Assembly (NCBI RefSeq): GCF_009909615.1
Contig: NZ_WWNE01000004.1
Span: 62,001 to 126,000 of the forward strand
Direction of reading: 5' to 3'
Origin: Acidiluteibacter ferrifornacis
GTDB taxonomy: Bacteria > Bacteroidota > Bacteroidia > Flavobacteriales_E > Vicingaceae
DNA length: 64,000 nt
Shown here: positions 1-64,000 of the stretch, piece by piece
How the letters are laid out: each line of letters begins with the position of its first letter
How positions within the stretch are numbered: the stretch's first letter is position 1
The notes under the pieces: model-generated
What the model was told of the DNA's origin: nothing
Database searches by the model: none
The model's input: the letters and a program-made list of their open reading frames with translations, nothing else
Made by a program: the position numbers and the translations under genes

Positions 1-171
1 AGGCATTTCAATGTCTAAAAACAAAAGGTCAATCTCATTGTTACTCAAAACTTGCAGAGCATCGGTCACATGCTCACATGAAGCAACTAGCTCCAAAGTT
101 CCTGTTTTTTCTATTAATTTTTCGAGCGCGAGTCTCGAAACTTGGTCGTCATCTAGTATTAGGCAATTCAT
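1..171 (-). CDS. LytTR-type response regulator, receiver start (partial)
   Basis: Reading the minus strand from the ATG at 171 gives 57 codons that run off the left edge. The fragment opens with a short hydrophobic strand followed by three acidic residues (LILDDD), the metal-binding acidic cluster of a receiver domain. It ends in LLFLDIEMP, where the Asp is the expected phosphorylation site. The LDIEMP form is commonest in LytTR-family regulators (AgrA/LytR type), so a C-terminal LytTR DNA-binding domain is inferred but lies outside the window. It is divergent from the DUF547 gene. Family assignment to a receiver is firm; the output domain is a guess. Confidence 0.8.
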   Translation of the reverse strand, partial: MNCLILDDDQVSRLALEKLIEKTGTLELVASCEHVTDALQVLSNNEIDLLFLDIEMP

Positions 172-265
172 ACATTAGGTTTTTAACTGCAATTGCAAAT
201 TTTACGTAAATTGCGGAAAGAAATGTTTATTTCTTGATTTGAGCAAATTTAAACCATTATTTCTC

Positions 266-982
266 ATGAAAAAATTTTCCGGAAGTCTTTTGCTTTTTGT
301 ATTAATGATCTTTCTTGTTAAAGGAAGCTATTCAATTAACCACAGTAGCTTTAGTAAAGTGCTTGCTAAGTATGTTACTGTTAATGGAGACGTCAACTAT
401 AAAGCTTTGTCGTCGAATAGGTCAGATTTGGATAATTATTTAAAGTTTCTTCAGGCTAATCCTCCAAAAGAAAGCTGGGCCAAGAATGAAAAAATGGCGT
501 ATTGGATTAATGCGTATAACGCTTTCACTATCGATCTTATTCTTCAACATTATCCATTAAAGAGTATCATGGAAATAAATAATGGTAAACCTTGGGATTT
601 AAATTTTATAACAATAGGAAATGTCAAGTATTCATTGAATCATATTGAACATGAAATATTAAGAAAAGATTTCAATGACCCGAGAATTCATTTTGCTGTC
701 AACTGTGCATCTGTTTCTTGTCCTAAACTCCTAAATGTTGCTTATGAAGCAACGACGCTCTCCATACAGTTAGATGCTTCTGCAAAAAACTTTATTAATA
801 ATGAGCAGAAAAATCGCCTTACTCCTGGTGCGATTGATATTTCAAAAATATTTGATTGGTTTGCCGATGATTTTAGAACTTATGGTGGAGTAATTCCGTT
901 TATTAACAAATTTGCTTCTGTTAAAGTGAGTCCTGATGCAAAGGTAAAGTACAAAGAATATAATTGGAATCTCAACGAATAA
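266..982 (+). CDS. DUF547 domain protein, secreted
   Basis: About 238 residues with a signal peptide (MKKFSG then a leucine-rich core). The family signature is clear: a segment with AYWINAYNAFTI, and later HFAVNCASVSCPKL, where the paired Cys are characteristic. DUF547 proteins have no established biochemical role. I chose the ATG at 266 rather than the upstream TTG at 239 because the signal peptide begins there. The next gene starts one base after this stop, so the two are co-transcribed. DUF547 genes are often found beside TIGR04282 glycosyltransferases, as here, which hints at a shared pathway (see findings). Family high confidence, function unknown. Confidence 0.88.
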   Translation: MKKFSGSLLLFVLMIFLVKGSYSINHSSFSKVLAKYVTVNGDVNYKALSSNRSDLDNYLKFLQANPPKESWAKNEKMAYWINAYNAFTIDLILQHYPLKSIMEINNGKPWDLNFITIGNVKYSLNHIEHEILRKDFNDPRIHFAVNCASVSCPKLLNVAYEATTLSIQLDASAKNFINNEQKNRLTPGAIDISKIFDWFADDFRTYGGVIPFINKFASVKVSPDAKVKYKEYNWNLNE

Positions 983-983
983 A

Positions 984-1595
984 ATGAGTAACGGCTTAAT
1001 TATTTTTATAAAAAATCCTGAAATAGGTAAAGTTAAAACGAGACTTGCAAAAACAATAGGAAATCAAAAGGCGTTGGAGGTATACCAGCTTCTTCAAGAA
1101 AGAACTAAAAAAGTATCGTTGGGTGTAAATGCCCGACGATTTTTATTTTATTCTAATTCAATTGCTCAAAACGATGGATGGATTGAACAAGAGTTTGAAA
1201 AGTTGCTACAAGCAGACGGTAATTTAGGAGAGCGAATGATTGATGCCTTTCGTGCTGCGTTTGCCGCTGGTATGGAAAAAGCAATAATTATTGGAAGCGA
1301 TTGCTTTGATATTACTCCTGAATTAATAGAATTGGCTTATCAAAAATTAAATAATGCCGATGTTGTAATAGGTCCAGCAAATGATGGAGGCTATTATTTA
1401 ATTGGAATGAAAAATGTAGATGTCGGATTGTTTCAAGATATAGAATGGAGCACAGAGTCAGTTTTTCGAGATACCGTATCAAAGGTAAAAAAAGCAGCGT
1501 TTACTTATGAAACGCTTCCTACGCTAATTGATATAGATACAGAAGATGATTTGAAGGCTTCCTCCTTTAATCTGAGGCTTCTTTCGTTGACTTAA
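984..1595 (+). CDS. TIGR04282 (DUF2064) glycosyltransferase, arsenosugar-cluster type
   Basis: A 203-residue nucleotidyl/glycosyl-transferase fold protein. The N-terminal KNPEIGKVKTRLAKTIG resembles the nucleotide-binding loop of CofC/GT2-like enzymes; the IGSDCFDIT segment carries the metal-binding Asp, and NDGGYYLIGM is the family's C-terminal signature. TIGR04282 members are named for their association with radical SAM arsenosugar biosynthesis (ArsS) and are proposed to glycosylate the arsenosugar; the actual substrate has not been shown for most of them. It starts one base after the DUF547 stop and is followed by purine nucleoside phosphorylase. No ArsS or ArsM is in the window, so substrate remains open. 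Confidence 0.85.
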   Translation: MSNGLIIFIKNPEIGKVKTRLAKTIGNQKALEVYQLLQERTKKVSLGVNARRFLFYSNSIAQNDGWIEQEFEKLLQADGNLGERMIDAFRAAFAAGMEKAIIIGSDCFDITPELIELAYQKLNNADVVIGPANDGGYYLIGMKNVDVGLFQDIEWSTESVFRDTVSKVKKAAFTYETLPTLIDIDTEDDLKASSFNLRLLSLT

Positions 1596-1619
1596 GCTAT
1601 TAATTTGTATTAACTTTGC
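1587..1619 (+). promoter_or_regulatory. Bacteroidota promoter before purine nucleoside phosphorylase
   Basis: TAACTTTGC at 1611-1619 matches the Bacteroidota -7 box (TAnnTTTG, with the following pyrimidine). TTGA at 1587-1590, 20 bp upstream, is a partial match to the -33 TTTG. The predicted start lies about 25 bp before the ATG at 1649. This suggests the phosphorylase can be transcribed on its own. Confidence 0.6.
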
Positions 1620-1648
1620 TCCCTATTTTATTTAAAAAAAGAAAGAGA

Positions 1649-2464
1649 ATGACATTGGATCAAATCAAAGAAGCAGCTAACTATATTAAAAGTAAGGGAG
1701 TAGATCAGCCGCAATATGGGATTGTTTTAGGAACTGGTTTAGGAAATTTAGTAACTAAAATCGAGAAAATTTTCGAGATTGATTATGCAGACATACCACA
1801 TTTCCCAGTTTCAACAGTAGAATCTCATCATGGAAAATTAATCTATGGTTTGATTGAAGGAAAAAAAGTGCTAGCTATGCAAGGTCGTTTTCATTTTTAT
1901 GAAGGATATACCATGCAGCAAATTACCTTTCCAATTCGGGTAATGAAGCTTTTAGAAGTGGAGCGTCTATTGATTTCTAATGCTGCAGGAACTGTAAACC
2001 CAGACTTTAAAAAGGGAACTTTAATGTTAATTGATGATCATATTAATATGTTGCCTGCGAATCCATTAACTGGAAAAAACTTGGATGATTTAGGGCCAAG
2101 ATTTCCGGATATGAGCCAACCATATGACTCAAAAATGAATGGAGAATTGGAACGTATTGCGAAAGACTTAGGAATTACACTTCACAAGGGGGTCTATACC
2201 CCAGTAGCTGGTCCAAATCTAGAAACTAGAGCAGAATATAGATTTTTAAGAACTATTGGAAGCGATGCTGTTGGAATGTCTACGGTACCTGAAGTTATTG
2301 TAGCCAATCACATGGGATTACCATGTGTAGCAATCTCTGTATTAACAGATGAGTGCGATCCTGATAATTTGCACCCAGTTTCAATTGCTGAAATATTAGA
2401 AATTGCAGGTAAGGCAGAAAAAGACCTTACGAAACTATATGTAGAATTGATAAAAAGAGGTTAG
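1649..2464 (+). CDS. Purine nucleoside phosphorylase (type I)
   Basis: About 271 residues, the normal length of trimeric PNP. It cleaves purine ribonucleosides with phosphate to free base and ribose-1-phosphate in the cytoplasm. Visible family motifs are VLGTGLGNL near the N-terminus (phosphate loop), STVESHHGKL, the FHFYEGY segment, ISNAAGTVNP, and VYTPVAGPNLETRAEYR followed by GSDAVGMSTVPEV in the base-binding region. The ATG at 1649 is preferred over TTG at 1616 because a purine-rich AAAGAGA lies just before it and a -7 box overlaps the upstream region. It converges with the GH113-like gene, three bases apart. Confidence 0.93.
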   Translation: MTLDQIKEAANYIKSKGVDQPQYGIVLGTGLGNLVTKIEKIFEIDYADIPHFPVSTVESHHGKLIYGLIEGKKVLAMQGRFHFYEGYTMQQITFPIRVMKLLEVERLLISNAAGTVNPDFKKGTLMLIDDHINMLPANPLTGKNLDDLGPRFPDMSQPYDSKMNGELERIAKDLGITLHKGVYTPVAGPNLETRAEYRFLRTIGSDAVGMSTVPEVIVANHMGLPCVAISVLTDECDPDNLHPVSIAEILEIAGKAEKDLTKLYVELIKRG

Positions 2465-2467
2465 ATA

Positions 2468-3478
2468 TTATTCTCTATAATATTGTTTGATTACCGATAT
2501 AGCCGGCTTGTTTTGAGGAGTGAATCCACTATTTTCAATTCCGCCGGCTTTTTCGTTGTTATAAAACCACTTCCATAGAAAACCACCAGCGACGTAATCT
2601 TCGGACCAAAAGGTTTCGTAGAATGCACTCAGTGCATTGCTTTGAACTTTAAAGTTTATTCCTTTTTCTGAAGAAGATTCCCATGGTTTATGAGCAGCAT
2701 AATTCATACTTCTGTAACCATATTCGGTGAATAGTATCGGAAGTTTATATCTTGCTGAAAATGTTTTCAATTTTGATTGAGTCACCTTCATGCCATTCAT
2801 GAGTTCCTCAATGCTTGGTTGACGTTCTGCTGAAGCAGGGAAATAGGCGTCTATGCCAATGTAATCAAGTTGGTTCCAAAATGGGGTGTTTTGATACTCA
2901 TCCCAATTGGCTGCATAGGTGAGTTTGCCCTTATAAATTTTTTTAATTGATTGTATGAGTTGTTCCCAGAAGGCGGGTCGTTTATTAATGAAATTTTGAA
3001 GTTCGGTGCCTATGCAAAAAATATCTACTTTTTCTTGGGCAGCAATGGTTGCAAAACTTAACACAAAATTCTGGTAATCTGATTCAAATTTTGACCACTC
3101 AGCTGCTGATTTGAAAACTAGATCCCCGGTGTATTCCCCTCGTTTAATCCAAATTTGTGGTTTTAAGAGAACCTTTTGGTTCTGAAATTTTGCCATCCGA
3201 ATGGTGGATATTACACCTTCGCTTTTTTCTCCCCACCATTGCTTCTCGTGATTAAAATATAAGGAAGGGTTGGAGTTTCCATAACAAAAAGCAAAGGGCA
3301 TTATGGCTAAGGAATTTGACCCTGTTTCTTCAATTAGGATTTTGATGGGTAAACTGTCAATTTTAACTGGAGGAGCAACAAAGCTAATTCCGTTAAATCG
3401 TTCGATTATGGGCTTATTATTTTTGATACAAGCGTTTAAGCAAATTACTATCAGTGAAAAAAGGAGCGATTTAATCAT
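2468..3478 (-). CDS. GH113-like glycoside hydrolase lipoprotein
   Basis: About 336 residues starting with a lipoprotein signal (hydrophobic core, then LNAC, lipidated Cys at residue 17). The body looks like the TIM-barrel of glycoside hydrolase family 113, known for beta-mannanases: IGTEL places the expected acid/base at Glu159, and LFTEYGYRS places the expected nucleophile at Glu252, both at strand ends. Length is typical. The start at 3478 is chosen from the lipoprotein signal; in-frame ATGs 5' of it would spoil that signal. No SusC/SusD or other carbohydrate genes adjoin it, so it is not in a recognisable polysaccharide locus. Exact substrate is not deducible. Confidence 0.75.
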   Translation of the reverse strand: MIKSLLFSLIVICLNACIKNNKPIIERFNGISFVAPPVKIDSLPIKILIEETGSNSLAIMPFAFCYGNSNPSLYFNHEKQWWGEKSEGVISTIRMAKFQNQKVLLKPQIWIKRGEYTGDLVFKSAAEWSKFESDYQNFVLSFATIAAQEKVDIFCIGTELQNFINKRPAFWEQLIQSIKKIYKGKLTYAANWDEYQNTPFWNQLDYIGIDAYFPASAERQPSIEELMNGMKVTQSKLKTFSARYKLPILFTEYGYRSMNYAAHKPWESSSEKGINFKVQSNALSAFYETFWSEDYVAGGFLWKWFYNNEKAGGIENSGFTPQNKPAISVIKQYYRE

Positions 3479-3566
3479 GTTTAAAATTAATAAAATGCAA
3501 TCGAAGTAGAACATTTTTAATGCTTGGCACAATTTTTATAATATTGCAAGTAAATTCACAACCTGA

Positions 3567-4946
3567 ATGACCAAACAATTTCTATACACCACATTAATCA
3601 GTTGCTTTTTATTTACGCAGGCTTGCTCTGGGACCAAAAAGTATGCGAAGCAGGCTCAGGCTTATCAAGAGGCAGGTTTGTACAAAGATGCTGCAGCTAG
3701 TTATTTAGAGTCTCTTCGTAGAGATCCAACTAATCTAGATGCTCGGGTGGGTTTAAGGCTAAATGGAGCCAGAGTATTTGGAGATTATTTAGATGATTTT
3801 TTTAAAGCTAAGGCGATAGGAGATACTCGTAAGGCTGTATATACATACATTGAGGCCAAAAGATATGCAGAAACGCTTGGGATGTATAACATTCAGGTGG
3901 ATGAACCGAGTTATATAAAAAGTGATTTTGAAAGTTTAAAAGAGGAGTATTTAACTGGTCTTTACAATGATGGAAAAATGCTGTTAGGAAAGGGAGATTT
4001 TAATGCAGCTAAGAGTAAGTTGAGTGAGATAACTAGTATCGATGAAGAATACAAAGATGCAAAGGAGCTTGAGAAAATTGCTATTATTGAACCATTATAT
4101 CTCCAAGCTGAGCAGGCATTTCAGCAAGATAAGTTTGTGAAAGCGTATAACCTCTTAAACCAAGTTGGAGTGTATGATAATTCCTATAAGGAAAGTATTC
4201 ATATAAAAGAGCAATGCCTAGAATTAGGAACTTATACAGTTGCGCTATTGTCTTTTAGTAATGCTACTACTGATCAGGCTATAAGTCATAAAATTCAAGC
4301 CAATTTATTGTCATCTTTAGCCAATAACAATAATCCGTTTATTAAAATTATTGATCGAGAGAACATGGAAGCTTTATTGGCTCAACAAAAACTAAACTTA
4401 TCTGGAGCAATTGATGAAAAGACGGCTGCAACTGCAGGAGATTTATTAGGAGCAAAGGCGGTTTTAACAGGTAAAGTGATTGAATATTCAGCTAATCCTG
4501 GAAAGATGCAAGTATACGACCGTTCAGGTTTTGAAGCATACGGTGTAAAACAATTCAATAAAGTAACTCAAAAAGATGAGGTGGTGACCAAGTATAAAAA
4601 GACTTCATATACAGAGTATTATCAAAAGAATGAAGTAAAGTTGGCATATCAAGTTCAATTAACTTCACTTCAAACAGGAGAGATATTGTTTTCTAAATTT
4701 TTTGATCAAACCACTGGGGATGCAATGCACTTTGCAGTATACGAAGGGGACTCCAGGAACTTATATCCTGAGGCCAACGGTGCAGTAAGTTTTAATAAAA
4801 ATGAGCGAAATCAATTGAATCAACTATTGAATGCTAAAAGAGAGATTAGTGGAACAAATGAGTTGACGAATAGTTTGCTAAATAGTTCTACCTCGGTTTT
4901 TTCAAGAGATATAATTACAAACCTTCAGAAATATATAAGCGAATGA
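3567..4946 (+). CDS. CsgG-like lipoprotein with N-terminal helical repeats
   Basis: 459 residues. The lipoprotein signal ends at a Cys in TQAC. Residues about 25-215 are helical and TPR-like (repeats such as AGLYKDAAASYLESLRRDP, GDFNAAKSKL, DKFVKAYNLL). From about residue 220 the sequence matches the CsgG/FlgO fold: a YTVALLSFSN strand, then IIDRENMEALLAQQ, then AGDLLGAKAVLTGKVIEY. CsgG forms the outer-membrane curli export pore; FlgO and other relatives are periplasmic or outer-membrane lipoproteins without known export function. Its stop overlaps the next ATG by four bases (ATGA), so it is translationally coupled to the LPP20-like lipoprotein. CsgA, CsgB, CsgE and CsgF genes are not seen. 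Confidence 0.78.
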   Translation: MTKQFLYTTLISCFLFTQACSGTKKYAKQAQAYQEAGLYKDAAASYLESLRRDPTNLDARVGLRLNGARVFGDYLDDFFKAKAIGDTRKAVYTYIEAKRYAETLGMYNIQVDEPSYIKSDFESLKEEYLTGLYNDGKMLLGKGDFNAAKSKLSEITSIDEEYKDAKELEKIAIIEPLYLQAEQAFQQDKFVKAYNLLNQVGVYDNSYKESIHIKEQCLELGTYTVALLSFSNATTDQAISHKIQANLLSSLANNNNPFIKIIDRENMEALLAQQKLNLSGAIDEKTAATAGDLLGAKAVLTGKVIEYSANPGKMQVYDRSGFEAYGVKQFNKVTQKDEVVTKYKKTSYTEYYQKNEVKLAYQVQLTSLQTGEILFSKFFDQTTGDAMHFAVYEGDSRNLYPEANGAVSFNKNERNQLNQLLNAKREISGTNELTNSLLNSSTSVFSRDIITNLQKYISE

Positions 4947-6310
4947 AAAAGTATTTATTTTATTCTTTAACTTTTTTTATGCTAATCGCTTGTAATAATA
5001 AAAAGAAGGTGGTTGAGGAGACTACTCTACCCAAACCTTCGTGGATTAGCGATCGCCCGATTACTGATATGTATTATATAGGCATTGGTTCTGCGACAAT
5101 GGAGGAAGGGACTAATTTTATTGAATCTGCAAAGAATAATGCATTAAATGATTTAGCCTCAGAGATTAAGGTTAGTTTAGAGTCAAATACGGTTTACTAT
5201 CAGAATGAATCTAATAAGACCTTTAATGAGGATTTTAGGTCGACGATTAAGACTTCTATTGCAGCCGATTTAGAGGGCTATTCATTAATTGATTCATGGC
5301 AAGGTCAAAATAAGTACTGGGTGTATTATAGGTTGTCTAAAGCTGAGTATTTTGAGCAAGTTGAAAGAAAGAGATTGGCAGCTAAAAAGGCAGGGGAGGA
5401 GTTTTACAGACTAGGAATTGAAGCAGCCGAGAAGGGAGATGTGATTCTTTCAATTAATCATTACTTTGACGCGATTTCTGCAATAAAGAATTATGGGCCT
5501 AGTGCAATTGAAGTGTTGAGTGGTGGTCAATTCGTGTTTCTTGACCATTTAATAATGTCTGCTCTGCAGAGTTTGTTAGTTGATATCGAAATAGATAATA
5601 GTGAGCGGCCTGCTGCGTTAAGTTATTTTAATGGATTTAAAACGTATTATCCATTGCTAATTAAAAGAAAAGGGAGAATGATCACTGGGCTTCCATTGGA
5701 GTCTACCTATTTTAATCAATATGGTGAGATTACTGAACAATATGTTACGAATGAATATGGGAAAGCCAATGTAAGTTTAGCAGCTACTGATATAAAAGTA
5801 CCAAACGTGAGCAATGTGGTTAAGGTTAACATTTTCGCAATTGCTAAGAATAGAGTTGATGCAGAATTTTTAAACGCAAAACTTGCCAATTTGGTGTATC
5901 CAAGAATGGAGCTAATCGTAAACGTAGAACGTCCAAAATTATTTGTTGATGCAACAGAGAAGGAGTTTGGGAAAAGGAGAAGTGGAGAGCAGCTTTCTGG
6001 AATACTAGTGTCAGAATTGGTAAAGGAGGGAATTCAAATTGTAGATAAAAAGGAAAAAGCTGATCTTTTACTAGAGCTGGTTTCAGATACAAAATTTCAA
6101 AGTAAGGATGAAAACTTTACGGTGGTAGTATTAAATTACAACATTAATTTATCTGAGGTGAAGTCTAAGAAGTCAATTTATTCCGGTGCAGACGGTCCAA
6201 TAAAAGGTGTCAACCTTGATGAGGCGAGGGCATCTGTAAAGGCATATGAAAAAGCTGAAGCTGAAATGTATAGAAAGTTGGTGCCAAAATTAAAAGAAGC
6301 CATATTGTAA
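4943..6310 (+). CDS. LPP20-like lipoprotein (long)
   Basis: 455 residues with a lipoprotein signal (LIAC, Cys at about residue 17). Residues about 33-145 resemble the LPP20 domain: PSWISDRP, then YYIGIGSA, then a helix of alternating Ala/Asp in AKNNALNDLASEIKVSLES, and WVYYRLSKAEYFEQ. The remaining 300 residues include a helical spacer and beta-rich segments I do not recognise. LPP20 was first described as a Helicobacter lipoprotein, and the domain is also found in FlgP of Vibrio and Campylobacter. ATGA overlap with the CsgG-like gene makes coupled expression likely. The precise role is unknown. Confidence 0.72.
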   Translation: MKKYLFYSLTFFMLIACNNKKKVVEETTLPKPSWISDRPITDMYYIGIGSATMEEGTNFIESAKNNALNDLASEIKVSLESNTVYYQNESNKTFNEDFRSTIKTSIAADLEGYSLIDSWQGQNKYWVYYRLSKAEYFEQVERKRLAAKKAGEEFYRLGIEAAEKGDVILSINHYFDAISAIKNYGPSAIEVLSGGQFVFLDHLIMSALQSLLVDIEIDNSERPAALSYFNGFKTYYPLLIKRKGRMITGLPLESTYFNQYGEITEQYVTNEYGKANVSLAATDIKVPNVSNVVKVNIFAIAKNRVDAEFLNAKLANLVYPRMELIVNVERPKLFVDATEKEFGKRRSGEQLSGILVSELVKEGIQIVDKKEKADLLLELVSDTKFQSKDENFTVVVLNYNINLSEVKSKKSIYSGADGPIKGVNLDEARASVKAYEKAEAEMYRKLVPKLKEAIL

Positions 6311-6381
6311 GTTTCAAAATTATAATTCAATTTTGGCACAGTTTCTGAAAAGATAAAAACACAATTATAAATCTAATAACC

Positions 6382-6972
6382 ATGAAAATGAAAATCAAAA
6401 AAGTAGGAGTGATGGCGATTACGGCATTAGCTCTAATGGCGAGTGTAAGTGCTTGTAAGAATAAGGAGAAGATAGCTGAAAGAGAACGTCCTGCTGATGA
6501 AGTATTAGTAAATGTATACTGCTCAGGAGAAGACTATTTTAGTAATAGTAAGTTTTTTAGAGCAAATTCAGTAGGGGAGAGTATGGACCAATCTACTTCT
6601 AAAAAGAAGGCGATGAGTAACGCAAAAGCAGATTTGGCTTCTGCAATTCAAACTACAATAAAAGGAACAATCGATAATTATGTAAACTCTACTGAAGTAA
6701 ATAATGTAGAGCAGTTGGAAGAGCGTTTTGAAGGTTTAACAAGAGAAGTGATTAACCAAGAGCTTGTTGGTACAAAAACTATTTGCGAAAAGGTGACTAA
6801 AACTTCTTCTGGAAACTATAAAACGTATATCGCAATTGAGTTGTCTGGAGACGAAATGGTTTCTAAGATGAATGAGCGTCTTTCTAAAGATGAGATATTA
6901 AAGGTTGATTATGATTACGAGAAATTCAAAAAGACTTTCGAAGAAGAAATGAAAAAACTGGAGAATAGATAA
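6382..6972 (+). CDS. Small LPP20-like lipoprotein
   Basis: 196 residues; lipoprotein signal ending at SVSAC (Cys25). The mature part has SKKKAMSNAKADLASAIQTTIKG, similar to the Ala-rich helix of the long LPP20-like neighbour, and a following strand in YKTYIAIELSGDEM, so it looks like a minimal LPP20 domain with a charged C-terminal tail (many Lys/Glu, likely helical). It lies 71 bp after the long LPP20-like gene in the same direction and is closed by a strong terminator, so the three lipoproteins probably form one transcription unit. A nearby CAATTTTG at 6327 is a possible weak internal -7 box. Confidence 0.65.
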   Translation: MKMKIKKVGVMAITALALMASVSACKNKEKIAERERPADEVLVNVYCSGEDYFSNSKFFRANSVGESMDQSTSKKKAMSNAKADLASAIQTTIKGTIDNYVNSTEVNNVEQLEERFEGLTREVINQELVGTKTICEKVTKTSSGNYKTYIAIELSGDEMVSKMNERLSKDEILKVDYDYEKFKKTFEEEMKKLENR

Positions 6973-6991
6973 AATGATATTTCAATAGCAC

Positions 6992-7030
6992 AAAAAAGGA
7001 GATGGGTTGTAACTCATCTCCTTTTTGTTT
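6992..7030 (+). terminator. Rho-independent terminator after lipoprotein cassette
   Basis: A 12-bp perfect stem (AAAAAGGAGATG at 6993-7004 pairs with CATCTCCTTTTT at 7015-7026). The inner bases GGTT/AACT extend the stem, and a T-rich run follows. It separates the lipoprotein cassette from the RND exporter. Confidence 0.85.
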
Positions 7031-7143
7031 TCTGTCTTATTTAATCGATAGGAAGTCACGTTTTTGTTATATTTAACGATATTTGTCAAACTTTTTTGGA
7101 AAGAGTTTTTCAAAAAACATTTTTAACGCTTAAGCTGTACTTT

Positions 7144-9546
7144 ATGTGGACCAAGTTTGCAGGTCATATTCTTAGAAAGAGGTATTACATTATTGCTTTA
7201 TTAATTGTCATAACCCTGATTATGGGGTTCTTCGCCTCCAAGGTTAAGATGTCCTACGAAATGGCACAAATGCTTCCTGAAACCGACTCTACTTTTCAAG
7301 AGTTTGAATCTTTTAAGGCGCAATTTGGTCAAGAAGGCAGTATCTTGGTCATCGGAATGAAAGATGAACGGCTGTTTGAGCTGGATAATTTTAATAAATG
7401 GTATGACTTAAGTAATGATTTAAGGGAGGTAATAGGAATAGATGAGGTTTTGTCAATTCCTGCTATTGTTGATCTTACAAAGGATTCTAAAGCAAAGAAA
7501 TTTATTCCCGAAAGGGTTTTTAAGTCCCGGCCTGAGTCACAAGAAGAGCTGGATAGCCTCATGAATGTAGTCAGGAATCTGCCATTCTATAACGGATATC
7601 TTTTCAATAACGAGGACGAATTCACTTTAATGGCCTTAACTCTTGATCGAAAGTATTTAGATTCAAAGGACAGAAAAGTTTTAATTGATGAAATGTATAG
7701 CCTAATTCATCAGTTTGAAGATGAGACAGGATTAACTGTTCGTTCTTCTGGACTTCCCTATATTCGATCCAACAATACGACCAAGATTAGTGAAGAGATA
7801 AAGTTGTTTATAGTTCTCGCAATTTTGGTGACGGCAACCATTTTGTTGCTGTTCTTTAGGTCGTTTAAAGCCATGTTCTTCTCAATGCTTATAGTGATGA
7901 TAGGTGTGGTCTGGTCCGTCGGATTTCTAGGAATTTTTGGATTTCAAATAAGTATTTTAACTGCCTTAATCCCTCCTTTGATTATCGTAATTGGAATTCC
8001 CAACTGTATTTTCATCATTAATAAGTACCATCAAGAATATAGTTATCACGGGAATCAAATGAAAGCTCTCAACCGTGTTATTTATAAAATTGGGAATGCT
8101 ATTTTTTTAACCAACACTACAACTGGTTTAGGTTTTGCCACTTTTATATTTACTCAGAGTGCTATCCTAGTTGAATTTGGAATTATAGCATCATTAGGCA
8201 TTCTTTCTGTATTTATTTTGTCAATAACCTTAATGCCAATACTTCAAAGCTTTTTAAAGCCTCCAAGTCAAAGGCATATTAAGCACTTGGAAAGAAAGTG
8301 GGTTTTTATGGTAGTTAATCATTTGATGACTATTGTAATGAAACACCGTAAGGTAGTTTATTTGGTGACAGCGCTTATTATAGTAGTCTCCATTTATGGA
8401 GTCACTAAGATAAAAGTAACTGGAAATATTGCAGACGATTTACCTCGACATGATCCTGTATTTTTGGACTTGAAATTCTTTGAAGGTGAAGTAAAAGGAG
8501 TGCTCCCATTGGAAGTAACGATAGATACTAAAAAGAAGGGAGGAGTATTTAAACTTTCAAATCTTAAAAAGATTGACAAACTTCAAGACTTACTGCATGA
8601 GTATCCAGAATTTTCTAAACCACTTTCAGTGGTAGAAGGATTGAAATTTGCCAAGCAGGCATTTTACGGTGGAGATCCCTCAAAATATACCTTGTTTAAT
8701 AGTCAAGAACAATCTTTTATTGGACCATATTTTAGAGGTGCAGATGAAACCAGTAAGAATTTACTGAAGTCTTATGTTGATAGCACCAACCAAATTACTC
8801 GTATTACTGCTCAAGTGGCAGATGTGGGAACCAATAGGATGGAGGCCATAATGACTGATTTGAAACCTCGAGTAGATTCTATTTTTCCTCCTGATAAATA
8901 TAAAGTATCCTTAACAGGGACTAGTATTGTTTGGTTAAAAGGAACCGAGTATTTGGTCAAAAACCTATTCATTAGTTTGGGGATTGCTATTCTTTTGATT
9001 GCTATCATTATGTCGATTCTATTCTCTTCGGTTCGTATGGTGTTTATGAGTTTAGTTCCAAATTTGCTTCCACTTTTGACCACTGCTGCGATTATGGGAT
9101 ACTTCGGAATCTCCATAAAACCCTCAACTATTCTAATCTTTAGTATTGCTTTTGGAATATCTGTAGATGATACGATTCACTTTTTAGCTAAGTATCGACA
9201 GGAGTTGAAAGCTCACTCCTGGAATATTAAAGAGGCTGCTCTCTTGGCTTTAAAAGAAACTGGTGTCAGTATGATTTATACTTCTATTGTGCTTTTCTTT
9301 GGCTTTGGTGTTTTCGCAGCTTCAGAATTTGGAGGTACTGTAGCTCTTGGTATGTTGGTGTCGCTTACTTTACTAGTTGCGATGTGCTCTAACTTGTTGC
9401 TATTGCCATCTTTAATTCTTAGTTTAGACAAGTGGGTAACAACCAAAGCTTTCGAAAAAGAGTCTTTAATAGAATTAGTTGACGAAGAAGAAGATATTGA
9501 TTTAGAAGGGTTAGAAATAGAATCTCAATCCGATAAAAACGAATAA
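7144..9546 (+). CDS. RND-superfamily MMPL-type exporter
   Basis: About 800 residues with the RND two-fold layout: TM1, a large periplasmic loop, a group of five TM helices around residues 225-385, a second TM helix and loop, and a last cluster of TM helices near the C-terminus. The sequence [17 protein letters not shown] in the second half and [16 protein letters not shown] in the first are the paired TM4-region motifs of MMPL/HAE3-type proteins. This family moves hydrophobic molecules (lipids, hopanoids, sterol-like compounds). The ATG at 7144 is chosen over TTG at 7096 because the first TM helix starts shortly after it. No membrane fusion protein is beside it, as is usual for HAE3. Substrate unknown. 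Confidence 0.85.
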
Positions 9547-9550
9547 AAGT

Positions 9551-10414
9551 ATGAAAGGAATAATTTTAGCCGGTGGGTCTGGTACACGTTTACATCCATT
9601 AACTTTAGCTGTGAGTAAGCAATTGATGCCAGTTTATGATAAACCAATGATTTATTATCCGCTCTCAACGCTAATGAGTGCGGGTATTAATGAAATACTA
9701 ATTATTACAACTCCACATGATAGCGGCAGTTTTAAAAAGTTATTGGGTGACGGGAGTCAATTTGGATGTAGATTCGAATTTGCTATACAAGAAGTTCCCA
9801 ATGGATTAGCTCAGGCCTTTATAATTGGAGAATCTTTCATTGGAAAGGATAGTGTTGCTTTAGTGTTGGGAGATAATATATTTTATGGAACTGGTTTAGA
9901 AGAAAATCTGCAACAACACCTTGATCCGAAGGGCGGAGTCGTTTTTGCTTACCATGTTTCTGACCCAGAAAGGTATGGAGTTGTTGAATTTGATAAAAAT
10001 AAAAACGCTCTTTCTATAGAAGAAAAGCCAGATGTGCCTAAGTCTAATTATGCTGTACCAGGTTTGTATTTCTACGATAATTCTGTGATTTCGATCGCAA
10101 AGGAGCTAAAGCCTAGTGCAAGAGGAGAGTATGAAATTACTGATGTAAATAAAGAATACTTGAAAAGGAAAGAGTTGAAGGTAGCAATTTTGGATAGGGG
10201 TACTGCTTGGTTAGATACCGGTACTTTTGATTCATTAATGCAAGCGGCCCAGTTTGTTGAAGTGATTGAGCAGCGACAAGGATTAAAAGTTGGTTGTTTG
10301 GAAGAAATTGCTTTTAGAATGGGTTATATCGACCAGAAACAGTTGCACAAACTAGCTGAACCACTTGTAAAAAGTGGTTATGGAAAATACTTAATGAATT
10401 TGACCAAAGATTAA
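9551..10414 (+). CDS. rfbA: Glucose-1-phosphate thymidylyltransferase
   Basis: 287 residues, the standard RmlA length. Makes dTDP-glucose from dTTP and glucose-1-phosphate. The N-terminal [11 protein letters not shown] signature loop, [18 protein letters not shown], the LGDNIFYG metal-site segment, and [11 protein letters not shown] are all intact. It is first of a three-gene run with two base spacing to the next gene. The usual partners (rfbB dehydratase, rfbC, rfbD) are absent; instead an epimerase follows, so the dTDP-sugar fate cannot be read from this locus. Confidence 0.94.
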
Positions 10415-10416
10415 TA

Positions 10417-11352
10417 ATGACCCAAAAAAATATTTTAATTACTGGAGGAGCCGGATTTGTCGCTAGTGCAATGGCAGAAAAATTGGCACAAGACGTTTCC
10501 AATACTATTGTAATTGTTGATAACCTACTAACGGGAGATATAGCTCGAGTTCCAAAAAAAGATAATGTCAAGTTTATAAAGGCTGATGTCAATCGATTGG
10601 AAGATATATCAGGAGTATTCTATGCTTTTTCTTTCGATTATGTATTTCATTATGCTGCGGTGGTAGGGGTTAAGAGAACGATTGATAATCCTGTGATGGT
10701 TTTAGATGATATAACAGGTGTTAAGAATGTATTAAGTTTATCCAAAAATACTGGAGTGAAGAGAGTTTTCTTTTCTTCTTCTTCTGAAGTTTATGGCGAG
10801 CCTGTAGAAATGCCACAGAACGAGCATACTACCCCGCTGAACTCTAGGTTGCCGTATGCAATCGTAAAGAATGTTGGTGAGGCTTTCTTGAAATCATATA
10901 AAAAAGAATTTGATTTAGATTATACCATATTTAGGTTCTTCAATACCTATGGGCCGAAGCAAAGTAAAGATTTTGTAATCAGCAAATTTGTTGCAAAAGC
11001 ATTGAAGGGTGAAGATATTACCATTTTTGGTGATGGGATGCAGACTAGAACTTTTTGTTATGTTGAAGATAATATTCAGGCTTGCTACAATGCATTCAAG
11101 AATGATGAAGTAATGAATGATGTGATAAATATTGGGAATGACAACGAAATGACTGTTTTGGATTTGGCTAAAACAATTATAAAGTTATCAGGCTCTTCCT
11201 CTAAAATAGTGCATTTACCTCCATTAGAGGAGGGGGATATGAGTAGAAGAAACCCTGACATATCTAAAATGAGGAAGTTGCTTGGTCGGGAATTGACGGA
11301 TATCGAAACCGGCTTAACTAATGTTATTAATAATCCTTCATTTATACTTTAA
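10417..11352 (+). CDS. NAD-dependent nucleotide-sugar epimerase/dehydratase (extended SDR)
   Basis: 311 residues with the Rossmann loop TGGAGFVASAMA (glycine pattern GGxGFxxS), the catalytic Ser in FSSSSEVYGEP, and the YAIVK active-site Tyr-Lys pair. A C-terminal FGDGMQTRTFCYVED is a substrate-domain motif shared by UDP-glucose 4-epimerases and UDP-glucuronate decarboxylases. Substrate specificity is not readable, so I avoid a narrower name. It begins two bases after rfbA and its stop abuts the prenyl synthase ATG with no gap, which indicates one operon. Function is probably in surface polysaccharide or glycan precursor synthesis. Confidence 0.85.
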   Translation: MTQKNILITGGAGFVASAMAEKLAQDVSNTIVIVDNLLTGDIARVPKKDNVKFIKADVNRLEDISGVFYAFSFDYVFHYAAVVGVKRTIDNPVMVLDDITGVKNVLSLSKNTGVKRVFFSSSSEVYGEPVEMPQNEHTTPLNSRLPYAIVKNVGEAFLKSYKKEFDLDYTIFRFFNTYGPKQSKDFVISKFVAKALKGEDITIFGDGMQTRTFCYVEDNIQACYNAFKNDEVMNDVINIGNDNEMTVLDLAKTIIKLSGSSSKIVHLPPLEEGDMSRRNPDISKMRKLLGRELTDIETGLTNVINNPSFIL

Positions 11353-12327
11353 ATGCTTTCTTTCAAACAGGCTTTTTTAGAGGTTGAAAAATTTATAGCG
11401 GAAGCTGATTTTAGTGGAAATCCCACTGAGTTGTATGATCCAATTTCGTATAGCATGAACTTAGGAGGTAAAAGGGTTCGACCTGCTACTTTGTTAATGG
11501 TTGCCGATATCTTTGAAGCGAATAAACTAGATGCGCTTCATGCAGCAATGGGAGTAGAAGTGTTTCATAATTTTACCTTGGTTCACGATGATATCATGGA
11601 CGAAGCCCCTTTGAGAAGAGGACAAGATACCGTTTACAAAAAATGGAATAGAGATATTGCTATTCTATCTGGAGATGTAATGTTTGTTAAAGCGGTAGAT
11701 TATTTTCTAAAATTACAACCGGCTGAAAAGATGGGGAGGGTTCTTCGTGTTTTTAATAAAACAGCTGCTGAGGTTTGTGATGGACAACAAATGGACATGA
11801 ACTTTGAAACTACAGAAGAGGTTTCAATTCCGCAATATCTGAGAATGATAGAGCTGAAAACCGCAGTTTTGTTGGCTGCTAGTTTAAAAATAGGAGCAAT
11901 AATTGGTAAAGCCTCTGAGGAAGATGCTGATAACATTTATGAATTTGGAAAGAATGTCGGGATTGCGTTCCAACTACAAGATGATTACTTAGATGCTTAT
12001 GCTGACCCTCGGAGTTTTGGTAAGCGAGTTGGAGGGGATATCATCGCAAATAAAAAAACATATTTGTTACTAGAAGCAATGAACTTAGCCAATGAAGAGC
12101 AGAAATTGGAGTTAAAATCTTGCTTGGATGGAGAGTTAAGTGACGACGATAAAGTAAATAGAGTAAAAGCAGTCTACGACCAGTTGAAAATACCTCAATT
12201 GAGTCAGTTAAAGATGAAAACGTATTTCGATAGAGGGATGGAGGCATTAACAAAAGTGAATGTTGCTCAAGAAAAGAAACAGCCTCTAATGGACATCGCA
12301 GAAGAATTGATGTATAGAAATATTTAG
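11353..12327 (+). CDS. Polyprenyl (short-chain isoprenyl) diphosphate synthase
   Basis: 324 residues. Both Asp-rich motifs are intact: VHDDIMD (first, at about residue 80) and QLQDDYLDAY (second, about residue 210), with GGKRVRP and GGDIIANKKTYL as further family signatures. It adds isopentenyl units to an allylic primer. The residue at -5 from the first Asp-rich motif is Phe, and the motif has no two-residue insertion; in the archaeal and type I enzymes this pairing goes with C20 (geranylgeranyl) product, so a short chain is likely. The start abuts the preceding stop exactly. The 3' end overlaps the convergent SDR by four bases. Confidence 0.88.
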   Translation: MLSFKQAFLEVEKFIAEADFSGNPTELYDPISYSMNLGGKRVRPATLLMVADIFEANKLDALHAAMGVEVFHNFTLVHDDIMDEAPLRRGQDTVYKKWNRDIAILSGDVMFVKAVDYFLKLQPAEKMGRVLRVFNKTAAEVCDGQQMDMNFETTEEVSIPQYLRMIELKTAVLLAASLKIGAIIGKASEEDADNIYEFGKNVGIAFQLQDDYLDAYADPRSFGKRVGGDIIANKKTYLLLEAMNLANEEQKLELKSCLDGELSDDDKVNRVKAVYDQLKIPQLSQLKMKTYFDRGMEALTKVNVAQEKKQPLMDIAEELMYRNI

Positions 12328-13232
12328 CCGTTATAAAGTTCTTGCAAAGCAGAATTGAGTTTGGAGAAATCGTACTTGAATCCAGCTTTCTTAATTTTTT
12401 CGTTTGAAACTCTACTTCCATTTAGTACCATGAGCGATCTTTGGCCGAGAATAACTTTCATAACAAATGCTGGAACGTTTGGCAATATAAGTGGCTTTTT
12501 CAGAACCTGTGCAACCGCTTCTGTAAATTCTTTATTGGTAACATGCTCATCAGCACAACCATTATAACTGCCTTTTAGTTTATGCTCCATTTGAAAAATG
12601 AATTGATTGCAAATATCCCTAATGTGAACCCATGGCATGTACTGTTTGCCATTACCAAGAGGAGCTCCTGCATACAATTTTATAGGGAAAGCTAATTCTT
12701 TAAGCGCTCCTCCTTCCGTGGATAATACTAATCCAATTCGAACTGCTGATGCGGGAATGTTTATTTCATTAAACTGAAAAAGAGCTTTTTCCCATTTTTG
12801 ACAAGTGTTTCCTAAAAAATCTTCACTTGGCGGATCTGTTTCATTGTAGATGTGGTCAGAAGTGTTAAATCCATAGTATCCAACGGCTGAGGCAGATACT
12901 GCAGATTTAAAGGGAAGGTTGTGTTCTTTCGTTATATTAAATAGAAAGTTTAAGGACTCTACTCTGCTTCGCACAATTTCTTCTTTTCTTTCTTCTGTCC
13001 ATTTTTTGTCTGCAATTCCTGCTCCTACTAAATTAATCAGATAATCATATTTTTTTACCTGTTCAATATCAATCGTTTTTTTCTTCAAGTCCCATACAAT
13101 AGTTTCTACATTTGGATTGCTTGAGGCGCTTCTGCTAATGTGACCTACTTTGTAACCCTTTTCGATTAAAAGCGTTGTGAGAACTTTTCCAACTAAACCA
13201 CTCCCTCCACTGATTAATACTGATTCTGCCAT
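12324..13232 (-). CDS. TIGR01777 family SDR (YfcH/SulA-like epimerase)
   Basis: 302 residues. Rossmann motif SGGSGLVGKVLT at the start, then SRSASSN, an early part typical of YfcH, and the TIGR01777 signatures WVHIRDICNQF and the C-terminal GQRSLMVLNGSRVSNEKIKKAGFKYDF. The function of this family is not known; annotation by name only. Its 3' end overlaps that of the convergent prenyl synthase by four bases. The gene is monocistronic; the ATG at 13232 gives a complete Rossmann strand. Confidence 0.87.
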   Translation of the reverse strand: MAESVLISGGSGLVGKVLTTLLIEKGYKVGHISRSASSNPNVETIVWDLKKKTIDIEQVKKYDYLINLVGAGIADKKWTEERKEEIVRSRVESLNFLFNITKEHNLPFKSAVSASAVGYYGFNTSDHIYNETDPPSEDFLGNTCQKWEKALFQFNEINIPASAVRIGLVLSTEGGALKELAFPIKLYAGAPLGNGKQYMPWVHIRDICNQFIFQMEHKLKGSYNGCADEHVTNKEFTEAVAQVLKKPLILPNVPAFVMKVILGQRSLMVLNGSRVSNEKIKKAGFKYDFSKLNSALQELYNG

Positions 13233-13303
13233 AATTTTGATGTTTTATTTTAAAACACGCATCTTTGTTTGATGTTCAAATTTAATGAATAGAACCTCCG
13301 AAA

Positions 13304-13675
13304 ATGATACCAACAATCCAACAAATTGAAAATTATAAAAATGAACAAGTATTCTTGAATGAAACTTTTCTTCAATTAAAGAAAGATACAGATCGAGCTG
13401 GAATAGATTTGGAGGTTGAGGGCAACCAAAACTGGAGTTTTCAAGGTTTGTGTGAATTACTGTTGCCAATCGTTAATCGACAATTCGAATGCCAATCTGA
13501 AAAAATTTTTGCTCTTTTTTATTTAATTGATATTCCAGAAAAGGCTATTAAGGCGGCTTTAGATGATCAAACCGAAGGAGGGGTGTCGCATGCTGTAACA
13601 AAACTCATCATCGAACGAGAACTGTTAAAAGTGCTCACAAGAGCATATTTTAGCAATAAGCTGAAGAAGCCGTAA
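13304..13675 (+). CDS. Small conserved-type cytosolic protein, unknown
   Basis: 123 residues, no signal peptide or TM segment. The sequence is mostly helical with an aromatic-poor, charged composition. I do not recognise a named domain. It lies between the TIGR01777 SDR and the 2-oxoglutarate dehydrogenase genes; the E1 gene has its own promoter, so linkage may be only positional. The intact frame with a normal ATG and typical codon use argues that it is real. Small Bacteroidota proteins of this kind are usually labelled hypothetical. Confidence 0.55.
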   Translation: MIPTIQQIENYKNEQVFLNETFLQLKKDTDRAGIDLEVEGNQNWSFQGLCELLLPIVNRQFECQSEKIFALFYLIDIPEKAIKAALDDQTEGGVSHAVTKLIIERELLKVLTRAYFSNKLKKP

Positions 13676-13699
13676 ATTTCATCTTTTAGAAAATGAATA

Positions 13700-13713
13700 T
13701 ACCAACGTTGGTA
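13700..13713. promoter_or_regulatory. Perfect 14-bp palindrome, candidate operator of odhA
   Basis: TACCAACGTTGGTA is its own reverse complement. Its centre (13706.5) falls on the -33 position predicted from the -7 box at 13727-13734 (19-bp spacing puts -33 at 13704-13707). A dimeric regulator binding here would cover the -33 contact of RNA polymerase. No regulator is identified in the window. Confidence 0.55.
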
Positions 13714-13734
13714 GGTAATATTTCTTTAATTTTG
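13704..13734 (+). promoter_or_regulatory. Promoter of odhA
   Basis: TAATTTTG at 13727-13734 matches the -7 consensus TAnnTTTG. The -33 position (13704-13707) does not read TTTG but lies inside the palindrome. The predicted start is about 13740, giving a leader of about 20 bases before the ATG at 13761. Confidence 0.55.
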
Positions 13735-13760
13735 AAGTGTTCAACCATGTAAAGACTATA

Positions 13761-16493
13761 ATGGATAAATTTTCCTATCTGAGCAATGCAGACGTAACTG
13801 CAATCGACACTGTTTATCAACAATATCTTAAAGATCCAAAGTCTGTAGACGAAGGATGGAGCAAATTTTTTGACGGGTTTGAATTCGCAAGAAAAAACTA
13901 CGAGCAAGAAGTTAGTGCACCTTCAGGTTCTTTAAATTTTGATAAAGAGTTTAAAGTTATCAACCTAATTAATGCATATCGATCTAGAGGCCATTTGTTT
14001 ACAAAAACAAATCCAGTTAGAGAACGAAGAAAGTATACTCCTACTTTGGATGTTGAAAATTTCGGGTTAACCCAAGAAGATCTTTCTAAAGTGTTTCAAG
14101 CAGGAACTGAAATCGGTCTAAAAGATGCAACATTACAGCAAGTAATAGACTTTTTGAAAGAGACCTATTGTCACTCCATTGGAGTAGAATATATGTACAT
14201 CCGAAAGCCAGATAAGGTAGATTGGTTGAAGAATAAAATGGAAGGTTCTAAAAATAAAGGAACTTTTACTAATGAAGAGAAGAAGCATATATTGCATAAA
14301 CTAAATCAAGCCGTAGTATTCGAACAATTCCTGCATAAGAAATTTGTTGGTCAAAAACGATTTTCTTTAGAAGGTGGTGAGTCATTGATTCCTGCCTTAG
14401 ATGCAGCTATTGAACTTGGAGCAAAAGAGGGTGTTGAAGAGTTTGTCGTTGGAATGGCACATAGAGGGCGATTGAACGTTTTAGCTAATATATTCAATAA
14501 GACTTACAAAGATATCTTTAGTGAGTTTGAGGGAAAGGAATACGAAGACAATCTATTTGATGGGGATGTAAAGTATCACTTAGGTTACTCTTGTGATATT
14601 AAAACTGATTCTGGAAAAGATGTGAAGCTAACACTTTCTCCTAACCCATCTCACCTGGAGGCTGTAGGTCCTGTTGTAGCAGGGATTGCCCGTTCAAAAG
14701 TTGACCAGTATTTGCATGACGACCAAAAAATTGTTCCAATTATCATCCACGGTGATGCCTCAATTGCAGGGCAAGGGGTTGTGTATGAGTTGATTCAAAT
14801 GGCATCTCTTGATGCTTATAAAACAGGGGGAGCTATCCATATCGTAATTAATAACCAAATTGGTTTTACTACCAACTATTTAGATGCAAGGTCTAGTACG
14901 TATTGTACAGATGTAGGTAAAGTAACTTTGTCCCCTATTTTTCATGTAAATGGAGATGACCCTGAAGCTGTGGTTTATACCATTAAATTAGCATTAGAGT
15001 TTAGACAGAAATATAAAAAGGACGTTTTTGTTGACTTGTTGTGCTATAGAAAATATGGTCATAATGAAGGAGATGAGCCAAGGTTTACGCAACCTTTATT
15101 ATACAAGGCCATCGCTAAACATAAGAACCCAAGAGAGATTTATTTGGATAATCTAATTTCGTTAGAGGTTTTGAATAAAGAAGCTGCCAAGCAAATGGAG
15201 AAGAAGTTCAATGACATGCTTCAAGATCGTTTGACAGAGGCCAAACAAATCGAAAAAGCTGTTATCACTCCATTTTTAGCTGAAACTTGGAAAGGTCTTA
15301 GAGAATCTACAGATGCGGATATGCAACTTTCTGTTGATACATCATATGATAAGAAGAAATTGATAGAAGTAGGTAAAAGTATCAGTACACTTCCATCGGA
15401 TATGAATTTTTTCAAAAAGTCGGAGAAATTGTTCAGTGAACGATTGAAAATGATTGAGTCAGAAGTCATAGATTGGGGAATGGCAGAATTACTTGCCTAC
15501 TCAACTTTACTAACAGAGGGTTTCCCAGTAAGAATGACTGGTCAAGATGTGGAAAGAGGAACTTTTTCACACAGACACGCTGTATTAAAGGTAGAAGACT
15601 CAGAAGAAGAGTATATTCCACTAAATCATATTCCCGATACTAAAGAGAAATTTGAAATCTATAATTCATTATTATCAGAGTATGCTGTTTTAGGGTTTGA
15701 GTATGGCTACGCCATGGCTACTCCATATGGGCTAACCATTTGGGAAGCTCAGTTTGGTGATTTTAATAATGGTGCTCAAATTATTATAGATCAGTTTTTA
15801 AGCAGTGCAGAAGATAAATGGAAAAGTCAGAATGGGTTAGTTATGTTGTTGCCTCATGGTTATGAAGGTCAAGGTGCAGAACATTCAAGTGCTCGCTTAG
15901 AAAGATTCTTGACTTTATGTGGAGATTATAATATGCAAGTTGCAAATTGTACTACTCCAGCAAACTACTTTCATATATTAAGAAGGCAACTAAAGCGTGA
16001 ATTTAGAAAGCCCCTAGTAATGATGACTCCGAAAAGTTTGTTGCGTCATGCGAAATGTGTTTCTACGCTGGATGAGCTAGCCACTGGAAAATTCCAAGAG
16101 GTGATTGACGATGTTGAGGTAAAGGCACAAGAAGTGAATACTATCGCATTCTGTTCGGGTAAAATCTATTATGAATTAATTGAAAAAAGAGAAGAGTTAG
16201 GAGCTAACGATGTTGCAGTTGTTAGAATGGAGCAATTCTATCCATTTCCTCAAAAACAGGTTGATGCAATTTTAGAAAAGTATAAACAAGCTAAGAATAC
16301 ACTGTGGGTTCAAGAGGAGCCTGAGAATATGGGAGCATGGTCTTTTATCTTAAGAAATTTTAAATCAAAGGTGATTAAATTAATTTCGAGAAGAGAAAGT
16401 GCAAGTCCTGCAGCTGGCTCGTCTAAAGTTTTTGCGAAAAGACAAGCTGCTGTTATTAATGGAGTATTTGAATACAGCGAAGTAAAAAAATAA
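13761..16493 (+). CDS. odhA: 2-oxoglutarate dehydrogenase E1 component
   Basis: About 910 residues; decarboxylates 2-oxoglutarate with thiamine diphosphate and passes the succinyl unit to E2, in the TCA cycle. The N-terminal part with the E2-binding-type helix DKFSYLS... is present, followed by residues typical of OdhA/SucA (HRGRLNVLANI, GDASIAGQGVVYE, NNQIGFTTN, CYRKYGHNEGDEPRFTQP) and the C-terminal HGYEGQGAEHSSARLERFL. The ATG at 13761 is used; an upstream TTG at 13737 would lie inside the promoter. E2 (odhB) follows after 26 bases. E3 (lipoamide dehydrogenase) is not here. Confidence 0.96.
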   Translation: MDKFSYLSNADVTAIDTVYQQYLKDPKSVDEGWSKFFDGFEFARKNYEQEVSAPSGSLNFDKEFKVINLINAYRSRGHLFTKTNPVRERRKYTPTLDVENFGLTQEDLSKVFQAGTEIGLKDATLQQVIDFLKETYCHSIGVEYMYIRKPDKVDWLKNKMEGSKNKGTFTNEEKKHILHKLNQAVVFEQFLHKKFVGQKRFSLEGGESLIPALDAAIELGAKEGVEEFVVGMAHRGRLNVLANIFNKTYKDIFSEFEGKEYEDNLFDGDVKYHLGYSCDIKTDSGKDVKLTLSPNPSHLEAVGPVVAGIARSKVDQYLHDDQKIVPIIIHGDASIAGQGVVYELIQMASLDAYKTGGAIHIVINNQIGFTTNYLDARSSTYCTDVGKVTLSPIFHVNGDDPEAVVYTIKLALEFRQKYKKDVFVDLLCYRKYGHNEGDEPRFTQPLLYKAIAKHKNPREIYLDNLISLEVLNKEAAKQMEKKFNDMLQDRLTEAKQIEKAVITPFLAETWKGLRESTDADMQLSVDTSYDKKKLIEVGKSISTLPSDMNFFKKSEKLFSERLKMIESEVIDWGMAELLAYSTLLTEGFPVRMTGQDVERGTFSHRHAVLKVEDSEEEYIPLNHIPDTKEKFEIYNSLLSEYAVLGFEYGYAMATPYGLTIWEAQFGDFNNGAQIIIDQFLSSAEDKWKSQNGLVMLLPHGYEGQGAEHSSARLERFLTLCGDYNMQVANCTTPANYFHILRRQLKREFRKPLVMMTPKSLLRHAKCVSTLDELATGKFQEVIDDVEVKAQEVNTIAFCSGKIYYELIEKREELGANDVAVVRMEQFYPFPQKQVDAILEKYKQAKNTLWVQEEPENMGAWSFILRNFKSKVIKLISRRESASPAAGSSKVFAKRQAAVINGVFEYSEVKK

Positions 16494-16519
16494 AAATTTT
16501 ATCATAGTCAATTTATATT

Positions 16520-17764
16520 ATGGCATACGAAGTAAAAGTTCCTTCACCAGGAGAGTCCATTTCAGAAGTAGAAATAGCAACATGGATGGTTGCAGAAGGA
16601 GATTATGTAGAAAAAGATGATGTAATTGCTGAGGTAGACTCGGATAAAGCAACATTAGAATTAACAGCTCCCGAAGCAGGAACCATTACTTTCAAGGCAG
16701 AGGAAGGTGATACTGTTGCTGTAGGGGATGTGGTTGCAGAAATTGATACAGATGCTAAAGCGCCTGCGAAATCTGCAGATACTGCACCTAAAGAGGAGAA
16801 AAAGGAAATTTCAAAGGCAGCAGAGCCTGCGCCACAGAAAGTAGAGAGCAGTAATACAAGTAGTCACGCTGTGGGTCATCCTTCTCCTGCTGCAAGAAAA
16901 TCAATGAGCGAGAATGGAATCGCACCAAATAAGGTGTCTGGTTCAGGAAAAGGCGGAAGAATTACGAAGCAAGATGTGTTGAGTGCAATGGCTGCAGGAA
17001 TTTCAGCTGACGCTGCACAAGGATGGGGAGGAACTCGAGATAAGCGTAACGAAAAAATGAGTACTCTTCGTCGCAAAATCGCTGAAAGATTGGTTTCTGT
17101 GAAGAATGAAACAGCAATGTTAACTACCTTTAATGAGGTAGATATGAAACCTATTATGGATTTAAGGGCTCGATATAAAGAACAATTTAAAGAGAAGTTA
17201 GGCGTGAATTTAGGATTTATGTCTTTTTTCACAAAGGCTGTAACAGAAGCTTTAAATCATTACCCTGCTGTTAATGCTATGATAGACGGACAAGAAGTGG
17301 TATTCCATGATTATGCTGATATAGGAATTGCTGTGAGTTCACCAAAAGGACTGATGGTTCCTGTTGTAAGAAATGCGGAGCAAATGAGCTTGGCAGAAAT
17401 TGAAGCAGAGATTAAGAGATTGGCCATAAAAGCTAGAGATGGTAAAATCTCAATAGATGAGATGACAGGTGGAACGTTTACTATCACCAATGGTGGGGTT
17501 TTTGGTTCAATGATGAGTACGCCTATTATTAATCCTCCGCAAAGTGCAATACTTGGGATGCACAATATAGTTGAACGACCTGTTGCAATTGATGGAAAGG
17601 TAGAGATTCGTCCAATGATGTATCTCGCATTATCATACGATCATAGAATTATTGATGGGAAGGAATCAGTTAGTTTCTTGGTAAAAGTGAAAGAAATGAT
17701 CGAAAATCCTGCTAGAATGATTTTTGGTGGTAAGAATCCAGAAGAAGTGTTGTTGGGATTGTAA
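16520..17764 (+). CDS. odhB: Dihydrolipoyl succinyltransferase, E2 of 2-oxoglutarate dehydrogenase
   Basis: 414 residues in the E2 arrangement: one lipoyl domain (lipoylated Lys43 in [11 protein letters not shown]), a Pro/Ala/Lys-rich linker, an E1/E3-binding peripheral subunit domain at about 120-160 ([26 protein letters not shown]), and the catalytic acyltransferase core with [11 protein letters not shown] near the end (catalytic His). A terminator follows the stop, so odhA-odhB form a two-gene unit. Normal length for a one-lipoyl-domain OdhB. Confidence 0.96.
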
Positions 17765-17790
17765 ATCAGAATACAAACTAGAAAGATTGT

Positions 17791-17826
17791 GGCTGAAAGT
17801 ATTATACTTTCAGCCTTTTTTATTTG
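17791..17826. terminator. Bidirectional terminator between odhB and nhaA
   Basis: GGCTGAAAGT (17791-17800) pairs with ACTTTCAGCC (17806-17815) around a five-base loop, followed by a T run. An A-rich stretch on the other side is weaker. It lies between convergent genes. Confidence 0.8.
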
Positions 17827-19154
17827 ATATTATGAGCAGAGAATCTTAGTACAAGGTATCCTCCAAACCCTGAAATCAACGAAGCAACTAGTATAGCCAT
17901 TTTGGCTTGCTCTTTCATTAATGCATCTGTAAAAGCTAATTCTGAGATAAAAATAGACATCGTGAAACCTATACCTGCCATTAACCCAATCCCAATCATT
18001 TGCGTCCATGTAGTATTGGGAGGAAGTATTGATACTTTGAGTTTGACTAGTAGGTAAGATAAAAACACAATACCGATTGTTTTTCCTAGGATCAGTCCAA
18101 GTGCTATACCTAAAGAAACATTACTGAATAGAGAACCGATTATTTCTTGATTGATAATTAAGCCAGCATTACTCAATGCAAAGAGCGGTAATATCAAATA
18201 AGCTACAATTGGATTCAAAGCATGTTCCATTTTTTGTAAAGGTGTCTCCGCCATTGCCCTGGTTTCTTTCATCTGCTCTAGAATGTCTTGTTGTTCTTCC
18301 GTTACAAAGGTGCTGTCGGTCCGCTTTGCGTGTTTAAACTTATCGATTAAAAATTGCAATTTTTTTAAAAAAAGACCTTCGTCAATTTTTACTCTTGCAG
18401 GAATAGCTGCTGCGATAAGAACACCTGCGAGCGTAGCATGCACCCCTGAAAGTAAAAAGGCAATCCATAAACCACAAGCCCCAATGATAACATAGAATCC
18501 ACTTTTACGAATACCGATGAGGTTGCCAATCACTAGGATGGCAAAGAATAAGCCTCCCCATTCTAAAAAATTTATGTATAGATTTTCGGTATAAAAAAAT
18601 GCAATTACTAATACGGCACCTAAATCGTCTACAATCGCTAATGCCGTTAGAAAAACTTTTAGTGCTATAGGAACACGTTTGCCCAATAAGCTTAGAACTC
18701 CTAAAGAAAATGCAATATCAGTCGCCATAGGAACTCCCCAACCTGATTCTCCTGCTGTGCCGTTATTAAAGAATAAATAGATGATGGCAGGAAAAACCAT
18801 ACCTCCAATTGCGGCAGCGATCGGTAATGCAGCTTTTTTAGGAGATGATAAATCCCCAGCCATAATCTCTCTTTTAATCTCTAATCCTACCGTAAAGAAA
18901 AAGATGGTCATTAATCCATCATTAATCCAATAATGCAATGATTTTTCAATTGAGAAACTACCTACACTAAAACCGATGACATTTTCCCACAGGTGATGAT
19001 ATCCTTCTGCATCAATGAAGTTAACCCAAATTAGGGCAATTATTACTGCTAGGAACAGTAAAATTCCAGATGATGCTTTGTTTTTCAGTAAATTGTCTAC
19101 TGGTTTTAATAAAATGTCAATTGGTGATCGGCGGTTTGGCTTGAGAAAGTTCAC
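17820..19154 (-). CDS. nhaA: Na+/H+ antiporter NhaA
   Basis: 444 residues, a multi-spanning antiporter that extrudes Na+ in exchange for H+. Signature segments are GLEIKREIMAGDLSS, MATDIAFSLGVL (Asp of the NhaA transport site region) and ALAIVDDLGAVLVIA, with the adjacent Asp pair equivalent to Asp163/Asp164 of E. coli NhaA. The protein is longer than the E. coli one because of a charged cytoplasmic insertion of about 60 residues between TM helices 8 and 9. Suits a salty habitat. It sits alone, with a terminator shared with odhB on its 3' side. Confidence 0.95.
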   Translation of the reverse strand: MNFLKPNRRSPIDILLKPVDNLLKNKASSGILLFLAVIIALIWVNFIDAEGYHHLWENVIGFSVGSFSIEKSLHYWINDGLMTIFFFTVGLEIKREIMAGDLSSPKKAALPIAAAIGGMVFPAIIYLFFNNGTAGESGWGVPMATDIAFSLGVLSLLGKRVPIALKVFLTALAIVDDLGAVLVIAFFYTENLYINFLEWGGLFFAILVIGNLIGIRKSGFYVIIGACGLWIAFLLSGVHATLAGVLIAAAIPARVKIDEGLFLKKLQFLIDKFKHAKRTDSTFVTEEQQDILEQMKETRAMAETPLQKMEHALNPIVAYLILPLFALSNAGLIINQEIIGSLFSNVSLGIALGLILGKTIGIVFLSYLLVKLKVSILPPNTTWTQMIGIGLMAGIGFTMSIFISELAFTDALMKEQAKMAILVASLISGFGGYLVLRFSAHNIK

Positions 19155-19255
19155 AGTTGTAATATTTTTTCAGAAATAATCGCAAAGATCATTCCTTTAA
19201 AACTTTACTCTTAGAAATCTCTGTTAAACAAGGTTAGTATTTCACTTTTTTTAAC

Positions 19256-20620
19256 CTATTTACGAATCACTTTTTGCGTTGCTATTCCATCTGGTGAGAT
19301 AACTCTAATTATTAAAGAACCGGTACTGCCATTTGTTGGAATCTTTTGTAGAATGGTACTTTTGCCGCTAGAGAAAAAACCTTTATTCTCGTAATGTAAT
19401 CTCTTTCCTAAAACATCGAGTATTTCTATATAAACAGGGCCATTTGAGGTTAAATCAAAAGATAGTGAAATCTCATTTGTCTCAATAGGATTTGGATACA
19501 CTTGAAGGTTGTCTGAAAGTAGATTATTCTCTCTAACACTTGAATTTAAGGAACCATATATATGATCTACATATGTAGTTTCTGCAGAGCCAAAACTATT
19601 AGAAACGGTAAATTTTATAGTGTAATAACCAACATTCTGAAATACAATTTCAGGTCGAGGAGAATATCTATTAGAATTATTGACAAAGTAAAAAGTTGAC
19701 GGTGTAATGCTATAGTTGTAATTAGTTCTTTCAATATCAATAGTCTGACTAATTAGTTGGACTGTGTCTTCGTTTATTTCAGGGAAAATTGAAGAAGTGG
19801 TAAAGTGTGCTTTTGGACTAAGGTCTTTAGAAACTGGTCGATAGCTATCTTTATAAATCATAGTAGTTGGAACAAATTCACCGTTGATTTCAGTTCCGTT
19901 TATTTGCATAATCGGGATTTTAGATCCAGGCGCTAACCACTTGTATTCTATAGTGTGAGTATTTGCTGCAGAAGGCTGACCATTTACGTTAACAGAATCT
20001 CTAGTAAAAACTTCAGTTTTTACTCTAATACTATTAAAAGTTCCAAATGGGGTTGTAATACTACCATATGAATCTACCGTGTTTTTACGATATCCTTTAC
20101 TTATATATGAGCCAACAAACAATATACTCTTGGAAAAATAGAAGTTAGAACTGTCAACATCTCCATAATTTAAAGGAAATTGATAAATCTCGTCTGGATT
20201 AGAAAACGTGTTGGCAATCGTAAGTACACTGTATTTGGCTGCTAATCCAACCCGAGTAAATCCTTGAGTTGTATTTTGATAGAACTCGTAAACTTTTGTA
20301 ACTACGTTACCTTCAATTTTTAATGTATCTGTTGCCTTCCGTCCAAAATAACTATTATTGCTAAAGTCTGAATTATAGGGTGTTTGCCCTTTTGGTAAAT
20401 AGCTTACAACACCCTGAACTTCGGGCTCAATATGAGAAAAGTCCCAGTTTACATTTGCTCCCGAAATATTAAAAGTTACTTCAGATGCTGAATCTAAAAT
20501 AGCGGCACTATATCTAAGTGTATCTCCGCTAACAGGTAAGTCTGTACTGGTAATAGTAATTTGGCCAAAGCTACACTTTGTCAGAATAATTAGCGAAATT
20601 AAAGCGAGTTGTCGTTTCAT
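19256..20620 (-). CDS. Secreted protein with T9SS type A sorting domain
   Basis: 454 residues: signal peptide (MKRQLALISLIILTKCSFGQ), a long beta-rich region with no recognised enzyme motif, a PKD-like part around 290-360 (PEIVFQNVGYYTIKFTVSNS), and a C-terminal T9SS type A sorting domain of about 75 residues (VYPNPIETN, then VLGKRLHY, and the closing KVIRK). T9SS exports such proteins across the outer membrane and removes or anchors the C-terminal domain. The N-terminal function is unknown. Single gene, ATG at 20620. TAACTTGG upstream at about 20640 is a one-mismatch -7 box. Confidence 0.85.
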   Translation of the reverse strand: MKRQLALISLIILTKCSFGQITITSTDLPVSGDTLRYSAAILDSASEVTFNISGANVNWDFSHIEPEVQGVVSYLPKGQTPYNSDFSNNSYFGRKATDTLKIEGNVVTKVYEFYQNTTQGFTRVGLAAKYSVLTIANTFSNPDEIYQFPLNYGDVDSSNFYFSKSILFVGSYISKGYRKNTVDSYGSITTPFGTFNSIRVKTEVFTRDSVNVNGQPSAANTHTIEYKWLAPGSKIPIMQINGTEINGEFVPTTMIYKDSYRPVSKDLSPKAHFTTSSIFPEINEDTVQLISQTIDIERTNYNYSITPSTFYFVNNSNRYSPRPEIVFQNVGYYTIKFTVSNSFGSAETTYVDHIYGSLNSSVRENNLLSDNLQVYPNPIETNEISLSFDLTSNGPVYIEILDVLGKRLHYENKGFFSSGKSTILQKIPTNGSTGSLIIRVISPDGIATQKVIRK

Positions 20621-20664
20621 TATGATAGATTTTGTACCAAGTTAATTATAAACTAAATAAAAAG

Positions 20665-21297
20665 CTATCCATTAATGGCTTCGACTTGTTTTACTTCAGG
20701 AAGCATATCCATTAAAAGATTCTGGATTCCGGTTTTTAATGTCATAGTAGATGAAGGACAACCGCTGCATGCTCCTTTTAGAACTACACTTACCACCCCA
20801 TCCTTAAACTCATGAAAATGAATAGCCCCTCCGTCACTTTCTACTGCCGGGCGAACATATTCGTCTAAAATCTCTGTGATTTTAATTTCAATAGGGGTTA
20901 AATCTTCCTTTCTAGGCGAGTTTATAGTTGTTTTTTCAGGATTAGGTTCGCGTTTATGAACTGCTTTGGATTCGGCTAATTTCTCTTTATCTATAATTTT
21001 TGAACCTTCAGCATTTAAAAAATCTCCAATAAATGCTTTTAATTCAAGTAAGACATCATCCCAATCTACTAGACTAGACTTAGAGATACTTATAAAGTTA
21101 CTAGCAATAAAAACACCCGTAATAAATGGGAAAGTAAATAATTCTTTGGCTAAGTCTGATACTTCCGCTTCCGTCTTATTGTTGAATTCATATACTTCAC
21201 CATCCACTATCAAATATCTATTCGATACAAATTTCATTGTAGCGGGGTTCGGTGTGCTTTCAGCGTATATACTATGTGGTGCAAGTTTTACTTCCAT
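20665..21297 (-). CDS. Nfu-type iron-sulfur cluster scaffold/carrier
   Basis: 210 residues. Residues about 10-95 match the Nfu N-terminal domain (ESTPNPATMKFV is diagnostic), and residues about 135-205 the NifU C-terminal domain with the CSGCPSS motif (two Cys that coordinate an Fe-S cluster). Nfu delivers clusters to target proteins. A -7 box TACCTTTG (minus strand, 21321-21314) lies 16 bases before the start codon. It is divergent from the carbonic anhydrase gene, so the two may share a control region. Fe-S targets are not identifiable here. Confidence 0.93.
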   Translation of the reverse strand: MEVKLAPHSIYAESTPNPATMKFVSNRYLIVDGEVYEFNNKTEAEVSDLAKELFTFPFITGVFIASNFISISKSSLVDWDDVLLELKAFIGDFLNAEGSKIIDKEKLAESKAVHKREPNPEKTTINSPRKEDLTPIEIKITEILDEYVRPAVESDGGAIHFHEFKDGVVSVVLKGACSGCPSSTMTLKTGIQNLLMDMLPEVKQVEAING

Positions 21298-21374
21298 GTT
21301 CTTTTATTTTTTACAAAGGTATTAAGAATTGTGCGGCTTTCTTCCGAAATTTGAGTCTACATTAACAACGTATT

Positions 21375-21887
21375 ATGGCATTAATAAAAGCGGTACAAGG
21401 AAAAGCACCCCAAATAGGAGAGAATAGTTTTATAGCAGAAAATGCTACAATAGTTGGAGAGGTTATTATTGGCAAAGAATGTAGCATTTGGTTCAATGCT
21501 GTCATTAGAGGAGATGTCAACTTTATTCGAATGGGAGATAGGGTGAATGTACAAGATGGTGCTGTAATCCATTGTACGTATCAAAAGGCTGGAACTACCA
21601 TAGGAAATAATGTTTCGATTGGTCACAATGCATTAGTGCATGGATGTACTATTCATGATAACGTATTAATTGGTATGGGATCAATAGTGATGGATAATTG
21701 CATTGTAGAGAGTAACTCCATTATTGCAGCTGGTGCTGTATTATTAGAAGGGACTCATGTGAAGGAGGGAAGTGTGTATGCTGGTGTTCCTGCAAAACTG
21801 GTAAAACAAGCTGATCGTGCCTTAATTGATGGTGAAATCAATCGGATTGCACAAAATTATGTGAAGTATTCTTCCTGGTTCAAATAA
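21375..21887 (+). CDS. Gamma carbonic anhydrase family protein
   Basis: 170 residues built from hexapeptide repeats forming a left-handed beta helix. Conserved metal-ligand His residues are placed in VIHCTYQ, GHNALVHGCTI and nearby, as in YrdA/PaaY/CaiE. Some members are zinc- or iron-dependent carbonic anhydrases and others have unknown acyl or thioester functions, so activity is not established. Starts 77 bases from the divergent nfu gene and ends before a terminator. Confidence 0.9.
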   Translation: MALIKAVQGKAPQIGENSFIAENATIVGEVIIGKECSIWFNAVIRGDVNFIRMGDRVNVQDGAVIHCTYQKAGTTIGNNVSIGHNALVHGCTIHDNVLIGMGSIVMDNCIVESNSIIAAGAVLLEGTHVKEGSVYAGVPAKLVKQADRALIDGEINRIAQNYVKYSSWFK

Positions 21888-21925
21888 AGAAGAAAGCACT
21901 AGTGAGTATTGATAGGGGAAATCAA

Positions 21926-21960
21926 AAAAGGCAGCTCAATTAGAACTGCCTTTTAAAATG
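21926..21960. terminator. Terminator between carbonic anhydrase and ompH genes
   Basis: AAAAGGCAG at 21926-21934 pairs with CTGCCTTTT at 21946-21954 across an 11-base loop. The arms carry A and T runs, so it can work in both directions between the convergent genes. Confidence 0.75.
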
Positions 21961-22464
21961 TTATATTAAGCCAAGCTTCTTCTTTACCTTGCTCATAATA
22001 TCTTCTGAATCTTTCGCATACAATAGAAAGCCTGCACTTGAATCAAATACATAAGTATATTGTCCTTCTTTTGCTACTTCTTCGATTGCATTTTTAACTT
22101 TAGTGATGATAGGCTCCAAAAGTTCTGTTTCTTTCTTCGCTAAGTCCTCTTCAGCCCCTGCTCTAAATTCTTGAATTCTTCCTTCCATGTCACGAATTTC
22201 ATTTTCCTTTGCCTTTTTTATCGGCTCTGACATATTTGACTGGTTTGCCTGGTAATCTGCATATTTAGCCTGTAGTTCCTTCGACATTTTTTGCAATTGT
22301 TCTTCTAATTGCTGAGTATAAGCTTGAAAATCTTTTTCTGCTTGCACCTTCTCGGGCATTATCGAAAGCAATTCGTTTGAATTTACGTGTCCAAACTTTT
22401 GTGCAAAACCTACAGTTGTAGTTGCTAATAATGCTATAAGTGTGAAAATTTTAATGAACTTCAT
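21961..22464 (-). CDS. OmpH/Skp family periplasmic chaperone (second copy)
   Basis: 167 residues with a signal peptide (cleavage around GFAQ) and the Skp layout: a first strand KFGHVNSNELLSIMPE, a long coiled-coil stretch rich in Gln/Glu/Lys (residues about 45-115), and a last strand QYTYVFDSSAGFLLY. Skp-like chaperones hold unfolded outer-membrane proteins in the periplasm and hand them to BamA. It follows the first OmpH copy by 42 bp in the same direction and ends at a terminator. Confidence 0.88.
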   Translation of the reverse strand: MKFIKIFTLIALLATTTVGFAQKFGHVNSNELLSIMPEKVQAEKDFQAYTQQLEEQLQKMSKELQAKYADYQANQSNMSEPIKKAKENEIRDMEGRIQEFRAGAEEDLAKKETELLEPIITKVKNAIEEVAKEGQYTYVFDSSAGFLLYAKDSEDIMSKVKKKLGLI

Positions 22465-22506
22465 TGATAGATTGTTTGAAATGTTATTATTGGTTTTAAT
22501 AGTGGA

Positions 22507-23043
22507 TTACTTAGATTGGCTTGGACTGTATCCTAATCGTTTAATGACATCGTCACTTTTGTCGTATTTAGGGTTGGTATAAATTAATGTTAATGCACTA
22601 GATTTATCAAAGATAATGGCATATTGACCAATAGATGAAATTTCTTTAACAGCTTTGTATATTTCATCTTGTATTGGCTTAATTAACTCTTGTCTTTTTT
22701 TGAATAACTCTCCGTCAACTCCAAATTTTGACTTTTGAAAATCTTTTGCTGCTTGCTCAGCTTTGATGATGTCTTCTCTTCGTTTGGTCTTCATCTCTTC
22801 TGTCAACAAAATTTCTTCTGCTTGATAATCTTTGTACATTTTATCAATTTCAGAATATTTACGTTCCACTTGCTCTTGCCATTGTTTTGACAAATTATCT
22901 AAATCGGTTTGTGCAGTTTTGTACTCAGGAATATTACTTAAAATATACTCGGTATCAATGTATGCAAACTTTTGAGCAAAAGCAGAAGTTGCTGCAATTA
23001 AAATAAAGGCTAATAGTACTACAATTCTTTTCATTTTTTTCAA
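22507..23043 (-). CDS. OmpH/Skp family periplasmic chaperone (first copy)
   Basis: 178 residues, signal peptide (hydrophobic core, cleavage at AFAQ), strand KFAYIDTEYILSNIPEY, a coiled-coil middle (DLDNLSKQWQEQVERK...), and the closing QYAIIFDKSSALTLIY strand. Same family as the downstream gene, but with clearly different sequence, so a tandem old duplication. Located directly after bamA, which is the normal setting for Skp genes and fits a role as partner for outer-membrane barrel insertion. Confidence 0.9.
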   Translation of the reverse strand: MKKMKRIVVLLAFILIAATSAFAQKFAYIDTEYILSNIPEYKTAQTDLDNLSKQWQEQVERKYSEIDKMYKDYQAEEILLTEEMKTKRREDIIKAEQAAKDFQKSKFGVDGELFKKRQELIKPIQDEIYKAVKEISSIGQYAIIFDKSSALTLIYTNPKYDKSDDVIKRLGYSPSQSK

Positions 23044-23089
23044 TTTTAGTTCGACTTAAATTAAAAGGGTGTGCGAATTTAACTTTTTT

Positions 23090-25606
23090 CTACCACCCAT
23101 TTAAGCTACCTCCAATCGTGAAGTGAATTTCAGTTCTTTTATCTGGATTAGAACCTGGAACATCGTCAAAACGATAGCCCCAATCAAGCCCAAGCAATCC
23201 AAACATTGGCATAAAAATTCTGACTCCAACTCCTGCTGCTCTTTTCACCTCAAAAGGATTAAAGTCATTGAAGGCTGCCCATGAATTTCCTGCTTCTGCA
23301 AAAGCTAGGCCATAAATTGTAGCTGATGGATTTAACGATACAGGGTATCTGAGTTCCATCGTATACTTGTTAACAATAGTTGCACCAGTAGAAGGGGAAA
23401 GATCTCCATTTCCATAACCACGTAATGCAATAATTTCTCTACCATCTAATGCGAATCCGCTAAGACCATCACCACCCAAATAGAATCTTTCAAAAGGTGA
23501 TTGACCTAAACTTTGATTATATTGACCTAATACACCAAAACCCATTTTAGTGTTTAAAACTAAGTCTCCGGCAATACTGGTAAACCAAGAAGTATTAAAT
23601 TTCCATTTGTGGTATTCAATATACTTATACTTTTCTTGAGCTGAAATAGCATCATAATCTTTATCAGGTTGGAATAGTGAGTACGGAGGGGTAAATTGGA
23701 CACTCAATGAGGTTTGTGACCCTGATCGAGGATAAATTGGCGCATCAATAGAGTTCCTAGCAAGTACTGTTTTAAAGCTTAAGCTGTTAGCAAATCCATT
23801 GGAGAAAATAAAATTCGATCCAGCATTTTGAAGAGTATAGTATTGATAAGAGACTTCATTGTAAAGCGTAAAAAAGTCATCAGGTACTTCTAATCTTCTT
23901 CCAAGACCTACTGATGCTCCAGAAGTTTGAATGGCATACCTCAAAGGATTGTCAACCATTTCCCCTTCGGAATCCAAAACTTTCTTGTCAAGTCCATTAG
24001 TTTGATTAGAGTGATAAACACTAACACTTAGAGAGTTTGGTTTTCTTCCTCCCAGCCATGGTTCTGTAAATGAAGCATTATAAGATTGAAAATAACGCCC
24101 ATTAGATTGCGCTCGCAAACTTAACTTTTGTCCATCTCCGGCGGGTAATGGCTGCCAAGCCCCTTTTTTAAAGAAGTTACGCGCAGAAAAGTTATTGAAT
24201 GATACTCCTAAACTTCCAACCACTCTTCCTGCTCCCCATCCTCCGGAAAGCTCAATTTGGTCGGATGGACGTTCCTCAACAACATACTCAATGTCTACGG
24301 TCCCATTTTCTTGATTAGGAATTGGGTTTACTCCCAAGGTTTCTTGGTTAAAGTATCCTAACTGGGCTAATTCTCTTTGTGTTCTAATGATGTCAGCTCT
24401 ACTAAATAGTTCTCCTGGACGAGTCCTAATTTCTCTTAGAATTACGTGGTCATTCGTTTTTGTATTTCCTGTTATGGTAATACTATTGATGGTCGCCTGT
24501 TTGCCTTCTCTCAATCTAATTTCAAAATCAATAGAATCATTTCTAACTCCTACTTCTACGACATCAGGTTGAAAAAATAAGTATCCTTGATCTAAATAAA
24601 GAGAACTTATGTCTCGTCCATTAGGATCCATGAAAATGCGTTGATCCATTAACTCTTGATTAAAAACCTCTCCCTCATCTATGTTGAGGATTCTATCTAA
24701 CTCTTCGTTAGTGTACTTCGTATTACCAACCCATTTTATTTTTCCAAAATAGTATTGTTTCCCTTCTGAAATTTTTAAGAATAGTTGGATGTTTTTTTCA
24801 TCAATTTTTTGGATGGAATCAGAAATGATTTTGGCATCCCGATAACCTTTTGCATTGTATTTGTCGATGATGGCTTGTTTGTCTTTTTTGAAGGCTGGTT
24901 TTACAAGCTTTGATGTTTTAAAAATATTGTAGAACCTCTTTTGTTTAGTGTCTTTCATTAATCGGCGCACTTTTTTGTCTGAAAGTGCTTCGTTACCTTC
25001 TATAAAAATTTCTTTTATTTTAACTCGTTCCCCTTTGTCGACTTTAATGGTAAGAATGATACTGTTGTTGATAAGTGTATCAACTTCTTGCACTAAATTC
25101 ACTGTTGTATTTAAATAACCTTTATCGGTATAATACTTCTTTACTTTATATTCTGTACTTTCTATTAGGCTTTGGGTAATTAATTTTCCTCTAACTAATT
25201 TAATCTCTTCTCTTAACGTTTCTTGTTTTCCTTTCTTGACCCCTACAAATTTAAATTTTGACAACCTAGGTCGCTCTTGAATATAAATGTCTAAGAAAAT
25301 TTTATCTCCGATAATTTCCGTAGCGGAAATTTGAATATCTGTAAACAAATCTTGTTTCCAAAGGTTTGTAATCGCTTTAGTGATTTCATCTCCTGGAACT
25401 TTTATTTCTTTTCCAATCTCTAATCCTGAAATAGCTCTTAATGCATTATTATCAAAACTTTGTACTCCAGAAACTGTTACACCACCTATGGTAAAAGTTC
25501 TAGGAGTGGAGTAATCGATTAAATCCAATCCTGGACTAGTTGAAATTTGACCATAGCCAGTCAGTCCTATTGATAGCAGAGCTACAAGGATTAAAATATT
25601 CTTCAT
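23090..25606 (-). CDS. bamA: BamA outer-membrane protein assembly factor
   Basis: 838 residues. Signal peptide, POTRA repeats in the first 430 residues (TVSGVQSFDNNALRAISGL, then IKEIFIEGNEALSDKKVRRL, then SITITGNTKTNDHVILREI) and a 16-strand barrel ending with an aromatic-type C-terminus at Trp. BamA inserts beta-barrel proteins in the outer membrane and is essential. The start (ATGA) overlaps the uppS stop by four bases. Its position between uppS and ompH is the standard Bacteroidota order. Confidence 0.96.
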   Translation of the reverse strand: MKNILILVALLSIGLTGYGQISTSPGLDLIDYSTPRTFTIGGVTVSGVQSFDNNALRAISGLEIGKEIKVPGDEITKAITNLWKQDLFTDIQISATEIIGDKIFLDIYIQERPRLSKFKFVGVKKGKQETLREEIKLVRGKLITQSLIESTEYKVKKYYTDKGYLNTTVNLVQEVDTLINNSIILTIKVDKGERVKIKEIFIEGNEALSDKKVRRLMKDTKQKRFYNIFKTSKLVKPAFKKDKQAIIDKYNAKGYRDAKIISDSIQKIDEKNIQLFLKISEGKQYYFGKIKWVGNTKYTNEELDRILNIDEGEVFNQELMDQRIFMDPNGRDISSLYLDQGYLFFQPDVVEVGVRNDSIDFEIRLREGKQATINSITITGNTKTNDHVILREIRTRPGELFSRADIIRTQRELAQLGYFNQETLGVNPIPNQENGTVDIEYVVEERPSDQIELSGGWGAGRVVGSLGVSFNNFSARNFFKKGAWQPLPAGDGQKLSLRAQSNGRYFQSYNASFTEPWLGGRKPNSLSVSVYHSNQTNGLDKKVLDSEGEMVDNPLRYAIQTSGASVGLGRRLEVPDDFFTLYNEVSYQYYTLQNAGSNFIFSNGFANSLSFKTVLARNSIDAPIYPRSGSQTSLSVQFTPPYSLFQPDKDYDAISAQEKYKYIEYHKWKFNTSWFTSIAGDLVLNTKMGFGVLGQYNQSLGQSPFERFYLGGDGLSGFALDGREIIALRGYGNGDLSPSTGATIVNKYTMELRYPVSLNPSATIYGLAFAEAGNSWAAFNDFNPFEVKRAAGVGVRIFMPMFGLLGLDWGYRFDDVPGSNPDKRTEIHFTIGGSLNGW

Positions 25607-26349
25607 GCGTTGGTTGGGGTTTCTAGTTGCTCACTCGTTTTTCCAAATCTTCTTTCTCTCTGTTGGTAACTGAGAATAGCCTCTTCTAAATCTGCTTTTC
25701 TAAAATCTGGCCAAAGGGTAGGAGTGAAATAGAGTTCAGAATAGGCAATTTGCCATAAAAGAAAATTGCTAATTCTATGTTCGCCACTTGTGCGAATTAA
25801 TAATTCAGGATCAGGAAATTGAGCTGTACATAAATTAGACTGTATGGTGCCTTCATTAATTTCTTCAGGATTTAATTCGCCATTTTTGACTTTGTTAGCA
25901 ATCGTTTTCATTGCTTGGGTAATTTCCCATTTAGAACTATAAGACAAGGCTAATATTAGGTTCAGTCCTGTATTGTTAGAAGTTTTCTCTATCGAGCTCA
26001 AAAGCTCTTTCTTGGCTAAGTTTGGCAAGTTGTCTAAATTTCCGATGGCATGTAAACGGATATTATTCTTATTTAGTGTCTTTGTTTCTTTACTTATTGT
26101 AGTAACTAACAAAGTCATTAATGCTGTCACCTCAGCTTTTGGACGATTCCAGTTTTCTGTTGAAAAGGCATAGAGAGTAAGGTGTTGAATGCCAAGTTCC
26201 GCAGCACCTTCTGTTACTTGTCTAACAGATTCAACTCCATTTTTATGTCCAAAAACTCTTGCCTTGCCTTTGTTTTTGGCCCACCTACCATTACCATCCA
26301 TGATAATTGCAATATGACTAGGGAGTTTACTTTTATCGATATTACTCAT
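25603..26349 (-). CDS. uppS: Isoprenyl transferase, undecaprenyl diphosphate synthase type
   Basis: About 248 residues from ATG at 26349. Makes the C55 carrier lipid for peptidoglycan and glycan assembly by cis-condensation of IPP. Conserved elements: IAIIMDGNGRWAKNKG (Asp for Mg2+, phosphate-binding loop), GHKNGVESVRQV, LTLYAFSTENWNRP, and LIRTSGEHRISNFLLWQIAYSELYF. I set the start at the ATG before the family N-terminus; an upstream in-frame start (26400) would add 17 residues with no family match. It overlaps bamA by four bases. Confidence 0.95.
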   Translation of the reverse strand: MSNIDKSKLPSHIAIIMDGNGRWAKNKGKARVFGHKNGVESVRQVTEGAAELGIQHLTLYAFSTENWNRPKAEVTALMTLLVTTISKETKTLNKNNIRLHAIGNLDNLPNLAKKELLSSIEKTSNNTGLNLILALSYSSKWEITQAMKTIANKVKNGELNPEEINEGTIQSNLCTAQFPDPELLIRTSGEHRISNFLLWQIAYSELYFTPTLWPDFRKADLEEAILSYQQRERRFGKTSEQLETPTNA

Positions 26350-26400
26350 TAATATTTTCCTGCTAAAAATGCTTACAAATATCCAATTAATAGTTGGCAA

Positions 26401-27099
26401 TTAAAAATTGGAGGGACAGACGTTTTTCTTCGTTAATCTATAGTTTAAAGAGACACCAATTATTGAATACCAATCGTTGTCATAATCTTTTCCATTTTCA
26501 AAATCTGGTAGTTCTAAATTATTGTTGATTAAGCCGTCGATGTTGTCTCTTCCTGTTTTTCTGAAGCCCCACTCGGCAGAAAGCCCAAACCTTGAGAATA
26601 AGTTAACTTTAAATCCGACTCCAAAAGGGATAGCCACTCCCCATTGTTTGATGTCTTCTGATCTCACATCTACTCCATCTTGAGTGGTTTGAGGATTGTA
26701 TTGAAATGCAGATAGTCCCACGAATAAAAATGGAGAAAACGGTTGACTCCAGTCTCCGATCGTATACTTCATGAAATTAAATTCGATTTGGGTGGATAAT
26801 TCTAGAAGGTTGGATTCAAATTCTGCATTTCTGATTTGACCAAACTCTAAATCTGCAATGTCATCATTGCCCCTGATCTTAGTATAAATAGCGGTTGCTT
26901 TTAAAGCATATCTAGGATTTAAGTTGTATCTAAAAACTCCTCCAAAAGCGAGTCCTCCACCATCAGAACTAAACTGCTGCGTTGGGTTTAATTCTCCGTT
27001 ATAATTGCCTTTTCCTAATAAAATTCCCATTTCTGGAATTTTCTGTCCATTACAAAAGACACTCAATAAAAGTAGAAAAACACTAAAGAAATATTTCAT
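26401..27099 (-). CDS. porG: DUF6089 outer-membrane barrel, PorG-like T9SS component
   Basis: 232 residues with signal peptide (cleavage about residue 18) and alternating beta strands of an 8- to 10-strand barrel: IPEMGILLGKGNYNGELN, then a repeated Gly-aromatic pattern. DUF6089 contains PorG of Porphyromonas, a T9SS protein that associates with the PorK/PorN ring, and PorG lies directly before uppS there, as it does here. Family is clear; equating it with PorG rests on family plus this gene order. The type A and B cargo proteins elsewhere in the window support a working T9SS. Confidence 0.7.
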   Translation of the reverse strand: MKYFFSVFLLLLSVFCNGQKIPEMGILLGKGNYNGELNPTQQFSSDGGGLAFGGVFRYNLNPRYALKATAIYTKIRGNDDIADLEFGQIRNAEFESNLLELSTQIEFNFMKYTIGDWSQPFSPFLFVGLSAFQYNPQTTQDGVDVRSEDIKQWGVAIPFGVGFKVNLFSRFGLSAEWGFRKTGRDNIDGLINNNLELPDFENGKDYDNDWYSIIGVSLNYRLTKKNVCPSNF

Positions 27100-27150
27100 G
27101 CGCTAAAGTTCGTAAAAGCAATTAACGTAGTAAAGAAATAAATAGTGTAT

Positions 27151-28038
27151 TTAGAATTTTGGTCGACTTCTTCTTCTAGCCAAAATCTTCTTTGTGACAG
27201 TAACCGTTCCTGTCATGAAGGCGTCATTTTGGGAAGGATCACCTCTTGTTTCACCTTGCGCACCATTCCCTAGTTCGCCACTAGAGATTAATTTTTCAAT
27301 ATCTCTATTGCCTCCATTAGCAGCTATAATTGCTTCTGTATCATAGAATTTTCCACTTACATCATCGATGTAATCTGAATATGTAATGCGATACATAAAT
27401 TCTAAACCAATTGTCCAATAACGATCAATCGATTTTGCAACACCTATTCCGAGAGGTATAGTCAATGTGGTGCGTTTGTATTTGCTTTTTTGTCCTGGTA
27501 GTCCTTGGCCTTCGGTTCCGATTGGTTGAAGAGCAACATATTTGCCATTCAATTCAGCTTTGGGATTAAAATACATAAACCCAATACCACCTAAAAGGTA
27601 AAAGTCCATTTTTAAACCTTTGTTCCCTCTAACTCCTCTTAATCGATAAGCACCATTTCTAGAGTTTTGTAAAAAGTAGAATTCGGCCATTAGGCTTGCT
27701 TCCCAAAAATGAGATCTAAAGTTTAAATCTCTCCTTCTTCTTTGCTCTTGTTTGGTATTCTTATCATCACCTTTTAGAAGACCCCAAGTTAAACTACCTC
27801 TGGCACTTATGAATTGATTCAACTGATATTTAACTCCAGCATTTACAGTCATTCTTGTAGCTGCGATGTCAAGGTCTGTAAAGTCATGGGCTCCGATATC
27901 ATTGCCGCCTCCAAGGTCTCCTAAAAAGTTCGTAACCCCGACACCACCGTATACTTGTTTACGATATCTTTTCCATAGCTGAGCGCTAACAAGTGTTGGG
28001 ATAAAAAGAAATAATAAAATGATGGAATACTTTTTCAT
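27151..28038 (-). CDS. Second DUF6089-like outer-membrane barrel
   Basis: About 295 residues from ATG at 28038, with signal peptide ending at VSAQ. The first mature part, KQVYGGVGVTNFLGDLGGGND, resembles the DUF6089 N-terminal strand pair, and later segments (GIGVAKSIDRYWTIGLEFMYR) are barrel-like, so it looks like a longer paralogue of the adjacent PorG-like protein. It has a tail of basic residues (ARRRSRPKF), unusual for a barrel end. Lies 51 bp upstream of the PorG-like gene. Membership is plausible, function unknown. Confidence 0.6.
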   Translation of the reverse strand: MKKYSIILLFLFIPTLVSAQLWKRYRKQVYGGVGVTNFLGDLGGGNDIGAHDFTDLDIAATRMTVNAGVKYQLNQFISARGSLTWGLLKGDDKNTKQEQRRRRDLNFRSHFWEASLMAEFYFLQNSRNGAYRLRGVRGNKGLKMDFYLLGGIGFMYFNPKAELNGKYVALQPIGTEGQGLPGQKSKYKRTTLTIPLGIGVAKSIDRYWTIGLEFMYRITYSDYIDDVSGKFYDTEAIIAANGGNRDIEKLISSGELGNGAQGETRGDPSQNDAFMTGTVTVTKKILARRRSRPKF

Positions 28039-28119
28039 AACTCTAAGTCTGCGCAAATATAAAAAATCAATGTGAATTTTACCCCATTTTTCGATTAATG
28101 GTAATATTAAGTAGTTATG

Positions 28120-28998
28120 TTATTTATTGCGTTGGTCTAACCCCCAATTTAATTTGTTGCGCAAGCTAGAAATAAACGACTGATTTGGAAGTTGAATCAA
28201 GGAAATAGTGAATTTAGCTTTTTGAACAACGATAGATTCTTTGGCAGTTATAACTTTTGACCTAAAATCCAATGCCAGTAAACTTTGCTTAGCCCTACTT
28301 TCAACAGTAAACCGTAGGACAGAGGAATCGGCAATTACTATAGGCCGAACATTTAAATTGTGGGGAGCAATTGGTGTTAGTGTAAAGTTTCCTGTGCCAG
28401 GCATTATTATTGGACCTCCGCAACTCAATGAATAGGCTGTGGAGCCCGTTGCAGTAGAAATAATAAGTCCATCTGCCCAATAGGAATTTAAATGACAATC
28501 ATCGATATATGTATGAATGGTAATCATACTTGAAGAATCTCTTTTAAGTATACTCAATTCGTTTAGCGCAAAATTGGTATCACCAAAAAGGTTACTTTCC
28601 GTATTTACTTCCAATAATGTTCGGTGATCTAGTTGGTAGTCTTTATTACTGATGCATTCAATGGCATATTCTATTTCTCCTGGTTTAGTGTTCGATAAAA
28701 AGCCAAGTCTGCCGGTGTTTATTCCTAAAATGGGGATGTTTAGATCACGGACTAGTGTTACAGACTCCAATATTGTTCCATCTCCTCCTATAGAGATAAA
28801 GGCATCAAAGGATTGGTCGAGCTCAGCGTAACTACTAAAAGGAATAATAGCCTCGTCATTGGTTAATCCAACAACTTCATTTTGAAAATTAGAAAAGACA
28901 TAAATATCAGCAGATTTATTTTTTAAACATTGGAAAAGCATTGATACGCTTTCCTTGTTCCCATCTGCCAATTTTCGGCCATAAATAGCTATTTTCAT
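28120..28998 (-). CDS. nadK: NAD kinase
   Basis: 292 residues, phosphorylates NAD to NADP using ATP or polyphosphate. The diagnostic GGDGT loop sits at residues 71-75 (ISIGGDGTIL), LGINTGRLGFLS follows at about 95-107, the NELSI motif around 152, and the DGLIISTATGSTAYSLSCGGPI block near 180. Sits in the CBS-barrel-nadK-porG-uppS-bamA minus-strand run that is conserved in Bacteroidota. Its ATG at 28998 starts a regular N-terminal strand (MKIAIYGR). Confidence 0.95.
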   Translation of the reverse strand: MKIAIYGRKLADGNKESVSMLFQCLKNKSADIYVFSNFQNEVVGLTNDEAIIPFSSYAELDQSFDAFISIGGDGTILESVTLVRDLNIPILGINTGRLGFLSNTKPGEIEYAIECISNKDYQLDHRTLLEVNTESNLFGDTNFALNELSILKRDSSSMITIHTYIDDCHLNSYWADGLIISTATGSTAYSLSCGGPIIMPGTGNFTLTPIAPHNLNVRPIVIADSSVLRFTVESRAKQSLLALDFRSKVITAKESIVVQKAKFTISLIQLPNQSFISSLRNKLNWGLDQRNK

Positions 28999-29003
28999 AT
29001 TGC

Positions 29004-30431
29004 TTATATTGGTGCTACAAAGTGAATAAATAATCCCGACTCTCCCAATTTATTAAATGAAAATTCTGTTCGCAACACCAAATCATAATATGTTACAAAA
29101 TCTAAAGATATCCCAGATCCGAAGAGCCATGTATTTGCCAAGTTATTAGAAGGGTACCCAATTCGATCATCAACATAACCTAAATCTGAGAATATACTGG
29201 AGTAAATAGCGAAGTGCATTTTACTAAATTTATCACTAGGTATAAATCCAATCCTATAAACTCGTGGCTGTAATAAGCTAAATCTAAATTGTAGTTTCGC
29301 TAATCCGACATTTTGTCCATCGATGACATAGTATTCGTATCCTCTTACACCTACGCCATACCCTATTCCATTTTCTAAAAAGTAAGGGGTCTTTTTATTG
29401 TAGGAAAAAGTAGATGAGAGGGACCCTGCTAAAGAAAATCGGTCTGATAATTTACCGAATTTTTTAACTTGTAATGTCGTATTGATGTAATTCATTGAAT
29501 GATCAAAAACTCCAAGTCCTATTTTTTGAATGTTAGCAGATAAATAATGTCCGCTTAAAGGGTAGTTTTTGGAATCTCTTCTATCTCGAGTAAAGTTGTA
29601 AGATAGTGTTAAAAATTCATTCCTGTTTTTATTTTCAGATAAGTAATCAGGATTAAGGTTAACTACGGTGTCTGTAACATGAATGTTATTGTAATTTAGT
29701 ATAAGTGTATGTTTGTTGAAAATTTTCTTTCGATAATGGATAGCTGCTCCATAGGTTTGATTTTTATACAAATAATCGTCTTCATCTCTAACTTGAAGAC
29801 GTTTATTGTTGGAGCTGATATAGGCAATCTCATGTCTTCTAAGAAAACTCGAAGATAGATTAAGTCCAATGGTTTTCTTTTTATTGATGTACGGTATGGA
29901 GTATGAAAGTTTTATTCGTTCTCTAAAGCCGAGTTGAAATGTGAAACGCATGGTCTCATCTCTTCCCCCAATATTTCTCTGAGTTAAGTATATTCCATAA
30001 TTGATCCGGTTCCAATCTTTAGTTTCAAACCAAGTGTTGAAATTGGTGTCATCAATTTCCAGTATAGGAAATGGGAAAAAATACCACCTTTCATTTACAA
30101 TAACATAAATGGATATTTGATTTTTTTCTTCCACCAAATTGATAGAAGCAAAATGAAAAAGAGTTGTGTTAAGAATGTTTTTCCTTGCTTGTTCTAGTTC
30201 TTTGGTTAATTTCTTTCCGGATAAGGTGTCACCCTTTTTTACTGGAATTTCTCTCAGAATGATATAGTCCCTAGTCTTTTTATTGCCTATTAAAACTATG
30301 GAGTTGATTACATAAGTTTGATTGGTGTCTAACTGAACACTATCTGTTTTTAGTTCGTTCAATTCAGTGGCTTGTCCATAGGTAAACTGAAAACAGCACG
30401 ATAGTATTATGAGAAGAAGAAATTGCTTCAT
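29004..30431 (-). CDS. BamA/TamA-like outer-membrane protein with POTRA domain
   Basis: 475 residues with signal peptide (cleavage near TYGQ), one visible POTRA repeat at about residues 42-110 (INSIVLIGNKKTRDYIILREI, which parallels the TGNTKTNDHVILREI repeat in BamA) and a beta-barrel from about residue 165. This is a member of the Omp85 superfamily but shorter than BamA, with a single clear POTRA. It is only five bases from nadK and one base from the CBS gene. Role unknown; TamA-like or FplA-like barrels are the closest named types. Confidence 0.78.
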   Translation of the reverse strand: MKQFLLLIILSCCFQFTYGQATELNELKTDSVQLDTNQTYVINSIVLIGNKKTRDYIILREIPVKKGDTLSGKKLTKELEQARKNILNTTLFHFASINLVEEKNQISIYVIVNERWYFFPFPILEIDDTNFNTWFETKDWNRINYGIYLTQRNIGGRDETMRFTFQLGFRERIKLSYSIPYINKKKTIGLNLSSSFLRRHEIAYISSNNKRLQVRDEDDYLYKNQTYGAAIHYRKKIFNKHTLILNYNNIHVTDTVVNLNPDYLSENKNRNEFLTLSYNFTRDRRDSKNYPLSGHYLSANIQKIGLGVFDHSMNYINTTLQVKKFGKLSDRFSLAGSLSSTFSYNKKTPYFLENGIGYGVGVRGYEYYVIDGQNVGLAKLQFRFSLLQPRVYRIGFIPSDKFSKMHFAIYSSIFSDLGYVDDRIGYPSNNLANTWLFGSGISLDFVTYYDLVLRTEFSFNKLGESGLFIHFVAPI

Positions 30432-31094
30432 TTATATGTTTAAGTAATGCATAAATGCATCATATCGCTGTCGGAGCTCGTCATCAGCACTACTTTTATG
30501 GAAGGAGGCCACAATGGTATATTGGTATCTATTGAAAGTTTGAAGGATTCCGCTAAGGTCTTCTTGGTTTGTTTTTATAGTAACTTCCAGTTTAGTAGAA
30601 TCTGGAACTTGGGTGATATAGCTACTTAATATCTTAGCATCATTGCTTTCTATAATGTTTGCAATTTCTATCATTGAGTAATCGTTGCTATTGAGCTCTA
30701 ATTCCACTATTCCTCCTGGTTCATCAATTGCCGCAATATGTGAAATTCTATCAATCAACTTTGATAGCGTTATTGTTCCCAAGTAATTGTTTTGAGCATC
30801 AAGCACAGGAATAAGACTAAGTTTTAGTTCGCTTACTTTTCCTATTACTGCGTAAATGTGCTCATGAGCATAAACCATGGGCTTTTCAATAGATAGTTCG
30901 TGATTTCCTAATGCTTCTTTTGGGGTGTTAGCATCAAGAATGTCATTTTCAGTAACTAAACCTAAGAATTCATTGTGGTTTACAATTGGCAGTTCATTTA
31001 CTTTAAATTCTTCCATCCATAGTAACGCCTTTTCTCCAGTGTCTGAAGTTTTTAATGGAGGAATTTCGTCTGTGATCAAATCTATTGCTAGCAT
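30432..31094 (-). CDS. CBS-domain protein
   Basis: 220 residues with two CBS modules in the first half (residues about 1-65 and 65-125: LPIVNHNEFLGLVTENDIL and IPVLDAQNNYLGTITLSKLIDR). The second half has an ACT-like fold pattern (PGGIVELELNSNDYSMIEIANIIESNDAKI). CBS pairs typically bind adenine nucleotides and control an attached or partner protein. It begins the long minus-strand envelope run, and its stop touches the BamA-like gene. It is divergent from pdxJ. Regulatory target unknown. Confidence 0.85.
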   Translation of the reverse strand: MLAIDLITDEIPPLKTSDTGEKALLWMEEFKVNELPIVNHNEFLGLVTENDILDANTPKEALGNHELSIEKPMVYAHEHIYAVIGKVSELKLSLIPVLDAQNNYLGTITLSKLIDRISHIAAIDEPGGIVELELNSNDYSMIEIANIIESNDAKILSSYITQVPDSTKLEVTIKTNQEDLSGILQTFNRYQYTIVASFHKSSADDELRQRYDAFMHYLNI

Positions 31095-31142
31095 AATATC
31101 AATTCAGTTGCAACCAAGCTAAAATACTAAGTATATAACCCT

Positions 31143-31150
31143 TAATTTTG
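31143..31150 (+). promoter_or_regulatory. -7 box of pdxJ
   Basis: TAATTTTG matches TAnnTTTG. The predicted start is near 31155, 28 bases before the pdxJ ATG at 31183. No TTTG sits at the expected -33 distance, so the promoter may be weak or need an activator. Confidence 0.45.
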
Positions 31151-31182
31151 TAGTTATAATAATACAATATTACTATTAATCC

Positions 31183-31914
31183 ATGACCCGTTTAAGTGTA
31201 AATATTAATAAAATTGCCACCCTAAGAAATGCAAGAGGTGGAAATGTGCCTGATTTAATACAAGTTGCGAAAGATTGTGAGCGTTTTGGTGCCCAAGGAA
31301 TCACCGTTCATCCACGCCCTGACCAACGTCATATACGTTATAATGATGTTTTGGAATTAAAAAAGGTAGTCACTACTGAGTTTAATGTGGAAGGGTATCC
31401 GACTTCTTCATTTATTGATTTAGTATTAAAAACTAAACCTGATCAAGTGACCTTGGTTCCCGATCCGCCCGAGGCTTTGACTTCTAGTGAAGGATGGGAT
31501 ACTCTAAAAGAGGGCGATTTTTTGAGAGAGGTAATTTCTGAGTTAAATCGAAATAATATCCGAACCAGTATTTTCGTGGACACCAATTTAAAAAATATAG
31601 AACATGCTGCAAATACGTTTACAGAACGAATAGAATTTTATACCGGTCCATACGCAGAGCAATTTCCTCATCATCCAAATGAAGCAATAGCGCCTTATAT
31701 AGAGGCAGCGAATTTGGCAAACAATTTAGGATTGGGAATTAATGCGGGGCACGATCTGGATACGAATAATTTGCATTTTTTTAGAGCCAATATAAAGGGG
31801 CTTTTAGAGGTCTCCATCGGACATGCGTTGATTTCAGATGCGTTATACTGGGGATTAGAAAAAACCATTCAAACTTATTTGGCAGAATTAAATTTTTCAC
31901 ATCAAGACATCTAA
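31183..31914 (+). CDS. pdxJ: Pyridoxine 5'-phosphate synthase
   Basis: 243 residues, the usual length. Condenses 1-deoxyxylulose 5-phosphate and aminoacetone phosphate into PNP, the last ring-forming step of the de novo vitamin B6 pathway. Family motifs: LSVNINKIATLRNARGG at the start, GITVHPRPDQRHIR, LVPDPPEALTSSEGWD, and GINAGHDLDTNNL near the end with GHALISDALYWGL. In most Bacteroidota pdxJ sits just beside the nadK-uppS-bamA group, as here. PLP made here would serve enzymes such as the alanine racemase half of MurF-Alr. Confidence 0.96.
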   Translation: MTRLSVNINKIATLRNARGGNVPDLIQVAKDCERFGAQGITVHPRPDQRHIRYNDVLELKKVVTTEFNVEGYPTSSFIDLVLKTKPDQVTLVPDPPEALTSSEGWDTLKEGDFLREVISELNRNNIRTSIFVDTNLKNIEHAANTFTERIEFYTGPYAEQFPHHPNEAIAPYIEAANLANNLGLGINAGHDLDTNNLHFFRANIKGLLEVSIGHALISDALYWGLEKTIQTYLAELNFSHQDI

Positions 31915-31921
31915 ATTTTAA

Positions 31922-32689
31922 ATGGAGTTAAATTTTAAAAAGATTGGAGATACTGGAGAACATTTAATTATTCTTCATGGCCTATTTGGTTCATTAGATA
32001 ACTGGCTAACACTAGGGAAATATTTGTCACAAGATTATCAAGTATGGCTAGTAGATCAAAGAAATCACGGTCAATCACCGCATAGCGAAGAGTTTGATTA
32101 TTTAGTGCTGGCTAGGGATCTAAGTGAATTTATTGAAACCCATCAGATTAAAAACCCATTTGTTTTAGGGCATAGTATGGGTGGAAAGACGGTGATGCAT
32201 TTTGCTACCCAATATCCAAAATTGGTACAAAAATTAATAGTAGTCGATATTGCTCCAGTTAGTTATCCGGTTCATCATGAAGCTATTTTAAAAGCCATGA
32301 ATCAAGTTGACTTTTCTAAAATAAATAGGAGAGGGGATGTAGATGAAATTTTGGCGGAAGGTATAGAAGAAGCGTCTGTACGTCAATTTTTACTAAAAAA
32401 TATTTACTGGAAAACTAAAACTGAACTAGCTTGGAGGTTTAATCTTCCTGTATTAACTAAGACAATTGAAGAAATAAGTGCAGGTGTTAGAATTGAGGGT
32501 GCTTACGATGGTGAAACACTTTTTATAGCAGGAGGGACTTCTAATTATATTACTGAGCAATATCATTCAAAAATATTTGAATATTTTCCTAAAGCTACCA
32601 TAAAAACAATCGCTCACGCAGGACATTGGGTGCATGCGGAAGCTCCAGAAGAATTCATAACAATAGTTAAAGATTTTATGGAGAAATAG
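31922..32689 (+). CDS. Alpha/beta hydrolase (YbfF-like esterase)
   Basis: 255 residues with the alpha/beta hydrolase layout: HGLFGSLDNW (oxyanion-hole segment), RNHGQSPHS, the nucleophile elbow GHSMGGK (Ser at about residue 88), a catalytic Asp region, and HWVHAEAPEEF near the end supplying the His. YbfF-like proteins are acyl-CoA or carboxyl esterases of unclear physiological substrate. Starts seven bases after pdxJ. Conserved adjacency to pdxJ in Bacteroidota. Confidence 0.9.
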   Translation: MELNFKKIGDTGEHLIILHGLFGSLDNWLTLGKYLSQDYQVWLVDQRNHGQSPHSEEFDYLVLARDLSEFIETHQIKNPFVLGHSMGGKTVMHFATQYPKLVQKLIVVDIAPVSYPVHHEAILKAMNQVDFSKINRRGDVDEILAEGIEEASVRQFLLKNIYWKTKTELAWRFNLPVLTKTIEEISAGVRIEGAYDGETLFIAGGTSNYITEQYHSKIFEYFPKATIKTIAHAGHWVHAEAPEEFITIVKDFMEK

Positions 32690-32756
32690 TAGTAAATTAG
32701 GACAAAACCATTTTATTGTTATTTTTGGTTATTCAACCCGTTAAGCGCGCAAAAAT

Positions 32757-33494
32757 ATGTCGGATAGTTTAGTTGTAATCCCCACCTACAACGAGAAGGA
32801 AAATATTGAGAAAATCATTCGTAAAGTATTTTCTCTTTCTAAAGACTTTCACGTGCTAATCGTTGATGACGGATCTCCCGATGGAACAGCAACAATAGTA
32901 AAACGCTTACAGGCAGAATTCCTTAATCGATTGTTTATTGAGGAGAGAACTGGGAAGTTGGGTTTAGGTACTGCTTATATCCATTCTTTTCATTGGGGCC
33001 TTGCTAGAGACTATGAGTTCATTTTTGAGATGGATGCTGACTTTTCGCATAATCCTGAAGATCTGGTCAACTTGTATAATCATGCGATAGAAACGTCAGC
33101 AGACTTAGTGATTGGTAGTCGTTATGTTAAAGGGGTGAATGTAGTTAACTGGCCTATAGGTAGGGTGTTAATGTCATACTACGCCTCTGTTTATGTGCGA
33201 TTAATTACTTCTATGCCTATTCATGATTCCACTGCAGGATTTGTTTGTTACCGAAGAAAAGTGTTGGAGACTATCGGGATTGATAATATTTCTTTTAAAG
33301 GATATGCCTTCCAAATTGAAATGAAATTCAAAACTTGGAAACATGGTTTTAAAATCGAAGAATTCCCTATCATTTTTACGGATCGAAGAGAAGGAAACTC
33401 TAAAATGAGTGGTGGAATTTTTAAAGAGGCGCTTTTCGGAGTGATTCAGATGAAAATCAAAAGTTGGTTTACAAATTATAAAAAAGCGGCCTAA
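32757..33494 (+). CDS. Polyprenol monophosphomannose synthase-like glycosyltransferase (GT2)
   Basis: 245 residues: N-terminal VVIPTYNEKENI and DDGSPDGT, DADFSHNPEDL (DxD-type metal site), GSRYV, and FKGYAFQIEMKFKTWKHGF with the family's C-terminal IIFTDRREGNSKMSG. The enzyme transfers mannose (or a related sugar) from GDP-sugar to a polyprenyl phosphate for use at the membrane. The stop overlaps the start of the dihydroorotase gene (TAATG). TATTTTTG at 32720-32727 is a likely -7 box. Confidence 0.9.
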   Translation: MSDSLVVIPTYNEKENIEKIIRKVFSLSKDFHVLIVDDGSPDGTATIVKRLQAEFLNRLFIEERTGKLGLGTAYIHSFHWGLARDYEFIFEMDADFSHNPEDLVNLYNHAIETSADLVIGSRYVKGVNVVNWPIGRVLMSYYASVYVRLITSMPIHDSTAGFVCYRRKVLETIGIDNISFKGYAFQIEMKFKTWKHGFKIEEFPIIFTDRREGNSKMSGGIFKEALFGVIQMKIKSWFTNYKKAA

Positions 33495-34834
33495 TGGCGA
33501 ATACGATTTTAATAAAAAATGCGACAATTGTTAATGAAGGAAAACAATTTGTTGGACATGTCTTAATAGAAGGAGATAAAATTAAAACGGTATCAGAAAC
33601 GGAAATTGCAATAAAAGCCAACCGAGAAATTGACGCTACTGGAAAACTCTTAATTCCTGGAATGATAGATGATCAGGTTCATTTTAGGGAGCCTGGTTTG
33701 ACTCACAAGGCTGAAATTAAAACAGAAGCTAGAGCTGCTGTTGCTGGTGGAATTACCACTTTTATGGAAATGCCAAATACGGTACCCAATACCTTGACTC
33801 AGGAATTGTTGCAAGACAAGTACGACATTGCTGCTGCTAATTCTGTTGCAAACTACTCCTTTTTTATGGGAGCTTCTAATGACAATTTAAAAGAGGTGTT
33901 AAAAACTGACCCCAGGAAAGTGTGTGGGGTTAAAGTGTTTATGGGCTCCTCAACTGGAAATATGCTAGTTGATAGTAAAGAGGTGTTAAATCATTTATTC
34001 CAAGAATGTGGAATGCTTATCGCTACTCATTGCGAGGATGAGGCAACCATACGTGCGAATACCGAGTATTATAGGAATTTGTATGGAGAAGATTTACCAA
34101 TGAAAATGCATCCTGTTATTCGAAGCGTTGAAGCATGTTATAAATCTTCTTCAATGGCAATTGATTTGGCCGAAAAGTATAATACCCGCTTACATATTTT
34201 ACATATTTCTACAGCCAAGGAAACTGAACTCTTTAGGAATGACATTCCTTTAAGTGAAAAAAGAATTACCGCAGAAGCTTGTGTACATCATTTGTGGTTT
34301 TCAGACGAAGATTACGAACGATATGGATCGAATATTAAGTGGAATCCTGCTGTTAAGACGGCAAAAGATCGTGACGCAATATGGAAAGCGGTCAATGATA
34401 ATCGCATTGATATTATAGCAACTGATCACGCTCCTCATACTAAAGAAGAGAAGGCAAATAGCTATTTCAAAGCTCCCTCTGGAGGTCCATTAGTTCAACA
34501 TGCTTTGGTGGCGTTATTAGAACAATATAAAAATGGGAGAATTACACTAGAGCATTTAGTTTATAAAACAAGTCATGCGCCAGCAGAGTGTTTTCAAATA
34601 GAAAAACGAGGATATATTCGAGAAGGGTATTTTGCAGATTTAGTGTTGATTAATCTGGATAGTTCTTGGGAGGTTAACTCGTCAAATATTTTAAGTAAAT
34701 GCCAATGGTCCCCATTCGAAGGAACCACTTTTAGTTCTTCTATTGATACAACCTTTGTGAGCGGTGAAATCGCTTATGAAAATGGGCGAGTTAATACTTC
34801 TGTTAGAGGTCAACGATTAACCTTTGAGCGATAA
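33494..34834 (+). CDS. pyrC: Dihydroorotase (type I, DDQVHFREP subgroup)
   Basis: 446 residues; cyclises carbamoyl aspartate to dihydroorotate in pyrimidine synthesis. The metal-site segment reads IDDQVHFREP where type I enzymes and hydantoinases have an HxH motif: residue 61 is Gln and only His63 is kept. VKVFMGSST supplies the likely carbamylated Lys; HCEDE, HILHIST and ATDHAPHTKEEK supply the other ligands. Bacteroidota members commonly show this DDQVHFREP form. It begins in the stop of the mannosyltransferase gene, and DUF4296 follows with no gap. Confidence 0.88.
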   Translation: MANTILIKNATIVNEGKQFVGHVLIEGDKIKTVSETEIAIKANREIDATGKLLIPGMIDDQVHFREPGLTHKAEIKTEARAAVAGGITTFMEMPNTVPNTLTQELLQDKYDIAAANSVANYSFFMGASNDNLKEVLKTDPRKVCGVKVFMGSSTGNMLVDSKEVLNHLFQECGMLIATHCEDEATIRANTEYYRNLYGEDLPMKMHPVIRSVEACYKSSSMAIDLAEKYNTRLHILHISTAKETELFRNDIPLSEKRITAEACVHHLWFSDEDYERYGSNIKWNPAVKTAKDRDAIWKAVNDNRIDIIATDHAPHTKEEKANSYFKAPSGGPLVQHALVALLEQYKNGRITLEHLVYKTSHAPAECFQIEKRGYIREGYFADLVLINLDSSWEVNSSNILSKCQWSPFEGTTFSSSIDTTFVSGEIAYENGRVNTSVRGQRLTFER

Positions 34835-35227
34835 ATGAGAAATGATTTAGTTGCTTTTTTCTTGTTGATTTTATGTTTTGGTTGCGAATCCTCTGATAAG
34901 TTGCCTCAATTCGTTGTTTCTAAAGATGAAATGATTGAGATTATAACAGATGTACAGATCGCAGAATCATACATTAAGTTAAAGTTTGCAGTTCGAAACG
35001 ATAGTGTTCAGCTCACAGATAGTATTTATAATGCTATCTACAGGAAGCATAATTTGACAAAAGAAGCCTATGATAGTAGTTTTTCTTATTACGTTAATAG
35101 GCCTGAAATTCTGCAAGAAATATACGAAGCTGCTATCATAAACCTTAGTACACTGGATGCTAAGAACGAAGGGGAAAAACAAAAAAAACAAGTTCGTGAT
35201 ACTTTACCGGTGAACCCGGCTATCTGA
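34835..35227 (+). CDS. DUF4296 lipoprotein
   Basis: 130 residues with a lipoprotein signal (LCFGC, Cys at about residue 17) followed by a helical domain of the DUF4296 kind (KDEMIEIITDVQIAESYIK, then SFSYYVNRPEILQEIYEAAI). Function unknown. Begins directly after the dihydroorotase stop, a gene order also known in other Bacteroidota, so cotranslation is likely. Its last 24 bases overlap the convergent epimerase gene. Confidence 0.85.
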   Translation: MRNDLVAFFLLILCFGCESSDKLPQFVVSKDEMIEIITDVQIAESYIKLKFAVRNDSVQLTDSIYNAIYRKHNLTKEAYDSSFSYYVNRPEILQEIYEAAIINLSTLDAKNEGEKQKKQVRDTLPVNPAI

Positions 35228-36220
35228 TAAGTATAATTCAGCAGTTTCTTGAATTGCCTTCCCTAAGTCGCTATAGGTATGATTCAGTTGATTGACTGAT
35301 TTGTTATTATTAAAAGATTTGTTGCTGAAAGCAGCTTCAAGGCTTTCTTTAGTTAAAACTGGGGCTTTCCCATTTAAACTCGTTTTTATCTTATCTAATA
35401 GTTGGACCAGCTTGCCTTGCCATCGTTTGGCTTTTTTAGAGGGAGCTTTTTTTCCAATTCCTTTCGCAATTTGGGTAAATAGTTCTTGAAAACTAAGGTT
35501 AGCGCCATTCGCTATAAATCGTTGATTGACTTCTCGATGTTCTACTAGTTTGATTAATAATTGAGCAACGTCACTTATGGCAACAAAACCATTTGACCCT
35601 GGGCTATAGTAATTTAAACCTTCATTAATTCTTCTGAAAAGGGCAGGACTGCCATTGTTCCAATCGCCAGGACCTATAATCGTGGAAGGGTTTAAAACTA
35701 AAACTTCTATCCCTTCTGCAGAGGCTCTCCATACTTCGTTTTCAGCGTAGTGTTTGCTAATGGAATAGTTGGAGGTTTTTTCTGACTTCTCCCAATTGGT
35801 AGATTCATCAATTGGGTTTCCTTTTTTATTTTCCCCCAATGCAGCAACTGAACTGACATGAATCAATCGATTGACTCCTGCATCTATCGCGGCATTCACA
35901 ACATTTGCTGTGCCTTCAATATTGATTTTTTTTAATTTATTCCCATCTTTTGGATTGAAAGAAACATATCCAGCAGAATGAATAATGGTGGTTACCCCTT
36001 GAAATGCATCATCCAGAGAAAAAATATCTAATATGTCAGCTTGCCGCCATTCAATGCGATTATAGTAAGCCTCCTTTCCGTAAAACGCAAAAATATGTTT
36101 GGTCTTTTTCAGGCTTTCTTCGTTTCTATAAATTGCAGAAATAGGACCTTTCGACTGATTTATAAGTTCTAATAATGTGTGTGCTCCAACTAATCCGCTT
36201 CCTCCTGTAACCAAAATCAT
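35204..36220 (-). CDS. NAD-dependent epimerase/dehydratase family protein (SDR)
   Basis: 338 residues with the Rossmann start MILVTGGSGLVGAHTL, VSSVAALGEN (Ser), and YSISKHYAENE (Tyr-Lys pair) in the right order for an extended SDR; similar proteins are related to NAD-dependent steroid or flavonoid-type dehydrogenases. Substrate unknown. The start is fixed by the Rossmann strand. TAAATTTG on the minus strand (36232-36225) lies four bases upstream of the ATG, so the mRNA may be leaderless. Its 3' end overlaps DUF4296 by 24 bases. Confidence 0.82.
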   Translation of the reverse strand: MILVTGGSGLVGAHTLLELINQSKGPISAIYRNEESLKKTKHIFAFYGKEAYYNRIEWRQADILDIFSLDDAFQGVTTIIHSAGYVSFNPKDGNKLKKINIEGTANVVNAAIDAGVNRLIHVSSVAALGENKKGNPIDESTNWEKSEKTSNYSISKHYAENEVWRASAEGIEVLVLNPSTIIGPGDWNNGSPALFRRINEGLNYYSPGSNGFVAISDVAQLLIKLVEHREVNQRFIANGANLSFQELFTQIAKGIGKKAPSKKAKRWQGKLVQLLDKIKTSLNGKAPVLTKESLEAAFSNKSFNNNKSVNQLNHTYSDLGKAIQETAELYLSDSRVHR

Positions 36221-36224
36221 GTTT

Positions 36225-36232
36225 CAAATTTA
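36225..36232 (-). promoter_or_regulatory. -7 box next to the epimerase start codon
   Basis: TAAATTTG (minus strand) matches TAnnTTTG exactly. Only four bases separate its final G from the ATG at 36220. There is a TTTG 14 bp upstream rather than the usual 19, so the -33 is doubtful. Confidence 0.45.
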
Positions 36233-36302
36233 ATGATAATAATAGGCAAATCGCTATAAAAAATAGCCGTTGTTTGGCTTGTCATTTATGCATGCTAAAG
36301 GT

Positions 36303-36311
36303 TACATTTGC
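36303..36311 (+). promoter_or_regulatory. -7 box of tyrS
   Basis: TACATTTGC matches TAnnTTTG with the preferred following pyrimidine. CTTG at 36278-36281 is a possible -33, at 21-bp spacing. A GGAG at 36322-36325 lies just before the tyrS ATG. I saw no T-box leader in the region. Confidence 0.5.
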
Positions 36312-36327
36312 ATAAATTTTTGGAGAT

Positions 36328-37617
36328 ATGAATTTCGTCAAGGAACTAGAGTGGAGAGAAATGTTGCATACTTCTATGCCGGGAGTGGAGGAACATTTAA
36401 AGGAAGGAATGCGGTCAGCTTATGTTGGAATAGATCCGACAGCAGACTCTTTGCATATAGGTCACTTAGTAAGTGTTATGATGTTGAAACATTTTCAGGC
36501 TGCTGGACACCGTCCTATTGCATTGATTGGTGGTGCAACAGGCATGATTGGAGATCCTTCTGGTAAGTCTAAAGAACGAAATTTATTAGATGAGGAAACT
36601 CTGAGACACAATCAAGAGAGCATAAAGCAACAACTTGCTAGATTCTTAGACTTTGATTCTGATGCTGAAAATGCGGCTAAAGTGGTCAATAACTTTGATT
36701 GGATGAAAGATTTTTCCTTTCTTGGTTTTATACGAGATGTTGGGAAGCACATTACGGTCAATTATATGATGGCCAAAGACTCTGTCAAGAAAAGGTTGAC
36801 AGCAGAAGATTCGGAAGGGATGTCTTTTACGGAATTTACCTACCAATTGGTTCAAGGATATGACTTTTTGCATTTGTTTAATCATGAAGGTTGTACTTTG
36901 CAGATGGGAGGTTCAGACCAATGGGGGAATATCACTACTGGTACAGAAATGATACGTCGAATTGGAAATGGTAAAGCATTTGCAATTACGTGCCCATTGA
37001 TTACTAAGTCTGACGGTGGAAAATTTGGTAAAACAGAAAGTGGGAATATATGGTTGGATGCTGATAGAACATCTCCTTACGTGTTTTATCAATTCTGGAT
37101 GAATGTGTCAGATGAGGATGCTGCTAAATATATGCGAATTTTTACTTTGTTTTCTAAGGATGAAATCGAAGAATTAATAAAAAAACACGCAGAAGCCCCA
37201 CATTTGAGAGCTCTTCAGAGTGCTTTGGCGAAAGATGTTACTATACGGGTTCATTCAGAAGAAGACTACAATAACGCAGTTGCTGCATCTAATATCTTAT
37301 TTGGGAAATCCACAACACAGGATTTAAAGAAACTTTCAGAAAGGGATTTCTTGTCTATTTTTGAAGGGGTTCCACAATCAGATGTAGATTTGTCGGTTAT
37401 TAAGGATGGACTTGGGATTATTGAATTGACCGCGGAGAAATCAGATTTGTTTTCTTCGAATGGTGAAGCAAGAAGGATGCTTAAAAGTAATGCGGTTAGT
37501 TTAAATAAAGAGAAGGTAGATGAATCTAAGGTTGTTAATTCTGAAGACTTGTTATTTGGTAAATACTTGATTTTACAAAAAGGTAAAAAGAATTACTACT
37601 TAATTAGCGTTTCATAA
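36328..37617 (+). CDS. tyrS: Tyrosyl-tRNA synthetase
   Basis: 429 residues; class I aminoacyl-tRNA synthetase that charges tRNA-Tyr. The HIGH motif is at residues 43-46 (SLHIGHL), the KMSKS loop is KFGKT at about residue 232, with Tyr-recognition segments [13 protein letters not shown]-terminal S4-like RNA-binding tail ([22 protein letters not shown]) completes it. Standard length. The following secreted-protein gene begins the base after its stop. Confidence 0.96.
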
Positions 37618-38322
37618 ATGAAAGGATTAATTACATTTCTTTTAGTGTCGATGCAATTGGTTTCTTTTGGCCAATTTGACAAAAAAAAGGTGTTGGTAGT
37701 GGTTTATGATCGAATTGATTTTAGCACTGATTACAGTCTTAATGAAATTGCAAGGGCTAATTCTATTAGAGGAGATGAAGTATATGATACACTGATTAAT
37801 TCATTACTGAATGTTTTGGAGGCTATTGATAATGGGAACATTTCTTTTAGTCAGGTTTCAGAAGGTGAATATCAGTTTATACAATCCCAAATTACAAAGG
37901 TCGCCATGAAGAAACCATCTAGGCAAGGGGTGGTGCTTGATAACATCTCAAATAAGGAGTTTAATTATTTGTTGTCTAAGAATAGTGCTGATTTTGTATT
38001 GTTTATAAATTATTATCAGTTTGAAAAAGTACGTGTTCCTGAAGATGAAAAAGAAGGATTGGTACGAAAATTATTGGAAACACAAAATTCCGGATCAATT
38101 GAAGGACGACTCTTTTATAGTAGACATTTATTGGACTTTGAAGTATATACAAAAGATAAAAAGAGGGTAATGGCTAAAGGGCGATATGAACTCCCGATGC
38201 CAGGAATAAATGTTAAAAACTACACGTATGAAGGAAAAGATGTCGCCTCGATAAAAATGGGATATCTTCGTTATTCTACTTGGATTGCAAATGAAATAAG
38301 CAGCGTAGCAATTTCAAATTAG
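37618..38322 (+). CDS. Unknown secreted protein, tyrS-linked
   Basis: 234 residues, with a signal peptide (cleavage near SFGQ). I recognise no domain. The mature part has a KVLVVVYDRIDFSTDYS strand and alternating strands and helices (alpha/beta). Starts with ATG exactly after the tyrS stop, so it is coupled to tyrS translation, while its 3' end abuts a convergent gene. The mature part could be a periplasmic or outer-membrane protein. Composition is normal for the window. Confidence 0.6.
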   Translation: MKGLITFLLVSMQLVSFGQFDKKKVLVVVYDRIDFSTDYSLNEIARANSIRGDEVYDTLINSLLNVLEAIDNGNISFSQVSEGEYQFIQSQITKVAMKKPSRQGVVLDNISNKEFNYLLSKNSADFVLFINYYQFEKVRVPEDEKEGLVRKLLETQNSGSIEGRLFYSRHLLDFEVYTKDKKRVMAKGRYELPMPGINVKNYTYEGKDVASIKMGYLRYSTWIANEISSVAISN

Positions 38323-39330
38323 TTATTCAACTAAAAGATTACAACCTCTAATATCGCTAAGGTCAAATCTGCCTAATATTTCGAATTGTCCATTTTCATG
38401 GGACTTGCCTAGGTCTTGTGTTTCAATAAATGAACAGGAATGTATATTGGCCAAATCAATCACATTTACACCACCAGTTTTCCCAAATTTTTCTGTACTA
38501 AACGGGTCATTGTGACTTCTAATTATAATTTTCATCCAAGGTGGAGTGTTAAACTTTTCGTCGCTAATGGAATAGGCTTGAGATAACAACTCCGTCATAC
38601 CATACTCTGAGTGAATGTTTTTGCAGTTTAGCTGCTGCATCAAAATAGCGTGTAACTCTGAACGAATCATTTCTTTTTTTCTTCCCTTCATTCCACCTGT
38701 TTCTATAATCGTGATTGCTGAAAAATCAAAATGGAATTGCTCTGCTAAATCCAATAAAGCAAATGAAACTCCGAAGAGGATTACTTTTTCTCCCTTAGAA
38801 ATAGATTGCTTGATGTTATTAATCATTTCTAAATGGTTGTGCAGATAAAAGCCACTTGAAGGGTTTCCGTTTTGAATCAAGTGATTCACCATGTAAATTA
38901 ATGAGGAGCCTTCGCGTTCTAGGTATGAAGGCAATAAAGCGAAATAAGTGTATTGATTGATAGGGCCATAAAACATCTCAAATGCTGTCTGAAAACTTCG
39001 TTCATAAATAGCTAAGTCGTTCACAAAATGCTTTGAGGTTTGACTTCCGCTTGTTCCACTACTGGTGAATGTGGATTGACAATCGGTGGAATCTGAAATG
39101 CGGTGAGTTTTAAAAAACGAGATGGGTAAGAACGGTATCGAATCGATTGATTGGACATTGGTTGGGTTTTTATTCAATAAATTACAATATGCTTTATAGA
39201 TATCAACGTTTTCATATTGATGGGTAAATACTTTTAAAGCAACTTCCTCGAAGGAGTTAGAAGTGACATTGAATATATCTTCGATTAGCTTTCTCAACCT
39301 TATGGTGTTTTCAAAATAGAAAATTACCAA
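38323..39330 (-). CDS. LuxE/PaaK-family acyl-protein/acyl-CoA synthetase-like protein
   Basis: Up to 335 residues. The pattern FTSSGTSGSQTS is the AMP/phosphate-binding loop, HSEYGMTELLSQAY the second adenylation motif, and ETQDLGK and ILGRFDLSDIRG are late motifs of the LuxE acyl-protein synthetase domain. In luciferase operons LuxE activates fatty acids as acyl-AMP and then an enzyme-bound thioester; homologues in Bacteroidota have no proven role. There is no ATG near the start: TTG at 39330 follows a stop closely, and TTG at 39297 (before RKLIEDIF) is an equally good start by family length. Confidence 0.78.
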   Translation of the reverse strand: MVIFYFENTIRLRKLIEDIFNVTSNSFEEVALKVFTHQYENVDIYKAYCNLLNKNPTNVQSIDSIPFLPISFFKTHRISDSTDCQSTFTSSGTSGSQTSKHFVNDLAIYERSFQTAFEMFYGPINQYTYFALLPSYLEREGSSLIYMVNHLIQNGNPSSGFYLHNHLEMINNIKQSISKGEKVILFGVSFALLDLAEQFHFDFSAITIIETGGMKGRKKEMIRSELHAILMQQLNCKNIHSEYGMTELLSQAYSISDEKFNTPPWMKIIIRSHNDPFSTEKFGKTGGVNVIDLANIHSCSFIETQDLGKSHENGQFEILGRFDLSDIRGCNLLVE

Positions 39331-39387
39331 TGATTAGCCGCTTAAATCAGTAATTTTAGATTAATTTGGTATTGAAATTTTTAAGTC

Positions 39388-39858
39388 ATGAAGAAAATAG
39401 CTGTAGCTGCTGCTTTATTTGCAGTGCTTTTTGGTTGTAAAGAAGATCCTGACTTCCCAAATGTGCCTCAAATTGAAACTGTTTCCTTTCAAATAATAGA
39501 TGGTGAGGCTTACTGGAAGTTTTCTTTCAAAGATGGGGATGGGAATTTAGGCTCCTCTTTAGAAACAGACACTAATTTCTTCCAATCCATAGTTAATTTA
39601 TCAAAAGATACTACAATAGCCTTTGTTGGAGAAAGAATCCCTGCAATCGAGATTGTTGGAGGGTCAAAAGGAATAGAAGGAGAGATTACAAAGAGCACAA
39701 ACCTAGCCCAATTACAATTAATAGGTACAGGGGGATATACTAAGCAGGACACTGTATACTTTACTACTTACATTGTAGATAATGCGGGAAACAGAAGTAA
39801 TCTCATTCGTACTCCGGCATTTAAAGAGGATCCCATTATAATTTTCTCTAATGAGTAA
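39388..39858 (+). CDS. Small lipoprotein, unknown
   Basis: 156 residues with a lipoprotein signal (LFGC, Cys at about residue 17). The rest is beta-rich with SFKDGDGNLGSS, a Ca-binding-like loop typical of Bacteroidota surface proteins, and a closing strand VDNAGNRSNLIRTPAF. I do not recognise a named family. Convergent with the Na/Pi gene, with the two stops adjacent. It is divergent from the LuxE-like gene. Confidence 0.65.
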   Translation: MKKIAVAAALFAVLFGCKEDPDFPNVPQIETVSFQIIDGEAYWKFSFKDGDGNLGSSLETDTNFFQSIVNLSKDTTIAFVGERIPAIEIVGGSKGIEGEITKSTNLAQLQLIGTGGYTKQDTVYFTTYIVDNAGNRSNLIRTPAFKEDPIIIFSNE

Positions 39859-41559
39859 TTATACTTCTCCTGCAACAGCTTCGCTAACATTGATGATATG
39901 GTCACCTAATCGCTCTACAGAAGAGAATAAATCATTGTAGATAATTCCACTAGCGAAATTGTATTCTCCAGTCTCAATATTGACTAAGTGCTCTTTTCTA
40001 ATCTTGTTTCTCAGTTTATTGATTTCTTTCTCTAATTCATTTGCCTTGGCAAGTTGAACTAGATCATAATCTTGTTCTAAATTTTTTACCATCAAATCAG
40101 AAGCTTGATCAACTTTATCAAACATCTCTTTTAGATTTTGACGCTGCTCTGGTGTAAACCACACTTTTTTGTCAGACTTTCGTTCAATGGCTTTTGACAT
40201 TTGGTAACAAACGTCTCCAATTCGCTCTAAGTCATTAATGATGGATAGCATACTTCTAATTCGCTCAGATGCAGAAGAATTTAATTCGCCTTCAGAAACT
40301 TTGGCCAAATAGTTAGAAACTTCAGATTCTATTCTATCTGTAATTTCCTCATATTTTTTAATCCTAGCCAATAAATGCTTGAATTCCTTTTTGTCTGTTT
40401 CAACCAATAATTTAGGGATAAAACGAATCATTTTTTTAGTCAGCTTACCAAACTTAGCTACTTCTTTTTTTGCTTCTAATATTGCAGCTTCAGTAGTTAA
40501 CATCATACCGGTTCCAATATATTCCAAATGAAACTCTTCATCCATATCGCCTTTTGAGGGAACCATTTTGGTAACAACTCTAGCAATCAGTGGAACAAAT
40601 CCTACCATCAATAAAGTATTGATGATGTTAAATACTGTATGGAAAAGCGATAATTGTAATTCCTCTTGACTGCTTCCTATATCTGGGATAGCCGCAGTTA
40701 AACCATTTTGAAATGGAACCCAAAGCCATTTTACTAAATCAATAAAAAATGAGAACAATAATATCATCCAGATAACCCCAACAACATTGAAGATAAGATG
40801 AGCTCTTGCTGCTCTTTTGGCGTGTACATTTGCTACGATAGCTGCAAGGTTGGCCGTTATCGTAGTTCCAATATTTTCACCTAATACCATTGCTGCTGCT
40901 ACTTCAAATGTGATGACATCAGTATAAAGTAAAGTGAGAGTCAAGGCCATTGCCGCAGAAGAAGACTGAATGATAATGGTTATAATGGTTCCTACCAAAA
41001 CGAATAAAATGGTAGATAAAATTCCGTAATCAGTAAAAGTAGCTAGGAAGCTTAGAACTTCAGGGTTTTGATTGAGATCTGGAACCGAATTTTTTAGTGC
41101 ATCAAGTCCTAGAAATAAAAGGGCAAATCCGATGAGTACTTCAGCAACTGATTTTAGAGTGCTTTTTTTAGCAAACATCATGGGAAAGCCAATCGCAATA
41201 ATCGGCAAGGCAAAAGAGGAAATTTTAATTTTAAAACCAAAAAAAGCAATCAACCAAGCGGTAACAGTGGTACCTATATTGGCTCCCATAATTACTCCAA
41301 TAGACTCAACAAGACTAAGTAATCCTGCGTTGGCAAAACTAACTACCATTACCGTGGTTGCAGAAGATGACTGGATCAATAATGTGATTAAAAAGCCAGT
41401 GAATACACCCAGAAAACGGTTTCTGGTCATACTGCTTAATATTTGGCGGAGTTTATTTCCTGCAGCTTTTTGTATTCCTTCGCTCATGATTTTCATTCCA
41501 AAAATGAAAAAACCCAAAGCTCCTAGCAGATTTAATGATTCTAACAGTCCAAAATCCAT
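39859..41559 (-). CDS. Na/Pi cotransporter with C-terminal PhoU-like domain
   Basis: 566 residues. TM half (residues about 1-310) has the two inverted repeats of the NptA/YjbB Na/Pi family: GFLITLLIQSSSATTVMVVSFANAG and a second QSSSAAMAL copy (SSSA repeats form the substrate site). The cytoplasmic half (about 330-566) is helical with a PhoU-like pattern (KYEEITDRIESEVSNYLAKV and the closing YNDLFSSVERLGDHIINVSEAV). Homologues take up phosphate with Na+; PhoU-like parts sense or regulate. A long 300-base divergent spacer separates it from the receiver-like regulator. Confidence 0.9.
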   Translation of the reverse strand: MDFGLLESLNLLGALGFFIFGMKIMSEGIQKAAGNKLRQILSSMTRNRFLGVFTGFLITLLIQSSSATTVMVVSFANAGLLSLVESIGVIMGANIGTTVTAWLIAFFGFKIKISSFALPIIAIGFPMMFAKKSTLKSVAEVLIGFALLFLGLDALKNSVPDLNQNPEVLSFLATFTDYGILSTILFVLVGTIITIIIQSSSAAMALTLTLLYTDVITFEVAAAMVLGENIGTTITANLAAIVANVHAKRAARAHLIFNVVGVIWMILLFSFFIDLVKWLWVPFQNGLTAAIPDIGSSQEELQLSLFHTVFNIINTLLMVGFVPLIARVVTKMVPSKGDMDEEFHLEYIGTGMMLTTEAAILEAKKEVAKFGKLTKKMIRFIPKLLVETDKKEFKHLLARIKKYEEITDRIESEVSNYLAKVSEGELNSSASERIRSMLSIINDLERIGDVCYQMSKAIERKSDKKVWFTPEQRQNLKEMFDKVDQASDLMVKNLEQDYDLVQLAKANELEKEINKLRNKIRKEHLVNIETGEYNFASGIIYNDLFSSVERLGDHIINVSEAVAGEV

Positions 41560-41576
41560 ATTTGTGTTTTTGTAAT

Positions 41577-41614
41577 GAGCTATTAATTAGTTTTTTAATA
41601 TTAAAAAGTAGCTC
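41577..41614. repeat. Inverted repeat in the leader of the Na/Pi gene
   Basis: TTTTTAATATTAAAAA at 41592-41607 is a perfect 16-base palindrome, and GAGCTA (41577-41582) and TAGCTC (41609-41614) pair outside it, but the centres differ by four bases. A hairpin of this kind lies 18-55 bases upstream of the transporter ATG. Very AT-rich, so chance is not excluded. Confidence 0.4.
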
Positions 41615-41657
41615 TTTTATTCAAACTTCAAAGAGACCACGTTTTTAATCACTGTGT

Positions 41658-41673
41658 GTTAATTTAATGTTAA
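41658..41673. promoter_or_regulatory. GTTAA direct repeat at 11-bp interval
   Basis: GTTAA begins at 41658 and again at 41669. An 11-bp tandem spacing is the usual mode of DNA binding by OmpR/PhoB-type regulators, and one is encoded next door. AT-rich context makes it a candidate only. Confidence 0.3.
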
Positions 41674-41841
41674 GATATAACATAATCCTTAATATTTATC
41701 CAACCGAATTAAAGGACTTCAAATCCTAATTGGAGAATCATTTGGTAGAGTGTTGTGAGTGACTGCTAATGATAACTTTTTATTAATGACACCTTTTAAT
41801 TATAGTAAAACTAAATTAACGTAAAGAGTAGGATTAAAATA

Positions 41842-41850
41842 TAGGTTTGT
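41842..41850 (+). promoter_or_regulatory. -7 box before the OmpR-like regulator
   Basis: TAGGTTTGT matches TAnnTTTG plus pyrimidine. The last G is at 41849 and the ATG at 41860, so the leader is short (about 5-7 bases). No clear -33. Confidence 0.45.
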
Positions 41851-41859
41851 AATTGTATT

Positions 41860-42552
41860 ATGAGCAAGTCTGAGTCCTCCATATTAATTGTAAAAAGCCC
41901 ATTTCATTCCACCACTTCGATTGAAAAATCTCTGGTAGAAGCTGGATTTGAAGTTACCTTTGTAGAAGATCATGAAGATTTATTGAATCAGGCTGTCGCT
42001 AAACCACCTGATATTATTTTTATCCCAGTAGAGTTGGCTGAAGGAGATGGGATAGAAATGTGTTATGAGATAAAAAATCATCAGGAATTGAGTTCTGTTT
42101 TTGTGGTTTTAATTTCAAAGAAAAAGGAAGATTTTACCCAAATTGCTGGGTTAGATTCTGGGGCAGACGATTTTTTAGTGAGTCCTGTTCAAGCTAGAAT
42201 ATTAGCTTTAAAGTTAAAAGCTTTACTCCGGAGAAAGGGAAATGAAATTGGGCTGCACAACGAAAGGGATGAGTTGAGAACAGAGGACTTTGTTATCGAT
42301 AGAGAGCGATATGTTGTTATTCAGAACGATCGTGAAATCTATTTACCCAAAAAAGAGTTTGAACTACTTTCTTTGTTATCGGCAAAGCCACAGAAAATTT
42401 TTACAAGGCAAGAAATTACGCATTCGGTTTGGGGGATGGGTGCCATTGTTCAAGGTAGAACCATTGATGTTCACATTCGAAAAATTCGAGAAAAAATAGG
42501 AAAGCGATATATCCAAACCATAAAAGGTGTAGGCTATAGATTACATGCTTAA
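41860..42552 (+). CDS. OmpR/PhoB-type regulator with non-phosphorylatable receiver
   Basis: 230 residues. A receiver-like domain (1-120) is followed by a canonical winged helix (about 135-229: LPKKEFELLSLLS, then RTIDVHIRKIREKIG, then IKGVGYRL). Aligned with PhoB, the catalytic acidic pair is Lys12-Ser13 (ILIVKSP), the phosphorylated Asp is Pro56 (IIFIPVELAEGDG) and the Lys of the KPF loop is Ser108 (FLVSPV). Only the Thr/Ser (Ser86) remains. So it cannot be phosphorylated by the normal route, while the DNA-binding half looks intact. Divergent from the Na/Pi transporter; no sensor kinase adjoins it. Confidence 0.9.
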   Translation: MSKSESSILIVKSPFHSTTSIEKSLVEAGFEVTFVEDHEDLLNQAVAKPPDIIFIPVELAEGDGIEMCYEIKNHQELSSVFVVLISKKKEDFTQIAGLDSGADDFLVSPVQARILALKLKALLRRKGNEIGLHNERDELRTEDFVIDRERYVVIQNDREIYLPKKEFELLSLLSAKPQKIFTRQEITHSVWGMGAIVQGRTIDVHIRKIREKIGKRYIQTIKGVGYRLHA

Positions 42553-43247
42553 AGTGAAGGGTCTAATGGCCGGAAGGTGATTTCTTCTACAAAAGAGTGC
42601 TTACTTCCAGCGACACTATTTTTAATAAAATCGGCAATGTCATTTGGTTGAACCATACTTTCCCGATTCGCAGAAATACCGTCCCATGAAGGGGTATTCA
42701 CAGAGCCTGGATAGATGGCACAAACTTTAATAGAATAGGGACGAAGCTCTTCTCGTAATAAGTCATTCAAAGCTTTCAATGCATGTTTACTGATCGTATA
42801 GGCTGCAGCGGTAGTTCTTACTTCTTTGGCTAGAACAGATAATATGTTGAAGATGTATCCTTTCTTTTTCTTTTTAAAAGAAGGAATTAGTGCTTGGCTA
42901 ATCTCGAAAGCACTCAAAAAGTTTGCATTAAATAATTCTTGAATGGAGTTGGATGATTCATCTTCTAGATTACCAACACTATATTTTCCAAAATTATTCA
43001 CTAATACATGAATATTTTCTAGATGTGGAGACAGGTTTTTAATCAATTGTGTTCTTGATGCAGAGGATGTTAGATCTCCTGCTATTACATAACATTGATT
43101 TCTATACTTTAATTCAATCTCGTTTTTTAATGTCTCTAGGTTTTCTTTGGAAGAAGAAATTGCAATGATGTCATAGCCCTCTTTAGAGAGTGATTCTACA
43201 ATAGCCTTGCCGATACCTTTTGTTGCTCCAGTAATCAATGCTAACAT
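42549..43247 (-). CDS. Short-chain dehydrogenase/reductase
   Basis: 232 residues: TGATKGIGKAIVE nucleotide loop, LVNNFGKY, and the catalytic YTISKHA, with Ser in the NILSVLAKE strand. Similar to FabG-type 3-oxoacyl reductases and to many SDRs of unknown substrate. Its start is fixed by the Rossmann strand (MLALITGAT). The promoter places its -7 box four bases before the ATG, implying leaderless mRNA. Its stop overlaps the convergent regulator by four bases. Confidence 0.85.
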   Translation of the reverse strand: MLALITGATKGIGKAIVESLSKEGYDIIAISSSKENLETLKNEIELKYRNQCYVIAGDLTSSASRTQLIKNLSPHLENIHVLVNNFGKYSVGNLEDESSNSIQELFNANFLSAFEISQALIPSFKKKKKGYIFNILSVLAKEVRTTAAAYTISKHALKALNDLLREELRPYSIKVCAIYPGSVNTPSWDGISANRESMVQPNDIADFIKNSVAGSKHSFVEEITFRPLDPSL

Positions 43248-43251
43248 CTAG

Positions 43252-43282
43252 CAAAGGTAAATTCTAATTCTTAAATTTGAAA
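43252..43282 (-). promoter_or_regulatory. Promoter of SDR gene at 43247, leaderless type
   Basis: Minus-strand TACCTTTG (43259-43252) matches TAnnTTTG, and TTTC (43282-43279) sits exactly 19 bp upstream, one mismatch from the TTTG -33. The last G is four bases from the ATG. The -33 overlaps the -7 of the divergent gene. Confidence 0.55.
43272..43279 (+). promoter_or_regulatory. -7 box before the glycosyltransferase gene
   Basis: TAAATTTG matches TAnnTTTG. It is 10 bases before the ATG at 43290 and overlaps, at one base, the -33 of the minus-strand SDR promoter, so polymerase binding in the two directions would compete. Confidence 0.45.
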
Positions 43283-43289
43283 CTCGCAC

Positions 43290-44384
43290 ATGAAAGTAGA
43301 TTCTCTTAAGAAACGTATTTTGGTTTGCCCTTTAGATTGGGGCTTGGGTCATGCCTCTCGGTGTATTCCTGTTATTCATGAGTTGGATCGAATGGGATTT
43401 GAAGTCGTTATAGCTGCAGATCGAGCTCCGCTCCAATTACTAAAGAATCAATTTCCCGATAAAGAATTTCTTTCCTATCCAGGTCCTGAAATTAAGTATC
43501 CTAAACGTATCGGGATGGCTTTATTCATGTTACTTAAAGCGCCAAATTTAATTAGATGGTTAAAAGAGGAGCATTTGTTGTTAGAAAGTTTTATCGATAG
43601 TTATCAGATAGATGCTATTATTTCTGACAATAGATACGGTGCCTATTCCGAAAGGATTCCTTCTATTTTGATCACTCATCAGCTCTTTATTCAAGCTCCA
43701 ATGGGCAAGCGTGCTTTGAAGGCTTTCACTGCTGGAAGAGTAAAAAATTTTCAGGAAACTTGGGTACCTGATTTCGATTCTAAAGATAATCTTTCAGGTA
43801 ACTTGTCTCATGGAGATACTGACCTAGAAAATGTACATTATATTCAGCCTATTTCAAGATTCTCTGGATTTGCCACAGCCAATCAAAACTATACGAGAGA
43901 TTTAACTATTGTGTTATCCGGTCCGGAGCCCACTAGAACACAGTTTGAAGAAATTGTTTTAAACCAAATCCAAAATTATGAAGGAAATGTGCTGTTAGTG
44001 AGAGGGCTTCCTGAAACTATAAACCCGTTAAGGCTTCAAGCTAATATCGAAGTAAAATCCTTTTTGCCGGCGAAAGAATTAGAAGTTGAAATGGCCAACT
44101 CGAAGCATATTGTTTGCAGAAGTGGTTACAGTTCCATAATGGATCTAGCCGCCTTAGGTAAGAATGCTATTTTGGTGCCTACCCCAGGTCAGACGGAACA
44201 AGAATACCTTGCTGAAAAGTTAAAATCTGAGAAGAAATATTATTTCGAACATCAACACGAATTTAATTTAATGAGAGCCATAGAGGCTTCTAAAGATTAT
44301 ACTGGAGTAAAATATAAACTAGATAGATCCGACTTAAGAAATAGAATTAAAGCGCTAGCAGATCGGCTTAATCACTCCAAGTAA
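43290..44384 (+). CDS. MurG-like glycosyltransferase (GT28-type C-terminal half)
   Basis: 364 residues. N-terminal glycosyltransferase half starts RILVCPLDWGLGHASRCIPVIHEL, with the Gly-His acceptor loop of GT-B enzymes, and the second half ends with HIVCRSGYSSIMDLAALGKNAILVPTPGQTEQEYLAEKL, the donor-nucleotide-binding signature shared with MurG. True murG is not this gene (it lacks the full MurG N-terminal motif set), so the acceptor is unknown. Its 3' end overlaps the convergent MurF-Alr gene by 13 bases. Confidence 0.8.
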   Translation: MKVDSLKKRILVCPLDWGLGHASRCIPVIHELDRMGFEVVIAADRAPLQLLKNQFPDKEFLSYPGPEIKYPKRIGMALFMLLKAPNLIRWLKEEHLLLESFIDSYQIDAIISDNRYGAYSERIPSILITHQLFIQAPMGKRALKAFTAGRVKNFQETWVPDFDSKDNLSGNLSHGDTDLENVHYIQPISRFSGFATANQNYTRDLTIVLSGPEPTRTQFEEIVLNQIQNYEGNVLLVRGLPETINPLRLQANIEVKSFLPAKELEVEMANSKHIVCRSGYSSIMDLAALGKNAILVPTPGQTEQEYLAEKLKSEKKYYFEHQHEFNLMRAIEASKDYTGVKYKLDRSDLRNRIKALADRLNHSK

Positions 44385-46864
44385 AAAACGCGTTTCAATC
44401 TACTTCCTATATCTGTCAAAACCTCATAGGGTATGGTATTTCTGGCTTTAGCCAAGTCATAAATGGTATTGTTTTCGCCAAAAATGACTACTTCATCGCC
44501 TTCTTCAGCTTCTATACCCGTAATGTCTATCATTAACATGTCCATACAAATTGAGCCTATTGTTGGAGCGAGCTTACCGTTCACTTCTATTTGCCAATTG
44601 CCATTTCCCAACAGTCTACTAAATCCATCTGCATAGCCTATAGGAATGGTGGCTGTTGTTCCATCTGTTGGCATGACTCCTCGTCGTCCGTAGCCCACTG
44701 TCTCTCCTTTCTTTAGGTGTTTAATTTGAGAAATATGTGCTATTAATCTATTGACAGGTTTAAGAATTGCTTTATGTTCTGGAGTGTTGCTAATACCATA
44801 TAACCCAATACCTAATCGAACCATATCAAATTGTTGATCTGGAAATCTTAAAATTCCACTGGAATTGAGGATGTGTTTTAAGAATGAATATCCAAGCGAT
44901 CGCTCTATTTTTGCAGTCATTGTATTGAATCGTTCAAATTGAAGCTGCGTAAAGTCATCCTTCTCTTGTTCATCGCTTGCTGCTAAATGAGAAAATACAG
45001 AGGCTACTTTGACTTGAGGATTTGCTTTTAAAAGTTCAACTAACTCATCTAACTGTTCTTGTTCAAAACCTAATCGACGCATACCTGTATCCATTTTTAA
45101 ATGAATTTTAACTGCTTGGTTCGGATCTTGAAAGTAGGTGTTGCGGTCAAGGTTTTCCAAGAAAAGTCTTAAGTTTCTCAAGCTGTATATTTCTGCTTCA
45201 AGTTGATGTCTGATTAGGCTGTCGAAGCTTTGTGGTTCAGGATTTAAAACCATTATTGGTAAGGCTATTCCTTGATTGCGTAATGCGATCCCTTCATCGG
45301 TATAGGCTACAGCAAGATAGTCAGCACGATAATATTCTAAGATATTTGCGATTTCATGTGTGCCATTTCCATAAGAAAAAGCTTTCACCATTATCATTAG
45401 CTTGGTGTTGCTATTCAGAATAGACTTAAAATAATTGAGATTATCAATTAAGTAATTCAAGTTGACCTCTAGTGTAGAGTTATGTCCTTTCTCTTGTAAT
45501 CTTTCGGTAATTTTTTCAAATTCAAACTTTCGCGCGCCTTTGATCAATATTGCTTCGTTGTAAAATTTGATTTGATCAATAGAATTTAAGAAGCTTATAG
45601 TATCAGGGTAGCACTCCGTCGGAATTTGGAATAAATGTTTCTGCGCTTGGATGTTGGGTCCAATACCAATCAGACGGTCTATTTTGTTTCGATTAAGTAA
45701 GTCTGAGATTTCTGCATATAGCTTTTCTGTTGACTCAGAATGCTGAAGTATATCAGATAGTATAAGGGTGTGTTGTGGATGTTGTTGCTGTTGTTTTAAA
45801 TAGGTGATGGCGATTTTAAGAGAGGTAATATCAGAATTATAACTGTCGTTAATTAACGTACAAGAATGAATGCCTTTTTTTAGTTCCAACCGCATTGCAA
45901 TGGAAGTGAGGGACTTCATTCCTTCTGAGATAATGGCTGTATCTATTGAAAAGGTAAGGCACAATAGCCAAACATGTATTGCGTCCTCCAGCGATGCACT
46001 GTCTTTGAAAGGCAGATTGATCTCTACGTCTTCTCCTTTATAAATTCCTTTGATTAATGATTTTTTATTCGAATGGGTGATGGAAGTTATTTGTAAACTC
46101 ACTGTACTTTTTTCTCTTGACCAAGTGATTAACTCAATAGGTTGGCTAAAAATTGTCTTCGCAATCTGTATATCAATAGCATGATGATCCTTGCAGTAGA
46201 TTAATTGATTACAGTTTTTAAATAATTGAATCTTCTCTATTATCTGCTTCTCTTGCGATTCGAAATTTTGTGCGTGAGCGTTTCCAATATTGGTGAAAAT
46301 ACCAATGTTGGGTTGAATCATCCGCTCTAGACACTCCATCTCATTTGATTGAGATACTCCTGCTTCAAAAATAGCTAAATCATGGCTACTGGTGAGTTGC
46401 CAAACCGACAAAGGAACCCCTACTTGAGAATTATAACTTTTTGGACTTCTACAAATCTGATATACTTCTTTTAAAACTTGAAATGTCCATTCTTTGACAA
46501 TTGTCTTGCCATTACTTCCTGTAATTCCGATTACTGGAAGCTTGAATTGACTTCTGTGAAAACTTGCAATTTGATGAAGAGCTTTCAATGTGTCAGGTAC
46601 AACAATAAAATTAGCGTCTTCGTATTGATCGGATATAATCTGAGATCTAGAAATCAAAAATGAACGAACTCCCTTTTGGTAAGCTTCCTCAATGTATTGA
46701 TGTCCGTCTTGTCGTTGACCAATTAAAGCAACAAACATGGAGTCGGAATACTCTTGTTGCGCACGGCTATCAATTAGTATATGAGTTACTACTGTAGTGA
46801 CTCCTTCGTGAGTGCCCTTACAAATATTACTCAATTCTATACTACTGTAACCTTTGGGTTTCAT
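44372..46864 (-). CDS. Bifunctional MurF ligase and alanine racemase
   Basis: 830 residues. Residues 1-450 are MurF (adds D-Ala-D-Ala to UDP-MurNAc-tripeptide): P-loop GSNGKT at 116-121, SYNSQVGVPLSVWQL and NDSYNSD. Residues about 460-830 are alanine racemase: PLP-binding Lys494 in MVKAFSYGNG, VRLGIGLYGI, and the GYADG loop late in the chain. Both halves retain their active-site motifs. Fusing D-Ala supply to its ligation is known in Bacteroidota. Reads away from thymidine kinase with a 12-base gap. Confidence 0.94.
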   Translation of the reverse strand: MKPKGYSSIELSNICKGTHEGVTTVVTHILIDSRAQQEYSDSMFVALIGQRQDGHQYIEEAYQKGVRSFLISRSQIISDQYEDANFIVVPDTLKALHQIASFHRSQFKLPVIGITGSNGKTIVKEWTFQVLKEVYQICRSPKSYNSQVGVPLSVWQLTSSHDLAIFEAGVSQSNEMECLERMIQPNIGIFTNIGNAHAQNFESQEKQIIEKIQLFKNCNQLIYCKDHHAIDIQIAKTIFSQPIELITWSREKSTVSLQITSITHSNKKSLIKGIYKGEDVEINLPFKDSASLEDAIHVWLLCLTFSIDTAIISEGMKSLTSIAMRLELKKGIHSCTLINDSYNSDITSLKIAITYLKQQQQHPQHTLILSDILQHSESTEKLYAEISDLLNRNKIDRLIGIGPNIQAQKHLFQIPTECYPDTISFLNSIDQIKFYNEAILIKGARKFEFEKITERLQEKGHNSTLEVNLNYLIDNLNYFKSILNSNTKLMIMVKAFSYGNGTHEIANILEYYRADYLAVAYTDEGIALRNQGIALPIMVLNPEPQSFDSLIRHQLEAEIYSLRNLRLFLENLDRNTYFQDPNQAVKIHLKMDTGMRRLGFEQEQLDELVELLKANPQVKVASVFSHLAASDEQEKDDFTQLQFERFNTMTAKIERSLGYSFLKHILNSSGILRFPDQQFDMVRLGIGLYGISNTPEHKAILKPVNRLIAHISQIKHLKKGETVGYGRRGVMPTDGTTATIPIGYADGFSRLLGNGNWQIEVNGKLAPTIGSICMDMLMIDITGIEAEEGDEVVIFGENNTIYDLAKARNTIPYEVLTDIGSRLKRVFYLE

Positions 46865-46876
46865 ATTATTTTGTCT

Positions 46877-47470
46877 CTATTCTTTCTTGTTCTTAAAATT
46901 GTTTTCAAGCGTAAAACAATCCCTACATAGCGGCTGGTAGCTATCGGTTTCACCAAGCATTACAAGTTTGTTGTTGTCTGTGATTCGATGAGAATGGTTG
47001 GCCAAATTTCCGCAATTGACACAAATGGCATGAACCTTAGTGACATACTCTGCAGTTGCAAGCAAAGCGGGAATTGGGCCAAATGGCTTTCCAGTATAAT
47101 CCATATCTAATCCTGCAACAATTACTCTAATGCCATTGTTCGCTAATTGATTGCAAACAGCGACTAATCCCATATCAAAAAACTGGGCTTCATCTATTCC
47201 CACAACATCTTCATCATTAATCAATAGTGGGATGTTTGCTGAAGCAGGTACAGGGGTGGAGTGTATTTGATTGTAGTCGTGAGAAACTACTGCAATCTCG
47301 TCGTATCGGGTGTCTATCTCTGGTTTAAAAATCTCTACTTTTTGTTTTGCGATTTTTGCGCGTTTTAATCGTCGAATTAATTCTTCGGTTTTTCCAGAAA
47401 ACATAGAACCACAAATAACTTCTATCCAGCCCTTTTTTTTCTTCGGATTTATTGTGTTTTCAAGAAACAT
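46877..47470 (-). CDS. tdk: Thymidine kinase
   Basis: 197 residues, ATP-dependent dThd kinase of the TK1-like family for dTMP salvage. P-loop [12 protein letters not shown] is near residue 22, [10 protein letters not shown] is the Walker B segment, and a four-Cys zinc site is in the C-terminal part (CVNCG and CRDC). It lies 12 bases upstream of murF-alr on the same strand, so the two could be co-transcribed. Its promoter overlaps that of the divergent acidic protein in a palindrome. Confidence 0.95.
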
Positions 47471-47503
47471 GCAGTCAAATTATATGAGATAATAGCTATT
47501 GAT

Positions 47504-47519
47504 TACTTTTGCAAAAGTA
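47504..47519. promoter_or_regulatory. 16-bp palindrome holding two opposed -7 boxes
   Basis: TACTTTTGCAAAAGTA is its own reverse complement, and each half reads TACTTTTG, a perfect TAnnTTTG box. On the minus strand TTGA lies 20 bp upstream (47543-47540), so the tdk direction has a plausible -33; the plus strand has none. Confidence 0.6.
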
Positions 47520-47557
47520 TCATTAAACTTTTATTTTCTTCAAGATTAAAAACAACT

Positions 47558-48337
47558 ATGGATATTCAAGGTAAGCGTAAGGAATTAACCGCCCTAGTGG
47601 ACAATATTAAAGAGCATTCTGACCGGTTGACAGTCAGTCATACATTGCCAACCTTAGAATTAAGCGTTCTGTTGTCAAAGATTTCAAAGCTATATGAGGA
47701 GATGATTGTGCTCAAACATGAATTGTCTAAAGTTGAATACGACTCAATAGAAAGCCTATTAGAAGTAGAGGGGCAATCTGAATTTTCTGAGCAAGTAGTA
47801 GAAAAGGCGAAGCATGCAGAGGAAAGTCGAACTGAAAGAATGGAAAAGACGGTTGAAATTATTGCACCTGAAGAAGGAGAATTTGAAAAAGAAGAAACAA
47901 AGACATTTGAATCATTTGTAGAAGATCAAATAGTGGATGAAATAGATGAACCCATTGAAATTCCGAAGGATGAAGAATTGCCTAAAGAAGCAGTTGAAGC
48001 TGTAAAAACTCCTACTCCATACGAAGTTGACTTCCAAGACTTAAACACAAAGCTATCAGGTAAGGAGGAGAATAGTGTGGTAGACCAATTACAAAGACAG
48101 CCAATATCTGATTTAACGACTGCAATTGGTCTAAATGAGCGATACTTATACTCCAATGAATTGTTTGGAGGCAATATGGAAGACTTTAGAACTGCCTTAA
48201 AAGAATTGAATTCTAAATCTAATGCTGAGGAAGCTTTTAATTATTTTAATGGTGATTTGGCCTCAAAATACGCATGGGATTTAGAAAATGAACTAGTCAC
48301 TTCTTTAAAATTGCTAGTGGCAAGACGATTTAAGTAG
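47558..48337 (+). CDS. Unknown acidic protein with helical ends
   Basis: 259 residues, no signal peptide. An N-terminal helical region (about 1-75, likely coiled coil: LELSVLLSKISKLYEEMIVLKHEL) leads into an acidic low-complexity linker (about 80-155, Glu/Lys/Pro-rich), and a C-terminal helical module (about 165-259) with PISDLTTAIGLNERYLYSNELFGGNM and EEAFNYFNGDL. I know this C-terminal pattern as a Bacteroidota hypothetical but cannot name a function. The layout suggests a scaffold or cytoplasmic adaptor. Confidence 0.6.
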   Translation: MDIQGKRKELTALVDNIKEHSDRLTVSHTLPTLELSVLLSKISKLYEEMIVLKHELSKVEYDSIESLLEVEGQSEFSEQVVEKAKHAEESRTERMEKTVEIIAPEEGEFEKEETKTFESFVEDQIVDEIDEPIEIPKDEELPKEAVEAVKTPTPYEVDFQDLNTKLSGKEENSVVDQLQRQPISDLTTAIGLNERYLYSNELFGGNMEDFRTALKELNSKSNAEEAFNYFNGDLASKYAWDLENELVTSLKLLVARRFK

Positions 48338-48344
48338 AATGCGT

Positions 48345-48368
48345 TTAAATGGTCTCAATACCATTTAA
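48345..48368. terminator. Inverted repeat after the acidic protein gene
   Basis: TTAAATGGT (48345-48353) pairs with ACCATTTAA (48360-48368) across a six-base loop. It lies eight bases after the stop, but the following T run is short. Possible terminator or attenuator. Confidence 0.4.
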
Positions 48369-48454
48369 TTTGTCGATTTGCCGATTGTAAAAGTATTCTA
48401 TGATTACAGCTTTTTTGGACTACTTTTATATTCAGAATTTTAAAATCTTGTTGA

Positions 48455-49900
48455 ATGAAACATCTGAATCATATGCGTTCTGTTGCTGTATTTGTATTGG
48501 CTTTTGTGCTAACTTCAACGGTAAACGCCCAAAAAAAATGGACGCTGGAAGAGTGCATTAGCTATGCGGTAGAACAAAATATTTCCATCAAGCGGACCAG
48601 TCTTAATCTAGAAAATTCAGCGGTGAATTTGTCTCAGTCTCAGTATGGGCGTTTGCCTTCATTAAACGGATCCGCAAGCAATACCTATAACTTTGGGCAA
48701 ACAATTGACCCCTTTACTAACCAGTTTGCTACTACAACAGTTCGCTCAAATAGTTTCTTTTTGAACGCACAGGTTACGGTATTCAATGGCTTTCAAACAT
48801 TAAATACAGTCAAAGCAAATAAAACTGAACTGCAAGCCGCTGAATCGGATCTTCAAAAGATGAAGAATGATATTTCATTGAATGTTGCAAATCTCTACTT
48901 ACAGATTTTATTCAACAAAGAATTGCTTCGAAACGCTGAGAGCCAACTAGAAGTAACTAAGATTCAAGCTCAGCGAATTGAGAAGTTAGTTGCTGCAGGT
49001 AGTCAGCCACAAGGAGCCCAATATGATATTGAAGCGCAGTTAGCTCAAGAAGAATTAAACCGAATCAATGCTAAAAATCAGCTCGACCTATCGCTGTTAA
49101 ATCTAAGACAATTGTTATTAATCGAATCTTCTGAGGATTTTGAAGTAGTTGAACCTTCTATTGATAATATAGATAAAGGCAAAATGTTGAGTACTCCTGG
49201 TGCTATCTACGAAAATTCGTTAACAATAATGCCTGAAGTTAAAAGCTCACAGTATCGACTTGTAGCAGCCGAGCAAACTTTAAAAGCTTCTCGTGGGGCT
49301 TATTCGCCAAGAGTTACATTAAGCGGATCATATGGAACAGGTTATTCTGGTGTGAGCCAAGAATTAGTTGGTATTACTGATTTAGGTCTTCAACCCAATG
49401 GAGATGTAGTTCAAGGTTCAAACACACCTGTACTGTCTCCAACCACAATTCCTCAGTTTCAAGATAAATCCTTTAATGATCAACTTCGTGATAATATTAA
49501 TAGCTCTATTGGCGTGAGTTTAACCGTTCCTATATTCAATGGAATGGCAGCAAGAAGTAATGTATCTAGATCTAAAATTAGGTTAGAGCAAGCAGAGCTT
49601 GATTTAACAGATACTAAGTTGCAATTGAGACAACAAATAGAATCGGCTTACCTTGATGCAGCAGCAGCCTCAAAGCGTTATGAGTCTGCAAGTGCATCGG
49701 TAAAAGCCTTAACAGAGTCCTTTAAATACACACAGGAAAGATTTAATGTTGGATTGTTAAATTCATTCGATTTTAGCAACGAAAAGAATAGACTAATTCA
49801 GTCTCAGTCTAATCTCTTACAAGCCAAATATGAATATATATTTAAAACTCAAGTGCTTGAATTTTATCAAGGAAAAACCATTAGTTTAAAGAATTTATAA
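48455..49900 (+). CDS. TolC-family outer-membrane efflux protein
   Basis: 481 residues with signal peptide (cleavage near VNAQ), beginning KKWTLEECISYAVEQNISIKR, the family's first helix. Two OEP repeats (residues about 30-230 and 260-470) with long alpha-helices. Outer-membrane exit duct of tripartite exporters. Next gene (HlyD-type adaptor) is four bases away. The usual inner-membrane pump is not adjacent. An internal loop of about 40 residues between the halves (GDVVQGSNTPVLSPT) is rich in polar residues. Confidence 0.9.
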   Translation: MKHLNHMRSVAVFVLAFVLTSTVNAQKKWTLEECISYAVEQNISIKRTSLNLENSAVNLSQSQYGRLPSLNGSASNTYNFGQTIDPFTNQFATTTVRSNSFFLNAQVTVFNGFQTLNTVKANKTELQAAESDLQKMKNDISLNVANLYLQILFNKELLRNAESQLEVTKIQAQRIEKLVAAGSQPQGAQYDIEAQLAQEELNRINAKNQLDLSLLNLRQLLLIESSEDFEVVEPSIDNIDKGKMLSTPGAIYENSLTIMPEVKSSQYRLVAAEQTLKASRGAYSPRVTLSGSYGTGYSGVSQELVGITDLGLQPNGDVVQGSNTPVLSPTTIPQFQDKSFNDQLRDNINSSIGVSLTVPIFNGMAARSNVSRSKIRLEQAELDLTDTKLQLRQQIESAYLDAAAASKRYESASASVKALTESFKYTQERFNVGLLNSFDFSNEKNRLIQSQSNLLQAKYEYIFKTQVLEFYQGKTISLKNL

Positions 49901-49904
49901 GAAA

Positions 49905-51203
49905 ATGAAATCGAAGAAAATAATATGGATTTTAGTTGCTGCAGTTTCAGTTTTATTGGTGATTGCTGTTGTAATGAAAAAAGGAAAAGGAATTGAGTAT
50001 AAAGTGACTGCTGAAAATCCATCTTATAGAACCATTATAGAGACGGTTTCAGCAAGTGGAAGAATCCAACCAGAAGTTGAGGTAATCATTAGTTCTGATG
50101 TTTCTGGAGAAATTATTGAAATGGCAGTTAAGGAAGGAGATTATGTAAAGCAGGGCGATTTGCTTTTAAAAATTAACCCGGACTTGGTAGAGTCTGCTTT
50201 GGGAAGGGCAGAAGCAGCCGTTAATACCGCTAAAGCAAACTATTCTAGCTCTAAAGCGAGATTAACTCAGTCTAAGTCTCAATTTGTCAACGCTAAGGCT
50301 AGTTACGAACGTAATGAGAAGTTATTTAAAGACAAGGTAATTTCTCAAGCTGAATACGATAATGCAAAATCGTCTTTTGAAGTAAGTGAGGCAGAAGTCC
50401 TAGCAGCAGAGCAGAGTGCTCAAGCTGCATTGTACAATATAAAAAGTGCAGAAGCAAGTTTAAAGGAAGCTAGGGAGAACTTAGGAAGAACTTCAATATA
50501 TGCGCCAATGGACGGGACTATCATCAACTTAAGTAAAGAAAAGGGAGAAAGAGTTGTAGGTACAGCTCAAATGGCTGGTACAGAAATTTTAACTGTGGCT
50601 AACCTATCTACCATGGAGGTTGATGTGGATGTCAATGAAAATGATATTGTTCGTGTAAGTAGAGAAGATACGGTGCTTATTGAAGTAGATGCTTATCTAG
50701 ATCGGAAGTTCAAAGGTGTAGTTACGGAAATAGCTAATTCCGCCAATACAGTAGGATCAAGTATAGATCAAGTGACCAATTTTGATGTAAAAATTAGAAT
50801 ACTTAGTAATAGTTATTCAGACTTAATTCAAAATGCCGATTCAAACTCCTCACCTTTTCGACCCGGTATGTCTGCTAATGTGGAGATTCAAACCAAACGA
50901 GCAAACAATGTTCTTTCGCTTCCTATCCAATCTGTTACTACAAGAGAGGATTCAACAAAGGAGGATAAAAATGGAGATAAAGAACTGGTAGAGTGTATTT
51001 TCGTAATAAAAAATGGAGAAGCCATTCAAATGAATGTGAAAACAGGAATTCAAGACACAAAATACATTCAAATAAAGTCAGAACTAGATGAAAACGCTGA
51101 TGTTATTACAGGACCTTACACCGCTATTTCTAAGTCATTAAAGAATAAAAGTAAGGTAAGGAAGGTTTCAAAAGAGCAACTTTTTGAACGAAAGGAAGAT
51201 TAA
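49905..51203 (+). CDS. HlyD/MacA-type periplasmic adaptor
   Basis: 432 residues. One N-terminal TM anchor (IIWILVAAVSVLLVIAVV), a biotinyl-lipoyl-like segment (GEIIEMAVKEGDYVKQGDLLLKIN), a long helical hairpin of about 110 residues, a return lipoyl half (TSIYAPMDGTIINLSKEKGERVVGT), and a beta-barrel/membrane-proximal part. The helical hairpin joins TolC and the pump. It follows TolC by four bases and precedes tsaB by two. Homologues generally act with ABC-type (MacB) or RND pumps. Confidence 0.9.
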   Translation: MKSKKIIWILVAAVSVLLVIAVVMKKGKGIEYKVTAENPSYRTIIETVSASGRIQPEVEVIISSDVSGEIIEMAVKEGDYVKQGDLLLKINPDLVESALGRAEAAVNTAKANYSSSKARLTQSKSQFVNAKASYERNEKLFKDKVISQAEYDNAKSSFEVSEAEVLAAEQSAQAALYNIKSAEASLKEARENLGRTSIYAPMDGTIINLSKEKGERVVGTAQMAGTEILTVANLSTMEVDVDVNENDIVRVSREDTVLIEVDAYLDRKFKGVVTEIANSANTVGSSIDQVTNFDVKIRILSNSYSDLIQNADSNSSPFRPGMSANVEIQTKRANNVLSLPIQSVTTREDSTKEDKNGDKELVECIFVIKNGEAIQMNVKTGIQDTKYIQIKSELDENADVITGPYTAISKSLKNKSKVRKVSKEQLFERKED

Positions 51204-51205
51204 TT

Positions 51206-51889
51206 ATGGCATTAATATTATCTCTGGAGACAGCCACGAAGGTGTGTTCTGTAGCATTGCATAAAGATGGGGAATTGTTAGGAGTGAAGGAGCAATCGGG
51301 TGCCTATTCACACTCTGAATTACTCAATCAGTTTATCGCAGAATTATTAGAGGAAACTGCTATTGAATTTAATCAATTAGAGGCTATCGCCGTTAGTAAA
51401 GGCCCTGGATCCTATACTGGGTTGAGAATTGGAGTTTCTACTGCTAAGGGCTTTTGTTATGCTCTAAGTATTCCATTAATTGCTGTGGATACGCTAAAGG
51501 CGATGAGTTTAAGAGCTTATCGTTCTGTAAAAAATGAAGACGCTTACTATCTTCCTATGATTGATGCCAGAAGAATGGAGGTTTATTGTGGGGTTTATGA
51601 TTTCGATTTGAATCTAATTGTCCCTGTTTCAGCCCAAATTATAGGTGAAGAAAGTTTCGGTGAATTGCATAGTAAAGAAGTGTTCTATTTTGGAGATGGT
51701 GCAGAAAAGTGTCAAGGGGTTCTTACTCATCCTAGTTTTATACGTTTAGAGGCGATTTTCCCATCTGCGATAGAATTAGGAATGTTAGCGAAACTGAAGT
51801 TTGAATTGTCCGAATTTGAAGATGTTGCGTATTTTGAACCGTTTTATTTGAAAGACTTTTTGGCAACTACTCCCAAAAAACTCCTCTAG
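51206..51889 (+). CDS. tsaB: tRNA N6-threonylcarbamoyladenosine biosynthesis protein TsaB
   Basis: 227 residues, normal for TsaB. The LSLETATKVCSVAL start and KGPGSYTGLRIGVSTAKG are family signatures, with PMIDARRMEVYCGVY later. TsaB is a non-catalytic partner of TsaD in making the t6A modification. It starts two bases after the HlyD-type gene, in a position unrelated to efflux, so it is likely cotranscribed by chance or as an old fixed order. Confidence 0.94.
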   Translation: MALILSLETATKVCSVALHKDGELLGVKEQSGAYSHSELLNQFIAELLEETAIEFNQLEAIAVSKGPGSYTGLRIGVSTAKGFCYALSIPLIAVDTLKAMSLRAYRSVKNEDAYYLPMIDARRMEVYCGVYDFDLNLIVPVSAQIIGEESFGELHSKEVFYFGDGAEKCQGVLTHPSFIRLEAIFPSAIELGMLAKLKFELSEFEDVAYFEPFYLKDFLATTPKKLL

Positions 51890-51928
51890 ACAGGATTTAT
51901 TTTTAAACCATACAAAAGGACAATTCGT

Positions 51929-51936
51929 TATATTTG
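51929..51936 (+). promoter_or_regulatory. -7 box before the HExxH secreted protein
   Basis: TATATTTG matches TAnnTTTG. A transcript starting near 51942 would have a leader of about 16 bases to the ATG at 51958. It overlaps a TTG that opens a longer frame; this supports the downstream ATG. Confidence 0.4.
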
Positions 51937-51957
51937 ATAGCTAAAGCTACACTTAAG

Positions 51958-52539
51958 ATGAAACTATTAACCTTGTTTTCTTTTATAATCATCTCTTATT
52001 CTGCATTTTCTCAGGAAAATGATGAGAAGAATGATCATATCTATTGGAACAAGACTTTTACGCTAGAATGGTCAGATTTTCAGGGAACACCACCTGAGTC
52101 ACAAGAATCTGCCGCTCTCTCAAATATTGCTATACCCTATGGATTCGAAACCTATAGCGATGGAAGAGTAACGGTTAATATAAATGCTTGTTTTATTCGT
52201 TCAAAGTCGTGGGTTGTCCCAAAATTCAAAAACAACTTGCTCCTACAGCATGAACAGCTTCACTTTGATATTGCGGAGTTAATCCGGAGGAAGATAGTGA
52301 AAGCACTTATTGAGGCAGATGTTACTGTAGACAATGCTGAAGCAGTAATGAAGTCGATAATGAAACACTACTGGGCAGGGGAGTACAAGAAAATGCAGGA
52401 ACGCTATGATGCTGAAAGTAATTTTTCTCGTTTTATAAGTAAACAGATAGAATGGAACAATGAAGTAGCAGAAGAGCTAGAAAAGTATGATGCCTACAAA
52501 TACACTGAACTGACCCTTGGACTTAAAAATGATCAATAA
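51958..52539 (+). CDS. Secreted HExxH protein, DUF922-like
   Basis: About 193 residues from ATG at 51958 with a signal peptide (cleavage near AFSQ). The mature protein has FTLEWSDFQGTPP, then LLQHEQLHFDIAELIRRK, an HExxH-type motif (His-Glu-Gln-Leu-His) with a conserved downstream Glu, as in secreted metallopeptidase-like DUF922 proteins. Peptidase activity is not proven for the family. The ATG was preferred to the TTG at 51934 because the signal peptide begins there. The last bases overlap the convergent unknown gene. Confidence 0.75.
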   Translation: MKLLTLFSFIIISYSAFSQENDEKNDHIYWNKTFTLEWSDFQGTPPESQESAALSNIAIPYGFETYSDGRVTVNINACFIRSKSWVVPKFKNNLLLQHEQLHFDIAELIRRKIVKALIEADVTVDNAEAVMKSIMKHYWAGEYKKMQERYDAESNFSRFISKQIEWNNEVAEELEKYDAYKYTELTLGLKNDQ

Positions 52540-53420
52540 TAGGTATACTCCAGTTGAATAATTTCAATCTTTCCTTCTTGCTCATAACGAATTACCAATG
52601 CTTCCAAATGGTCGGAATCGTCAGGTGAGTAAACAAAAGCTAACTTTTTTTCTAGTTCACCTTCGATAAATAGATAGGCATATTCTAAGTGGTTTTGATT
52701 GACGTATTCAAATTGATAAACTCCTTTTTCATTGCGGTTAATGTAATTTGAATACTCGATTTTATCGATTAGATGACCCTTGTAGGACCATGATTTAGTA
52801 GAAGACTTTGAAGTTATAATTAGATCCTTTTCTTCACGAATAATACGATTGTTTTCATAATACAGTCGCTCCTCCAGGTAAGGTCTGTTTTCAGAATTTA
52901 AATAAATGCGTTTGGCAAACGACTCATCACTATATGGTTCCTTATATCGCTCGATTGAAACCGTGTCTTCCTTCCCTTTATAGTGCTTTGTTGTGACGAT
53001 TGATTGAACTCTATTCTTAGCATTGTAATTAAATGCTCTTTTAATCGTTTCACTTTGATATGTTATCAGTTCCTCGTGCAATAGATTTGAGGCATTAAAT
53101 TTAAAATAAATGGTGCTGCTATCTTTATATATTCCTCTAGATTCAATATATACCTCTTTAGTAGGTCGACCTTCTTGGTTAAAGTAAAATCGCTTGATTG
53201 CAGGTTTACTGACGATTATTTCACCATCCATCTTTTCGGAGTAGGTAAGTTGGATGGAACGTATTTTATTTTTTTTAATAAAATCAACGTTAAATGAGTT
53301 ATAGTCTTTAAAAAAATGTTCATCCGGTAGTACCAATTGTGAGTATCCAAGTTGAATGATTGAAGTTAAAATGAAGGCAAAAATCGTTTTCAGAGGGCTT
53401 TTATTTTTTAAGTTGTTCAA
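52533..53420 (-). CDS. Unknown secreted protein
   Basis: 295 residues; N-terminus contains a hydrophobic signal ([16 protein letters not shown]). The mature part is beta-rich with repeated short strands ([42 protein letters not shown]-like phrases), similar to YD-type or MORN-like tandem motifs, but I do not assign a family. Its start lies inside the end of the YyaL-like gene (20-base overlap), so the two are translationally linked on the minus strand. Confidence 0.6.
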
Positions 53421-55428
53421 TAGCTGTTTTAACAGATTCCGTTGGTTGGTTACAGGTTTTGTTCGTACAAACGTAGAGGTAGGTTTTATTTTCTACAAAT
53501 CTATTTTTAAGTAGTTCTAAGTTTGATGCTGTATCTGCTATTACTACAACTTTGTTCGGTATGTACTCTTTCATCAATGAGGCATATTTTGTCTTACTGT
53601 CTTTGCCAATTATCGCCACTTCATAGAATGGTTTTAAGTGATGTATCAATAGAATTCCCCAATTGGAAAAAGCGCTTCCAAACTGATTAATTTGATGATG
53701 AACGTTTTCTAACATTTGTTTCGAAGTTATTAAATGTTTCTCCTCTGCTAAAACATGTCCTAATTTGAAAAGTGTTAGTGCTAAAGCAGAATTGGAAGCT
53801 GGAATTACATTGTCCATATATTCAATTTTTCTTGAGATAAGTGGGTCGTCTTGCAAATCGGTGAAAAAGAACATTCCATTTGAAGAGTCATAAAAATTAG
53901 TGTAGCAGTAATTGGTCAATGATTTAGCATGAGTCAACCACTTTTGATTTCCAGTGTTTTCAAAAAGTTGTAGGAATGCCTGGCTTGTAAAAGCGTAATC
54001 TTCTAAAAAGCCTTGAATGGTAGATTGACCATTTTTAAAACTATGCCATAGGCTTCCATCAACTTTAAGTAATTTAGAAATGATAAATTTACCACAATTG
54101 ATAGCTAATTCTAGGTAGCGACTTTCACCAAGTGCGTTATAGGCATCCAATAGACCCGATATGGTTAAAGCGTTCCAAGAGGTTAACGTTTTGTCATCTA
54201 AACCTGGTGCCACTCTTTTTTTTCGTTCAATTAATAGTCGTTGATTAAAGGAATTTACCTTTTCTTCGATGGTCTTTTTTGTAAGGTTGAGGGAGTTTGA
54301 AATTTCATCAATTGATAGGTTTCGCATCAAAATGTAATTACCGTTTTCCCAATATCCATGGGAGTTGATGTGGTAGTATTGTTCAATTATTTTAAAATCT
54401 TCTCCAGCCACTTGTTTTAACTCCTCCTTTGTCCAGATGTAATATTTGCCTTCTTTACCTTCGCTATCAGCGTCTAGCGCAGAGTAAAAATAACCCTCAG
54501 GGTGCATAAGAGTTGTAGTTATAAAATGTATGGTTTGATTGACAACTTGTTTGTATAAAGGGTTTTGTTTGAGTTGATAGGCCTTGGAATAAACACTAAT
54601 TAATTGAGCATTGTCGTAAAGCATCTTTTCAAAGTGGGGTATTTTCCATATCGGATCAACCGAATAGCGGGCAAATCCACCACCGATTTGGTCGTATATT
54701 CCTCCTTTTGCCATTTTTTCTAGGGTTAAGTCGATATGAGCCTCTAGTTTAGCATTTGGAGCATAGTAGTTGGCATACATCAGAAATTCAAGATTGCTAG
54801 GCATTGGGAATTTTGGAGCTCTATTGGGGCCACCGTTTTCTGGATCGAAAGATTTAGACCATTCTTCTATTGTGGAAATAATGTCTTCCCGCTTAAAAGT
54901 TGGAGCTTCTTCCACCTTTTCAATCAATTCTGATTGATGCATTCCTTTGGTCAACTTCTCTGCATACTCTAATACTTTTGGGTAGTTATTTTTGAATAAG
55001 TCAGCCAATTGATTCAATACATTCATCCATTGATCTCTCTTGAAATAAGTTCCACCATAAAAAGGTCTGCCATCAGGTAAGGCGACACAGTTGAGTGGCC
55101 ACCCACCTTGACCAGTCATTAATTGAACAGCGCTCATGTATACTTGATCAATATCAGGACGTTCCTCTCGATCAACTTTAATACAAATGAAATGACGATT
55201 CATTAGCTCGGCTACTAATTCATCTTCAAAAGATTCATGTTCCATCACATGACACCAATGGCAAGCAGAATAGCCAATGCTGATAATGATAGGTTTGTTT
55301 GTACGTTTTGCTAGGGACAATGTCTCAGCATTCCAAGGTCTCCAGTCTACAGGATTGTGGGCATGCTGCAACAAGTACGGACTTGTTTCGTTGATAAGTT
55401 GATTGTTATGCATCCTTGCCTCTTCCAT
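53401..55428 (-). CDS. Thioredoxin-domain protein YyaL (DUF255)
   Basis: 675 residues. The N-terminal thioredoxin-like part opens with [17 protein letters not shown], then [18 protein letters not shown], where CHWC is the active-site-like Cys pair. A long (alpha/alpha)6 barrel, related to glycosidase/epimerase folds, follows from about residue 190. YyaL/SPATA20-family function is unsettled. The start may be the ATG at 55428 or 55413. -7 box TAACTTTG (minus, 55458-55451) lies before it. Confidence 0.9.
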
Positions 55429-55450
55429 GATTAAATGTTTTTTGATTTTA

Positions 55451-55458
55451 CAAAGTTA
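55451..55458 (-). promoter_or_regulatory. -7 box before the YyaL gene
   Basis: TAACTTTG on the minus strand matches TAnnTTTG. A start near 55445 would leave about 17 leader bases to the ATG at 55428. No good -33 match. Confidence 0.45.
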
Positions 55459-55533
55459 CGTATCCCTTTCACCTTATGATTTTTGAATGGGGTTAATTAT
55501 TTAACTTTACCAATTGAAATGCACTATCAATTG

Positions 55534-58221
55534 ATGAAAAAGCTCTATTATCTCTTTTTGTTCACTTTTATATTAAGCCCATTCTTAAAGTTAAAAGCTG
55601 GTCACATTATTGGTGGAGAAATCATGTATAATTGTATAGGTCCTTCAGGGTCAGCTTTTACCGAGTATGAAGTAATAATTAAGGTATACCGAGATTGTGA
55701 ATTTCCGGTTGGAACAAATAGAGCAGATTTTGACGATCCGTTAAGACTTGCTGTATACGATAATAATACCCTAATACTTGAACAAGAAGATTTATCATTA
55801 ATTTCAAGGGATACTATTCCCTTGGCTATTTCAGACCCCTGTTTGGTGACATTACCAACTGTTTGCGTAGAAGAAGGAATTTATAGAACCACACTCACGT
55901 TAAGAAATAATAGTTCAGGATATACTGTGAGTTATGCCAGATGTTGTCGCTCGCCGATATTAGACAATTTAAGTCAACCAGGGACACAAGGGATTACATT
56001 AACTACACAAATTCCATCAAGCAATTCAATAATTTGTAATAACTCTCCACAATTTATAGATTTTCCTCCTGTAGGAGTGTGTGCGAATCGACCATTTGTA
56101 TTTGATCACAGTGCAATTGACATTGATGGAGATTCCTTGGTGTATGAATTTTGTAGCCCTTTCAGTGGGTTGAGCAATACCAATGTGGCTGATTACTCGC
56201 CACCACCTCCATACTTTAATGTGGCCTATGTCAATGGTTTCAATGCTCAAAATCCTCTTCCTGCTAACCCAACTTTTAAAATTGATTCAGCTACTGGATT
56301 AATTACTGGAACACCTACGCAGATTGGTAATTATGTGGTAGGTGTCTGTGTAACTGAATATCGTAATGGGATAATCTTGAGTACGGTTAAGCGTGATTTT
56401 ACCATTAACACTGCTCCTTGTGATCCATTGATTATATCTGCAGTCCAATCTCAAACTGCGGCGTGTGATGGATTAACGATTACTTTTAATAATTTAAGTT
56501 CAGGTTCTAATCGCTTTCATTGGGATTTTGGAGTGCCTGGTATTTTAAGTGATACCTCCAATCTAACTTCACCTACATTTACTTATCCTGATACTGGGAC
56601 TTATAACATCACGTTAATAGCGGGTCCAGGAGCTTTGTGTGATGATACATCTATTGTAACCTATAAAGTATACGGTTCGTTAGCTGTTGATTTTGATTTA
56701 GATCCATTTCAATGTACAGATACCAATAATATTGATGTTGCTGTGAAAGGAGTTTTTGAAAACTACGCCACTTTTAATTGGGACTTTGGGAGTTCTGCTT
56801 CCATACAATCTTCTACTAGTCAAACAGTCAACAATATTAGTTATAACTCCTCAGGGTTAAAAAATATAAAACTTATCACCACCCAAGGTAAATGTGTGGA
56901 TAGTGTCGAGAAAACAATTGACTTGGGCGGAAATGCCATTGCCAACTTTGGAGCTAGCGCAATCAATAATTGTACTCCTGTAAATGTAATACTGACTGAT
57001 AGCTCTATCACAGATGCCGTTAATGTGGGATATTTGTGGGATTTTGGTGATGGAACGACTTCAACGTTAAAAAATCCAACTAAGCAGTATACAACACCAG
57101 GGAGTTATTCTATCTCTTTAAGGATAGATCAGAAGGACAGATGTATTGACACTTCTTTTAAGATAGCTCTCCAACCAATTGATGTAGTGCCAAAACCGGA
57201 GGCGTATTTTATTGTTGGTGATCCACAATGCTTCAACGGCAATAAGTTTAACTTTGCTGCCACTGGAAATTTTAATAGTCAAGCCACATTCAGTTGGCAG
57301 TTTGGTGACAGATCATCTATAAGTCAAAGTAATAGTCAAAGTAATACCATTTCTTATGACACAACTGGACGTTTTCCAGTTCAGTTAATTGTGGAGGAGA
57401 GTGGGTGTGCTGATAGTTTAGAATTATATGCAGAGGTTTATCCAAATCCAACTATAGATTTTGTTGTTTTAGATGATACTATTTGCTTTCCAGACCAAGT
57501 TCAATTCATAGACCAATCGACAGCAGTTTCAGATATTTCTTATTTATGGTTTTTTGGGAATGGTGATACTTCATCTTTGCCAAGTCCTATTGTTCAATAT
57601 GATACTACCGGTATTTTTAATGTGTTCCTTCAAATCAGAACTTCTGAAAAATGCATTGATACGTTGTATAAATCTTTGGACTCTGCAGTTGTTGTGTTTC
57701 CAAGACCGAATTCTGGGTTCATATCCTCAGATACGTCACGTTCTATAAAAGATGCCCAATTTGAATTTATAGACACTTCATCGTCTTGGACTAAAAGGTA
57801 TTTATCTTTAGGTGATGGATTTGTAAGTTACGATAGTATTGTTAATCATAGATACTCAGATGTAGGGTTTTATCCTGTGACTCAAATTGTTCAAAATCAA
57901 TTTTCTTGTTCAGATACTACCATCAAATTGATTGAAGTGTATGACGTATTTGAATTTGTTTTTCCGAATATTTTTACACCCAATGGAGATGGAATAAACG
58001 ATATGCTTCGGCCAATCGCTTGTGGGGTAATTGATTATAAAGTTTCCATATTAAATCGGTGGGGGCTAACCATATTTACATCCAATGCATTAGAACTAGG
58101 GTGGGATGGACGAGTGGATGGTCAAAAGTCAGATTCAGGAACTTATTTTTACATCGCTGAATTAAAAGATTTTACCGGAAAATCTCATGTTTTTAAAGGT
58201 ACTGTAAGCCTATATCGTTAA
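55534..58221 (+). CDS. PKD-repeat surface protein with T9SS type B sorting domain
   Basis: About 895 residues. Signal peptide from ATG at 55534. The first 270 mature residues contain several Cys and a putative Ig-like part (DSATGLITGTPTQIGNYVV). Six PKD-like repeats follow, each with a Trp-Asp-Phe-Gly-type phrase (HWDFGV, NWDFGS, LWDFGDGT, SWQFGDR, LWFFGNGD, and a weaker last one). The final 85 residues are a type B sorting domain (IFTPNGDGINDMLRP, SILNRWGLTIF, GTYFYI). T9SS exports it to the surface; gliding or adhesion is a family inference. The Cys are unusually many for the window. Confidence 0.88.
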   Translation: MKKLYYLFLFTFILSPFLKLKAGHIIGGEIMYNCIGPSGSAFTEYEVIIKVYRDCEFPVGTNRADFDDPLRLAVYDNNTLILEQEDLSLISRDTIPLAISDPCLVTLPTVCVEEGIYRTTLTLRNNSSGYTVSYARCCRSPILDNLSQPGTQGITLTTQIPSSNSIICNNSPQFIDFPPVGVCANRPFVFDHSAIDIDGDSLVYEFCSPFSGLSNTNVADYSPPPPYFNVAYVNGFNAQNPLPANPTFKIDSATGLITGTPTQIGNYVVGVCVTEYRNGIILSTVKRDFTINTAPCDPLIISAVQSQTAACDGLTITFNNLSSGSNRFHWDFGVPGILSDTSNLTSPTFTYPDTGTYNITLIAGPGALCDDTSIVTYKVYGSLAVDFDLDPFQCTDTNNIDVAVKGVFENYATFNWDFGSSASIQSSTSQTVNNISYNSSGLKNIKLITTQGKCVDSVEKTIDLGGNAIANFGASAINNCTPVNVILTDSSITDAVNVGYLWDFGDGTTSTLKNPTKQYTTPGSYSISLRIDQKDRCIDTSFKIALQPIDVVPKPEAYFIVGDPQCFNGNKFNFAATGNFNSQATFSWQFGDRSSISQSNSQSNTISYDTTGRFPVQLIVEESGCADSLELYAEVYPNPTIDFVVLDDTICFPDQVQFIDQSTAVSDISYLWFFGNGDTSSLPSPIVQYDTTGIFNVFLQIRTSEKCIDTLYKSLDSAVVVFPRPNSGFISSDTSRSIKDAQFEFIDTSSSWTKRYLSLGDGFVSYDSIVNHRYSDVGFYPVTQIVQNQFSCSDTTIKLIEVYDVFEFVFPNIFTPNGDGINDMLRPIACGVIDYKVSILNRWGLTIFTSNALELGWDGRVDGQKSDSGTYFYIAELKDFTGKSHVFKGTVSLYR

Positions 58222-58697
58222 AATTTTAGTGGAACTCTTTCTTCTTCAGCGACAGGAAATTTTTTAGTGATTAAAAAGGCCCGTCCTTTTATATTGCCAT
58301 CTACTTTTACTTTGACATCTGAACGTCCTGAAGAAGCCAAACTTAGTAATTTAGGGATTGCTGAAAGTGGAAGTTTAGAAATGTTTAAACTGAATTGAAT
58401 TTCATGCACTTCTTTACTTTTTTTATCAATTTTAAAGGAATCTCCCAATGACGTAGAGCCAAGGTCGATTCCTTCCACTTGTATATTTAAATCAGCACCA
58501 ACAACTGAGACTCCAAATGAATTGGGATTGTATATCTCTGCATTGACCACGAAATCAACTTTATTTCCGGTCATTCCAGCCATTTTTACAGATTGGATAG
58601 ACGAAAGTTCAACTTCTTCAAATCCTGAACAAGAGGTAAAGAATGTAGCCAAAATGAATACAATCATTAAGGCTACATTAGAGGAGTTATTTTTCAA
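58218..58697 (-). CDS. LEA type 2-like lipoprotein
   Basis: 159 residues with a lipoprotein signal (TSC, Cys at about residue 23). The body, NAEIYNPNSFGVSVVGADLNIQVEGIDLGS, is the water-stress/LEA-14 beta-sandwich motif (NPN plus alternating hydrophobic strands). Function in bacteria is unclear. Its 3' end overlaps the convergent PKD gene by four bases, and it lies three bases after the M20 peptidase gene. Confidence 0.82.
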   Translation of the reverse strand: MKNNSSNVALMIVFILATFFTSCSGFEEVELSSIQSVKMAGMTGNKVDFVVNAEIYNPNSFGVSVVGADLNIQVEGIDLGSTSLGDSFKIDKKSKEVHEIQFSLNISKLPLSAIPKLLSLASSGRSDVKVKVDGNIKGRAFLITKKFPVAEEERVPLKF

Positions 58698-58700
58698 TTT

Positions 58701-60071
58701 TTAATCTTTTAATTGTGAAAAGTTTTCAAAGAAGTAAGGAATTGTTTCTATCCCTTTTAGGAAATTAAATATTCCGTAATGTTCGTTTGGTGAGTGAATA
58801 GCATCAGAATTCAATCCAAAACCAAGTAGAATTGACTTTAAACCTAATTCTTTTTCAAATAGAGCTACTATAGGTATGCTACCTCCAGCACGAACAGGTA
58901 TTGACGGCTTTCCGAATGTGGTTTCAATTGCTTTTGCAGCCGCTTGATAAGCGGGGATATCAATTGGAGTTACGTATGGCTCACCACCGTGATGAGGTTT
59001 AACAACCACCTTTACGCTGTCTGGAGCTATAGATTCAAAATGATTTTTAAATAAGGCAGTAATTTCTTCACTAGATTGGTGAGGGACTAATCGCATAGAA
59101 ATTTTCGCGTAAGCCTTAGAGGGTAGAACTGTTTTTGCACCTTCACCGATATATCCACCCCAAATACCATTGACATCCAATGTTGGTCGAATTGAGGTCC
59201 GTTCTATGGTACTGTACCCTTTTTCTCCATGAATGTCTTTTATTTTTAAATGATCTTTATAATCCTCTAAATCAAATGGAGTTTTGGCCATTTCAGCTCT
59301 TTCTTCAGCGCTTACTTCTTCTACTTTATCGTAGAAACCTGGAATCGTAATTCGATTATTCTCATCCGTCAATGAAGCAATCATTTTGCTGAGAATATTG
59401 ATTGGGTTAGCAACTGCACCACCATATACTCCCGAGTGCAGGTCTCTATTAGGTCCAGTTACTTCCACTTCTAAGTAGGACAGCCCTTTCAATCCAGTGG
59501 TGATGGATGGATGCTCCATAGAAAGCATAGAAGTGTCAGATATAAGAATAATATCCGCCTTTAGCCGATCCTTATTTTCTTTGATGAAGGCTCCTAAGTT
59601 TACAGAACCTACTTCTTCCTCTCCTTCAATAATGAACTTAACATTACAAGGTAACTGATTTGTTTTAACCATCATTTCTAAGGCCTTAACATGCATATAC
59701 ATTTGACCTTTGTCATCTGCTGCTCCTCGTGCATAAATTTTTCCATCTTTTATAACTGGTTCGAAGGGTGGAGAGTCCCATAGCTCAATGGGATCAGCAG
59801 GTTGAACATCATAATGACCATATACTAGTATAGTTGGAAGCGAAGGGTTAATCACTTTTTCCCCATATACTACAGGGTATCCGTTGGTAGGACATAATTC
59901 TGTATTCTCTGCTCCAGCCAATTCCAGTGTTTTACGAACTGCTTCTGCAGCTTCCATTGTGTCTTTTTTGTAGGCTGAGTCTGCACTAATGGAAGGAATT
60001 TTAAGTAGTTCTATTAATTCGTTTATAAAGCGATCTTTATGTTCTTCTATGTATTCTTTAACGTTTTTCAT
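58701..60071 (-). CDS. M20 family dipeptidase
   Basis: 456 residues. Two metal-site segments are intact: VYGHYDVQP and GAADDKGQMYMHVKAL, with IEGEEEVGS carrying the general-base Glu, and HSGVYGGAVANP in the lid. This matches peptidase M20 dipeptidases (zinc enzymes that cut dipeptides or N-acyl amino acids). No signal peptide, so cytoplasmic. It lies 17 bases after gpmI and ends three bases before the LEA-like gene. Confidence 0.92.
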   Translation of the reverse strand: MKNVKEYIEEHKDRFINELIELLKIPSISADSAYKKDTMEAAEAVRKTLELAGAENTELCPTNGYPVVYGEKVINPSLPTILVYGHYDVQPADPIELWDSPPFEPVIKDGKIYARGAADDKGQMYMHVKALEMMVKTNQLPCNVKFIIEGEEEVGSVNLGAFIKENKDRLKADIILISDTSMLSMEHPSITTGLKGLSYLEVEVTGPNRDLHSGVYGGAVANPINILSKMIASLTDENNRITIPGFYDKVEEVSAEERAEMAKTPFDLEDYKDHLKIKDIHGEKGYSTIERTSIRPTLDVNGIWGGYIGEGAKTVLPSKAYAKISMRLVPHQSSEEITALFKNHFESIAPDSVKVVVKPHHGGEPYVTPIDIPAYQAAAKAIETTFGKPSIPVRAGGSIPIVALFEKELGLKSILLGFGLNSDAIHSPNEHYGIFNFLKGIETIPYFFENFSQLKD

Positions 60072-60088
60072 TGTATTTAAAAATCAAT

Positions 60089-61612
60089 TTAGTGGATTAA
60101 TATTTTTCCAGTCATTTCTGGCGGACATTCAATTCCCATTAGTTTAAGAATTGTTGGCGCAACATCTGCTAAAATACCATTTCTTATTGCGGTATATTTT
60201 TTATCAATTAGAAATACTGGTACAGGGTTGGTTGTATGCGCTGTATTAGGAGAACCATCAGCATTTATGGCATAATCAGCATTACCATGATCAGCAATAA
60301 TTATAAAGCTATATCCATGTTTGATTCCTTCTTCTACGATTTGCTTAGTTAACCCATCGACAGTTTCTACTGCTTTAACAATTGCATCAAATACTCCAGT
60401 ATGCCCAACCATATCTGGATTTGCAAAGTTCAGGCAGATGAAATCAGCCGATTCTTTCTGTATTTCTTTGATGATACTGTTTGTTATTTCTGGTGCGCTC
60501 ATTTCGGGCTGTTGGTCATAAGTTCCCACTTTAGGCGAAGGTATCATAATTCGACTTTCACCTTCGAAAGGAGTTTCTTGTCCACCAGAGAAGAAAAAAG
60601 TAACATGAGGATATTTTTCTGTTTCTGCTATCCTTATCTGTTTCTTTTGGGCATTTGAGATTACTTCTCCCAAGGTATTTTTTAAATTGTCTTTATCAAA
60701 TAAGATATTAATTCGATTAAAGCTACTGTCGTAATTGGTCATGGTCACATAATGAAGCGGAATACTCATCATACCATATTCAGGCATATCCTTTTGGGTA
60801 AGGGCGAAAGTGATTTCTCTACATCGATCAGTACGATAATTAAAGCAAATGACTACATCGTCTCTTTCAATCTTGGCAATTGGTTCGTCATCAGAATTTG
60901 TAAAAACTATAGGTTTGATAAATTCATCGGTAATGCCATTTTCATAGGAATTTGTGATGGCTTTTATAGGATCTTTGTATTTGGCTCCTACGCCAGCTGT
61001 CAGAAGGTCGTAAGCTGCTTTGATGCGTTCCCAACGGTTATCTCGATCCATCGCATAGTATCTGCCCACCATACTAGCTAATTGAGCATTTGAGGATTTG
61101 AGTTTTTCTAGTAGACGACTAATGTGGTCAATGCCACTAGTTGGTTTACAATCTCTTCCATCTGTAAATGCATGCACAAAAACATCTTTTAATCCATGTG
61201 CATCAGTGATGTCAATTAGTTTATTCAAGTGTTTACTATGAGAATGGATACCTCCATCAGAAACCAATCCAATTAAATGTATTTTTTTGTTTTCCGCTTT
61301 TGCATAAAATAAAGCTTCTTTTAAAACGAGGTTATCACTTATACTATTATCGTCAATGGCCTTATTAATTTTGACTAAATCTTGGAAAATAACCCGTCCA
61401 GCTCCTATATTGAGGTGACCTACTTCAGAATTTCCCATTTGTCCATCTGGGAGACCTACATGTAACCCGTCTGTTCTAAGTTCAGCATGAGGATATTTTT
61501 TATATAGACTATCAATAAAGGGAGTTTTTGCATGGTGGATTGTATCTGCATTTGATTGGTCTCCTATTCCCCATCCGTCTAGTATGAGCAGGGCTACTTT
61601 TTGATTTGACAT
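60089..61612 (-). CDS. gpmI: 2,3-bisphosphoglycerate-independent phosphoglycerate mutase
   Basis: 507 residues, standard. Mn-dependent enzyme that converts 3- to 2-phosphoglycerate. LLILDGWGIGDQS carries the first metal Asp, MGNSEVGHLNIGAGR the catalytic Ser, HAFTDGRDCKP a catalytic segment, and IIADHGNADY with NTAHTTNPVPVF the last metal site. Upstream spacer to mscS is 63 bases. A TAATTTTAC -7-like box lies before it. Confidence 0.96.
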   Translation of the reverse strand: MSNQKVALLILDGWGIGDQSNADTIHHAKTPFIDSLYKKYPHAELRTDGLHVGLPDGQMGNSEVGHLNIGAGRVIFQDLVKINKAIDDNSISDNLVLKEALFYAKAENKKIHLIGLVSDGGIHSHSKHLNKLIDITDAHGLKDVFVHAFTDGRDCKPTSGIDHISRLLEKLKSSNAQLASMVGRYYAMDRDNRWERIKAAYDLLTAGVGAKYKDPIKAITNSYENGITDEFIKPIVFTNSDDEPIAKIERDDVVICFNYRTDRCREITFALTQKDMPEYGMMSIPLHYVTMTNYDSSFNRINILFDKDNLKNTLGEVISNAQKKQIRIAETEKYPHVTFFFSGGQETPFEGESRIMIPSPKVGTYDQQPEMSAPEITNSIIKEIQKESADFICLNFANPDMVGHTGVFDAIVKAVETVDGLTKQIVEEGIKHGYSFIIIADHGNADYAINADGSPNTAHTTNPVPVFLIDKKYTAIRNGILADVAPTILKLMGIECPPEMTGKILIH

Positions 61613-61675
61613 AACTAGTGTTTTTTGTAAAATTACTCCTAATCATTCACCTTGAAAAAGAGATTGAGTTAAAAT

Positions 61676-62575
61676 TTAATCCATCTTACTTTTTAGCATG
61701 GTGTTTAGTTTTTCACCTCCTTTAATTCCAAAATCCAAAGTGCGTATAGGAAATGGAATCATAATGTCGTTTTCATCGAACGCTTTTTTCAATTTTACAA
61801 TTGCTTCACTTCTGGCGTGCATATAGGTACTTTGAGATGTGTCTTTCAACCAAAACCTTAAATCAAAATTGATAGAACTATCTCCAAATTCTGTGTAAAC
61901 AAAGTCTACTTGATCTTCTTTCGATAAAAAGTCACTGCCTTGAATAGCCTTAGTGGCGATCTCTTTTACTTTATCCAAATCGTCTCCATATGAGATGCCG
62001 CAGGAAAGGTCCACTCTTCTTCTGTTGGTGTCTGAAAAGTTTTCAATGGCATTCTGAAAGACCATTTTATTTGGAAGGATGACTTCTTGCCCTTGAAAAG
62101 TGTGAATTATAGTAGCCCTCAGGTTAATGTATTTAACTACACCCATATATCCGTTAGATTGAATGATTTCACCAACCTTGAAGGTTTTTTGTATAGCAAG
62201 AAATATTCCTGACATGAAATTGGCTGCCGTATCTTGAAAAGCAAAACCTAAGGCCAAGCCTATTACTCCAACTCCTGCTAACAATGAAGTAACCGTTTTG
62301 TCTAAATTTAAAACGCCCAAGGCGAAGAATAGACCGATAACAACTATGGCTAAGGAGATGGTATTGCCAAGTAATTTAACTAAGGATACGTTACTTGAAA
62401 CTTTTCCAAACACTTTTCCTGTAATTTTTCGAGCAAGTTTGGATAAAAAGTAAAATAGGATTAGAATGATTACTGCCACTAAAATGTTGGGCAGCATATC
62501 GATAAAATTGGTTGCCCAGGTAATGAGCTTTTCACTTATTATTTCGTAGGCATCTGTTATGCTTATATCTTTCAT
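61676..62575 (-). CDS. MscS-family mechanosensitive channel
   Basis: 299 residues; small-conductance type. Three N-terminal TM helices, the third running GLALGFAFQDTAANFMSGIFLAIQKTF (pore helix with Gly/Ala packing pattern), then the MscS beta domain (VGEIIQSNGYMGVVKYINLRATI) and the alpha/beta C-terminal part. It opens at membrane tension on osmotic downshift. Its start is five bases from the REC-PAS-kinase gene, so the two are one operon. Confidence 0.93.
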   Translation of the reverse strand: MKDISITDAYEIISEKLITWATNFIDMLPNILVAVIILILFYFLSKLARKITGKVFGKVSSNVSLVKLLGNTISLAIVVIGLFFALGVLNLDKTVTSLLAGVGVIGLALGFAFQDTAANFMSGIFLAIQKTFKVGEIIQSNGYMGVVKYINLRATIIHTFQGQEVILPNKMVFQNAIENFSDTNRRRVDLSCGISYGDDLDKVKEIATKAIQGSDFLSKEDQVDFVYTEFGDSSINFDLRFWLKDTSQSTYMHARSEAIVKLKKAFDENDIMIPFPIRTLDFGIKGGEKLNTMLKSKMD

Positions 62576-62580
62576 ATTAT

Positions 62581-64000
62581 TTAGTTTGGTTTAATGAGTA
62601 TAGTGAACTTTGTTCCTACTCCTTTTTCACTCTCTACAACTATTTTTGCCTCATGTGCGTTAATGATATTCTGAGTTGTAGTAAGGCCTAACCCCATTCC
62701 AGTGCGTTTTCCAGTGTAAAAGGCATCAAACAAATTATTCAGCTTATCTTTCTCTATTCCTTCACCGTTGTCAGCGATTGAGATTGAAATTTGATTATTT
62801 TCCATACAAGTCGATATGGTAAGTTCACCTTGTCTGTCCGGAGGCATTGCCTCAATCGCATTAATAATAATATTAAGCAAGGCAATTTTCATCTGCTCTT
62901 CGTCAATATTGGCCGTTATTTTATTGCAATTTAATTCTGTTTTTAAAGAGATTTTCTGCAATTTAATGCGGTCGGCAGCTAATTCGATTACTTTAGGAAT
63001 TAAATCGTCAATTTCAATGGAATCCATTACCACGCTTGTGGGCTTTGCCGAATTTAACAACTCAGTGATTAAATTATTAATTCGATCAGAGTTTCTTTTA
63101 ATGATTTCGCTGTACATTAAAGCATCTTCGTTATCTTGAAATTCCGCCATTAGTTGCTCGAGGGAAAGGTTGATGTTGGTTAATGGATTTCTGACTTCAT
63201 GAGCAATGCTTCTTGCTAATCTACCTGTCATTCCTAACTTCTCGGCTCTCAGAAGTTGTTGTTCATTTTCTTTTTGTTTAGTGTTGTCTCTAATTATACC
63301 TTGATAACCTTCTACTTCATTGTTAATGTCGAAGAGGACAATAGTAGTTATTGAGCAGTTCAATTGCTTCCCATCAGAACGAAGAAGAGTGACTTCAAAA
63401 TCTTTGATCAGGCCTTTGTTTAAGAGGGAAGTTTTAAAGCGTTCATATGTTTTTTCTTTTTCAAATAGAAAACTTAAGTCATGTGAGGTTACATCATCCT
63501 TTTGGTATCCAAACAAAGTGGTTAATGCTTGATTTACTTCAATGAAATTAAGGTTTTTGTCTACGATGTAAATAGGGTCAATGGACCTTTGAAAGAGACT
63601 TTTGTACTTGACTTCACTGTGGTTTAATTTCTCTAAAGTGTGATATCTTTCTAATGCATAACGAATTGAACGTTCGAGTTTTTCGACATCAATTGCTGAT
63701 TTCACTATATAATCGTCAGCTCCATTTTTCATGGCTTGCATATCTATCTCTCGATCGCCTTGACCAGTTAAAATGATAATAGGCTTTTTACAGCCTGTTT
63801 TTCTTGCGTGTATTAGTAAGTCCAAACCCGATAGTTTTCCTAGTCGATAATCAATTAGGTAAATGTCTGATTCAGACTTAGTCAGTAGATTTTCTGCAAG
63901 TTCAAAGTCATTTACCCAATCGACCTCAAATTGAAACCCTTCAATATCTGATAATAGATCTTCGGTTAGGATAAAGTCATCCTCATCATCATCGATTATC
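62581..64000 (-). CDS. REC-PAS-histidine kinase hybrid (5' partial)
   Basis: The gene runs off the right edge; 473 codons are seen. The N-terminal receiver has IIDDDEDD (metal acids) and a phosphorylatable Asp in IYLIDYRLG, and its Lys in YIVKSA. A PAS domain follows (SLFQRSIDPIYIVDKNLNFIEV), then HisKA (SIAHEVRNPLT, H-box), N-box NIIINAIEAMP, and G boxes DNGEGI and GMGLGLTTTQN. A receiver fused in front of a kinase is common in signalling relays. It overlaps nothing and is five bases before mscS. Confidence 0.9.
   Translation of the reverse strand, partial: IIDDDEDDFILTEDLLSDIEGFQFEVDWVNDFELAENLLTKSESDIYLIDYRLGKLSGLDLLIHARKTGCKKPIIILTGQGDREIDMQAMKNGADDYIVKSAIDVEKLERSIRYALERYHTLEKLNHSEVKYKSLFQRSIDPIYIVDKNLNFIEVNQALTTLFGYQKDDVTSHDLSFLFEKEKTYERFKTSLLNKGLIKDFEVTLLRSDGKQLNCSITTIVLFDINNEVEGYQGIIRDNTKQKENEQQLLRAEKLGMTGRLARSIAHEVRNPLTNINLSLEQLMAEFQDNEDALMYSEIIKRNSDRINNLITELLNSAKPTSVVMDSIEIDDLIPKVIELAADRIKLQKISLKTELNCNKITANIDEEQMKIALLNIIINAIEAMPPDRQGELTISTCMENNQISISIADNGEGIEKDKLNNLFDAFYTGKRTGMGLGLTTTQNIINAHEAKIVVESEKGVGTKFTILIKPN

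Follow-up and report, generated by a model that had tools for sequence, protein, structure and literature searches.

A degenerate PhoB paralogue beside a phosphate cotransporter gene in Acidiluteibacter ferrifornacis: a possible decoy in the phosphate response

Pseudo-receiver regulators are already known and common. Among OmpR-type regulators, 2% are reported to have no phospho-acceptor aspartate, and receivers without it mostly retain a basic residue at the position of the conserved lysine (70%) and the first acid of the acidic pair (65%) (PMC4395418); the control of such regulators was called a mystery in a 2025 review (PMC12632262). For E. coli PhoB, residues W184, G185, V190 and D192 have been assigned a role in the loop contacting RNA polymerase (sigma) (PMC1885438), and the choice of partner by PhoB is changed by mutations in alpha1 (PMC2991266). 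The PHO box consists of two 7-nt units, arranged as direct repeats with an 11-nt period (PMC4415409), and the -7 box of Bacteroidota promoters has the consensus TAnnTTTG (PMC9723704).

The window, the whole stretch of 64,000 nucleotides analysed here, contains a gene for a regulator of this kind. The features of the gene and of its product are the following, in window coordinates:

41860..42552, + strand: degenerate PhoB paralogue, an intact ORF of 230 aa with a receiver and a winged-helix DNA-binding domain (AlphaFold2, Pfam)
41893..41898, + strand: Lys12-Ser13, replacing the Mg-binding acidic pair (PhoB E9-D10; alignment)
42025..42027, + strand: Pro56, replacing the phospho-acceptor Asp (PhoB D53), lost in 9 of 9 class A orthologues
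42181..42183, + strand: Ser108, replacing the conserved Lys (PhoB K105), lost in 9 of 9 class A orthologues
42433..42456, + strand: RNA-polymerase (sigma) contact loop, G192-G199, reading GMGAIVQG where canonical copies have G[GN][ED][VI][VI]VGD
42454..42498, + strand: predicted DNA-recognition helix, residues 199-213, GRTIDVHIRKIREKI (AlphaFold2 helix and alignment)

The protein has the architecture of the OmpR/PhoB type, a receiver followed by a Trans_reg_C winged helix, both above the Pfam cut-offs: Response_reg scores 52.3 bits (cut-off 30.2) and Trans_reg_C 78.4 bits (cut-off 26.2). The initial annotation had described it as a regulator with a receiver deprived of its phosphorylation residues and without a kinase beside it; both statements are confirmed, and alignment with E. 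coli PhoB shows its residue numbering to be exact. PhoB residues E9, D10, D53, T83, A84, Y102, K105 and P106 correspond to Lys12, Ser13, Pro56, Ser86, Lys87, Phe105, Ser108 and Pro109. Four of the five canonical active-site residues of the PF00072 receiver are replaced, so that the former statement that only Ser86 remains is correct for these five; the switch aromatic Phe105 and Pro109 are, however, likewise kept. At the T+1 position the regulator has Lys87, where canonical copies have Ala. Judged from this alignment, the protein lacks the residues for the usual aspartate phosphorylation. AlphaFold2 predicts both the receiver and the effector folds confidently (mean pLDDT 90.5), the receiver fold being intact, while how the domains lie relative to each other is predicted with little certainty (pTM 0.58). 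Because of this uncertainty full-length Foldseek superpositions are poor (TM about 0.5), and only the individual folds are informative; HP1043, RitR and GlnR are among the matches. An Rfam scan of positions 39000-44500 gave no match.

Relatives were sought in 46 genomes of the family and in a named genome collection, and the degenerate ones fall into two kinds. Class A, to which the regulator belongs, is found in nine genomes from five genera. Its members are syntenic, with a gene order which is constant wherever the contig reaches far enough: LuxE-like gene, small lipoprotein, Na/Pi cotransporter-PhoU (divergent), regulator, short-chain dehydrogenase, glycosyltransferase. The phospho-acceptor position is occupied by Pro in seven members, Ala in one and Ser in one, and that of the conserved lysine by Ser (three), Gln (three), His (two) or Glu (one), never by the canonical residue. 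The loss is therefore no oddity of a single gene: the alignment of homologues proposed in the initial annotation shows it fixed in all nine orthologues for Asp and Lys, while the replacing residues vary and four of the nine retain Asp as the first acid. Since the acids are partly kept, both of them in one member, the phospho-acceptor and the lysine were probably lost first.

Class B is found in at least 20 other genomes, where the commonest order is cotransporter, two small genes, regulator and, about 5 kb further, canonical PhoB-PhoR. The small genes (e.g. L083, 3653-4523), both conserved, encode a protein with a carboxypeptidase-regulatory-like domain and a MORN-repeat protein. In class B the lesion is of another type: both acids are lost in 22 of 22 sequences, the first one being replaced by Ser in 16, whereas Asp/Glu is kept at position 53 and Lys is mostly kept. 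No genome with both classes was seen among those surveyed. In the comparison of the regulator with its orthologue from genome G001, dN/dS is about 0.15, with dS near saturation. A recently pseudogenised copy, named in the initial annotation as the finding that would speak against it, is ruled out by the intact ORF, its conservation and the low dN/dS.

Five proteins of the source genome contain a Trans_reg_C domain. The closest paralogue of the regulator (43% identity) is the gene at C16, whose phosphorylation site is complete (D, D, D, T, K). The next gene encodes a HisKA/HATPase kinase, and genes for a TonB receptor and for a lipoprotein, interpreted as a beta-helix protein, are transcribed divergently. 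Neighbours of the same kind are found at the phoBR locus of F. johnsoniae, where Fjoh_0545 (TonB type) and Fjoh_0546 (lipoprotein FII) are strongly induced by phosphate depletion (PMC8115612). Because of its full site, its adjoining kinase and these neighbours, the C16 gene is very probably the functional PhoB of the genome, and the regulator is its phosphate-side relative. The regulator itself is not a PhoB orthologue, as it has neither a phosphorylatable receiver (K12, S13, P56, S108) nor an adjoining PhoR, and it falls short of the PhoB equivalog models of NCBIfam (142.5 versus 296.2 bits for TIGR02154, 136.1 versus 270 for NF053854). Another protein of the same genome, of 280 aa (L003, 892-1734, contig C14), has an unusual layout for an OmpR-type regulator, being membrane-anchored: its Trans_reg_C domain is C-terminal, and the rest comprises an apparent signal peptide, a periplasmic part and a single membrane segment. 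In several class A genomes PhoB-PhoR is followed by genes for an ECF-type sigma factor and for a protein bearing a type IX secretion signal (L070, 6572-8249), which may belong to the phosphate locus.

Class A groups with 21 of the 22 class B sequences in a single clade, separate from canonical PhoB (SH-aLRT 96), in a tree to be read with caution for its long branches and for one sequence, L085, left unplaced. A tree of the DNA-binding domain by itself recovers this clade (94), which gives no support to a common origin simulated by receiver decay. L085 (4592-5284, genome G040) is a very divergent second regulator beside canonical PhoB, with L and K in place of the acids, Asp and Lys kept, and firm grouping with neither class. 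The simplest reading is one old duplication of PhoB, after which the phosphorylation site was taken apart in two ways.

Retention and loss were compared at the 102 sites where canonical copies are fixed to 90% or more, within five functional regions whose boundaries the author drew after E. coli PhoB. Over all 102 sites, retention is 0.60 in class A and 0.58 in class B. In the phosphorylation pocket it drops to 0.08 and 0.25, values which are partly circular, as the classes are defined by the pocket; the other regions are free of this circularity. Retention is 0.20 and 0.15 for the alpha1 face, 0.19 and 0.03 for the RNA-polymerase loop, 0.77 and 0.87 for the dimer face (alpha4-beta5-alpha5), 0.93 and 0.90 for the DNA recognition helix and wing, where the regulator itself keeps 17 sites out of 17. 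The loss is selective (permutation P from 0.04 to below 0.0001): pocket, alpha1 kinase-docking face and RNA-polymerase loop are lost, DNA-reading residues and most of the dimer face kept. The core of the recognition helix, R.IDVHIRK.REK, is essentially invariant across class A, class B and canonical copies. The canonical loop, mostly WG[GN][ED][VI][VI]VGDRTID, is scrambled in class B and rewritten in class A, where it is partly conserved in a new form (W[DET]NFE[KQ]VRGRTVD in four of the nine); in the regulator, Gly199 stands in place of PhoB D192. The DNA-binding half, called canonical in the initial annotation, is so in its DNA-contacting parts, but not in this loop.

The neighbourhood of the gene includes a phosphate transporter, and promoter elements are found on both sides of the intergenic region:

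39859..41559, - strand: Na/Pi cotransporter with C-terminal PhoU domains (Pfam Na_Pi_cotrans and PhoU), divergent from the regulator
41629..41636, - strand: -7-like box TCTCTTTG of the cotransporter promoter, 20 bp past its PHO-box-like repeat, identical in both congeners
41657..41674, - strand: PHO-box-like repeat CTTAACATTAAATTAACA of the cotransporter promoter, a strong box
41804..41821, + strand: PHO-box-like 11-bp direct repeat of the regulator promoter, with the 3' half-site intact and the 5' one weak
41842..41849, + strand: -7 box TAGGTTTG (TAnnTTTG) of the regulator promoter, exactly 20 bp past its PHO-box-like repeat

The cotransporter is the only PhoU-bearing protein found by a search of the whole source genome. 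PstB is missing from this genome as from every one of the nine class A genomes; within the family, 9 of the 46 genomes have it. Other limits on the Pho response would be plausible where no PstSCAB-PhoU complex signals to PhoR. Further along the window, positions 44372-46864 (- strand) hold an ORF of 830 aa which looks like a MurF-alanine racemase fusion; its syntenic homologue at L041 has only 401 aa, so that L041 may lack the fusion or have it in separate pieces.

Each of the two genes is faced by one of the intergenic direct repeats, which are 18 nt long, follow the form CTTAAC-N5-CTTAACA and match the PHO box in size and period as defined in PMC4415409. Box, exactly 20 bp and -7 box precede both divergent genes in all nine class A loci, and no other spacing fits. 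On the regulator side the layout was found in nine loci out of nine, placing a box at the promoter position expected for the Pho regulon. On the cotransporter side a local scan found it in eight, with TCTCTTTG in three congeners; the ninth, L058, was recovered by the genome-wide match, having been missed because its called start lies too far upstream. The called starts of both regulator and cotransporter are too far upstream in L040, L041 and L058, for example where the ATG of the -7 box TATGTTTG is taken as start. Boxes of this type are also carried by class B regulators and cotransporters. With the strict pattern, the genome-wide search gives 94 matches in the 46 family genomes, as against 30 for the reversed control (author's tally). 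Each of the nine class A genomes has 1-3 matches: 11 of these 19 lie in the cotransporter-regulator intergenic region and 3 at canonical phoB. The box alone is not enriched in the source genome (8 matches versus 11 for the reversed control), and within the 64-kb window 3 matches compare with 2.5 expected by chance; the case for the promoters is therefore comparative. Neighbour and promoters, as read from these sequences, appear to tie the regulator to phosphate uptake.

This tie, the ancient paralogy with PhoB, the cognate PhoB-PhoR still present in the genome and the loss of RNA-polymerase loop and kinase-docking helix along with the phosphorylation site had all escaped the initial annotation. 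Its conclusion, a control other than the protein's own phosphorylation, is well supported, although its interpretation as a whole is only partly so: among the three modes it suggested, concentration, set through the PHO-box promoter of the gene, fits best, while nothing found points to ligand binding.

The regulator is probably a built-in brake, or else an always-on companion, of the phosphate response. That this old PhoB duplicate has turned into a decoy, dampening the phosphate regulon, is favoured tentatively, at somewhat less than an even chance. When phosphate is short, PhoB phosphorylated by PhoR would turn on the genes for cotransporter and decoy; the decoy would build up, dimerise with itself or with PhoB, and sit on the same PHO boxes without recruiting RNA polymerase as PhoB does. 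Expression of the cotransporter, of the decoy itself and probably of other Pho genes would be capped, the net effect being a delayed negative feedback set by the amount of protein, not by phosphorylation. The decoy fits because DNA reading and pairing are kept, kinase input and polymerase output are lost, and the promoter is of the PhoB type. Box binding, dimerisation and negative effect we infer, from losses, retention, promoter architecture and ancestry seen in the sequences. Also counted in favour of a decoy are the nine orthologues in five genera, the canonical PhoB-PhoR in the genome and the two routes of loss. On the other side, the class A loop is rewritten, not simply decayed, and may contact something else and activate; the equivalents of G185 and, in two members out of three, V190 are partly kept in the loop within the source genus; the 5' half-site of the regulator's own box is weak; and the box by itself is not enriched in the source genome. 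The complete picture, a two-component system with a self-evolved antagonist, in which a PhoB duplicate became a dominant-negative, self-limiting brake in two lineages by two chemical routes, is offered as a conjecture. Most members of the family in which this antagonist would act are without the Pst transporter.

As the main rival we consider an activator of the ChxR/HP1043 type, constitutive and independent of phosphorylation, which would dimerise unphosphorylated and drive the cotransporter and itself; PhoBR or positive autoregulation would set its amount, making it a feed-forward amplifier like the one suggested for CmrT of CmrRST (PMC12632262). Dimer face and DNA recognition are kept, the Y-T coupling residues are present in 9 of 9 class A and 22 of 22 class B sequences, the box lies at a promoter-proximal activator position, 20 bp before the -7 box, the class A loop is conserved in its new form, and precedents are known (PMC12632262, PMC3960148); yet the canonical signature of the RNA-polymerase loop is lost in both lineages, almost completely in class B, and such an activator is considered rather unlikely. 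The retained dimer face would also suit an obligate heterodimer partner or coincidence detector in the style of WhiI-BldM, acting with phosphorylated PhoB, or gated by the PhoU tail of the cotransporter, and tuning a subset of promoters. The canonical PhoB of the genome, the linkage to its only PhoU-domain protein and, in class B, PhoB-PhoR about 5 kb away are compatible with it, but the near-fixed Lys of class B at PhoB position 96, where canonical copies have Asp/Glu, could alter pairing: the chances of this arrangement are judged low. The faster evolution of the receiver, with a mean identity within class A of 0.42 versus 0.66 for the DNA-binding domain (0.68 and 0.68 in canonical copies), might suggest a functionless, decaying duplicate. 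Intactness in nine genomes of five genera, conserved promoter and DNA-contact residues, low dN/dS and a confident fold already contradict it, and make it most improbable.

No PhoB paralogue described as competing with PhoB was found in a literature search of incomplete coverage. As far as the literature searched shows, the new elements are a pair of lineages derived from PhoB, each damaged in its own way, the preservation of a PHO-box circuit and the selective loss of the polymerase loop. As parent protein, kinase, DNA box, likely target and two differently broken lineages are visible in many genomes, the question of control becomes directly testable; the findings also suggest a way in which the phosphate response may be limited in bacteria that have no PstSCAB-PhoU.

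Among described systems, WhiI-BldM of Streptomyces illustrates how a pseudo-receiver can work as part of a heterodimer (PMC12632262), but governs sporulation, not phosphate. CmrT of C. difficile CmrRST is likewise a pseudo-receiver wired to an otherwise normal two-component system, and its control may lie in the level at which it is expressed (PMC12632262); it shares one operon with kinase and partner, whereas the PhoB-PhoR of class A is at another locus. ChxR, HP1043, NblR, RitR and GlnR, aspartate-less members of the OmpR/PhoB type, resemble the regulator in having a receiver fold without the full phosphorylation chemistry, an orphan gene and an intact DNA-binding half. The regulator differs in being recent enough for its PhoB origin to be visible, in being kept beside a phosphate transporter and, unlike most aspartate-less receivers (PMC4395418), in keeping neither a basic residue at the Lys position nor the first acid. 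The closest likeness is to PhoB of PhoBR, of the Bacteroidota type (e.g. F. johnsoniae Fjoh_0544), in domains, DNA-recognition residues, PHO-box-type repeats and ancestry; with respect to it, the regulator is without phospho-acceptor Asp, Lys, acidic pair and adjoining kinase, and is altered in alpha1 and in the RNA-polymerase loop.
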